Positions 1 through 45,209 of a DNA stretch of 45,209 nt are shown one piece after another. The position numbers and the translations under genes are program-made. This DNA is from an uncultured bacterium (GTDB lineage: Bacteria > Bacteroidota > Bacteroidia > Bacteroidales > Bacteroidaceae). A model generated the notes under the pieces. That model had not been told where the DNA came from. It worked only from the letters and a program-made list of their open reading frames with translations, and made no database searches. Each line of letters opens with the position of its first letter. Position 1 is the first letter of the stretch. The stretch is taken from positions 1 to 45,209 of the forward strand of contig CAMBOH010000006.1 of assembly GCA_945869305.1 (NCBI GenBank), read 5' to 3'.

Positions 1-51
1 GCAGCAAGTAAAAGTCAATACTGCGAGCATTGCGGTGATGATTGTTTTCAT
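1..51 (-). CDS. 5' end of a probable exported protein (signal-peptide-like N-terminus MKTIITAMLAVLTFTCC), truncated by window edge
   Basis: Reverse strand reads ATG at 51 followed by M-K-T-I-I-T-A-M-L-A-V-L-T-F-T-C-C to the window edge; basic then hydrophobic stretch ending in Cys. Confidence 0.4.
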   Translation of the reverse strand, partial: MKTIITAMLAVLTFTCC

Positions 52-130
52 ACGATTGAAGTTATTAGAGTTAGAGTATCTCAACTCCGCAAAGGAATTG
101 AATCATAAACAGTATTCCGATTATACCACC

Positions 131-418
131 TCAACCGAGCGAACCGAAGAATGTCATGTAGAATGGGAAACCACCTGCTATTAGCATGAACACCATACCT
201 AATAAAAAGCCACATACAGCAACAATCATTGCGGTAGGGAATACGGCAGGTTTATCCTTTTTTACATATAGAGCATATATCATGCCGATGAGGGGAAACA
301 GGAACACGATTATCCCCATTAGGGTTGAGAGATGGTCAGAGGTTACATTGCCATCCAAAAAAATATCGCTCAAGAATAAAAGCTTGAGCGATTTATTTTG
401 ATGTTTAGATACTAGCAT
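131..418 (-). CDS. small hypothetical membrane protein (two or three hydrophobic segments)
   Basis: ORF of 95 aa with hydrophobic segments (GIIVFLFPLIGMIYALYV, AMIVAVCGFLLGMVFMLIAG). Confidence 0.5.
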   Translation of the reverse strand: MLVSKHQNKSLKLLFLSDIFLDGNVTSDHLSTLMGIIVFLFPLIGMIYALYVKKDKPAVFPTAMIVAVCGFLLGMVFMLIAGGFPFYMTFFGSLG

Positions 419-429
419 CGCGGATACGC

Positions 430-813
430 TTATGCCATCCTCGTCATAGGTTTAAAACCGAAACCACCTGTAAATCTCGAATATGCAAGCGACAGGGTGT
501 AATCTTGATGAGGCTCAAAGGTAAAAGTATGTTCGGCAGTTCTAAAACCACATTTTACGGTTATTTCAGTGGTAGCCGATGGGATAGGAACATCGACCGA
601 AAAACCGTTTTTGAACGAATACTTACCAACAAGCTGATTGTTTACGTAAAGGTCAACAGATGTATCGGCTAACATCCATTTTCCCTCCCATTCGATGTGT
701 AATGTGCCAAATTCGTCAGAGACGGTAACTTCAATAGGCGCACCACATTGCGGACATACTTTCGCTTTGTCGCTAACTTTCTGTCCACATTCAGAGCATA
801 TAACTAAAGCCAT
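430..813 (-). CDS. zinc-ribbon domain protein
   Basis: N-terminal CSECGQKVSDKAKVCPQCG is a classic double CxxC zinc ribbon. Confidence 0.7.
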   Translation of the reverse strand: MALVICSECGQKVSDKAKVCPQCGAPIEVTVSDEFGTLHIEWEGKWMLADTSVDLYVNNQLVGKYSFKNGFSVDVPIPSATTEITVKCGFRTAEHTFTFEPHQDYTLSLAYSRFTGGFGFKPMTRMA

Positions 814-1181
814 AAGCGTTTCATGCGCTTAGTAGCTCTGTGGGCGCGTTTAATGGTGATTTATCCTGAACAAAATAAGAAAGCGGAGCTACTTCTCACT
901 CACCAACCTCAGTGTGGGCTTCGACTCCCATGAAATACGTGGCAAGTGACGATAGCTCCACTTTGACCGTATATCATGGGATATGACATTACAAGCCAAA
1001 GAGAGCGTACTTTCACCACCATTCCGTATTTCATTGAAGTTGTCGAAGTTTCACTGAGTGGAACGATGCGAAAACGTTTCCTAAATTATGTCCGCTAACC
1101 CCTTGAAGGGGTTGCGACCGCAATGTTAGCAATTTTCTGTGAAAGTAACGCTCTGTTTCTGTAGATATTTACAATACTATT

Positions 1182-1582
1182 CTAAAAATCCAATAAATCG
1201 TAGGCTTCCATTAGTTCATCTTGACGTATGCCGAGGTATATTTTTGTGATTGCTACATTGGAGTGATTAAAAAGCTCTGACAGCTTCACTAATGCCATCT
1301 GTGCGTTCTCTCCACTGCTCTCAAATACTTTCCTGCCAAATGTCTTGCGAAGTGAATGACAGGAAAAGTTCTCAATTTTGAGGTTGTAACGCTTCTTAAT
1401 CTCTTTCAGTCGCACATTGAGGCGTTGGGTAGTCATTACTGTTCCCCGATTGGAGAGGAAACAGGGTTGATTTATGTCACCGACATTGAGAGCTGTGTAG
1501 CACTTGCGGATATAGGTCTGAAAATCTGAATTGACTTTAACGGTTCTGTGCTTGCCTGTTTTTTGCTCGTTGAGCGTATTTT
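1182..1582 (-). pseudogene. truncated tyrosine recombinase/integrase (catalytic C-terminal part only)
   Basis: The frame of ORF 1182..1436 continues upstream without a stop to about 1582 (TLNEQKTGKHRTVKVNSDFQTYIRKCYTALNVGDINQPCFLSNRGTV-MTTQRLNVR...); HSLRKTFGRK, FNHSNVAITKIYLGI match R / H / Y catalytic boxes; an in-frame TAA lies at the junction with the adjacent repeat; no N-terminal domain. Confidence 0.75.
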
Positions 1583-1935
1583 ACTCTTGTAAAAATCCTT
1601 CAACCCTTCAGCCGACCCTTCATTATCGTTGATACTCAGAAGGAAAATGGCTGAAGGGTTTTGTTGTCAAACCCTTCAGGAAGTTTCAGCCTGAGCAGGT
1701 AGCCTTCAGCGTCCACACTTCTGTCGTACCCTCCCGATTCATGACCTACAAGTCCGGGCTTTGGCGCAACAATCCGCCGAGTTGTCACGTCTGGCCCAGC
1801 CTCCGTTCTTTCTGCCCTCGGCCTTGTCGTGGATGGCCCTGTAAAACCGGGATTCGGGCTTTCTGCGTATAACAGCTGAGCTTATTCCAGCGAATTGTAG
1901 TACTAACGACAGAGAGAACAGGCAGGAATCCTGTT

Positions 1936-2005
1936 TATTATCGTTCAGGTAGGTAGAATATCTACATATTGTCGTTCAGGCAAGTGTAATATCTACCTAT
2001 TGACG
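1936..2005. repeat. degenerate ~31-bp tandem repeat (TATTRTCGTTCAGGYARGTRKAATATCTAC)
   Basis: tattatcgttcaggtaggtagaatatctaca / tattgtcgttcaggcaagtgtaatatctacc / tattgacgtttaagcaggcag. Confidence 0.75.
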
Positions 2006-2008
2006 TTT

Positions 2009-2150
2009 AAGCAGGCAGGATGCCTGCTCCCCCAGTGCTGCATCGCTTGAAATTGGCTTGACCACAGCAGGCAGGATGCCTGCTCTCCCAGTGCTGCATC
2101 ACTTGAAATTGGCTTGGCCACAGCAGGCAGGATGCCTGCTCTCCCAGTGC
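2009..2150. repeat. ~55-bp tandem repeat, about 2.5 units (GCAGGCAGGATGCCTGCTCTCCCAGTGCTGCATCRCTTGAAATTGGCTTGRCCACA)
   Basis: Three occurrences of gcaggcaggatgcctgctc(c/t)cccagtg separated by gcatc(g/a)cttgaaattggcttg(a/g)ccaca. Confidence 0.85.
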
Positions 2151-2325
2151 ACCGTCGCCACCTATCAGCTTCGTGTCAGGCTGAAGGGTTGGCTGAAGGG
2201 GCTGAAGGGTTTGAAACACAAACCCTTCAGCCATTTTCCCTTTGAGTATCAACGAAAATGAAGGGTTGGCTGAAGGGTTGAAGGATTTTTGCGGCTTTAA
2301 AAAAGCGTATATAAGGGGGCACTTT

Positions 2326-3306
2326 CTACCGCTCCATGTCCAGCTCTTGCTTGCGCTGTTGCCGAAGTTGCCAGGTGTTGTAGAGGTTATGCCAAATGCT
2401 GTAGAAACCGCCGGCCAATGAGGTTACAGGATTCAGGAAGGTGTAGCCCATCCAAATGGCAAACACGGTGTTCTTCTGCCCCAATGCCTGACTGGTGCTG
2501 ACCAGACGGTTGCAATGCCGCCCTATGGTGTGGCCCAACCAAAATTGCAGTATGCAGCAAAGCAGCGAGGCCAGTGCTATGCCGCCCAATTCGATGGGTG
2601 GATGGGTCGGGTGGACAATGCTGCGCGTGGTCACGGCGATGGCGATGCTCAGCGAAACGGCCCACAAGTAGAATGCAAGTCCGGGAAAGGATAGCAGCTT
2701 GCGGTGGAGGGCAGGAAGGGCGAAACGTACCACTTGGGCTGCCAGCAACGGACAGATCAGCAGCGGGAAGACCTTGGCAAGGATGCACTGGAAGGCTTGC
2801 CAGAACTGCATGTCGTGTTGCTCGCGGATGAGCGGTACGAACAAGGGTACCAGCACTGACACGGCGAGATTGATGAGTAGGGTGTACATGGTGACATCGG
2901 CTGCATCGCCCTTGAGCTTTTGCGTCACTACGGTTGCCGCTGTGGCTGTGGGGCAGATGAGGCACAGCAAGGCTCCCTGCAGGGCTACGCTCACCCCTTC
3001 GGACGGATGGCAGAAATGGATGGCCAGACAGATGAGGGCAAAGGTGCCGCACTGGAAGAGCAGGAGCCACAGGTGGCTGAGCCGAAACCGAAGGGTGCGG
3101 CAGTCAATCTTGCAGAACGACAGGAAGAGCATGGAAAAGATGAGTACGGGCTGTACGATGGCTACGGTGGGTTCTGCCCAGGGCCGTGTGGCGTCGAACA
3201 ACGGGCAGTTGGCATAGAGCAGGTAAGCCAGCATACCGGTGAGAATAGAGATGGGGAGTGTCCAGTTCCTGATGAATTGCAGGGCAGTGTTTGTGTTGCT
3301 TTTCAT
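2326..3306 (-). CDS. bile acid:sodium symporter (BASS/SBF)-like transporter
   Basis: Polytopic membrane protein; ALLCLICPTATAATVVTQKLKGDA and QALGQKNTVFAIWMGYTFLNPVTSLAGGFYSIWHN segments resemble the BASS fold; start chosen at internal Met (MKSNTNT). Confidence 0.7.
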   Translation of the reverse strand: MKSNTNTALQFIRNWTLPISILTGMLAYLLYANCPLFDATRPWAEPTVAIVQPVLIFSMLFLSFCKIDCRTLRFRLSHLWLLLFQCGTFALICLAIHFCHPSEGVSVALQGALLCLICPTATAATVVTQKLKGDAADVTMYTLLINLAVSVLVPLFVPLIREQHDMQFWQAFQCILAKVFPLLICPLLAAQVVRFALPALHRKLLSFPGLAFYLWAVSLSIAIAVTTRSIVHPTHPPIELGGIALASLLCCILQFWLGHTIGRHCNRLVSTSQALGQKNTVFAIWMGYTFLNPVTSLAGGFYSIWHNLYNTWQLRQQRKQELDMER

Positions 3307-3361
3307 TGTCACAATATGCGTAACTCGGGTTGTTGGGGTTGACTCCTTCACAGTGATGCGT

Positions 3362-3394
3362 ACAGCAGGTCTTTGCCTGCGCTCCCAGTGGGAG
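3362..3394. repeat. copy of dispersed GCAGG...CCTGCGCTCCCAGTG repeat in the recG/transporter intergenic gap
   Basis: acagcaggtctttgcctgcgctcccagtgg matches the core of the 2009-2150 repeat. Confidence 0.5.
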
Positions 3395-5494
3395 TCAGGA
3401 TATGGCCGAAAAGTTGATTCGCGTTTTCTTCAGCCGTTGAAGATGTTGCCACATGGTCTGATGTTGGGGGAGGTTTTCGGCCGGGTCGGCCAGCAGTACA
3501 TCGGCAGCAGCCTGTCGGGCGACCTCCATCAGTTCGCGGTCCTTCACGAGGTGGGCAATCTTCAGGTCAAAGGGCATGCCGCTTTGCGCTGTTCCCTCCA
3601 GGTCGCCGGGTCCGCGCAGTTTCATGTCCTCTTCGGCAATCACAAAGCCGTCGGTGGTGTCGACCATTACCTGCATACGGCGGCGGGTCAGGTCGCTGAG
3701 ACGGTTTTCGGTCATCAGGATGCAGTAGGACTGGTCGGCTCCCCGCCCTACCCTGCCCCTTAGCTGGTGTAGCTGGGCCAGTCCGAAGCGTTCGGCATTC
3801 TCAATGACCATGACCGAGGCATTGGGCACGTTTACGCCCACTTCAATGACTGTGGTGGACACCAGCAGATGGGTGTTGCCACACTTGAACTGCTGCATGG
3901 CCGCTTCCTTTTCGGCCGGTTTCATCTTGCCATGCACCATGCCTACGCGAAATTCGGGAAAGGTGTCAACCAGCTGGTTATAGCCCGTTTCGAGGTCGCG
4001 CAGGTTCTGTTTCTCGTTTTCCTTGATGAGCGGATAGACCACGTATGCCTGCCTGCCCTCACGCAGCTGGTGGCGAATGCCTTCGACCAACTTGTGACGG
4101 TCAGCCTGACGGTAATGAAGGGTCTGTATGGGTTTGCGTCCAGGGGGGAGTTCGTCAATGACGCTCACGTCGAGGTCACCATAGACCGTCATGGCCAAGG
4201 TGCGGGGGATGGGTGTGGCAGTCATGACCAGAATGTGGGGCGGACGCACATTCTTCTGCCACAACATGGCCCGCTGCTTGACACCGAAACGGTGTTGCTC
4301 GTCGATGACCACAAAACCGAGGTTGAGAAACGACACGGTAGGCTCAATGAGCGCATGTGTTCCCACCAGGATGTTTACCGAACCGTCGGCCACGCCTTGC
4401 ATCACTGCCTTCCGCTGTTTGCCCTTGACTGCGCCCGTGAGCAATGCCACCCGCACAGGATGGTCGTTCAGATAGCCCGTGAGCGAGGCATAATGCTGTT
4501 CGGCCAGAATTTCGGTGGGGGCCATGATGCAGGCCTGAAAGTTGTTGTCTGTGGCCAGCAGGCAGCACAGCAGTGCTACCATGGTCTTGCCGCTCCCTAC
4601 ATCGCCCTGCAGCAGGCGGTTCATTTGTCGCCCGGTGGCAAGGTCGGCTCTGATTTCGCGTATCACGCGCTTCTGAGCTCCGGTCAGCTCGAAGGGCATG
4701 CTGTGGTGGTAGAAGTCGAGGAAGTGGCTGCCTACACGCAGGAAGGGGAATCCTTGGGTGTTCTGGCGGCGGGACTGGCTGTAACGCAGGATGTCGAGTT
4801 GCAGGAAGAAGAGTTCTTCAAACTTGAAACGGCGCGTGGCATCGGGCAAATCGGTTGCCTGGCCAGGATGGTGCAGGGTGTGTAATGCCTGCATGAAGGG
4901 CTGCAGGTTATAGCGGGTGCGCAGGTATTCGGGCAGCGGGTCGGACAGCGGATGGCCCTGGACCATTTCGAAGGCGCGCTGCACCAGTTCGGCCAGCGTG
5001 TGGGATGTGACCCCCTGCTTCTTCATGCGTTCACTGGTGTGGTAGTGTGGCTGCATGGTGAGCGGATAGTCACTGGCTGCATCGGCATCTTCGAGTTCGG
5101 GATGGGCTATGTTCAGGCGTCCGTTGAACCAGGCGGGTTTGCCCAGCAGGAGGTAGGTGTGGTTGTAGAGCAGGCGCTTGTCCCACATGCGCAGGCTGTT
5201 GAACCACACGAGCTCGACCATTCCCGTTCCATCCGAAAACAGGGCCGTGAGCCGTTCGCGGCGACCACTTCCCTCCACATTCTTGGCCACCACCTGCCCT
5301 TTGAGCAGCACATAAGGCATACCCTCCACCAGATTGCTGATGGAGTGTATCACACTGCGGTCAATGTATTTGTAGGGAAAATGGTAGAGCAAGTCGCGCA
5401 GTGTGAAGATGTTCAGCTCTTCACCCAGCAACTTGGCCCGCAAGGGGCCTACGCCCTTGACATACTTGATGTCGGTTTGCAGGATGGGGTCCAT
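3395..5494 (-). CDS. recG: ATP-dependent DNA helicase RecG
   Basis: Wedge/OB N-terminus (YVKGVGPLRAKLLGEELNIFTLRDLLYHFPYKYIDRS), GDVGSGKTMVALLC, DEQHRFGVKQR, MTATPIPRTLAMT, QLRGRVGRG. Confidence 0.98.
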   Translation of the reverse strand: MDPILQTDIKYVKGVGPLRAKLLGEELNIFTLRDLLYHFPYKYIDRSVIHSISNLVEGMPYVLLKGQVVAKNVEGSGRRERLTALFSDGTGMVELVWFNSLRMWDKRLLYNHTYLLLGKPAWFNGRLNIAHPELEDADAASDYPLTMQPHYHTSERMKKQGVTSHTLAELVQRAFEMVQGHPLSDPLPEYLRTRYNLQPFMQALHTLHHPGQATDLPDATRRFKFEELFFLQLDILRYSQSRRQNTQGFPFLRVGSHFLDFYHHSMPFELTGAQKRVIREIRADLATGRQMNRLLQGDVGSGKTMVALLCCLLATDNNFQACIMAPTEILAEQHYASLTGYLNDHPVRVALLTGAVKGKQRKAVMQGVADGSVNILVGTHALIEPTVSFLNLGFVVIDEQHRFGVKQRAMLWQKNVRPPHILVMTATPIPRTLAMTVYGDLDVSVIDELPPGRKPIQTLHYRQADRHKLVEGIRHQLREGRQAYVVYPLIKENEKQNLRDLETGYNQLVDTFPEFRVGMVHGKMKPAEKEAAMQQFKCGNTHLLVSTTVIEVGVNVPNASVMVIENAERFGLAQLHQLRGRVGRGADQSYCILMTENRLSDLTRRRMQVMVDTTDGFVIAEEDMKLRGPGDLEGTAQSGMPFDLKIAHLVKDRELMEVARQAAADVLLADPAENLPQHQTMWQHLQRLKKTRINFSAIS

Positions 5495-5526
5495 GGTCGG
5501 TGTCGACAGGGTTCAGGCCCGCCGGT

Positions 5527-6111
5527 TCAGAATTTCAGATTGGCCACTATGTTGCCGGGCATACCTTCGTAGCACATGCTGCGAATCACATTGTCGACAT
5601 TGGCGGGTTCCTTCACCAAACGTTTGGCGATGGCACTGGCAAAAAGGTGTGTGGCGGCCGGTCCGCAGCCAGTAATGATATTGTCGTGTTCGACCACATA
5701 GGCATTGCTGTGGTAAATGGCACCTTCCAGATAGTGCTGCATGCCGGGGTAGATGGTGGCATGTTTGCCCTTGAGAATGCCCGCAGCGGCCAGAGCCATG
5801 GGGGCGGCACAGATGGCTGCGATAATGGAACCCTGGATGTACTGCTGTTGCAGGGCAAGCCGCAGCACCGTGTTGGCGGTTATGGTTTCGGCTCCCTTCA
5901 GGCCGCCGGGCAACACCAGTGCATCGCAGAAGTCCAGATGGTTCTTACGGAAGAGGCTGTCGGCCTTGACTACTGCGCCGTGTGCGCTGGTTACAACGCG
6001 CTTGCCGGTAATGCTTAAAGACTGCACCTGCAAACCACAGCGGCGCAGGATGTCGGCTGTGCCGAGAGCTTCAATGTCTTCAAAACCGTCGGCTAAGATC
6101 AGATAAATCAT
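5527..6111 (-). CDS. DJ-1/PfpI (ThiJ) family protein
   Basis: MIYLILADGFEDIEALGTADILRRCG...DALVLPGGLKGAE...AAICAAPMALAAAGILKGKHAT: nucleophile elbow AICAAP typical of DJ-1. Confidence 0.93.
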   Translation of the reverse strand: MIYLILADGFEDIEALGTADILRRCGLQVQSLSITGKRVVTSAHGAVVKADSLFRKNHLDFCDALVLPGGLKGAETITANTVLRLALQQQYIQGSIIAAICAAPMALAAAGILKGKHATIYPGMQHYLEGAIYHSNAYVVEHDNIITGCGPAATHLFASAIAKRLVKEPANVDNVIRSMCYEGMPGNIVANLKF

Positions 6112-6261
6112 ATGTTATAATAATAATGTGTGGTACGTTATGTAGAGAAGTTGATGGTTGAAGCGTTCTTGGTTTAGCCCGCCGAGCGGATGATTGCTGC
6201 ACGCTACGGCAACCTGATGAGCATTAAACTCTAAACTCCTCTAATCGACTCTCAACTTCTT

Positions 6262-6975
6262 TTATTCCAGACACTTGAGATAGAGGGCAATGGTCTGCTT
6301 CAGACCCAGATAGAGGGCGTCGCTGATGAGTGCATGTCCGATGCTCACCTCATCAGTCCAGGGTATGCAACGGTGATAATAGGCCAGATTGTCGAGGCTC
6401 AGGTCGTGGCCGGCATTCAGCCCCAGTCCCCATTCGCGGCAATAGCGTGCTGTTTCGATAAAGGGGGCAATGGCCTTGGCGCGGTCAGCGGCATAGCCTG
6501 AGGCATAAGGCTCGGTGTACAGTTCGACACGGTCGGCTCCAGCCTTGAGGGCATATTCAGCCATTTCGGGCTCGGGAGCGATGAACAGGCTGGTGCGAAT
6601 GCCAGCTTCGTTGAAGCGTCCGACCGTTTGTTGCAGGAAGTCGAGATGGCTGCGGGTGTCCCAGCCGGCATTCGAAGTGAGTTGTCCGGGCTTGTCGGGC
6701 ACCAGTGTGACTTGGGCTGGCCGTACAGAGAGTACCAGGTCGCAAAATTCGGGTGAGGGATAGCCCTCGATATTGAACTCTGTGGTCAGTCGGGGCTTCA
6801 GGGCAAGCACATCGGAGCGACGTATGTGCCGCTCGTCGGGTCGAGGATGTACGGTAATGCCTTGTGCGCCGTATCGTTCGCAGTCTAAGGCTACCTGAAG
6901 AACATCCGGGTTGTTGCCTCCCCGCGCATTGCGCAAAGTGGCCACTTTGTTGATGTTTACACTTAAATTTGTCAT
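6262..6975 (-). CDS. pdxJ: pyridoxine 5'-phosphate synthase
   Basis: [53 protein letters not shown]... characteristic PdxJ N-terminus. Confidence 0.97.
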
Positions 6976-7005
6976 AAATCTCCGCTGTTATCCCACAAAA
7001 ATAGG

Positions 7006-7013
7006 TACATTTG
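7006..7013 (+). promoter_or_regulatory. candidate TAnnTTTG -7 box (tacatttg), towards nadK
   Basis: Perfect TAnnTTTG match followed by GC; left half of a 10-bp perfect inverted repeat; -33 element weak. Confidence 0.5.
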
Positions 7014-7039
7014 CGGGCTTTCGTTTAGTTTACGGCGGG

Positions 7040-7047
7040 CAAATGTA
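7040..7047 (-). promoter_or_regulatory. candidate TAnnTTTG -7 box (reverse-strand TACATTTG), towards pdxJ
   Basis: caaatgta on + = TACATTTG on -; located ~65 nt upstream of the pdxJ start; right half of the inverted repeat. Confidence 0.55.
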
Positions 7048-7073
7048 CAACTTTGTATGCTTTTTGAAGAAAG

Positions 7074-7190
7074 CCATGCCGTAATTTTAAGGCATACGGC
7101 TATGGTTTTAGGTTTTTTTGACTATGCCGTACTTAAAAATGCTGAAAGGAGCAGACGAAATCTCTGTCAAGGTCCTCCCCCTTGGCAGCA
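7074..7190 (+). promoter_or_regulatory. structured nadK 5' leader (candidate cis-regulatory RNA)
   Basis: ccatgccgta (7074-7083), tacggctatgg (7095-7105) and ctatgccgta (7122-7131) allow competing pairings; followed by a 9-bp hairpin ctgtcaagg-tcctccc-ccttggcag (7164-7188). Confidence 0.4.
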
Positions 7191-7222
7191 TTCGCACAAA
7201 CGCAACAACCCCATAAACGGAC

Positions 7223-8113
7223 ATGGACTATTCGCACTTATGTTTTGCCCTCTTCGGCAATGTATACCAGACCAAGAAGAACCAATATGTGGCCTCCATA
7301 TTGCAAAAGTTGTCAGACTTGCACGTGAATGTGTTGATTGAGTCAGCCTTTGCAACTTTTCTGGAGCGTCAGCTGGGCATGCAAGTGTGCGACTACAGGC
7401 GGTTCGGCACAGACGAAACGTTTGTTGCCGATGCGATCATTTCCATTGGTGGTGACGGTACTTTTCTGGGCACTGCCGCCAAGATGGGTACGGCCGGCAT
7501 CCCGATTTTGGGCATCAACACCGGGCGGCTTGGCTTTCTGGCCGACGTTTCGCCCGAAGTTATCGGACCTTCGCTCGAATCACTCTGTCAGGGCAATTAT
7601 GTGGTGGAGAAGCGCACAGTGCTGCAGGTGTCCCACAACATGGGGATGGACAACTTCCATCCGTTTGCGCTCAATGAGGTGGCCGTGTTGAAACATGACA
7701 ACTCGTCATTGATAGAAATAGCCACCTATGTAGACAACAACTACCTGACCACTTATCTGGCCGACGGCCTGATAGTGGCTACCCCCACAGGCTCTACCGG
7801 CTATTCGCTGAGTGTAGGCGGTCCGATTCTTACCCCACAGTCGGGCACCTTCTGTCTGGCCCCCGTGGCTCCCCACAGCCTTTCGGTGCGCCCCGTGGTG
7901 GTGCGCGATGATGTGGAGATACGCCTGCACATCCGTAGCCGCAGCCACAATTTCCTGCTTTCGGCCGACGGACGCAGCCTGTCGCTGCCCGAGACGGCTG
8001 TGGTCACGGTTCGCCGTGCCGCCCATACGGTCAAGGTCATCAAAATAGAGCATATGCACTTTTTCGACACACTGCGCGACAAGATGATGTGGGGTGCCGA
8101 CCAGCGCAATTAG
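7223..8113 (+). CDS. nadK: NAD kinase
   Basis: ISIGGDGTFLGTAAKMG, GINTGRLGFLADV, ATPTGSTGYSLSVGGPIL signature motifs. Confidence 0.97.
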   Translation: MDYSHLCFALFGNVYQTKKNQYVASILQKLSDLHVNVLIESAFATFLERQLGMQVCDYRRFGTDETFVADAIISIGGDGTFLGTAAKMGTAGIPILGINTGRLGFLADVSPEVIGPSLESLCQGNYVVEKRTVLQVSHNMGMDNFHPFALNEVAVLKHDNSSLIEIATYVDNNYLTTYLADGLIVATPTGSTGYSLSVGGPILTPQSGTFCLAPVAPHSLSVRPVVVRDDVEIRLHIRSRSHNFLLSADGRSLSLPETAVVTVRRAAHTVKVIKIEHMHFFDTLRDKMMWGADQRN

Positions 8114-8242
8114 TGCTCAGAGTGCCGGCCGTCGGCGAACCTGCTCCCCTTCGCGATAGGGGATTCGTGTAGTCGTCCGCTGTCGGGGACAGCAGCCCTG
8201 TCCTCCTGTGTGACAAGTGTAGTCAAACCCATTGCAAACCTC

Positions 8243-9889
8243 ATGACCCGTACAACCTCACAAATATTGCGCTACCTCGTTTCACGCCTGAACGGGCACC
8301 GCATGCAGGCCACCCTGAACACTACGATTGGGGTGCTGCTCGTTGCCGTTGACCTGGGTTTTGTCTGGGCAACGAAACTGGCCATCGACATAGCTACCGG
8401 CGAGAAGTCACCGATTTCGCTGTATGAGGCGTTTGGGCTGATTGCCTGTATCATGGTATCGCGCATCGCACTGGTAGTAGCCTCGCGTTGGATCAAGGCC
8501 ATTTTGGGTGTGAAGGCGCAGAACCAGATGCGCCGCAACCTGTTCGCCCATCTGCTGCAGTGCCCTTGGACCGACTTGCGGGCATACCATACGGGCAATC
8601 TGACCAACCGCATAGAACGGGACGTGACCGATGTGGTAGGCTTCGCCACCGAGACGGTGCCGTCGTTCATCACCACCCTGTGTCAGTTTGTCGGGGCCTT
8701 CCTGTTCCTTTTCTTCATGGACAGCACCTTGGCCCTCATCATTGTGTGCATTTTGCCCTTCTTTGTCATTACCGGGAAACTCTATGTGAAACGCATGCGC
8801 GCACTTTCGCGCGAAGCACGTGACATGGAGGGACGCATACAGTCGATTATTCAAGAAACACTGCAGCATGTGCTGGTGGTGAAGACCCTGCAACGCAGTG
8901 ACCATTTCGTCCACACGCTGAATAGCACGCAGGACGACCTGCACCGCTGCATCCTGAGCCGTACGCGCTATTCCACTTTTTCGGGCACGCTGTTGAATGC
9001 GGGCTTTGCAACAGGCTATTTTGTCACCTTTGTCTGGGGCGCCATCAGCCTGTCGACAGGAAACATCACCTATGGTGCCATGCTGGCCTTCGTGCAGTTA
9101 GTCGGCCAGATTCAAGGGCCGGTGCGCAATCTCACCAAATTCATCCCCGTGTTCATCAGCTCATTTACGGCTGCCGAGCGGCTCATGGAACTGGAGGAAA
9201 TAGCGGGCGAACCTGCAGGCGAGTCAGTGCCGGCCGACCGTCTCGTGCCACCCTTGGGCATTGTGCTCGAATCGGTGAGCTTTGTCTATCCCAACGGAAC
9301 GCGGCGCATTGTCGACAATTTGTCACACACTTTCGCTCCAGGCACCATCACGGCTTTGTTGGGAGAGACCGGTGCCGGTAAGACTACATTGGTCCGCCTG
9401 CTGCTGGCCTTGGTCAGACCCACCGAAGGACACCTATATATAATAGGAGCAGACGGGCAGAAATGGCCCATCGGCCCTTCGATGCGCAACCTCTTTGCCT
9501 ACGTGCCGCAGGGAAACACCCTCTTCTCGGGGACCATACGCAGTAACCTGCTGCAAGCCAACCCGAAGGCGACCGAAGAGGAAATGTATGAGGTGCTTGA
9601 AACGGCAGCTGCCGATTTTGTCAAGCGGAAGCCCTTGGGGCTCGACACACCCTGTTCGGAATCGGGCGGTGGACTTTCAGAAGGACAGGCACAGCGCATT
9701 GCCATAGCGCGCGCCTTGCTCTCCAAGGGCCACATCTTTATCTTTGATGAGGCTACATCGGCACTTGACAGGGAAACCGAGCAGCGGGTGCTCTGCCAAA
9801 TTGTCAGCAAGTATCCCCGGCGCACCTTTATCTTCATTACCCATCGCCCCGAAGCACTTACCTACGCCGACTCTTCTCTCCGGCTCTGA
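8243..9889 (+). CDS. ABC transporter, fused permease and ATP-binding protein
   Basis: N-terminal TM domain; Walker A GETGAGKTT, signature LSEGQAQRIAIARALL, Walker B HIFIFDEATSALD. ATG at 8243 preferred over GTG at 8210. Confidence 0.95.
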   Translation: MTRTTSQILRYLVSRLNGHRMQATLNTTIGVLLVAVDLGFVWATKLAIDIATGEKSPISLYEAFGLIACIMVSRIALVVASRWIKAILGVKAQNQMRRNLFAHLLQCPWTDLRAYHTGNLTNRIERDVTDVVGFATETVPSFITTLCQFVGAFLFLFFMDSTLALIIVCILPFFVITGKLYVKRMRALSREARDMEGRIQSIIQETLQHVLVVKTLQRSDHFVHTLNSTQDDLHRCILSRTRYSTFSGTLLNAGFATGYFVTFVWGAISLSTGNITYGAMLAFVQLVGQIQGPVRNLTKFIPVFISSFTAAERLMELEEIAGEPAGESVPADRLVPPLGIVLESVSFVYPNGTRRIVDNLSHTFAPGTITALLGETGAGKTTLVRLLLALVRPTEGHLYIIGADGQKWPIGPSMRNLFAYVPQGNTLFSGTIRSNLLQANPKATEEEMYEVLETAAADFVKRKPLGLDTPCSESGGGLSEGQAQRIAIARALLSKGHIFIFDEATSALDRETEQRVLCQIVSKYPRRTFIFITHRPEALTYADSSLRL

Positions 9890-9895
9890 TATCAC

Positions 9896-12800
9896 ATGAG
9901 GAAACTTCGCAACATAGTACGCTTTGTCGTGTGCTTCGTGCTCGGAGCATACTTGCTCCTGTTGGCTGTGCTGAACTTCAGTCCTACCCAGCAGTGGCTG
10001 ACCCATGAGGTCAGTCAGGTCCTGAGCGAATTGCTGCACACGCGGGTACAGATAGAACGTGTCGAGGTGGGCCTGTTCAACCGCGTGCTGTTACACCAGG
10101 TGCGCATCGACGACCAGCAGCAGCGTCCGTTGCTTACAGCACAGCTCGTTTCGGCCAAGATAGAATTGCGCTCTCTCTTCGTCAAGCCCTTGTGCTTGCG
10201 CACGGTCTCCCTGCTCGATGCAGAGGTCAAATTAGTGAAAGACGAAGCGGACAAGCCAGCCAATTATGATTTTATCGTTGAGGCTCTTTCCTCTAAGGAC
10301 CAGAAGGAAAAACCCTCTTCACTCGACCTTTGCATCAATTCTGTCATTTTGCGCCGTCTGCACATTTCTTATGATGAAAACTATTACGCGCAGACACCGG
10401 GCAGCTTCAATCCCCACCATTGCGAATGGCAACAGCTCAATGCCAATGTCAGCCTGAAGCACCTGAGCAGTGAGCAGCTCAAGCTCCGTGTGCGCAGTCT
10501 GTCATTTCAGGAAAAAAGCGGTTTCCGCCTGGACAACTTGCGCTTCAAGTTGCTTGCCACCAAACACGGTACGACCATCACCGACTTCCTGCTCCAACTC
10601 CCCCACTCCACCCTTCGGGTTGATAAGCTCGAAGCTGGTTACCGCTTCGGCAAGCATGGCGAAAGCATCTGGCCGACCCTTATGGCAGAAGGGAGTATAG
10701 CCGACCTGACGCTCCACAGCGATGATTTGCGCCCATTGTTGCGCCGGCAGATGCCGGCCGACCTGCATCTTTGTATGCACAGTGAAGCGCGTTTCAGCAT
10801 TACACCGCAGCAAATCGTAGTCAGCCAGCTCCGCCTGTCTGATGCAGACCGTTCGTTGCAGGCTTCGCTTTCGGCCGTGATTACCCGTCGTTCCCAGTCA
10901 AGTCCCACGCTGTCCTTCACGCTCCACAACCTGGACATCCAGCCCGATTTCACCCGTCAGCTGGTGGATGCATTGCATCCTGATTCGACTATGGCAGGCC
11001 TGCTGAAGCGTATGGGCAAGTGTCAGGTGAGTGGTCAGGGAAGCTATCAGGCGCAGGCAGAAAGCCGTGTCAATCTGTCGGTGCTTACCGATGCGGGCAA
11101 GCTTCAGGCCCGGTTGGGCTATGCGCCTACACACTGTCAGGCACAGGTCACAGTAAACGAGGTGGCCTTGTCTCACCTGATGGGCTGTGCCGACATGCCA
11201 TCGCTGGTTTCGCTTGAAGCCCGTGTCCATGCAGACCTGCAACCCGAGGTGACAAACTGGAAATATAAGGTGAATCGGGCACAGGCCCTGCTGAGGGTGA
11301 ACCACCTGATGAAAGGGGAGCACCACCTGCAGGATTTGTCGGCTACTGCAACATACGCCCAAAGACAGCTGCACGCGACACTGCATACAGTCAGTCAGGC
11401 TGTCAACCTGCAGGCGGAACTTGATGCAGAAGGACTGCCGCAACAGCTCAACAGCCTCCGGCTCAATGCCCGGGTGCAGCAGCTGATACCATCGCAGATG
11501 GGATTGTCCACCCCTTATGGCGATGCCGTATTCAGGGGAGATGTTTCGCTTGTAGCTGAGCAGATTTCCTCTTCACTTCCTGAAGTGATGCTTGAAATAA
11601 ATGACTTTCGGATGAATGGTGCCCCGCAGGGTGACTACAAGCTCAGTCACTTGCTGGCTTCAGTGACCCCGCACGCCGGTCAATTGCACCGTTTCGATGT
11701 GAACAGCGACTTTCTGGATGCCGAAGGAGTGGGTTGTCTGAACGTCCATGAAGCCCGACAGGGAGTATACAGATTGGCGGGCCGGCTCTTGCCGGGACTC
11801 TTGCCAGCTCCGGCCCATGCAGACAGCGACCACAGCCGTCCGGATCCGAAATGGCAGTTTGCGGCCACCTTGAAGCGCACCGATGTGTTGGAAAAGTTCT
11901 TGGGACTTTCTGTGAGTCTGAAATCGCCGTTCCTGTTGAATGGCACACTCGACACGGGGGATGGCCGCACATCCGTCACAGCCAGCACCGAAGGCCTGAC
12001 AGTCAGCGGCCAGGAGTTGGGCAAGACGAGCCTGTATTTGTCCGGACAGGACAGCCTGTACCAATGTGTGCTGAAGACACAACGCGACTTCAGCAGTCAT
12101 CCCTACGACCTGCTGCTGCATTTGAATACATCCGACGGCCGCTTGCATAGTCAATTGGACTGGCAGGCATCCGGACCCCAAGCGGGCTCCTTTGGTTCCT
12201 TCAAGGCTTCCACCCGCTTCTCGCGCCATACGGCAGGAGCCTTGGGCATTGAAACCGACATTCATCCCACCTCTTTCTGTATGGATGATTCCCTGTGGCA
12301 CATATCTTCCGGCCATCTGGCCATGCGTCCGTCCCATCTGTCATTCAGCAATGTGAAGGTGAGCCATGCCCGCCAGTCACTGACCGTCGACGGGAGTTTG
12401 GCGCAGGGGAAGCGCGATTCGGTCGTAGCCCATTTGCAGGACATCGATGTCGATTATATCCTCACCTTGGTCAACTTCGATGATGTGTCGTTTGGCGGTC
12501 GGGCCACTGGCAAGGCCGTGTTCAGCAAGTCAGAAGGCGAAACGTCCCTCAATGCGCGGCTGCATATCCCCGACTTCCGTTTCAACGACGCCCCCATGGG
12601 CGTGGCCGATATTCAGGGGGTGTGGGACAACAAGAACAGCCGCATACTCATAGATGCCGATATGCGTATGCCAGGCACGGCAACAGACGGCACCAGCGTG
12701 AAGGGGTATGTGTCGCCGGCCGAAAAGGGCTTGCAGCTCGACATTGAAGCCCGGCGCACCGACCTGCGCTTTCTCACCCGTTACGTGGATGGCGTGTTTG

Positions 12801-14377
12801 GCGATTTTGCCGGCCATGCCACCGGTCAAGTCAGGCTCTACGGACCGTTCAAGTCCCTTGACTTTGGCGGAAAAGTCAAGGCCGACGTGCAGGGTAAGAT
12901 GCTCCCGACCGGCGTGGCCTACAGCCTGACAGATGGCGAAGTGCTGATGCAGCCTGGCAGTTTCACCTTTAGCCGATTCAAAGTGAGTGACGGCTATAAC
13001 GGAAGCGGATGGGCCAGCGGACAGTTGCGACATACCCACCTGAAGAAGCTGAATTACGACTTCCAGGTGCAGGCCGACAATCTGCTGTGTTACGACCAGC
13101 CCGAATCTCCCGATATGCCATTCTATAGCACGACCTACGGCAGTGGTACGATAGCCATGAGGGGCGGGCCCGGATTCTTTGCCGCAGATATTGCCTTGCG
13201 CCCCACTGCTCCCACCTTCTTTGTCTACACACAAGGTCCTGGCGGCAGTATGGGAACAGACAATCCCATGGTACGCTTCCGCGAAAGACAGGAGCCTGGC
13301 AGCAGGCCTCCTGGCCAGGAGGGCAGGCATCCCGCCAGCATAAACCCGCCAGCAGACCCGAAGCCTGCACACCCTGCCGAAACCGACATCCAGTTGAACT
13401 TCCTGATTGAAGCCAATCCGCAGGCGGAGCTCAGGATTATCACCGATGCCCGCACGGGTGATGCCCTTACTGCCTTTGGCAGTGGTACGTTGCGCGCCTC
13501 CTATCATAATAAAGGAAGCTTCGAAATGTATGGAACCTACCGCGTGGAACGTGGCACCTACAAGCTCTCTATACAAGATGTCATCCGCAAGAATATGGCC
13601 CTGCAGAGCGGAAGTTCCCTCACCTTTACGGGCAATCCCATGTTGGCCGACCTCGACCTGAAGGCAGTCAATACGCTGACGGGTGTGCCCTTGGCCGACC
13701 TGAACTATGCAGCCGGCTTTGCCCAGAAGACGGCTCGCGTCGACTGTATCCTGCACATTGGCGGCAAGGCCAAGTCGCCCCAAGTCAGCTTTGACCTCGA
13801 CTTCCAGAACATCTCCGACGATGAGAAGCACATGGTGCGCCAAATCATTGCTACCGATGAAGATATGAACAGGCAGGCCATCTACCTGCTGGGAATCGGA
13901 CGGTTCTACACGTCGAACGCCGCCGAGAATGTGACTGGTGCGCAACAGAATGCGGCAGCCGTACGTTCGTTGCTTTCCACCACCCTCACAGGACAGCTCA
14001 ACGATGCCATATCCAATGCGCTCGGAACCCGCTCGCATTGGAGTTTCGGCACCAATGTGACCCCTGGTACAATGGGCTGGAATGACCTTGAAGTCGACGG
14101 CTTGTTGCAGGGGCGGCTGTTCAATGACCGTCTGCTCATCAACGGAAACTTCGGTTACCGTGACCGTCCTACCTATACTTCGAACTTTGTGGGTGACTTC
14201 GACATCCGTTATCTGCTTACTCCCAAGGGCGGGGTCAGCCTGAGGGCATATAGCGAAACCAACGACCGCTACTTCACGCGTTCCTCGCTGACTACGCAGG
14301 GAGTAGGTGTCACGCTGCAACACGAGTTCACCCGCTTCAGTGACCTGTTCAGGCGCATGCCGCGGCAGTCGAAGTGA
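9896..14377 (+). CDS. TamB-like translocation and assembly module protein (DUF490 family)
   Basis: 1493-aa protein with N-terminal TM anchor, long beta-rich body, C-terminal DUF490 features (GTYKLSIQDVIRKNMALQSGSSLTFTGNPMLADLDLKAVNT..., LLINGNFGYRD). Confidence 0.93.
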   Translation: MRKLRNIVRFVVCFVLGAYLLLLAVLNFSPTQQWLTHEVSQVLSELLHTRVQIERVEVGLFNRVLLHQVRIDDQQQRPLLTAQLVSAKIELRSLFVKPLCLRTVSLLDAEVKLVKDEADKPANYDFIVEALSSKDQKEKPSSLDLCINSVILRRLHISYDENYYAQTPGSFNPHHCEWQQLNANVSLKHLSSEQLKLRVRSLSFQEKSGFRLDNLRFKLLATKHGTTITDFLLQLPHSTLRVDKLEAGYRFGKHGESIWPTLMAEGSIADLTLHSDDLRPLLRRQMPADLHLCMHSEARFSITPQQIVVSQLRLSDADRSLQASLSAVITRRSQSSPTLSFTLHNLDIQPDFTRQLVDALHPDSTMAGLLKRMGKCQVSGQGSYQAQAESRVNLSVLTDAGKLQARLGYAPTHCQAQVTVNEVALSHLMGCADMPSLVSLEARVHADLQPEVTNWKYKVNRAQALLRVNHLMKGEHHLQDLSATATYAQRQLHATLHTVSQAVNLQAELDAEGLPQQLNSLRLNARVQQLIPSQMGLSTPYGDAVFRGDVSLVAEQISSSLPEVMLEINDFRMNGAPQGDYKLSHLLASVTPHAGQLHRFDVNSDFLDAEGVGCLNVHEARQGVYRLAGRLLPGLLPAPAHADSDHSRPDPKWQFAATLKRTDVLEKFLGLSVSLKSPFLLNGTLDTGDGRTSVTASTEGLTVSGQELGKTSLYLSGQDSLYQCVLKTQRDFSSHPYDLLLHLNTSDGRLHSQLDWQASGPQAGSFGSFKASTRFSRHTAGALGIETDIHPTSFCMDDSLWHISSGHLAMRPSHLSFSNVKVSHARQSLTVDGSLAQGKRDSVVAHLQDIDVDYILTLVNFDDVSFGGRATGKAVFSKSEGETSLNARLHIPDFRFNDAPMGVADIQGVWDNKNSRILIDADMRMPGTATDGTSVKGYVSPAEKGLQLDIEARRTDLRFLTRYVDGVFGDFAGHATGQVRLYGPFKSLDFGGKVKADVQGKMLPTGVAYSLTDGEVLMQPGSFTFSRFKVSDGYNGSGWASGQLRHTHLKKLNYDFQVQADNLLCYDQPESPDMPFYSTTYGSGTIAMRGGPGFFAADIALRPTAPTFFVYTQGPGGSMGTDNPMVRFRERQEPGSRPPGQEGRHPASINPPADPKPAHPAETDIQLNFLIEANPQAELRIITDARTGDALTAFGSGTLRASYHNKGSFEMYGTYRVERGTYKLSIQDVIRKNMALQSGSSLTFTGNPMLADLDLKAVNTLTGVPLADLNYAAGFAQKTARVDCILHIGGKAKSPQVSFDLDFQNISDDEKHMVRQIIATDEDMNRQAIYLLGIGRFYTSNAAENVTGAQQNAAAVRSLLSTTLTGQLNDAISNALGTRSHWSFGTNVTPGTMGWNDLEVDGLLQGRLFNDRLLINGNFGYRDRPTYTSNFVGDFDIRYLLTPKGGVSLRAYSETNDRYFTRSSLTTQGVGVTLQHEFTRFSDLFRRMPRQSK

Positions 14378-14716
14378 TGCGCTGCATCGCCTCTTGTCAC
14401 CAGTCAGTCCGCAGATGTTTTTTATCTATCCGCAGATGCAAGACGGATGTTGGACAGATGTCAGACAGACTCAGTCAGAAATCCGGGATGGCAAGGAGCA
14501 AGTAGAGGGAGGGGCATACATATGCCAAGCGACCAATGAGACCAGCTGTAAGCCGTTCAAAAAAACAGCAGACAGCCGGGTTAAGTGAGTTGGCGGAGAA
14601 GATGCTCTGAAGCCTAATGTGTGCCTCATGTATAGAATATCCCATAAAAGGAGAAAACCGAGAGGTTGAACGGCATGATATTTGCTTGCCGTTGCAACAA
14701 ACCATAAACAGCAATT

Positions 14717-15301
14717 ATGAGCCAATCAACAAACGAAACCGAAAAGACAAACGAAACTTTGAACGAAGCCGTCAATGAGGTGGCAAACGAACAAGTAAAA
14801 GAAAATACGGAATCAACGCAAAACGAGGAAACCACCGAGGCAAGCGAAGCTGACAAACTGGCGGCTGCCCTCGAAGAACTGGAAACGGTAAAGGACAAGT
14901 ACCTGCGGTTGGTTGCCGAATTCGACAACTATCGCAAGCGCACCTTGAAAGAAAAGACCGAACTCATCTTGAATGGTGGTGAGAAGGTGCTTTCCACCCT
15001 GCTCCCCATCCTCGACGACTTGGACCGTGCTTCTCAAAATATGGAAACCAGCGACGATGTAGCCACATTGAAAGAAGGTGTGTCCCTGATTATCGACAAG
15101 TTGGCCAAGACCTTGGCCGCTCAGGGATTGCAGAAGATGAAGGCCATAGGCGCAGACTTCAACACGGACTTTCATGAGGCTGTAGCATTGATTCCTGCAC
15201 AAGATGAAGCACAGAAGAATCGCGTGATTGATTGCGTGCAACCAGGCTATCTGCTCAACGAAAAGGTGATTCGCCACGCCAAGGTGGTTGTGGCCCAATG
15301 A
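14717..15301 (+). CDS. grpE: nucleotide exchange factor GrpE
   Basis: KDKYLRLVAEFDNYRKRTLKEKTELILNGGEKVLSTLLPILDDLDRA; followed by dnaJ. Confidence 0.97.
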   Translation: MSQSTNETEKTNETLNEAVNEVANEQVKENTESTQNEETTEASEADKLAAALEELETVKDKYLRLVAEFDNYRKRTLKEKTELILNGGEKVLSTLLPILDDLDRASQNMETSDDVATLKEGVSLIIDKLAKTLAAQGLQKMKAIGADFNTDFHEAVALIPAQDEAQKNRVIDCVQPGYLLNEKVIRHAKVVVAQ

Positions 15302-15306
15302 CATTC

Positions 15307-15329
15307 TGCCCAGGACTACACCCTGGGCA
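15307..15329 (+). terminator. intercistronic hairpin after grpE (no T-tract; attenuator or processing site candidate)
   Basis: tgcccagg-actacac-cctgggca: 8-bp perfect stem, 7-nt loop, starting 6 nt after the grpE stop. Confidence 0.45.
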
Positions 15330-15423
15330 ATGTGCCGCTGCCCTCGGGGACGTGACCCGGATGCCTGCCAGCAAACAGCCGGTGGCGCAATTTTAAACGC
15401 AAACCTAAAACTAAGAAAGTATT

Positions 15424-16599
15424 ATGGCCGACGAAAAAGACTTTTACAAAATATTAGGTGTAGAACGCACCGCCTCTGCCGATGAGATAAAGAAAGCCTA
15501 TAAGAAGCTCGCCATCAAGTATCATCCCGACCGCAATCCCGGCAACAAGGAAGCCGAGGAGAAGTTCAAGCAGGCCGCCGAGGCCTACGATGTGTTGCGT
15601 GACCCCGACAAGCGGGCCCGTTACGACCAGTTCGGTGCTGAAGGCGTGGGCGGAGCAGGCGGCTTCGGCGGCTTTGGCGCAGGAGGCATGGACCTGAACG
15701 ACATATTCCGCCAATTCGGCGATATCTTCGGCGGTGGCAGCTTTGGTGGCTTCGGTGGATTTGGAGGATTTGGCGGAAACAGCGGTCCGCAGCCCCGGCA
15801 GTATAAAGGTGGCGATATGCGGATGAAAGTGAAGCTTTCGCTCGAAGAGATAGCCACAGGTGTCACCAAGAAATTCAAGGTGCGTAAGGATGTCAAGTGT
15901 ACTGCCTGCGACGGAACAGGATGCGAAAAAGGCACACAGCCTGAAACCTGCTCCACCTGTCATGGTCAGGGTTACGTGATGCGTACGCGTCGCAGCATTC
16001 TGGGCATGATGCAGTCACAGGAAGTTTGTCCGGACTGCCATGGCGAGGGAGTGATTGTCAAGAAAAAGTGTACGCATTGTCATGGAGAGGGCATCACGGC
16101 TGGAGAGGAAATCGTAGAAATCAACATTCCCGCCGGTGTTGCCGAAGGCATGGTACTCAATGTCCAGGGTAAGGGCCATGCAGGCAAGCACAATGGCGTA
16201 CCAGGCGACATACAGGTGATAATCGAAGAACTTCCCCACTCCGACTTCCTGCGCGACGAGAACGATCTGGTCTACAACCTGCTTCTCACTGTTCCGCAGG
16301 CCGCCTTGGGCGATATGGTCGAAGTGCCGACCCTTACAGGCAAGGCGCGCATCAAGATAGAACCGGGTACCCAGCCGGGCACGGCACTTCGCCTGCGCGG
16401 AAAGGGCTTGCCTGCTGTTCAGGGATATGGTTATGGACAGGGCGACATTGTCGTGAACATCAGTGTCTACATACCCGAACAGCTCGACAAGAAGGAAAAG
16501 GAACATTTCGAGGCACTCAAAAACCATGACCACCTGCAGCCCAATCCATCGGTGAAGGAAAAGATATTCAGGGCTTTCCGCAATTATTTCAACCGATAG
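15424..16599 (+). CDS. dnaJ: molecular chaperone DnaJ
   Basis: J-domain with HPD (YHPDRNPG), G/F-rich region, CxxCxGxG zinc repeats. Confidence 0.98.
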
Positions 16600-16707
16600 T
16601 CACTTGACATAGCCTTCAGCAGTCAGTCGGGAGTTTATAAGGGATGATTCGTCTGCCCGTCAGCATGGTCATACTTATAGGCCCCCGACTTTCAATTTTT
16701 ACTACCC

Positions 16708-18000
16708 ATGACCTACTCCGAAACCATAGATTACCTCTATGCAGCCGCCCCGCTCTTCCAGCAGGTGGGCGGAGACGCATATAAAGAAGGGCTCGGAACT
16801 ACGCTGGAGCTCGACGACCATTTCAACCACCCGCACCGGCGCTACCGCACCATCCATGTGGCAGGCACCAACGGAAAAGGGAGCTGCGCACACACGCTGG
16901 CCGCCATGTTGCAGCACAAAGGGCTCAAGGTGGGCCTTTACACCTCTCCCCATCTGATAGACTTTCGCGAGCGCATCCGCATCAACGGACAGATGATTCC
17001 CGAGGAATATGTAGTAAACTTCGTAGAGACCGAGCGAAGCTTCTTTGAACCCCTGCATCCCTCCTTCTTCGAAATCACGACAGCCTTGGCCTTCAAATAC
17101 TTTGCCGATGAGGCGGTCGATATTGCCGTCATAGAGGTAGGGTTGGGCGGCAGGCTCGACTGTACCAACATCATCAGCCCAGTACTGTCGGTCATCACCA
17201 ACATCAGTCTGGACCACACCCAGTTTCTGGGCCATACGCTGGCCGCCATAGCCGCCGAAAAGGCTGGTATCATGAAGCGTGGTGTGCCGGTTGTAGTGGG
17301 TGAAGCACTGCCCGAAACGCGTCCTGTATTCGAGCAGCTTGCCAGCCAGAAGGGGGCTCCCCTGTATTTTGCCGAGGATGAGGCTGAGGTTGTCAGTGCC
17401 TCGCTTGGCAGTGACAACCTGTTGCATTACGTCACCCGTCACTGGGGGACATTTGCCGGCGAACTCATCGGCGACTGCCAGCGGCGCAATACCAACACCC
17501 TGCTCTGTGCCGCACGGTTGCTTGCCCCACAGTTCGGGCTGACGGTTGACGATGTGCAGGAGGCCTTCCGCCATGTCTGCGAAAACACTTCCCTGATGGG
17601 GCGTTGGCAGGTGTTGCAACATCGTCCCACTGTAGTGTGCGACACCGCGCACAACCTGGGCGGCTGGGAATATATCTCCGGACAGTTGGCCCGTGAAGCC
17701 GCCACACATGCCCGATTGCATGTCGTGTTTGGCATGGCTTCAGACAAGGACCTTGACAGCGTGTTGTCCTTGTTGCCCCCCGAAGCCTGTTACTATTGGA
17801 CGCAGGCTTCAGTCCGCCGGGCCACCCCGGTCCGGCAGCTTGCCGAAAGGGCTGCATCCTATGGGTTGCATGGTCACAGCTTCGGCTGTGTGCAGGAAGC
17901 CTATCAGGCAGCATTGGCCGGAGCTGGAGCGGACGACCTTATATATATAGGTGGCAGCTGCTTTGTGGTAGCCGACCTGCTCAGTGCGTTACAGGGCTGA
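16708..18000 (+). CDS. folC: bifunctional folylpolyglutamate synthase/dihydrofolate synthase
   Basis: VAGTNGKGSCAHTLAAMLQ P-loop, YTSPHLIDFRERIRING, DCTNIISPVLSVITNISLDHTQFLG. Confidence 0.95.
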   Translation: MTYSETIDYLYAAAPLFQQVGGDAYKEGLGTTLELDDHFNHPHRRYRTIHVAGTNGKGSCAHTLAAMLQHKGLKVGLYTSPHLIDFRERIRINGQMIPEEYVVNFVETERSFFEPLHPSFFEITTALAFKYFADEAVDIAVIEVGLGGRLDCTNIISPVLSVITNISLDHTQFLGHTLAAIAAEKAGIMKRGVPVVVGEALPETRPVFEQLASQKGAPLYFAEDEAEVVSASLGSDNLLHYVTRHWGTFAGELIGDCQRRNTNTLLCAARLLAPQFGLTVDDVQEAFRHVCENTSLMGRWQVLQHRPTVVCDTAHNLGGWEYISGQLAREAATHARLHVVFGMASDKDLDSVLSLLPPEACYYWTQASVRRATPVRQLAERAASYGLHGHSFGCVQEAYQAALAGAGADDLIYIGGSCFVVADLLSALQG

Positions 18001-18272
18001 ATATCCGCCGCGTTTGTCTCTACTGTAGTACCCATTCGTTCGATAGGGCACAGGCCAGCCTGGTCTGTGCCTTCATTTTGATAGGGCCACCTTAATGCTG
18101 CCCATAACGACAGGACCGCTCACGTACCGACATGGTGCGCACCTGCACGCAGGTCTAACAGGCAAGCCGGCGCCGTGCATCCCTCTACCTGCCCCTTTTT
18201 GCCGCTTTGCTTCATTTTTCAGAGGAAGGCAGATTATTTGTTTCACTCGCTTTTCGTTTCGCGGTTTTTGTA

Positions 18273-18280
18273 TACATTTG
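18273..18280 (+). promoter_or_regulatory. candidate TAnnTTTG -7 box for hpt
   Basis: tacatttg 41 nt upstream of the hpt start codon; no clear TTTG at the ideal -33 spacing. Confidence 0.5.
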
Positions 18281-18320
18281 CGCCTAAAATACGACAAAGG
18301 TTCTACCAATCATTCATTCC

Positions 18321-18860
18321 ATGAAAAAGATTCAAGTTTGTGACCGCGAATTTACGGTGTCCATACCCGAAGCAGCCATTATGCAGCGCGTAGCCCAGGT
18401 GGCCGAACAAATCAATAGCGATTTGAGGGACGAAAATCCCTTGTTTCTGGCTGTGTTGAATGGCTCTTTCATGTTTGCCGCCGACTTGCTCCGTGGCATT
18501 AGTATTCCTTGCGAAATAGCCTTTGTACGCATGTCTTCGTATGAAGGCACTTCGTCGACCGGCAAGGTGAAGGAGCTGCTCGGGCTGAACGAGGATATCA
18601 GCGGGCGCAGCGTTGTGGTGGTCGAAGACATTGTCGATTCGGGCCTGACCATGAAGCATCTGTTGCAGACCTTGCAGCAGAAAGGCCCCAAGCAGGTGAA
18701 GGTGGCTTCGCTGTTGGTGAAGCCTGGTAACCTGAAGGTAGACCTTGATATCCCCTATTGTTGCTTTGAAATACCCAACGAATTTATCGTAGGTTACGGT
18801 CTGGACTATGACGGTTATGGCCGGAACCTGCGCGATATCTATACGGTGGTAGCTGAATGA
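18321..18860 (+). CDS. hpt: hypoxanthine phosphoribosyltransferase
   Basis: PRPP-binding VVVVEDIVDSGLTMKHLL and NPLFLAVLNGSFMFAADLLR. Confidence 0.95.
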   Translation: MKKIQVCDREFTVSIPEAAIMQRVAQVAEQINSDLRDENPLFLAVLNGSFMFAADLLRGISIPCEIAFVRMSSYEGTSSTGKVKELLGLNEDISGRSVVVVEDIVDSGLTMKHLLQTLQQKGPKQVKVASLLVKPGNLKVDLDIPYCCFEIPNEFIVGYGLDYDGYGRNLRDIYTVVAE

Positions 18861-18911
18861 CAGTTGCCCCGCCCTATCTTGTTTTATCTCCAGACTAACA
18901 TCCTTTCTAAA

Positions 18912-19481
18912 ATGAAGAACATTGTGATATTCGGTGCCCCGGGTTCGGGAAAAGGCACGCAGAGCGAACTGCTCGTAAAAAAATACAACTTCAAGCATAT
19001 CTCGACCGGCGACGTGCTGCGCGCAGAAATCAAGAAGGAAACGGAGCTCGGCAAAACCGCCAAAGGCTACATCGATAATGGACAGCTCATCCCCGACAGC
19101 CTGATGATCAGCATTCTGGCAGCCACTTACGATGCGCTGTGCCCCTGCGAAGGTGTCATCTTCGACGGCTTCCCCCGCACCATTCCGCAAGCCGAAGCCC
19201 TGAAGCAGATGCTGGCAGAGCGAGGCACGGAAGTGGCCGGAATGCTCGAGCTCGATGTGCCCGAGGAGATGCTCATGGAGCGGCTCATCAATCGCGGCAA
19301 GACATCGGGACGTGCGGACGACAACGCCCAGACCATCCAGAAACGGCTCGGCGTGTATCACGCCCAGACGGCTCCGCTCATTGCGTGGTACGAGGCCGAA
19401 GGCAAACGCCATGCCGTGAAGGGTTATGGCGCACTGGAGGAAATCAATGCTGCGCTTTGTGCAGTGATTGACCGATTGTAG
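18912..19481 (+). CDS. adk: adenylate kinase
   Basis: MKNIVIFGAPGSGKGTQSELL, FDGFPRTIPQAEAL, RADDNAQTIQKRLGVYHAQTAPLI; start at 18912 rather than the longer ORF. Confidence 0.97.
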   Translation: MKNIVIFGAPGSGKGTQSELLVKKYNFKHISTGDVLRAEIKKETELGKTAKGYIDNGQLIPDSLMISILAATYDALCPCEGVIFDGFPRTIPQAEALKQMLAERGTEVAGMLELDVPEEMLMERLINRGKTSGRADDNAQTIQKRLGVYHAQTAPLIAWYEAEGKRHAVKGYGALEEINAALCAVIDRL

Positions 19482-19501
19482 TTCACACACAGTGAGGTAA
19501 T

Positions 19502-20668
19502 ATGCCCGAATCGAATTTCGTTGATTACGTAAAGATATATTGCCGCTCGGGAAAGGGCGGACGTGGCTCCATGCACATGCATCGTGCCAAGTACCAGCCC
19601 AACGGCGGGCCTGACGGAGGCGACGGCGGACGTGGCGGAAACATCTATCTGCGCGGCAACCATAACTATTGGACGTTGTTGCACCTGCGTTATGAGCGGC
19701 ATGTTTTTGCCGAGCATGGCGGCAACGGATCGAAGTGTTGTTCGCATGGGTCAGATGGAGCCGACCGCTATATTGACGTGCCGCCGGGCACAGTGGCCTA
19801 CAATGCAGAAACGGGAAAATACATCTGCGACGTGACCGAGGACGGTCAGGTGGTGATGTTACTGAAAGGTGGGCGCGGCGGATTGGGCAACTGGCAGTTC
19901 CGTACGGCTACCAATCAGGCCCCGCGCTACGCACAACCCGGCGAACCGATGCAGGAGATGATGGTCATTCTGGAGTTGAAGCTCCTGGCCGATGTGGGTT
20001 TGGTGGGCTTCCCGAATGCGGGCAAGTCCACGCTGGTCTCTTCGCTCTCTTCGGCCCGGCCCAAGATTGCCAACTATCCCTTCACCACCATGGAGCCGAG
20101 TCTGGGTGTGGTGGCCTACCGCGACGGCAAATCGTTCGTGATGGCCGACATACCGGGCATCATCGAGGGAGCAGCCGAAGGCCGCGGACTGGGCCTGCGC
20201 TTCCTGCGTCACATAGAGCGCAACTCCCTGCTGCTCTTCCTGGTTCCCGGCGATACCGATGATATCGGAAAGGAGTACCGCGTGCTGCTGGGTGAGCTTG
20301 AAAAATTCAATCCGCAGCTGCTCGACAAACACCGCGTACTGGCTGTGACCAAATGTGACTTGCTCGACGAGGAGCTGATGGAGATGCTCAAGGAGGACCT
20401 TCCCGACGACTTGCCGGTTGTCTACATCTCTGCCGTCAGCGGTTTCGGCCTGCAGCAGCTCAAGGATATGCTGTGGGAAGAGCTCAACAGCGAGAGCAAC
20501 AAGTTGCAGTCCGTTGCCGAAGGAGGCTCTATCGTGCACCGCGACCGCGAAGCTACGCTGCTGGCTACAGACTTTGCAGACTGGGATCCCGGCATCGAAC
20601 CCGACCCTGCCGATGAGGACGATTTCGATGAGATAGAAATCTACGACATGGAGGATTTGGAGGATTGA
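19502..20668 (+). CDS. obgE: Obg family GTPase
   Basis: Glycine-rich Obg fold ([34 protein letters not shown]), [36 protein letters not shown]; acidic C-terminus. Confidence 0.98.
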
Positions 20669-20847
20669 TGAAGGGATTTGTCCAGTTTGAAAGTTGGTGA
20701 GTATGAAGCTTATAGTTTAGCGTTTAAATCTTGAGTTTAAAAGTTTATTACAACACTCACTGTGCGGCTGGTGTCTGCACTTCATGGTGACCTCATAAAC
20801 TCTCAACTCTTAACTTTCAATTCTCAGCACCCCACTCTTGCCTGTAT

Positions 20848-21705
20848 ATGCCTTTGCCCACTTCTACGCTATTATATTATCCGCTCCACGACCACGTCAG
20901 GGCATTTTCGACAACCCGTCTGTCACCTTTCGGCCTTTCGGCTGAGGAACTGCAGCAGATGGGCTGCTACGCGGCGTTTAATGTGACGCACTACTGCGGT
21001 GACGATCCGCAGCGGGTGCAGCGTAACCGCGAATGGCTGGCCGCACAGCTGGACATACTTCCCGGACGAATATGGCTGCCGCGTCAGACGCATACCGACC
21101 GCATTGCCTGTATCGACGATGACTTCCTGAAAATGGCCCCCGACAAGCAGCAGGAAAAACTGGATGAGGTGGATGCCCTTATTACCCAGATACCCCAACA
21201 GTGTATTGGCGTTTCGACGGCTGACTGCATCCCCGTGTTGCTCTATGATTCGCAGCACCATGCTGCAGCAGCCATTCATGCGGGGTGGCGCGGGACGCGG
21301 CAACGCATTGTCTCCAAAACCGTAGAGGCCATGCACCTGCGTTTCGGCACCCTGGCTTCGGAGCTGCGTGCAGTGATAGGTCCAGGCATATCTGCCGCAG
21401 CCTATGAGGTGGGCGAAGAGGTGGTCCGGCAGTTTCTGGATGCAGGATTTCCCCAGACGGTTGTGTGGCGCCGCGGTCCGGCGAACGACTCTCCCTATTC
21501 GAAACCCCATCTCGACCTTCAGGCCGCCAATTGCTACTTGCTCGAAGAAGCCGGCCTCGACTTGTCCCACATTCAGGTTGTGCCCGTCTGCACCTACCGC
21601 CAATGTGACAGCTTCTTTTCGGCACGCCGTCTGGGCATACAGTCCGGGCGCATCTACACGGCTGTAATCATATCTCCTACAGAACATGCAGCAGAAAACG
21701 TATAA
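20848..21705 (+). CDS. pgeF: multi-copper polyphenol oxidase/laccase-domain protein, PgeF/YfiH family
   Basis: TADCIPVLLYDSQHHAAAAIHAGWRGTRQRIV, IGPGISAAAYEVGEEVV signature. Confidence 0.93.
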   Translation: MPLPTSTLLYYPLHDHVRAFSTTRLSPFGLSAEELQQMGCYAAFNVTHYCGDDPQRVQRNREWLAAQLDILPGRIWLPRQTHTDRIACIDDDFLKMAPDKQQEKLDEVDALITQIPQQCIGVSTADCIPVLLYDSQHHAAAAIHAGWRGTRQRIVSKTVEAMHLRFGTLASELRAVIGPGISAAAYEVGEEVVRQFLDAGFPQTVVWRRGPANDSPYSKPHLDLQAANCYLLEEAGLDLSHIQVVPVCTYRQCDSFFSARRLGIQSGRIYTAVIISPTEHAAENV

Positions 21706-22537
21706 ACCTTCAACCGGCCGACGCCGCACTACGCGCAACCGACGCCGAACGAGCCGTTCGACGAAGTTGCCCCACCTGAAGCAAAGGCTGCGTACCATAG
21801 GTTTCAGGCTGGCATTGCTTTTCGGCGTGTCGTTGGTATGCTATCTGGTCTACGTCTATGCTGTCGCTCCCTACACCTCACGCTGGCAGGCACTCTATGG
21901 CAACGAAACCTATCCCGAAGGGTTCTCTATCCGCGGCATCGACATCAGCCACCATCAGGGCGAAATAGACTGGGAACAGCTGTCAAGGGCACAAATAGGC
22001 AACGAGGCCATTTGCTTTGTGTTCATCAAGGCTACCGAGGGCAAGAATTTTCTGGACGAGAACTTCAACGACAACTTCTACCAGGCCCGCGAATTTGGCT
22101 TCCTGCGCGGTGCCTACCATTACTTCAAGCCCAACATACCCGCCGAGGCGCAGGCCAGATACTTCCTGAAGCAGGTGCATCTCGAAGAAGGCGACCTCCC
22201 TCCGGTGCTCGATATTGAAGAAACGGGCGGTCTGTCTCCCGAACAGTTGCGCAAGGTTGCCCTCATCTGGCTCAATATGGTTGAGAAGCGCTATGGCGTG
22301 CCCCCCATTCTCTACACGAACTACAAGTTCAAACTCGACTACCTCAACACGCCTGAGTTCAAACGCTACCCTTACTGGATAGCCCATTATTACGTGCGTT
22401 CGCTCACCTACAAGGGTAGCTGGAAGTTCTGGCAGCACACCGATTGCGGCCGACTGCCCGGCATCAAGGAGAAGGTCGACCTGAACATATACAACGGGTC
22501 TATGTACGACCTGCGCCGCCTCTGCATCGGGTCGTAG
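21686..22537 (+). CDS. GH25 family lysozyme with basic cytoplasmic tail and N-terminal TM anchor
   Basis: RGIDISHHQGEIDWEQL, FVFIKATEGKNFLDENFNDNF, PPVLDIEE; very basic N-terminus RRRTTRNRRRTSRSTK then TM LALLFGVSLVCYLVYVYAV. Confidence 0.93.
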   Translation: MQQKTYKPSTGRRRTTRNRRRTSRSTKLPHLKQRLRTIGFRLALLFGVSLVCYLVYVYAVAPYTSRWQALYGNETYPEGFSIRGIDISHHQGEIDWEQLSRAQIGNEAICFVFIKATEGKNFLDENFNDNFYQAREFGFLRGAYHYFKPNIPAEAQARYFLKQVHLEEGDLPPVLDIEETGGLSPEQLRKVALIWLNMVEKRYGVPPILYTNYKFKLDYLNTPEFKRYPYWIAHYYVRSLTYKGSWKFWQHTDCGRLPGIKEKVDLNIYNGSMYDLRRLCIGS

Positions 22538-22659
22538 ACGGGTTTGCCGAAAGTAATGGATAAAGTAATGGATTATGGGATAAGGCCCCCCAAAATAACA
22601 AGGAAGCCTCTACTAAGGCCGAGGAAATGGGGGGGGTCTTCCAGCCAACCAGAGGCGAT

Positions 22660-22745
22660 GCTGGCCGGGAGAGCAGGCTTATGGGCCTGCTGTTCTCGTA
22701 TAAAGCATACCTTTGCCTGCTCTCCCAGTCGTTAGCGCTACACAT
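22660..22745. repeat. copy of dispersed CTGCTCTCCCAGTCGTTAGCGCTAC repeat with flanking inverted arm
   Basis: ccgggagagcaggc...gcctgctctcccagtcgttagcgctac; the arms gagagcaggc / gcctgctctc are reverse complements. Confidence 0.6.
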
Positions 22746-22857
22746 TGAATATGCCTTGTGTGGTTCTACGATAGTTTAAAGTTGAAGAGTTTGAAGTTGA
22801 AGAGTTTATAATCATGCTCAACGGGCGGACAACTCCGCCTTGCATTCACAGCACACT

Positions 22858-24183
22858 ATGAAACGAACAGGTACACTCCTCTTGCTGTCCTGCCTCTGGG
22901 CTGGATGTCTGGAAGCCCAGACCGCAGCATCCTCCTACGTTCCCGCACCTGAAAACCTGGAGGCGCGGCAAGCCTTCAGTGATGCCCGCTTCGGCATCTT
23001 CCTGCACTGGGGGCTGTACAGCCTCTTTGCCCAAGGCGAATGGTACATGCAGAATGAAGGCATAGACCGACACGAATATGCCAAGGCCATGGATGCCTTC
23101 TATCCTCATTCCTTCAATGCCACGCAATGGGTCCAGGCCATCAAGGCATCCGGTGCCCGCTACATCTGTTTCACGTCGCGCCACCATGAGGGCTTCTCCA
23201 TGTGGGACACCCGATGCTCGGACTACAACATCATGCACACACCCTGGGCACAGGACGTAGTGAAGCAGTTGGCCGACGCCTGCCACGAGCAGCAGATAGG
23301 GCTTCACCTCTACTATTCCCACATAGACTGGACTCGCGACGATTATCCCATGGGACGTACAGGGCGCAACACGGGCAAGGATCCCGCACGGGCCGACTGG
23401 CCTTCCTATTATCGTTTCATGAACGCGCAGCTTACCGAGTTGCTCACCCGCTATGGCCGGATTGACGGCATCTGGTTCGACGGTATGTGGGACCACGACC
23501 AGGACGCGCAGACCTTCGACTGGCAGCTGGCTGAACAATACCGCCTCATCCACAGCCTCCAGCCCGCTTGCATCATCGGCAACAACCACCACCAGACGCC
23601 CTTCGAAGGCGAAGACATGCAGATGTTCGAACGCGATGTGCCTGGTGAGAACAAGGCTGGGCTGTCGGGACAAAGCATCAGTGCGCTGCCACTCGAAACC
23701 TGCGAAACCATGAATGGCATGTGGGGCTATAAGATAAAAGACCAGAACTACAAGTCCACCCCTACCCTGATTCGCCTTCTGGTGCGTACAGCCTCGAAGG
23801 GAGCCAACCTGCTGCTCAACATCGGTCCGCAGCCAAACGGCGCATTGCCGGCAACAGCCTTGAGCCGCTTGCGCGAAATGGGCGAATGGCTCAACGGTCC
23901 TGCCGGCGAAAGCATCTATGCCACCGTGGCCGGACCGGTCAGCATGGGCGACACCATCGTCAGCACCCGCAGTCGCAGGGAGGGAAGTATCTACCTGCAT
24001 CTGCTCACCGACAACGTGCCCTCCACCCTCACCCTGCCGCTCGACGAGAAGGTGAAGTCAGCTACAGCCCTGCTAACGGGCGAGAAGCTTGCCTTCAGGT
24101 TCGACCGCAAGCAACGCACGCTCACCCTTACCTTGCCACAGGCTCCCCGAGGGCAGGTGGATTATATTGTGAAGCTCAATTAG
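22858..24183 (+). CDS. GH29 alpha-L-fucosidase, secreted
   Basis: Signal peptide MKRTGTLLLLSCLWAGCLEAQ; RFGIFLHWGLYSLFAQGEWYM, SRHHEGFSMWDT, RYGRIDGIWFDGMWD, GANLLLNIGPQPNG. Confidence 0.93.
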   Translation: MKRTGTLLLLSCLWAGCLEAQTAASSYVPAPENLEARQAFSDARFGIFLHWGLYSLFAQGEWYMQNEGIDRHEYAKAMDAFYPHSFNATQWVQAIKASGARYICFTSRHHEGFSMWDTRCSDYNIMHTPWAQDVVKQLADACHEQQIGLHLYYSHIDWTRDDYPMGRTGRNTGKDPARADWPSYYRFMNAQLTELLTRYGRIDGIWFDGMWDHDQDAQTFDWQLAEQYRLIHSLQPACIIGNNHHQTPFEGEDMQMFERDVPGENKAGLSGQSISALPLETCETMNGMWGYKIKDQNYKSTPTLIRLLVRTASKGANLLLNIGPQPNGALPATALSRLREMGEWLNGPAGESIYATVAGPVSMGDTIVSTRSRREGSIYLHLLTDNVPSTLTLPLDEKVKSATALLTGEKLAFRFDRKQRTLTLTLPQAPRGQVDYIVKLN

Positions 24184-24240
24184 CGCAGGAAAACCCTGTA
24201 GTGCTTTAACCTGAACCTTTAACCCGAATCCTCATATATC

Positions 24241-25512
24241 TTGAACCTTTCCTATAAGTTGCTTTGCCTGCTCGTTGGCCTGTTGCCGGCTGTTCTCTGT
24301 GCACAACCGGCACGCACAACGCTGTTGGCCCCTCACCTGCATTCTCTGCGGCTGACGGTCAACGGCAATGCCGAGCAGTTCCCTGTCATCAGGTTGGATG
24401 GAACGGACCAGCTGGAGGTTTCGTTTGACGATCTCACCCACGCCTACCGCCGTTACACCTACAGCATCACCCATTGCGATTGGCAGGGCAACCCAACCGA
24501 CGAGCTCTTTGAGAGCGATTACGTGGATGCTGTGGCCGAGAGCGAGGTCATCGACGACTACCAGCCCAGCATCAACACCAGCGTGCAGTACCTGCATTAT
24601 CGCTTAGCACTGCCCAACGGGCACATGCGTCCGCTGCTTTCGGGCAACTATCTCCTGACGGTCTTTGCCGACAATGACGAAGGCGAGCCAGAACCTGTGG
24701 TGAAAACCTACTTTGGGGTGGTCGACACGCAGGTGGGCATAGAAGCAACGTGTACGACCAATACCGAAGTGGACTGGAACGAGTCACACCAGCAGCTTTC
24801 GCTCAAGCTGAACATGGCCGGCTTGGTCTTGCGCGATGCCGAGAGCGAAGTGAAAACCATTGTCATGCAGAACCGTCGCTATGACACGGCTGTCTGTGGT
24901 GCCGCACCCACGGCGCAAAGTGGCAACACGCTGTTGTGGGAACACGACCGCCGGCTGCTGTTCAAGGCGGGCAATGAATATCGCAAAATGGAAATGCTAT
25001 CCACCCGCTATCCCGGTATGCACGGCGAGAGTATGCGCTGGTTTGAGCCTTACTTCCATTACACACTACAGCCCGATGCCCCGCGTAGGAATTATCTCTA
25101 CGACGAAGACCGCGACGGCTGCTGGTTCGTGAGAGCTTCGGGTGCCGCCGAGGCAGACCATGAGGCCGATTATGTGCTCACCCACTTCACGCTCGACATG
25201 TTGCCCCAGACAGGACGAAAGGTTTACATCGACGGCAACTGGACACACCCCGACCTTCGCGAACGCTATCTCATGCACTACAACCATGACACACAATGTT
25301 ACGAAGCAGCCCTGCTGCTCAAGCTGGGTTACTATAACTACCAGTACCTGTGTGTAGACAGTGACAGCTCCGACAGACTGCAGACCGCCCCCATAGAGGG
25401 TGATTTCTATCAGACCGAAAACGAGTATAACGTCTTGGTATACTATCGCTCCACGGCCGGACGCTATTGGCAGCTTGTCGGATGTCGGACGCTACGCACG
25501 GCACGTGTGTGA
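24241..25512 (+). CDS. DUF5103-like protein (type IX secretion plug family)
   Basis: LRLTVNGNAEQFPVIRLDGTDQLEVSFDDLTHAYRRYTYSITHCDWQGNPTDELFESDYVD resembles the DUF5103 N-terminal region; TTG start presumed. Confidence 0.75.
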   Translation: MNLSYKLLCLLVGLLPAVLCAQPARTTLLAPHLHSLRLTVNGNAEQFPVIRLDGTDQLEVSFDDLTHAYRRYTYSITHCDWQGNPTDELFESDYVDAVAESEVIDDYQPSINTSVQYLHYRLALPNGHMRPLLSGNYLLTVFADNDEGEPEPVVKTYFGVVDTQVGIEATCTTNTEVDWNESHQQLSLKLNMAGLVLRDAESEVKTIVMQNRRYDTAVCGAAPTAQSGNTLLWEHDRRLLFKAGNEYRKMEMLSTRYPGMHGESMRWFEPYFHYTLQPDAPRRNYLYDEDRDGCWFVRASGAAEADHEADYVLTHFTLDMLPQTGRKVYIDGNWTHPDLRERYLMHYNHDTQCYEAALLLKLGYYNYQYLCVDSDSSDRLQTAPIEGDFYQTENEYNVLVYYRSTAGRYWQLVGCRTLRTARV

Positions 25513-25575
25513 TCAATGAAGTGTAGGGGAAAAACAAGCTGGTAAACTTTTAAACTCTTCAACTCTTCATATCCC

Positions 25576-26510
25576 ATGAACATCGTTTTCCTAGACGGAT
25601 ACACCATCAATCCCGGTGACCTCACCTGGCAACCGCTCGAAGCGTTGGGACACCTTACGGTGTACGACCGCACCGAACCCGACGAAGTGCTCCAACGCGC
25701 TGCAGGGGCTGAGGTGCTGATAGTCAACAAGACCTGTCTCACTGCAGACCATTTCGAAGCCCTCAAGTCCTTGAAGCTGGTCTGCGTGGCAGCTACCGGC
25801 TACGACCGCATCGACACGGCATTGTCGTGTGCAACTGTGCGGGCTACTCCAGCCTCTCGGTGGCACAGATGGTCGTTTCGCTGCTGCTTGAAGCCTTCGA
25901 TTCAGTGGGCTTCTACGCCGAGCAGAACCGTCGCGGAGCCTGGAGCGACAGCCCCGATTTCTGTTACACCGTAAAGCCCCGCGTCGAACTGGCTGGCAAG
26001 CGGATGGCCATTGTCGGCTTCGGCAACATTGGCCGCACAGTGGCCTGCATCATGCAGGCCTTCGGCATGAAGCTCTATGCCGTAAGCAGCAAAGCAGATC
26101 ACGAACTGCCTGCGGAGGTGCAGAAAATCAGTCTGGAGGATGCTTTTGCCACCTGCGACATCGTCAGTCTGAACTGTCCGCTCACAGCGCAGAATCGAGG
26201 CTTTGTCAATGCCAGCCTCCTGGCCCGTTCCAACCCTCGTCTGGTGCTGGTCAATACGGCACGTGGCGCATTGGTCGACGAACAAGCGGTGGCCGAAGCC
26301 CTGCAACAGGACCGGCTCGGTGCATATTGCACCGATGTGCTGACCCATGAACCTCCAGCATCCGACTGTCCGTTGCTCTCTGCCCCCAACTGTTACATCA
26401 CTCCGCATATTGGCTGGGACACCATCGAGGCCCGCCGGCGCATCCTCGCCATATTGGTCGACAACATCCGTGCTTTCCAGACTGGCAGTCCCATCAGCGT
26501 GGTTAACTGA
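25576..26510 (+). pseudogene. D-2-hydroxyacid dehydrogenase, frameshifted near 25818
   Basis: ORF 25576..25974 carries the N-terminal half (...CVAATGYDRIDTA) and ORF 25827..26510, extended upstream in frame as GIVVCNC, carries the Rossmann half (VGFGNIGRTVACIMQAFGMKLYA...NTARGALVDEQAVAEAL); different frames meet at 25818. Confidence 0.8.
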
Positions 26511-26623
26511 CGGTCGCAACCTTCTCCTTGGGCTATGCCTTCAATCAGACATTCATGCCGAAAGGCATCTGAGCCGCTCATGCCATATGGTCTACTTTCT
26601 GGAGATTGTATCAGCTTTTCGGA

Positions 26624-26692
26624 GAAGTATATCTTCTATCGCGGATGAAGTATATCTTCTATCACGGATGAAGTATATCTTCTATTATGGAT
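26624..26692. repeat. 3 x 23-bp perfect-period tandem repeat (GAAGTATATCTTCTATYRYGGAT)
   Basis: gaagtatatcttctatcgcggat / gaagtatatcttctatcacggat / gaagtatatcttctattatggat. Confidence 0.95.
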
Positions 26693-26897
26693 AAGTACAT
26701 TGTCCTCCAGCCGATATGTGTAAAACAAGTGTTCAAGGTAAGCCCTGAAAGGACCAAGGCGTTGATTCATACGCTTTCCCTTTCATGTTTGCTTCCTGAC
26801 ACTTCGGCTTTTACTTTAATGTCAAATTCTAAGCTTCAAGCTTCAACTTTAGGTTCCAGACTCTGAACCTCATAATCAGATAAACTCCCTATCCTCT

Positions 26898-27509
26898 ATG
26901 TTAACATTCGTACAAATCCTGGACTTCATAGGTACGTTGGCCTTCGCCATATCCGGCATACGTTTGGCTTCGGCCAAGCAATTTGACCTGTTCGGTGCCT
27001 ATGTGGTAGGTGTCACCACCGCCATTGGCGGCGGCACCATGCGCGACCTGTTGCTCAGCCAGCCCCCCTTCTGGATGACCAACCCCTTCTACCTCATCTG
27101 TTCGGCCATCGCCCTGGTCTGGGTAATCGTGTTCCGCCGTTTCCTGGTGCGGCAAAACAATACCTGGTTCCTTTTCGACTCCATTGGTCTGGCCCTCTTC
27201 ACTGTGACAGGTATCGAAAAGACCATCAGTGCGGGTTTCCCCTTCTGGACTGCCATCATCATGGGTACCCTTACCGGAGCGGGTGGCGGTGTATTCCGCG
27301 ACGTGTTCATCAACGAAGTGCCGCTCATCTTCCGCAAGGAGATCTATGCCCTGGCCTGCGTGATTGGCGGACTGGTGTACTACACCTGTCATAAGGTCGG
27401 CTTGGACAACGTGCAGGCTGGTCTTATTTGCGGCACCTCGGTCATGCTCACCCGTTTCCTGGCCGTGAAATATCATCTCCATCTGCCTGTGCTGAAGCGT
27501 GAAGACTGA
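26898..27509 (+). CDS. trimeric intracellular cation (TRIC) channel family protein (UPF0126)
   Basis: Two glycine-rich repeats (AIGGGTMRDLLL and GAGGGVFRDVF) within a 7-TM protein. Confidence 0.93.
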   Translation: MLTFVQILDFIGTLAFAISGIRLASAKQFDLFGAYVVGVTTAIGGGTMRDLLLSQPPFWMTNPFYLICSAIALVWVIVFRRFLVRQNNTWFLFDSIGLALFTVTGIEKTISAGFPFWTAIIMGTLTGAGGGVFRDVFINEVPLIFRKEIYALACVIGGLVYYTCHKVGLDNVQAGLICGTSVMLTRFLAVKYHLHLPVLKRED

Positions 27510-27513
27510 AACC

Positions 27514-28710
27514 ATGCTCTATCTGCACATTCCCTTTTGCCAAAGTCGTTGCATCTACTGCGACTTCTACTCCACTACCGGCACTGCTGCTCTGCGCCGT
27601 GATTTTGTCAGGCAGCTGTGTCGGGAACTGGAGTGGCGCAAGGACTATTTGCTGCAAGCCTCCGGAGAGATTCCCGCACTGTCACCAGATGATTGGAGAG
27701 GTGTCCGTCAGCAGCGTGGTACAGGTCATACTGCCTGTTTGTCGTCGGTCTATTGGGGGGGCGGAACTCCTTCGCAGCTCCATGAGTCGGAGATTGAAAC
27801 GTTGCTCGAGGTCATACACCGCCATTACACCCTGCTGCCGGAGGCCGAAGTGACCTTCGAGGCCAATCCCGATGACATCACCCCCGAATTGGTCTCCCTC
27901 CTGCGTAGTTGCGGTGTCAATCGCGTGAGTTTGGGCGTACAAAGTTTTTCCGACACGTTGTTGCAGATGCTCCATCGTCGTCATTCGGCAGCCCGTGCCA
28001 TACAGGCCGTCGAAACCCTTCAGACTGGCGGCATCGACAATATCAGCATAGACCTCATTTACGGCTTGCCAGGACAAACGTTGGAGAGCTTTCGCAGCGA
28101 CTGCCGGCAGGCGCTCAGTCTGCCCGTCACCCACCTGTCCTCCTATGCCCTGAGTGTGGAGCCGCACACCCCGTTGAGCCGCATGATAGACCGCGGACAG
28201 TTGCAGCCGGCCGACGAGGAGCTGTTTCTGGCACAATACGAGGTGTTGCTCGATGCCACTGCTGCTGCCGGTTTTGAGCACTATGAGATATCCAACTTCT
28301 GTCGTCCCGGCTTCCGTGCGCGCCATAACTCGGGTTATTGGCAGGGGGTGCCCTATCTGGGAGTAGGTCCGGGAGCACATTCCTTTGATCTGGTCAGCCG
28401 CCGTGTCAACAGTCCCGACCTGCATGGATATATCCAAGCAGCAGGTTCTGACGTGCCGCACGAAACAGAGCAACTCACCCGTCGCGACCGCATCAACGAG
28501 TTCACATTCACCTCCCTGCGCACTTCCGACGGACTCGACCTGGCCCTCATGGAACAGCAGTTTGGCCTGTCGGTACGCCAGACGGTAGCACGCTGCGCCC
28601 TGCCGCACCTCCGTGCACAGCGTCTCGTACAGTGCGGCACGGTGTTGCGGCTCACGCGTAGCGGTCTCTTTGTCAGTGACAGCGTGATGAGCGACCTGAT
28701 GCTCGACTGA
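27514..28710 (+). CDS. hemW: radical SAM protein HemW-like (coproporphyrinogen III oxidase-like)
   Basis: LYLHIPFCQSRCIYCDFYST (CxxxCxxC), SVYWGGGTPSQL, VNRVSLGVQSFSD, GLPGQTLESF. Confidence 0.95.
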   Translation: MLYLHIPFCQSRCIYCDFYSTTGTAALRRDFVRQLCRELEWRKDYLLQASGEIPALSPDDWRGVRQQRGTGHTACLSSVYWGGGTPSQLHESEIETLLEVIHRHYTLLPEAEVTFEANPDDITPELVSLLRSCGVNRVSLGVQSFSDTLLQMLHRRHSAARAIQAVETLQTGGIDNISIDLIYGLPGQTLESFRSDCRQALSLPVTHLSSYALSVEPHTPLSRMIDRGQLQPADEELFLAQYEVLLDATAAAGFEHYEISNFCRPGFRARHNSGYWQGVPYLGVGPGAHSFDLVSRRVNSPDLHGYIQAAGSDVPHETEQLTRRDRINEFTFTSLRTSDGLDLALMEQQFGLSVRQTVARCALPHLRAQRLVQCGTVLRLTRSGLFVSDSVMSDLMLD

Positions 28711-28824
28711 TTCCGGCACAGCCCCCTTGAACATGTTCGCCTCCACGTGGCGAACAGCTTGGGGCAATCCAGACTCTTTCCTTACTCTTGCACTATCCTT
28801 TTCCATCCTATAACCTTACGACCT

Positions 28825-29667
28825 ATGCGATGTCTGAACTGCCATACAGAGTATGAAGGCCATTACTGTCCCGAATGCGGACAGAGTGCCAAGACCAGCC
28901 GCTTCACGGTGAAAAGTGCCTTGTCCAACACGCTCGATGTGTGGGGGATGGGAAGCCGGAGCTTGCCCCGTACCATATGGCATCTGCTCATCCGTCCGGG
29001 CCAGATGATTGGCGACTATCTGGACGGCAAGCGTATGCCCTATTTTCCGCCGGTCAAGATGCTCTTTGTGTTGTGCGTGTTTTATGCCCTCATCACCTCC
29101 TTTGGTCATATCTTGACGGGTGAACCGGCAGGCGGTAACCATATGGAAGAAACCACACAGATAGCCGAGGCACTCAGCGAGCGAGGCAAGGACAAACCCC
29201 TATTCGATTTCGGCATTGGCAAGGTGTCGGTCGAAGGGGCAGCCCAAGGCCTGAGCCAAACCTTGGATTGGTTCTATGGCCACAAGCCCGTCACGCTGCT
29301 CTGTCTCCACCTTTTGGTAACCTTGTCTACGTGGTGCGTATTTCGTCGTGCCCCGAAGCGTCCGCACACCACTTTGGCCGAGAACTTCTTTATACAAGTG
29401 CTTATCAGCAGCCAGCTGATGGTCCTGTCCCTGCTGTACATCCTCGTGTTTGGTGAGCAGGATGGAGCATTCTTTTATCCGCTTCCGGGTTGGCTGCTGC
29501 TGGGCCTGTTCATATGGGATTTCAAGTATCTGTTCGGTTACAGCTGGCCGAAGACCGTAGGTCTGACCCTGCTGACCCACCTCAGTGTGTTGCTCCTCTT
29601 CATCCTGCTTTGCACCCTCTTCTTTGCCCTGCTCAGCCTGGCCTTGGTTCCCTCAGCAGTGGGGTGA
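28825..29667 (+). CDS. DUF3667 membrane protein with N-terminal zinc ribbon
   Basis: MRCLNCHTEYEGHYCPECGQSAKTSRFTVKSAL...RTIWHLLIRPGQMIGDYLDGKRMPYFPPVKMLFVLCVFY. Confidence 0.85.
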   Translation: MRCLNCHTEYEGHYCPECGQSAKTSRFTVKSALSNTLDVWGMGSRSLPRTIWHLLIRPGQMIGDYLDGKRMPYFPPVKMLFVLCVFYALITSFGHILTGEPAGGNHMEETTQIAEALSERGKDKPLFDFGIGKVSVEGAAQGLSQTLDWFYGHKPVTLLCLHLLVTLSTWCVFRRAPKRPHTTLAENFFIQVLISSQLMVLSLLYILVFGEQDGAFFYPLPGWLLLGLFIWDFKYLFGYSWPKTVGLTLLTHLSVLLLFILLCTLFFALLSLALVPSAVG

Positions 29668-29854
29668 ACAGGCAAACAGGAAGAAATAAGACAGACCTTG
29701 TCTTCACCCTTCGTTCCTCATCATAAACCAATCAAGTTTGGTCCTGCATTCGGTTTGTCGTCAGTTGGCTGCATTCGACATAGCCATGCCAGTATGATGC
29801 GGTGGTGCGCAGGGAGAATATACTTTCTATTCAGCTCAAACCTGTGATTTGAAA

Positions 29855-29900
29855 ACAAGCAGGACATAACCTGCTTTCCCAGCCGTTAGTGCTTGAATCA
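29855..29900. repeat. copy of dispersed CTGCTYTCCCAGYCGTTAG repeat
   Basis: caagcaggacataacctgctttcccagccgttagtgcttgaa. Confidence 0.55.
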
Positions 29901-30016
29901 TCGGACTAAATTCAGTCCAACCTGCTTGGCCATATGAATAGATTGTAAAGCCTTTGCTGGGCAGCAATGAAAATGATTTCTTTTTAATGCCGATGTGGAA
30001 TATCGCAGATTTTATA

Positions 30017-30024
30017 TACATTTG
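30017..30024 (+). promoter_or_regulatory. candidate TAnnTTTG -7 box for rpn-type nuclease gene
   Basis: tatacatttgcgg 17 nt upstream of the ORF start at 30041. Confidence 0.45.
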
Positions 30025-30040
30025 CGGACAAAAGTGAGAT

Positions 30041-30904
30041 ATGGCCAAATACATCAATCCTTTCACTGATATAGGTTTCAAGAGAATCTTCGGACAGGAA
30101 CTATCGAAACCGCTGCTGCTCGACTTTCTCAACAGCCTGTTCGAGGGAGAGAAGCATATCGACAATCTGACCTTTCTCGACAAGGAGCAACCCGCACTGT
30201 TTGAGGAAGACAGGTCGCTGATTTACGACATCTATTGCGAAACAGAAGAGGGCGAGAAGATTATCGTGGAGATGCAATACAAGTCGCAGCCATTCTTCAA
30301 GAACAGGAGCATATATTATGTTTCGGAATCCATAGCCCGTCAGGGCGAGCGAGGTTCGGCATGGAACTATGAGATAGCTTCAGTTTATTTGGTGGCTTTC
30401 ATGAACTTCACCCCGATAGACTTCAAGAAGCAGTTCCGCACGGATGTCGTTCTGGCGGAGAAGGGAACGGTGGAGCAGTTTTCCGACAAGCTGCGGATGA
30501 TATACCTCCAGCTCCCGTTGTTCAAGAAGGAGGCCGACGAATGTGAAAATCAAGTAGAACGTTGGATTTATTTGTTGAAGAATATGGAGACATTAAGCAG
30601 ATTGCCTTGGGCGGCACAGAGTGCCGTATTCAAGAAACTGGAGAGTATAGCCGATGTGGGTGCTATGACCCATGCCGAGCGACTGAAATACGACGAGGCA
30701 CTCAAGAAGTACCGCGACACCATCTGCGTGATTGAAGGTGCGCGTATGGAAGGCCGTGAAGAAGGCATACAGGAAGGTATACAGAAGGGCATACAGGAAG
30801 GTATTATTGCAAATGCCCGTAAGATGAAAGCTTACGGATTGGCATGGGACATGATAGCCGAGATTACGGGTCTAACCATAGATGAAGTGAAGGACTTGGA
30901 GTAG
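30041..30904 (+). CDS. Rpn family recombination-promoting nuclease / PD-(D/E)XK putative transposase
   Basis: MAKYINPFTDIGFKRIFGQELSKPLLLDFLNSLFEGE...LIYDIYCETEEGEKIIVEMQYKSQPFFKNRSIYYVS (D...EMQ core); C-terminal EGREEGIQEGIQKGIQEGI repeats. Confidence 0.93.
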   Translation: MAKYINPFTDIGFKRIFGQELSKPLLLDFLNSLFEGEKHIDNLTFLDKEQPALFEEDRSLIYDIYCETEEGEKIIVEMQYKSQPFFKNRSIYYVSESIARQGERGSAWNYEIASVYLVAFMNFTPIDFKKQFRTDVVLAEKGTVEQFSDKLRMIYLQLPLFKKEADECENQVERWIYLLKNMETLSRLPWAAQSAVFKKLESIADVGAMTHAERLKYDEALKKYRDTICVIEGARMEGREEGIQEGIQKGIQEGIIANARKMKAYGLAWDMIAEITGLTIDEVKDLE

Positions 30905-30970
30905 ACCGAACTCTATGACCCGGAGTCATTCGGGTCTAACCATAGATGAAGTGAAGGACTTGGAGTAGAC
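30867..30970. repeat. 40-bp exact direct duplication of the rpn 3' end (30867-30906 and 30931-30970)
   Basis: cgggtctaaccatagatgaagtgaaggacttggagtagac present twice, offset 64 bp. Confidence 0.95.
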
Positions 30971-31004
30971 ACATTGGATGTCTCCACACCTCATGAGCAT
31001 CATA

Positions 31005-31167
31005 CCGATAGACTTCAAGAAGCAGTTCCGCACGGATGTCGTTCTGGCGGAGAAGGGAACGGTGGAGCAGTTTTCCGACAAGCTGCGGATGATATACCTC
31101 CAGCTCCCGTTGTTCAAGAAGGAGGCCGACGAATGTGAAAATCAAGTAGAACGTTGGATTTATTTGT
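31005..31167 (+). pseudogene. rpn internal fragment, 163 bp identical to 30413-30575
   Basis: ccgatagacttcaagaagcagttccgcacggatgtcg...gtagaacgttggatttatttgt is identical in both places; sits inside 85-aa ORF 30978..31235. Confidence 0.95.
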
Positions 31168-31219
31168 GTGCCAATGATGCAGATTCCAACACGATGAAGC
31201 AGATTTCGTGTCCTTCTAC

Positions 31220-31354
31220 CTATATGTCTCTTTGAGCCTGCATTTGTTTGCCCGTTGCGTATCTGAGGTTCAGTAGGAGGGTATTGGCGTCTACCTGGAT
31301 GTAGGACGGGATGTCATTGCTATAATCATCCCTCAAATAAAAGAACAAAATTCG
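31220..31354 (-). pseudogene. short C-terminal coding remnant (ILFFYLRDDYSNDIPSYIQVDANTLLLNLRYATGKQMQAQRDI*)
   Basis: Reverse strand has an uninterrupted ~44-codon frame ending at TAG (31220-31222) with protein-like composition; no start context. Confidence 0.35.
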
Positions 31355-31515
31355 TCAGAGAGCGTGCGCACGAACTTATTTCCGCCAACGGGTGTAGATT
31401 GTCTTTACCCGCAAATTAAGAGCACTGAAAAATATAAGGAATCGTATTTTGGCACAAATTTGACTCTGCAAATAGTCGGCGAATCCCTCCGATACGGAAC
31501 AGAAAAGAAAAAGAA

Positions 31516-31951
31516 CAGGTCGGACTGTAAGCCGGGTTCTGTGACAGCGATGAACGCTGCGCCTGCCATTTATCCGCACGCTGTGTCACCACAGCGTTGT
31601 ATCGTTCTACCCTCCGGCGTGTGCGCCTGCAACAGGGCAAGGCAACTCGGACGAGCAGCCCTTGTGACGCCGGTATACATGAACTTTCAGCATCCGATGT
31701 GCACAGCCCGCATGTCGCCATGCGGCTGGTGAGCTCTTGCCTCACCTTCTCACCCTTACCCCCTGCCTTCTCTGTGAGGCCCGGCCCGGAGCGGCCAGGC
31801 TGGCGTGAAGGCCAGGGGGCGGTTGTTTTCTTCTGCACTGATTTACCCTTGCGGACAACTTCCCGTTAAGAAGCGGATTGCTCTGTGCTGCCCGGACTTT
31901 CCTCCTGCATCACCATTGAATGCACGCGGCAAGCCGTCCGGCCTGTTCTTT
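31516..31951 (-). ncRNA. rnpB: RNase P RNA (bacterial type A)
   Basis: Reverse strand contains GGAGGAAAGTCCGGGCAGCACAGAG near the 5' end and ACAGAACCCGGCTTACAGTCCGACCTG at the 3' end, the universal RNase P RNA ends. Confidence 0.95.
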
Positions 31952-31958
31952 GTGGCTG

Positions 31959-31989
31959 CAAAATTACGGCAAGCCCGACAACCGACAAA
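31959..31989 (-). promoter_or_regulatory. rnpB promoter, TTTG-N19-TAATTTTG
   Basis: Reverse strand reads TTTG TCGGTTGTCGGGCTTGCCG TAATTTTG, ~7 nt before the inferred rnpB 5' end. Confidence 0.75.
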
Positions 31990-32190
31990 AGAAAAGCCAC
32001 GTTTTCGGTGTGCAAGTGCCGAATAATGCGTGCCCGTGTTGCGTTTTTTGGCTTGCAGCGCAGCTATTTGAACAGTTTTCCGTATGTTTGCAGAGCCAAT
32101 AGGCCGGCCGCATCCCTCCATGCAGGGTGTAGCCGCATTTTCGGGCCAATGAGCGTAGCCGGAAATCACACATAACGCTTCGGACAAGTC

Positions 32191-34572
32191 ATGAGAAAAA
32201 GACTTATAAAAATACTATGGACAGCCTACGCCGCAGTAATTTGCTGCGTGCTGGCATGGGTTATCGGTATTGAAATGGGGTGGATAGGATACATGCCTCC
32301 CATAGCCGAACTGCAAAGTCCTATCAGCCGGTATGCCTCACAGGTAATCAGTGCCGACGGCAGGCTGATGGGCACGTGGTCGAGAAACGAGAACCGCGTG
32401 TTTGTGGGATATGACAGCATTGCTCCGGCCCTGTTTGATGCGCTGGTCGCCACTGAGGACGTGCGCTTCTATGAACATTCGGGCATCGACTCGCGCGCCC
32501 TGATGCGTGCAGTGGTGAAGCGCGGCATCATGGGACACCGCGAAGCAGGCGGCGGCAGCACCATCACCCAACAGCTGGCCAAGCAGCTCTATTCGGAAAC
32601 AGCCGAGACGACCATGCAGCGACTCATGCAGAAGCCGATTGAATGGGTCATTGCCGTAGAACTGGAGAGACACTACACCAAGGAGGAAATCCTGACACTT
32701 TACCTGAACTATTTCGACTTCCTCCACAATGCCGTGGGCATCAAGACTGCGGCAAACGTATATTTCGGAAAAGCTCCCAAGGACTTGACGTTGAACGAGT
32801 GTGCCACGCTGGTGGGAATGGTGAAGAACCCCTCCTATTATAATCCCGTGCGCGAACCCGAAAGGTGCAGGCAGCGCCGCAACGTGGTGTTGTCGCAGAT
32901 GGTGAAGGCCGGAACGCTCAGCGAAGAGGAATGCAGCCGCCTGAGCGAGGAACCGCTCAAGCTGAACTTTCACCGCGTGGACCACAAGGAGGGCATCGGA
33001 GCCTATGTGCGCGAATACCTGCGCCGCATCATGATGGCCGGCAAGCCCGACCGCAGCAAATACCGCGACTGGCAGCGGCAGCAGTATTACGAGGATTCGC
33101 TGAAGTGGGAGACGGACCCGCTCTACGGTTGGTGTAAGAAGAACCACAAGCGCGACGGGTCTGACTATGACATCTATACCGACGGTCTCAAGATATATAC
33201 GACCATCGACACGCGCATGCAGCGTTATGCCGAAGAGGCCGTGCGCCGTCATCTGGCGGGCAAGCTGCAACCGCTCTTCGAGGCCGAACGCCGCAGCTCG
33301 CCCAACTTTCCCTACAGTGCGGACCTGAAGCCTTCGGACGTGAAAAGGCGCATAGAGAAGGCCATGAAGCAGAGCGACCGCTACAAGGCGTTGAAACGTG
33401 CCGGTGCGACCGATGAGGAAATCAGAAAGTCCTTCCACGCCAAGGTGCCCATGACTGTATTCAGCTGGCACGGCGATGTCGACACCCTGATGACTCCCAT
33501 AGACTCTATCCTCTACTACAAGAAGTTCCTGCGTTCGGCACTCGTGTCGATTGACCCGCAGACAGGTCAGGTCAAGGCATATGTTGGCGGAATGGACTTT
33601 GCCCACTTCCAGTATGACATGGCCATGGTGGGTCGCCGCCAGATCGGTTCGACCATGAAGCCCTTTGTCTATGCCATGGGCTTGCAGGGGGGCATGACGC
33701 CCAACACCACGATCCTGAACGTGCAGCACAATTACGGAGGCTGGTCGCCGCGCAACGGAAGCCGGGCACGTTATGGCACGATGGTCACCCTGAAGTGGGG
33801 ATTGAGCCAGTCGAACAACTGGGTGACGGCCGAGCTGATGTATCAGATTGACCCCTCAGGCCAGGGGCTCGTGCGTGACCTGCAGGATCTGGGCGTGGCA
33901 AACCACAACATGTATCCTTCCCTGCCCCTCTGTCTGGGCACTTGTGACATAACGCCCGCCGAGCTGGCATCGGCCTACACGGCTTTTGTGCAGAAAGGCA
34001 TTCGCCGTGCACCGCTGCTCGTGACTCGCATTGAAGATGGCGAGGGTAACGTGCTGGCCGAGTTTTCACCGCGGACCAACGAGGTCTATAGCGAAGAAAC
34101 GGCCTACAACATGATCGACATGATGAAGGCTGTAATAGACCACGGAACGGGCCGCAGGCTCCGTTCGGCCTATAACATGACGCACCCCATTGCCGGCAAG
34201 ACGGGTACCACAAACACCAACTCCGACGGTTGGTTCGTGGGTTGTGTGCCCCAGCTTGTTACCGCTGTATGGGTGGGAGGTGATGAACGCGACATCCACT
34301 TCAACGCGACAGCCATTGGCCAAGGTTCGTCCTCGGCCCTGCCTATCTGGGCACTCTACATGCGCAGAGTGTATGCCGACAAGTCCTTGCCCTATACCAC
34401 TGACATCGATTTCGAGCGACCCGCATCCATGCAGCCGCACCGGTTGCCTGATGAGCAGGACGAGCCGGAAGAAGCAGCAGCCGAGGCTGAAGGCGGCGAG
34501 CAGCAACGTGCTGAACCTGCCCCAAGCGAACAACCCTCGAACAACCGCGCTGCTGAAAAATATTTTGACTGA
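32191..34572 (+). CDS. class A penicillin-binding protein (PBP1A-type transglycosylase/transpeptidase)
   Basis: GT51 motifs EDVRFYEHSGID, GGSTITQQLAKQLY; transpeptidase QIGSTMKPFVYAMGL (SxxK), SQSNN, AGKTGTTNTNSDGWFVG (KTGT). Confidence 0.97.
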   Translation: MRKRLIKILWTAYAAVICCVLAWVIGIEMGWIGYMPPIAELQSPISRYASQVISADGRLMGTWSRNENRVFVGYDSIAPALFDALVATEDVRFYEHSGIDSRALMRAVVKRGIMGHREAGGGSTITQQLAKQLYSETAETTMQRLMQKPIEWVIAVELERHYTKEEILTLYLNYFDFLHNAVGIKTAANVYFGKAPKDLTLNECATLVGMVKNPSYYNPVREPERCRQRRNVVLSQMVKAGTLSEEECSRLSEEPLKLNFHRVDHKEGIGAYVREYLRRIMMAGKPDRSKYRDWQRQQYYEDSLKWETDPLYGWCKKNHKRDGSDYDIYTDGLKIYTTIDTRMQRYAEEAVRRHLAGKLQPLFEAERRSSPNFPYSADLKPSDVKRRIEKAMKQSDRYKALKRAGATDEEIRKSFHAKVPMTVFSWHGDVDTLMTPIDSILYYKKFLRSALVSIDPQTGQVKAYVGGMDFAHFQYDMAMVGRRQIGSTMKPFVYAMGLQGGMTPNTTILNVQHNYGGWSPRNGSRARYGTMVTLKWGLSQSNNWVTAELMYQIDPSGQGLVRDLQDLGVANHNMYPSLPLCLGTCDITPAELASAYTAFVQKGIRRAPLLVTRIEDGEGNVLAEFSPRTNEVYSEETAYNMIDMMKAVIDHGTGRRLRSAYNMTHPIAGKTGTTNTNSDGWFVGCVPQLVTAVWVGGDERDIHFNATAIGQGSSSALPIWALYMRRVYADKSLPYTTDIDFERPASMQPHRLPDEQDEPEEAAAEAEGGEQQRAEPAPSEQPSNNRAAEKYFD

Positions 34573-34596
34573 TTCACTCCAGATCATATTCTACCT

Positions 34597-35352
34597 ATGC
34601 AATTCATCGCACTTATTCCCGCACGCTATGCCTCTACCCGCTTCCCTGGCAAACCGCTGGTGAAGTTGGCTGGAAAGCCTATCATACAGCACGTGTACGA
34701 ACGCACGGCAGCAGTCTTCCCTGATGTGTGTGTGGCTACCGACGACACCCGCATACAGCAGGCTGTCGAAGCCTTCGGAGGCCGCGCTGTGCTCACCTCT
34801 ACTTCACACCGCAGCGGAACAGACCGTTGCCTCGAAGCCTACGAGCGGCTGCAGTCGAAGGCTGACGTAGTGGTCAACGTGCAGGGCGACGAGCCCTTCA
34901 TTGATACCTCACAGTTACAGGCCGTGATGCAATGCTTCGAGGACGATTCGACCGAAATAGCCACCCTGGTCAAGCCTTTTGGCCCGAAAGCTTCGTTTGA
35001 GGAACTGAGCAACCCGAACAGCCCGAAGGTGGTGGTCGACCAGCAGGACCATGCGCTTTACTTCTCGCGCAGTGTCATACCCTACCTGCGCGGCATTCCT
35101 GAAACGGAGTGGGCAGCGCGCCACACCTACCTGAAGCACATCGGGCTGTATGCCTACCGTGCCCCTGTCCTGCAGCGCATTGCCCGTTTGCCTCAAGGGG
35201 AGCTCGAACAGTGCGAGAGCCTGGAACAGCTGCGCTGGCTGCAGGCAGGATTGAACATCAAGGTGGGCTATACTGAAGTCGAAACCATCGGCATCGACAC
35301 GCCTGCCGACCTACAGCGCGCCGAGGCCTTCTGCGCCTCGCGGACAGTGTAG
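34597..35352 (+). CDS. kdsB: 3-deoxy-manno-octulosonate cytidylyltransferase
   Basis: IPARYASTRFPGKPL, VATDDTRI, TSTSHRSGTDRCLEA, VNVQGDEPFI. Confidence 0.97.
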   Translation: MQFIALIPARYASTRFPGKPLVKLAGKPIIQHVYERTAAVFPDVCVATDDTRIQQAVEAFGGRAVLTSTSHRSGTDRCLEAYERLQSKADVVVNVQGDEPFIDTSQLQAVMQCFEDDSTEIATLVKPFGPKASFEELSNPNSPKVVVDQQDHALYFSRSVIPYLRGIPETEWAARHTYLKHIGLYAYRAPVLQRIARLPQGELEQCESLEQLRWLQAGLNIKVGYTEVETIGIDTPADLQRAEAFCASRTV

Positions 35353-35454
35353 CTCCTGCCCGCTCCCCTATTCGTTTCCCCTACGGACAGACTTCTCCGC
35401 ACTGCGCGGACGGGTGTCTGTGACAACTCTTTGCATATCACTTAAGGGTGTTCC

Positions 35455-35510
35455 GCAAGATTGTGCAAGTGAGAGCAATGAAGCCAGGTTCGCCCCAAGC
35501 TCCATCACCT
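35455..35510. repeat. degenerate copy of the 71-bp right-edge repeat
   Basis: gcaagattgtgcaagtgagagcaatgaagccaggttcgcc...attgccgggcgcagcc vs actttcgtgcaagtgagagcagaagccaagcttgcttggattatgccgagcgcagcc. Confidence 0.5.
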
Positions 35511-35660
35511 TCATTGCCGGGCGCAGCCCATCTTGTTATATAGGTTGTGAACCGGAAGGACCGGCAAAGACCTGCTGGAATATTCCGCCAGGCGCAGCCC
35601 ATCTTATCCCAATCCGATCTTATGGAATGCCCAATGAGCTTACTCACCCAAAACTCCAAC

Positions 35661-36773
35661 ATGCTGAAAGAAATCTTATTCTCCACCCTAATGGCCGCCA
35701 CTCTGCTTCAGGCACATGCCCAGAAGATGGTGGTCGGCTCGTGCACCCTCAAGGACGGTGGCATATATACCGGCGAACTCGTTTCGGGCAAGCCCGGCGG
35801 AAAAGGCCGCGTGCAATATAGCAACGGCGACACCTACGAAGGCTCGTTTGTCAAAGGAATGCGTCACGGCGAAGGCATCTTTACCGCAGCCGACGGTTCG
35901 CGCTACGAAGGAAACTGGACCAAGAACGAGCGGAACGGACGCGGCACGTTCTATGCCGTGAACAACAATCGCTATGTCGGACTGTGGTTCAGAAACCAGA
36001 AGGAGGGCCACGGCATCATGTACTACTACAACGGCGACGTGTACGAAGGCAGTTGGAAGGATGACCAGCGCAACGGAAAGGGCACCTATACCTATAAGAA
36101 CGGGGCCTACTACAAAGGCGAATGGGCCGACAACCAGAAGAACGGCAAGGGCGTGTTTGACTGGAACGACGGTTCGCGCTATGAGGGCAACTGGGTGAAC
36201 AACCAGCGCAACGGACGAGGCACCTATGTTTATGCCGACGGCGACTCCTATACCGGCGAGTGGAAGAATGACATGCTGGACGGACGCGGCATCTATAAGT
36301 TCCGCAACGGTGATGTCTACGAAGGGCAGTATGTCATGGGCGAACGTACCGGCGAGGGCACGTTCCGCTTTGCCAACGGCGACAGCTATATCGGACAGTT
36401 CCTCCACGGTGAACAGAGCGGCCACGGCACCTTCCAGTGGAAAGGTGTGGCTACCTATACCGGACAATGGAAGAACAACATGATGCACGGCCGCGGTGTG
36501 TACAAGTGGAAGAACGGCGACGAGTACAACGGCGAATGGAAGAACAACCACATGGACGGCGAAGGCACCCTGCGCTATGCGGCCGGAGGTCGTTTCAAGG
36601 GAACATTCCGCGAAGGAAAGCGCGACGGCAAGTCGGTCGAAGTGCGCGCTGACGGTACCCGCATCGACTGCGTATACAGCAACGGGCAGAAGCACGGCAA
36701 GTATGTGGAGTATGACGCCAACGGCAATGTCGTGAAGAAGGGTGAATACTCCAATGGCCGTGTGGTACAGTAA
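35661..36773 (+). CDS. secreted MORN-repeat protein
   Basis: Signal peptide MLKEILFSTLMAATLLQAHA; many tandem YxGxWxxxxxxGxGxxxxxNG MORN units. Confidence 0.95.
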   Translation: MLKEILFSTLMAATLLQAHAQKMVVGSCTLKDGGIYTGELVSGKPGGKGRVQYSNGDTYEGSFVKGMRHGEGIFTAADGSRYEGNWTKNERNGRGTFYAVNNNRYVGLWFRNQKEGHGIMYYYNGDVYEGSWKDDQRNGKGTYTYKNGAYYKGEWADNQKNGKGVFDWNDGSRYEGNWVNNQRNGRGTYVYADGDSYTGEWKNDMLDGRGIYKFRNGDVYEGQYVMGERTGEGTFRFANGDSYIGQFLHGEQSGHGTFQWKGVATYTGQWKNNMMHGRGVYKWKNGDEYNGEWKNNHMDGEGTLRYAAGGRFKGTFREGKRDGKSVEVRADGTRIDCVYSNGQKHGKYVEYDANGNVVKKGEYSNGRVVQ

Positions 36774-36892
36774 GGATGAACGTCCGCCCTGCTCCCTCCT
36801 GTGCTCCGCAGCCATTCCCGGCCGCCTGAAGCAAGTCGACAGGCAGCCAGTCCCATTCAAGCAGCAATATCCCCTCAAATAAATCTACAACC

Positions 36893-39001
36893 ATGAAACA
36901 GAAAGCAGAAAAGAAGGCTGCAGCCGCCAAACCGGCAGCCAAACGCGCTCCCCGCAAGGCCGCAGCCCCCAAACACATCAAACTGGTCCAGAACGACCCT
37001 TGGCTTGAACCCTTCGAGGGGGCGATACAGGGGCGGCACGACCATGCCCTCTATAAGCTCAACGAGCTCTCGGCAGGCAAAGGCAAGCTCTCTGAATTTG
37101 CCGACGGCCACCTCTACTTCGGCCTGCACCGCACTGCCCGCCAATGGGTGATGCGCGAATGGGCACCCAACGCCACAGCCATCTACCTCATCGGAGACTT
37201 CAACGGCTGGAAAGAAGAGGCCCAGTATGCCTTCAAACGCGTAGAAGGAACCGGAAACTGGGAGCTGAAACTCCCCTTGCGCGCACTCAAGCACCTCGAC
37301 CTCTACAAGCTCTCCATGCACTGGCAGGGAGGACAAGGCGAACGTGTGCCGGCGTGGTGCCGCCGCGTGGTGCAGGACGATGAGACAAAAATCTTCAGTG
37401 CACAGGTGTGGGCTCCCGAACAGCCCTACGAATGGAAGAAGCCCAACTTCAAGCCCAAGAAGGCACCGCTCTTCATCTACGAGTGCCACATTGGTATGGC
37501 ACAGGACGAAGAGAAGGTGGGCACATACAACGAGTTCCGCGAGAAGGTGCTGCCCCGCGTCATTGCCGACGGCTACAACTGCATACAGATTATGGCCATT
37601 GCCGAACACCCCTACTACGGCAGTTTCGGCTATCACGTCAGCTCCTTCTTTGCGCCCTCCAGCCGTTTCGGCACTCCCGATGAACTCAAACAGCTCATCG
37701 ACGAGGCCCATCAGGCCGGCATCACGGTCATCATGGACCTTGTTCACAGTCATGCTGTGAAGAACGAAATCGAAGGCCTCGGCAACTATGCTGGCGACCC
37801 CGACCAGTTCTTCTATCCCGGCGGACGGCGCGAGCACTCCGCCTGGGACAGCCTCTGCTTTGACTATGGCAAGAACGAGGTGATCCACTTCCTCCTCTCC
37901 AACTGCAAGTACTGGCTCACGGAGTTCAACTTCGACGGTTTCCGCTTCGACGGTGTGACCTCCATGCTCTATTACAGCCACGGACTCGGCGAGGCCTTCT
38001 GCGGCTACGGCGATTACTTCAACGGCCATCAGGACGACAACGCGGTCTGCTACCTCACACTGGCCAACCTGCTCATCCACGAGGTAAAGCCCAGTGCAAT
38101 CACCATTGCCGAAGAGGTGAGCGGTATGCCCGGTCTGGCCGCTCCCTTCAAGGACGGCGGCTACGGCTTCGACTACCGCATGGCCATGAACGTGCCCGAC
38201 TACTGGATAAAGACCATCAAGGAGTGCCGCGATGAGGACTGGAAGCCCTCTTCCATCTTCTGGGAAATTACCAACCGCCGCGCCGACGAACGCACCATTT
38301 CCTACTGCGAAAGCCACGACCAGGCACTGGTGGGCGACAAGACCATCATCTTCCGCCTCATCGACGCCGACATGTATTGGCACTTCCGCAAAGGTGACGA
38401 AAACGGCACTGTCCACCGCGGTATGGCCCTCCACAAGATGATTCGTCTGGTCACCGCCTCGACCATCAATGGCGGCTATCTCAACTTCATGGGCAACGAG
38501 TTCGGCCATCCCGAATGGATTGACTTCCCGCGCGAAGGTAACGGCTGGAGCTATAAGTATGCCCGCCGCCAGTGGAACCTGGTGGACAACAAGGAGCTGT
38601 GCTACCACCAGCTCGGCGACTTCGACAGCCGTATGCTCCACCTGCTGCGCAGCTTCCCCGACATCCGCAAATTGCCCGTTCAGGAAATCTGGCACAACGA
38701 CGGTGACCAGATTCTGGCCTTTGCCCGCGGACCGCTCGTATTCGTATTCAACTTCTCGCCTGTACGTTCCTATGAGGGCTATGGCTTCATGGTACCCGAG
38801 GGGGCATACGACGTGGTGCTCAACACCGATGACCCTGCCTTTGGCGGTAACGGCCTGGCCGATGACAGCGTGCGCCACTTCACCAACTTCGACCCGCTGC
38901 TCAAGCGCGACGGAAAGGGCTGGCTCAAGCTCTACCTGCCTGCACGCACGGCGGTCGTGTTGCGCCGTGCCGATGAAGAACCTGAGGCACCGGCCAAGTA
39001 A
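36893..39001 (+). CDS. glgB: 1,4-alpha-glucan branching enzyme (GH13), with Lys/Ala/Pro-rich N-terminal extension
   Basis: EWAPNATAIYLIGDFNGW, DLVHSHAVKNEIEGL, FRFDGVTSMLYYSHG, AEEVSGMPG, ESHDQALVGDKT, NFMGNEFGHPEW. Confidence 0.95.
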   Translation: MKQKAEKKAAAAKPAAKRAPRKAAAPKHIKLVQNDPWLEPFEGAIQGRHDHALYKLNELSAGKGKLSEFADGHLYFGLHRTARQWVMREWAPNATAIYLIGDFNGWKEEAQYAFKRVEGTGNWELKLPLRALKHLDLYKLSMHWQGGQGERVPAWCRRVVQDDETKIFSAQVWAPEQPYEWKKPNFKPKKAPLFIYECHIGMAQDEEKVGTYNEFREKVLPRVIADGYNCIQIMAIAEHPYYGSFGYHVSSFFAPSSRFGTPDELKQLIDEAHQAGITVIMDLVHSHAVKNEIEGLGNYAGDPDQFFYPGGRREHSAWDSLCFDYGKNEVIHFLLSNCKYWLTEFNFDGFRFDGVTSMLYYSHGLGEAFCGYGDYFNGHQDDNAVCYLTLANLLIHEVKPSAITIAEEVSGMPGLAAPFKDGGYGFDYRMAMNVPDYWIKTIKECRDEDWKPSSIFWEITNRRADERTISYCESHDQALVGDKTIIFRLIDADMYWHFRKGDENGTVHRGMALHKMIRLVTASTINGGYLNFMGNEFGHPEWIDFPREGNGWSYKYARRQWNLVDNKELCYHQLGDFDSRMLHLLRSFPDIRKLPVQEIWHNDGDQILAFARGPLVFVFNFSPVRSYEGYGFMVPEGAYDVVLNTDDPAFGGNGLADDSVRHFTNFDPLLKRDGKGWLKLYLPARTAVVLRRADEEPEAPAK

Positions 39002-39175
39002 GGGCGTATAAGGAAATAAGCCGAAGGTTCGTAGACCACTGTTTTAATTGAAGGTTGAGGGGTTGAAGGTTTGTCAAGATGCCATAAACGTAGTTCTCAT
39101 TCGCTCTGTGAGCATCCTGTAAACTTTAAACCTTTCAATTTTCAATCGAGATAGCCTCGGTTCTGCCCTCTTCTG

Positions 39176-39205
39176 TTTGTACATTGAAAGAAATGACTAC
39201 ATTTG
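39176..39205 (+). promoter_or_regulatory. promoter TTTG-N18-TACATTTG for the glycan cluster
   Basis: TTTG at 39176-39179 and tacatttg at 39198-39205, 21 nt upstream of ORF 39227. Confidence 0.7.
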
Positions 39206-39226
39206 CACTAAAGCAAATATAAATTC

Positions 39227-39649
39227 ATGACCCAAGACCTGCAACCCGAAACCTTGACCATCGACTTTGACAGCTTCAGCGATGCGCGCGGCGTACTGAC
39301 AGTCGAGCAGAACAGCGCGCACAGCCCGCTGCCATTCCGCGTGGACCGTGTGTTCTGGATTACCGATGTTCCGCAAGGTGCGACGCGCGGCAATCATGCC
39401 CACCAGACCTGCTATGAGGCTTTGGTGTGCGTACACGGAAGCTTTAAGGTGAAGGTTGACAATGGGTGCGGGCTGTCGTTTACCGCCTTGCTCGATTCGC
39501 CCCAGAAGGGACTCGTCGTGCCCCCCATGGTGTGGTGCGAGCTGTTCGACTTCACGCCGGGAGCGGTCTGCCTGTGCATGGCATCGGGCGGCTACGACAA
39601 GGACGGCTATCTTGAAACCCGTGAGGAATGGCTGGCTGCCCTTCGGTAG
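39227..39649 (+). CDS. FdtA/QdtA-type (WxcM-like) dTDP-sugar 3,4-ketoisomerase
   Basis: DARGVLTVEQNSAHSPLPFRVDRVFWITDVPQGATRGNHAHQTCYEALVCVHGSFKVKVDNG. Confidence 0.9.
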   Translation: MTQDLQPETLTIDFDSFSDARGVLTVEQNSAHSPLPFRVDRVFWITDVPQGATRGNHAHQTCYEALVCVHGSFKVKVDNGCGLSFTALLDSPQKGLVVPPMVWCELFDFTPGAVCLCMASGGYDKDGYLETREEWLAALR

Positions 39650-39726
39650 GGCTTGGCTGCAAGGCCTCTGCCCTGCCCTCCTCCCAGTTTCAGTGAAACG
39701 GTGACTACACCTATTCTATTACATGT

Positions 39727-40722
39727 ATGGAAGTTGTGGTAAAACCTTACGGCCCGGAATGGAAATCAGCGTGGGACAGTGCCGTCGATGAGGTGCGCCA
39801 GTCCTCCTTCCTGCTCAAGCGCGACTTCATGGACTACCATAGTGCGCGCTTTTCCGACCGTTCCCTCCTGCTGCTGAATGCCAAGGGTAAGGTCGCGGCC
39901 CTGTTGCCAGCCTGCGAAAATCCGGACGCCCCCACACAGGTGGTGTCACACGCAGGGCTGACTTATGGCGGCCTGCTGCTTATGCCCGATGCCACTGCTG
40001 CCCAAGTGGTGCAGCTGATGGCTCTATGTGCCGACCACTATCACGCCTGTGGCTACACAACGTGGGTATACAAGCCTATGCCGCACATCTACCACCGCTA
40101 TCCCGCTGAGGAGGACTTGTACGCCGTTTTCCGTCTGGACGGACAACTCTGTGCGCGCACGCTCTCGGCTGCCATCAGGCTGGATGCCCCCTACAGGCTG
40201 TCCGAACTGCGTCGCCGCAAGGTGAACAGGTTTCTCCGTTCACAACAGTCGCAGCCGCTTTTCAGTGACAGTGTACGCCACCTGCCGGCTTTCTGGCAGA
40301 TGCTCGACGAGGTGCTCCACAAGCGGCACGGCCTCCATCCCGTACACACGCTCTCTGAATTGCAGTTGCTGTGCAGCCGGTTCCCGCGTGAGATAAGGTT
40401 GCTCACTGTGTTTGGCACCGCCGCCTCCCACGCGGCAGAGCCGCAGCTCCTGGCCGGGTGTATGGTCTTTCTTTGTAGCCGCGTGGCACACGTGCAGTAT
40501 ATTTCCGCAAGCGACGAGGGCTGCTGCGTTTCGGCACTCGACTGGCTGCTGGCCGGTTTGCCCCGTTGGCTGCAGTGCGAAGCACCCGGTACGGAATACC
40601 TGGACTTTGGCATATCGACCGAACAGGGAGGCCGCTGGCTCAACGAAGGACTTGCCTTCCAGAAGGAGGGCTTTGGTGCCCGCGCCGTGTGTTATGATAC
40701 GTATATTATCGGGTTGTCGTGA
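39727..40722 (+). CDS. GNAT/FemAB-like acyltransferase
   Basis: Ends in FGISTEQGGRWLNEGLAFQKEGFGARAVCYDTY, typical of Bacteroidetes GNAT/FemAB-like proteins in sugar loci; located between fdtA- and fdtB-like genes. Confidence 0.7.
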   Translation: MEVVVKPYGPEWKSAWDSAVDEVRQSSFLLKRDFMDYHSARFSDRSLLLLNAKGKVAALLPACENPDAPTQVVSHAGLTYGGLLLMPDATAAQVVQLMALCADHYHACGYTTWVYKPMPHIYHRYPAEEDLYAVFRLDGQLCARTLSAAIRLDAPYRLSELRRRKVNRFLRSQQSQPLFSDSVRHLPAFWQMLDEVLHKRHGLHPVHTLSELQLLCSRFPREIRLLTVFGTAASHAAEPQLLAGCMVFLCSRVAHVQYISASDEGCCVSALDWLLAGLPRWLQCEAPGTEYLDFGISTEQGGRWLNEGLAFQKEGFGARAVCYDTYIIGLS

Positions 40723-40782
40723 GATCAGCCTTCTCCCTGCGCTCCCCGTACGACAAACCTCCTCACTCCCTCTTATCCCGCC

Positions 40783-41892
40783 ATGATACCCTTTCTCCCT
40801 CTACAGGCTATCAATGCCAGCTTCGAACCACAGCTTTCCCAAGCCGTGCAGCGCGTGGTGCAGAGCGGTTGGTATTTGCTGGGCGAAGCGTGTAAGGCTT
40901 TCGAAGACGAGTATGCCCGTTGGTTGGGAGCTTCCCATTGTGTGGGTGTGGGCAGCGGGCTCGACGCGCTGACACTGGCCCTGCGCGCCATGGCCGGTTT
41001 GTATCATTGGCCGGACCGCGCTGAGGTGATAGTGCCTGACATGACCTTTGTGGCCACAGCCGAGGCTGTGGTGTTGGCGGGTTTGGTGCCCGTGTTGGCC
41101 GAGGTCGACGACAATGCGCTGCTCACGGTAGCGCATGCCGAAAAGGTGCGTACCGCCAGAACCAGGGCTGTGATACCCGTACACCTCTACGGACATCCAG
41201 CCGACATGCCCGCACTGTGTGACTGGGCCGGACAGCATGGACTTGCTGTGCTCGAAGATGCCGCACAGGCCCATGGTGCCGAAGTTGGCGGCAAGCGCGT
41301 GGGCTGCTGGGGACAAGCGGCGGCCTTCAGCTTCTATCCCGGCAAGAACCTCGGTGCACTGGGCAACGGAGGAGCCGTCGTGACCGACGACGACGACCTG
41401 GCCCGTCGGGTGCGCACGCTGGCCAATTATGGTGCCCAAGTGAAGTACCGCCATGACGTGTTGGGAGTCAACAGCCGCTTGGACGAGGTGCAGGCAGCAG
41501 CCTTGCGCGTCAAGCTGGCACGGTTGGATGCCGACAACGAGGCACGGCGCGCAGTGGCCCGGCAGTACGCCGAGGGCCTCCGTTCGCCTCATGTGGTCAA
41601 GCCCTATCAGGGCGATACGGCGCGCAGCGTGTTCCACATCTACCCCCTGCGGTGTGCGCATCGCGATGAGCTGGCCCGCCACTTGGCGGCACGGGGTGTG
41701 GAGACGCTGATCCATTATCCGCGCGCGCTGTCTCAGCAGCCGGCCTTACAGCCCTACATCGCCAACCCCACCGACCCGCATCCCAACGCCCTGTGCTGGG
41801 CTGTGCAGGAGTTGAGCCTCCCCATATCGCCCCTTCTGACGGCCGACGAGGTCAGCCATATCTGCGATGCAATCAATCAGTGGAGTGCGTAG
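40783..41892 (+). CDS. DegT/DnrJ/EryC1/StrS (FdtB-type) aminotransferase
   Basis: VQSGWYLLGEACKAFEDEYARWLGASHCVGVGSGLDALTLAL, EDAAQAHGAEVGGKRVG, FSFYPGKNLGALGNGGAVVT. Confidence 0.95.
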   Translation: MIPFLPLQAINASFEPQLSQAVQRVVQSGWYLLGEACKAFEDEYARWLGASHCVGVGSGLDALTLALRAMAGLYHWPDRAEVIVPDMTFVATAEAVVLAGLVPVLAEVDDNALLTVAHAEKVRTARTRAVIPVHLYGHPADMPALCDWAGQHGLAVLEDAAQAHGAEVGGKRVGCWGQAAAFSFYPGKNLGALGNGGAVVTDDDDLARRVRTLANYGAQVKYRHDVLGVNSRLDEVQAAALRVKLARLDADNEARRAVARQYAEGLRSPHVVKPYQGDTARSVFHIYPLRCAHRDELARHLAARGVETLIHYPRALSQQPALQPYIANPTDPHPNALCWAVQELSLPISPLLTADEVSHICDAINQWSA

Positions 41893-41927
41893 CGCTCTGT
41901 CAAACCATAAACTTTTTATAGCTCCTC

Positions 41928-42740
41928 ATGACACTCGACATACTCATTTGTTCGCTAAACAAAGGAATAGTACGTGTTCAGGACGTGCTGCTCCCCCAAC
42001 AAGAGAACGTCAGGTATATTGTCTCCTACCAGTATACCGATGAGCGTTATCTCGACCTCATACCCTCGTGTCTGTCCACGCGCACCGACGTCACCATCTA
42101 TAAATATAAAGGCCAGGGACTCTCGGCCAACCGCAACCTGGCACTCGACAAGGCCACGGCCGACCTGGTCATGTATGCCGACGACGATGCCCGCCTCCTA
42201 CCCGAAACCCCGTCCATTGTGACCCGGGTGTTCGAGGAGCATGACCAGTTGGATGTAGCTTTCTTCTGCGCTTCGACCTACACGGGCAAGCCCCTGAAGA
42301 ACTATCCCGAACAGCCGTTTGAGGTGTTGGCCATGCCCAGCCAGTACTCCATTTCGGCACTCGAAATGGTGTGTCGTCGTACGAAGGTTCAGGGCCGGAT
42401 TCGCTTTGACGAACGATTCGGACTTGGCACGCAGTTCCTCACCTGTGGCGAGGAGGAGGTGTGGATGGAAGATGCCCTGCGTGCCCGCCTGCGCATGCAT
42501 TATTTTCCCGAAAAGATAGTGGAGACCAGCACGATGCTGAAGAAGTCGTTGGTCTATGTCGATGCAGGCGTACAGCGCAGCCGGGGAGCCATTGCCTACT
42601 ACCGCTACCACGCCAGTGCCTGGTGGATATGCTTCAAATTCGCACTCGACAGTGCGCGCAGGGGCTACTGCCACTTCCTGCCCATGATGCGCCATCTGGT
42701 CGAAGGCATACGCTACATGAAGCGCACTGGCAGGGTGTGA
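41928..42740 (+). CDS. family 2 glycosyltransferase
   Basis: GQGLSANRNLALDKATADLVMYADDDARL; GT-A DDD motif. Confidence 0.88.
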   Translation: MTLDILICSLNKGIVRVQDVLLPQQENVRYIVSYQYTDERYLDLIPSCLSTRTDVTIYKYKGQGLSANRNLALDKATADLVMYADDDARLLPETPSIVTRVFEEHDQLDVAFFCASTYTGKPLKNYPEQPFEVLAMPSQYSISALEMVCRRTKVQGRIRFDERFGLGTQFLTCGEEEVWMEDALRARLRMHYFPEKIVETSTMLKKSLVYVDAGVQRSRGAIAYYRYHASAWWICFKFALDSARRGYCHFLPMMRHLVEGIRYMKRTGRV

Positions 42741-42868
42741 AGCCAGTGCGTTCCGTCCGCACTTCCCGGTTTTAGGGTTGAAAAGGCATATAGGCCCGCA
42801 ACGGTCGTCCGTGCGACAATCCTCTCTGCGGAGCGGACATCCTCATCAACTTTTACTTCAAACACCCC

Positions 42869-43675
42869 ATGACCATAGAAATCCTCGTGTGCACGCTCGA
42901 CGAGGGCATCCGTGAGGTCGACGGCCTGCTGCTCCCCCCCCTGCCCGAGGTGCAATACCTGGTAGCCTGGCAGCAGACACATGCCGGCCAGCCGCCCCTT
43001 CCTGCCACATGGAAGCAGCGTGGCGATTTGCGCGTCTTGCCCCATACAGGCAGCGGCCTTTCGCGCAACCGCAACTTTGCGCTGCAACACGCCGAGGGCG
43101 ACTGGTTGGTCATTGCCGACGACGACAACCGCTATACCCCGCAAAGCCTGCAACACCTGCGCCACGCTATCAGCCTGCATCCCGATGCCGCTGCCTTGCA
43201 GCTACAAGCCGCTGACTATGCAGGTCGGCCTTTGCGCAACTATCCGCCCCATGCCTACGAATACAGCGCGCGTCCTCGAGGCACCTATGTGGCATCCTAC
43301 GAGCTGGCCTTGCGGCGCAAGGCCATGCTTCCCGCCTTCGACACCCGCTTTGGGCTCGGAACATATCTGGGTTGCGGCGAAGAGGAAGTGTTCATCCACC
43401 AACTTGCCGCAACGGGTCAAAGCGTGTGGTACGAACCGCTGCCTTTTGTTATGACCGATGCGGCTTCGACAGGCACCCGCTTCGCGCAGTCGCCGGCCGT
43501 GCAGCGAGGCAAGGGGGGCGTGCTGTGCGTCATGCACGGTCCATGGGGTGCAGCCCTTCGCTGCCTCAAGTACGCCTTTACACAGCCCCGCCTGCGGCTT
43601 TCCACCCGTGTCACCTCCTTGTGGCAAATGTTTAAAGGCATAGTGTATGTTCTCACTCATCATCCCCTATCATAA
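42869..43675 (+). CDS. family 2 glycosyltransferase, paralogue of the preceding gene
   Basis: GSGLSRNRNFALQHAEGDWLVIADDDNRY; shares FDxRFGLGT...CGEEEV with 41928..42740. Confidence 0.88.
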   Translation: MTIEILVCTLDEGIREVDGLLLPPLPEVQYLVAWQQTHAGQPPLPATWKQRGDLRVLPHTGSGLSRNRNFALQHAEGDWLVIADDDNRYTPQSLQHLRHAISLHPDAAALQLQAADYAGRPLRNYPPHAYEYSARPRGTYVASYELALRRKAMLPAFDTRFGLGTYLGCGEEEVFIHQLAATGQSVWYEPLPFVMTDAASTGTRFAQSPAVQRGKGGVLCVMHGPWGAALRCLKYAFTQPRLRLSTRVTSLWQMFKGIVYVLTHHPLS

Positions 43676-44582
43676 TCGCGAGCGGTGGTTGCCTGCCACA
43701 CTCCAAAGCCTGCTGGCATGCACCTGTCGTCCGCACCACGTGCTGCTGGTAGACAATGGCAGTACGGATGGGTCGGCGCTGGTGTGCCGCAACTTTGCCC
43801 AAGCCCATCCGGACTGGAACATCAGTCTGGTCAGCGAAGCGCAGCCTGGTGCCTGTTTCGCCCGCAATGCCGCGCTGAAGCTGGTGGAGACCGAGTGGGT
43901 CTATTTTTTTGATTCGGATGATGAACTCTCGCCCCGCTTTTTCGAACAGGCAGTGAAGACCCTGGCAGCCCATCCGCGGGCCGACATCATTGCCGCCGCC
44001 ACCGTCATGACCTTTCCCGATGGCACCATGCGGCGCAGGGCTGTACAGCGCAACAGTTCCGTGCGCGACCAGATACTCACAGCCCAGTTGGCCACGCAGG
44101 GCCTCTTTGTGCGCACGAAGCTGCTATGCCAAGTAGGAGCCTGGAACACAGAACTGACGAAATGGAATGATTGGGAATTGGGCATACGCCTGCTGCTCAG
44201 CCGTCCGCGGGTCGTGTGGCTGCCTGGTTCATGGCACCGTATCCAACAACATCCCGACAGCCTGACAGGCAGCGGATTCAGCCATACACTCCCCCAGCTG
44301 TTGTCTGCATTTGAGGCCGTACGCCGACTTGTGTCAGCCCGTGGCGAATGGCTTGCAGCACTGGCTGTCCGTGCCGGCATTGTGGCTGCTCAGCTTCAGC
44401 GTGAAGGCAGTGCAGACGAGGCCGGGAAGCTCCGCCAGTGGGCCAAGGATGTGTGCGGACAGTGCCCCCACCCTAAGCTGGTCCGCCTGCTATGTTTCGC
44501 GATTAGCTGCTATGTACGTGTCGGAGGTCGGGGCGCATGGATGCTGGCCCGCTGCTTCTTGCGGGATGTTGCTGTCCGGTAA
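43647..44582 (+). CDS. family 2 glycosyltransferase
   Basis: SLIIPYHNRERWLPATLQSLLACTCRPHHVLLVDNGSTDGSAL...EWVYFFDSDDELSPRFFEQA. Confidence 0.93.
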   Translation: MFSLIIPYHNRERWLPATLQSLLACTCRPHHVLLVDNGSTDGSALVCRNFAQAHPDWNISLVSEAQPGACFARNAALKLVETEWVYFFDSDDELSPRFFEQAVKTLAAHPRADIIAAATVMTFPDGTMRRRAVQRNSSVRDQILTAQLATQGLFVRTKLLCQVGAWNTELTKWNDWELGIRLLLSRPRVVWLPGSWHRIQQHPDSLTGSGFSHTLPQLLSAFEAVRRLVSARGEWLAALAVRAGIVAAQLQREGSADEAGKLRQWAKDVCGQCPHPKLVRLLCFAISCYVRVGGRGAWMLARCFLRDVAVR

Positions 44583-44643
44583 AACTCTCCAGCACACAAC
44601 TATCCTGGTGGCTCTGTAAAGTACAGACTCCGTTTTTTTTTTT

Positions 44644-44700
44644 CGTATAACAAGCAGGGCTTATTCCAGCGAACGGTAGTGCATACAACTGGGAGAGCAG
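44644..44700. repeat. 57-bp dispersed repeat, second copy at 1866-1921
   Basis: cgtataacaagcagggcttattccagcgaacggtagtgcatacaactgggagagcag vs cgtataacagctgagcttattccagcgaattgtagtactaacgacagagagaacag. Confidence 0.8.
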
Positions 44701-45013
44701 ACATCTTGTCCGCCTGAATCTCATAGCAGGCTGGATGTTTGCTATCCCTGTCGTTATTATCCCGAAGAAACTCACTTTTCTTCGGGTCGCATACTGGTGC
44801 CAAACGGGCAGCCATGTTCTATTCGCTGGCATGCTCATGCAGACTACAAGGTATTAACTTCTTTGAATATATATCTGATGTAATAAACAAAGCAGCAGCG
44901 CTACCACCAAGAACACCATTAAGTAAGTACCGGGAATTACTGCCGGATAAATGGAAACGTTTTCGTTAAGCCAGATGAGCAAAGCCAAACTTGTTTGAGC
45001 TTTGCCATGGCGA

Positions 45014-45209
45014 GAACTTTCGTGCAAGTGAGAGCAGAAGCCAAGCTTGCTTGGATTATGCCGAGCGCAGCCGAAAGTCTCAAAGAACTTTCGTGCAAGT
45101 GAGAGCAGAAGCCAAGCTTGCTTGGATTATGCCGAGCGCAGCCGAAAGTCTCAAAGAACTTTCGTGCAAGTGAGAGCAGAAGCCAAGCTTGCTTGGATTA
45201 TGCCGAGCG
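45014..45209. repeat. 71-bp perfect tandem repeat, ~2.75 units, continues past the window
   Basis: gaactttcgtgcaagtgagagcagaagccaagcttgcttggattatgccgagcgcagccgaaagtctcaaa begins at 45014, 45085, 45156. Confidence 0.98.

Follow-up and report, generated by a model that had tools for sequence, protein, structure and literature searches.

The stretch of DNA analyzed here, hereafter the window, comprises 45,209 nt and represents contig C6 of a 2.01-Mb draft genome that consists of 126 contigs and is about 76% complete. It contains an intact rpn gene at positions 30041 to 30904, for which the nearest named rpn relatives are found in Prevotella and related Bacteroidales. The encoded protein scores well above the curated cut-offs of PF12784 (204.7 versus 27.4 bits; residues 7 to 234) and TIGR01784 (132 versus 52.1 bits; residues 9 to 285). 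The nuclease-core residues D63, E77, and Q79 are present, and all three are invariant among 46 aligned proteins; by analogy with the superfamily, they would have a catalytic role. Judged from its sequence, the gene belongs to the Rpn/PDDEXK_2 nuclease family. A search for relatives of solved structure yielded nothing beyond a weak 29-residue match to a different molecule. The features of the locus are as follows.

30041–30904, plus strand: intact rpn gene for an RpnL-type nuclease of 287 aa (open reading frame; PF12784, E = 2e-60; TIGR01784, E = 3e-38)
30413–30575, plus strand: sequence repeated exactly in the 163-bp block; codons 125–178 of the core (sequence comparison)
30542–30583, plus strand: codon bias and GC3 dip at codons 168–181, with the cluster extending to codon 188 (30604) (from family representatives; predicted for the window gene)
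30584–30904, plus strand: predicted internal RpnS-like antitoxin region from Met182 (Met182 invariant; copies in relatives begin just before it)
30867–30906, plus strand: source of the 40-bp exact block, the 3' end of the gene including the stop codon (sequence comparison)
30931–30970, plus strand: exact 40-bp repeat of the gene's 3' end (40/40 identity)
30978–31235, plus strand: 85-aa open frame spanning the core copy, probably not functional (open reading frame; PF12784 positions 118–181 only)
30991–31167, plus strand: core copy, without the catalytic motif and the C-terminal part (163/163 from 31005; 173/177 from 30991)

The nearest known RNA is the RNase P RNA at 31512 to 31945 on the minus strand, and none was found to overlap the copies. 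Elsewhere in the window, a sequence of approximately 70 bp at 29702 to 29772 is single copy in its own genome, and the congeneric genomes G025 and G076 have several copies of it (approximately 77 to 83% identity), some in tandem. A pair of adjoining genes for proteins of approximately 270 aa, with 32% identity to one another, is located at approximately 41.9 to 43.7 kb.

Both copies are direct repeats of parts of the rpn gene, with 24 bp of other sequence on the gene side and 34 bp between them. The 163-bp block at 31005 to 31167 matches 30413 to 30575 with zero mismatches (chance expectation, E = 5e-81), and leftward extension to 30399/30991 gives 173 identical positions of 177. A first-pass annotation of this DNA had reported exact 40-bp and 163-bp copies in this order and at these coordinates, and both were recovered in full. 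It had also described a decay upstream of the 163-bp block into a variant version (MSIIPIDFKK versus MNFTPIDFKK), in agreement with the weak similarity that we observed over 14 bp beyond the left edge of this block (10/14; edge test, p = 0.013). At the remaining three edges, the similarity stops abruptly (p = 0.26, 1.0, and 0.38). The right flank, 31168 to 31511, up to the RNase P RNA gene, displays no likeness to the rest of the rpn gene, and a search of viral contigs with the right junction gave no match. The copy region does not fold more stably than shuffled sequences. Inverted pairs (CTATG/CATAG and ACCCG/CGGGT) are located at 30915 to 30945, where the 40-bp copy begins; this region, too, folds no better than shuffles.

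In Escherichia coli, rpn genes encode a toxic nuclease, RpnL, together with a C-terminal antitoxin, RpnS, that is initiated within the gene (Zhong et al. 2023, PMC10327210). The core copy in the window covers codons 120 to 178 and nothing past codon 178, while the 40-bp copy represents the last 12 codons and the stop codon. The copies had been described as noncoding; the core copy does lie within the 85-aa open frame, which scores as PDDEXK_2 positions 118 to 181, and this frame is devoid of D63, E77, Q79, and the C-terminal part. The window copies can encode neither a nuclease nor an antitoxin or other C-terminal product. We recognized stand-alone rpnS genes by coverage of the C-terminal part and a frame open to their own stop codon; the window copies lack the C-terminal part and, therefore, are not of this type.

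Searching the genome itself, we found the 163-bp block only in an rpn paralogue on contig C16 (89% identity) and identified no further copies of the block or of its flanks. The first-pass annotation had pointed to partial cassettes elsewhere in the genome as something to look for, and none turned up beyond this paralogue, which is 82% identical to the window rpn gene over the gene and 89% over the block. Because the window copies are exact while the paralogue is this diverged, the copying was likely recent and local. A 20-bp tandem duplication (TCCGCACGGATGTGGTCCTG) shifts the frame of the paralogue (L037, G000 C16:27042–27736) in the part of the gene that matches the window core block. A complete tandem rpn pair is present on contig C11 of the same genome, and such pairs are common across the family. 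In empty-site comparisons, the two sides of the locus were on different contigs, both ending nearby, in the nearest relative (G076), and the gene order around the locus was not conserved in G081.

For a broader comparison, rpn loci were gathered from 80 GTDB matches, the genus, and the family, and 210 distinct closed genes were retained; downstream copies played no part in their selection, but the set does not sample rpn genes at random. We observed a same-strand partial copy just downstream of 12 of the 210 genes and a 5' partial copy upstream of none (12:0, p = 0.0005). Two partial matches did lie upstream: in L089, a 3' piece of 23 residues, and in L044, part of a distant paralogue. As controls, we took 289 non-rpn genes of 230 to 450 aa from the same loci; 0 of 289 are followed within 500 bp by a comparable copy on the same strand (Fisher p = 2.6e-5 versus the rpn genes). 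When the window is excluded along with the three copies truncated at contig ends, the comparison is 8/210 versus 0/289 (p = 0.0009). Except for L057/L059, the parent proteins of the copy-bearing loci are only 27 to 70% identical pairwise, and the events, therefore, appear to be largely independent. Only in the window, among all surveyed loci, did we find a core fragment with its end at the beginning of the antitoxin part.

In L059, L061, and L297, a contig edge falls inside the copy, so such repeats do trouble assemblers. Given also the fragmentation and incompleteness of the genome, the repeats in the window could have arisen when reads or strains were joined during draft assembly, probably from a metagenome. 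We consider such an artifact quite improbable, because a simple repeat collapse does not give two copies that have unique, unrelated spacers and an edge matching imperfectly over 14 bp, and similar arrangements are located well inside contigs of other assemblies (L077, L184, L207, and L276).

The copies in the relatives are 3' parts of the rpn gene. In 7 of 7 loci in which both ends were readable (L077, L184, L207, L240, L276, L278, and L320), the copy is open to the homologous stop codon, and dN/dS between gene and copy is 0.00 to 0.38, with synonymous sites being saturated in L320. Thus, C-terminal coverage, an open frame, and purifying selection, by which we recognize stand-alone rpnS genes in relatives, are combined in all seven. 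The first Met of the copy corresponds to Met182 of the window protein in four loci (L077, L207, L276, and L278), where similarity to the gene starts within approximately 18 nt upstream of this Met. In L207 and L278, the copy contains fewer repeats than the gene. We suggest that the copies in the relatives act as antitoxins. The Pfam family model scores them below its cut-off, and routine annotation would, therefore, miss them.

Met182 is invariant in the 46 aligned proteins. In a coarser alignment of all genes, Met occupies this column in 53 of 92 representatives, and the shortfall is due partly to alignment shifts and partly to divergent distant members. We compared the codons of 92 representatives with at most 80% identity, each to the codon usage of its own gene, and found the densest synonymous departure at codons 168 to 188 (e.g., TTT at 172, CGT at 174, and ATT at 176), where GC3 is 0.33 compared to approximately 0.63 in the surrounding core. 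Strong deviations at single codons were also observed elsewhere (codons 2, 5, 28, and 220), and the cluster, therefore, carries more weight than any one codon. Moreover, compared with synonymous shuffles, the RNA folds more weakly near Met182 (mean z of +0.73 in 53 genes), while eight other positions gave values of −0.25 to −0.56. This signal is most simply read as an internal start or promoter from which a C-terminal product would be made. On this indirect evidence, the window gene is predicted to contain an RpnS-like region that begins at Met182.

In three loci, gene and copy share an identical run between diverged homologous ends, i.e., 122 nt in L077 (p < 5e-5), 146 nt in L057 (p < 5e-5), and 403 nt in L184 (p = 5e-5), with p values based on random placement. 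L059 gave a clustering p value of 0.011, and L207 and L276 had no clustering of identical runs. The runs in L077, L057, and L184 support that gene and copy may have exchanged sequence or that a recent duplication may have been followed by replacement of the ends; the stand-alone copies at these loci have different C-terminal tails. Together with the exact identity at the window locus, the runs support the earlier view of recent duplication or conversion in a recombining rpn family, with the conversion part of this support coming from loci other than the window. We note that the paralogues L047 to L050 and L038 to L045 have similar cores and unrelated C-terminal tails, with the switch at the repeat region, a possible case of tail exchange between paralogues. 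Likewise, the nucleotide similarity of L047 to L050 to the window gene ends at the repeat region.

The first-pass annotation had proposed that the window contains an undescribed self-diversifying system of silent cassettes, in which the downstream blocks are donors that alter the expressed rpn gene by gene conversion. The conversion-like tracts in L077, L057, and L184 next to different tails, and the differing tails of the paralogues with similar cores, are compatible with such a system. For the window itself, we regard it as very improbable. A donor should differ from the gene, and neither the 163-bp nor the 40-bp copy has a single difference; the core block, which is single and identical to the gene, therefore has no variation to donate, and it lacks the tail. 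The 592 bp that a crossover between the 163-bp blocks would excise contain the stop codon as well as the RpnS region; because the block stops at codon 178, recombination would delete the antitoxin end. The copies in the relatives, for their part, are under purifying selection at the protein level, which a purely silent donor need not be. The family name had been taken as an argument for recombination; Zhong et al. (2023) found no evidence for autonomous transposition of rpn genes and describe Rpn as a toxin with a C-terminal antitoxin (PMC10327210), and the name does not help the proposal. A wider variant, to which we give little credence, is that the downstream rpnS-type copies in Bacteroidales are antitoxin genes and at the same time a store of alternative ends. 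Conversion through the shared middle would then move tails and repeat numbers between copy and parent, such that the specificities of toxin and antitoxin would switch together, and the window would represent a spent or collapsed state.

Rather, we consider it likely that the blocks in the window are recent, nonfunctional debris of the adjoining upstream rpn gene, and that rpn genes of Bacteroidales recurrently duplicate their 3' side downstream, with complete C-terminal copies surviving as selected rpnS-type genes. In this scenario, an rpn gene would repeatedly copy its own 3' side directly downstream, and a duplicate that retains the whole C-terminal part could persist as a separate antitoxin gene of the rpnS type that is maintained by purifying selection and, in some cases, homogenized with its parent by gene conversion. 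All that the duplication would have left at the window locus is the final 40 bp plus a piece of the core that runs to codon 178. Because a fragment that stops at the antitoxin start is specific to the window, we infer, rather than observe, that its pieces stem from the same process as the copies in the relatives.

Alternatively, the block could derive from an older rpn paralogue downstream, already truncated, the middle of which was recently overwritten by conversion from the intact gene. The weak similarity past the left edge would fit with this, L077 and L057 clearly display such a pattern as well, and the family abounds in complete tandem pairs, including the one on contig C11. However, neither the right edge nor either edge of the 40-bp copy shows further similarity, and 31168 to 31511 does not resemble the rest of the gene; we regard this origin as unlikely. 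As routes to the arrangement in the window, one complex rearrangement or conversion of an older truncated paralogue fits about as well as the preferred process, with the 14-bp similarity slightly favoring the latter.

As a single locus, the window is minor. New here are the recurrence of stand-alone rpnS in Bacteroidales, the identical tracts with diverged ends in three loci, and the codon signal before Met182. The survey suggests that stand-alone antitoxin copies, hitherto described behind E. coli rpn genes, arise repeatedly in gut Bacteroidales, and it yields a testable prediction for the internal antitoxin start in these bacteria, i.e., Met182.

Silent-cassette gene conversion systems are exemplified by pilin or VlsE loci. 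The rpn loci resemble them in having an expressed gene with partial homologous copies nearby and, in some related loci, exact tracts with diverged ends; the window differs in having one identical fragment and no set of variant cassettes. Tandem rpn arrays have been attributed to local direct duplication without transposition (Zhong et al. 2023, PMC10327210). Complete tandem pairs similarly occur on contig C11 and in other genomes, whereas the window copies are partial and not in gene order. In E. coli, separate rpnS genes of independent origins have been described, i.e., ypaA (= rpnES) behind rpnE and, in some strains, rpnCS behind rpnC, and the number of four-residue repeats determines the match between RpnS and RpnL (PMC10327210). 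As a control, we read rpnE/ypaA of E. coli K-12 MG1655, in which ypaA is an 84% copy that begins at the internal start (RBS-ATG), exceeds the gene by one repeat, and combines a nearly identical middle with a diverged tail. The window differs from this arrangement, as its copies comprise part of the core plus the terminal 40 bp and cannot give rise to an RpnS. The copies in the relatives are likewise same-strand partial copies directly downstream that start at the antitoxin start, keep the frame, and differ from the gene in repeat number and tail; their start at Met182, approximately 50 residues before the repeats, we count as a difference from E. coli rpnS. Because they share the anatomy of rpnE/ypaA, the Bacteroidales copies belong to the already described kind of stand-alone rpnS.
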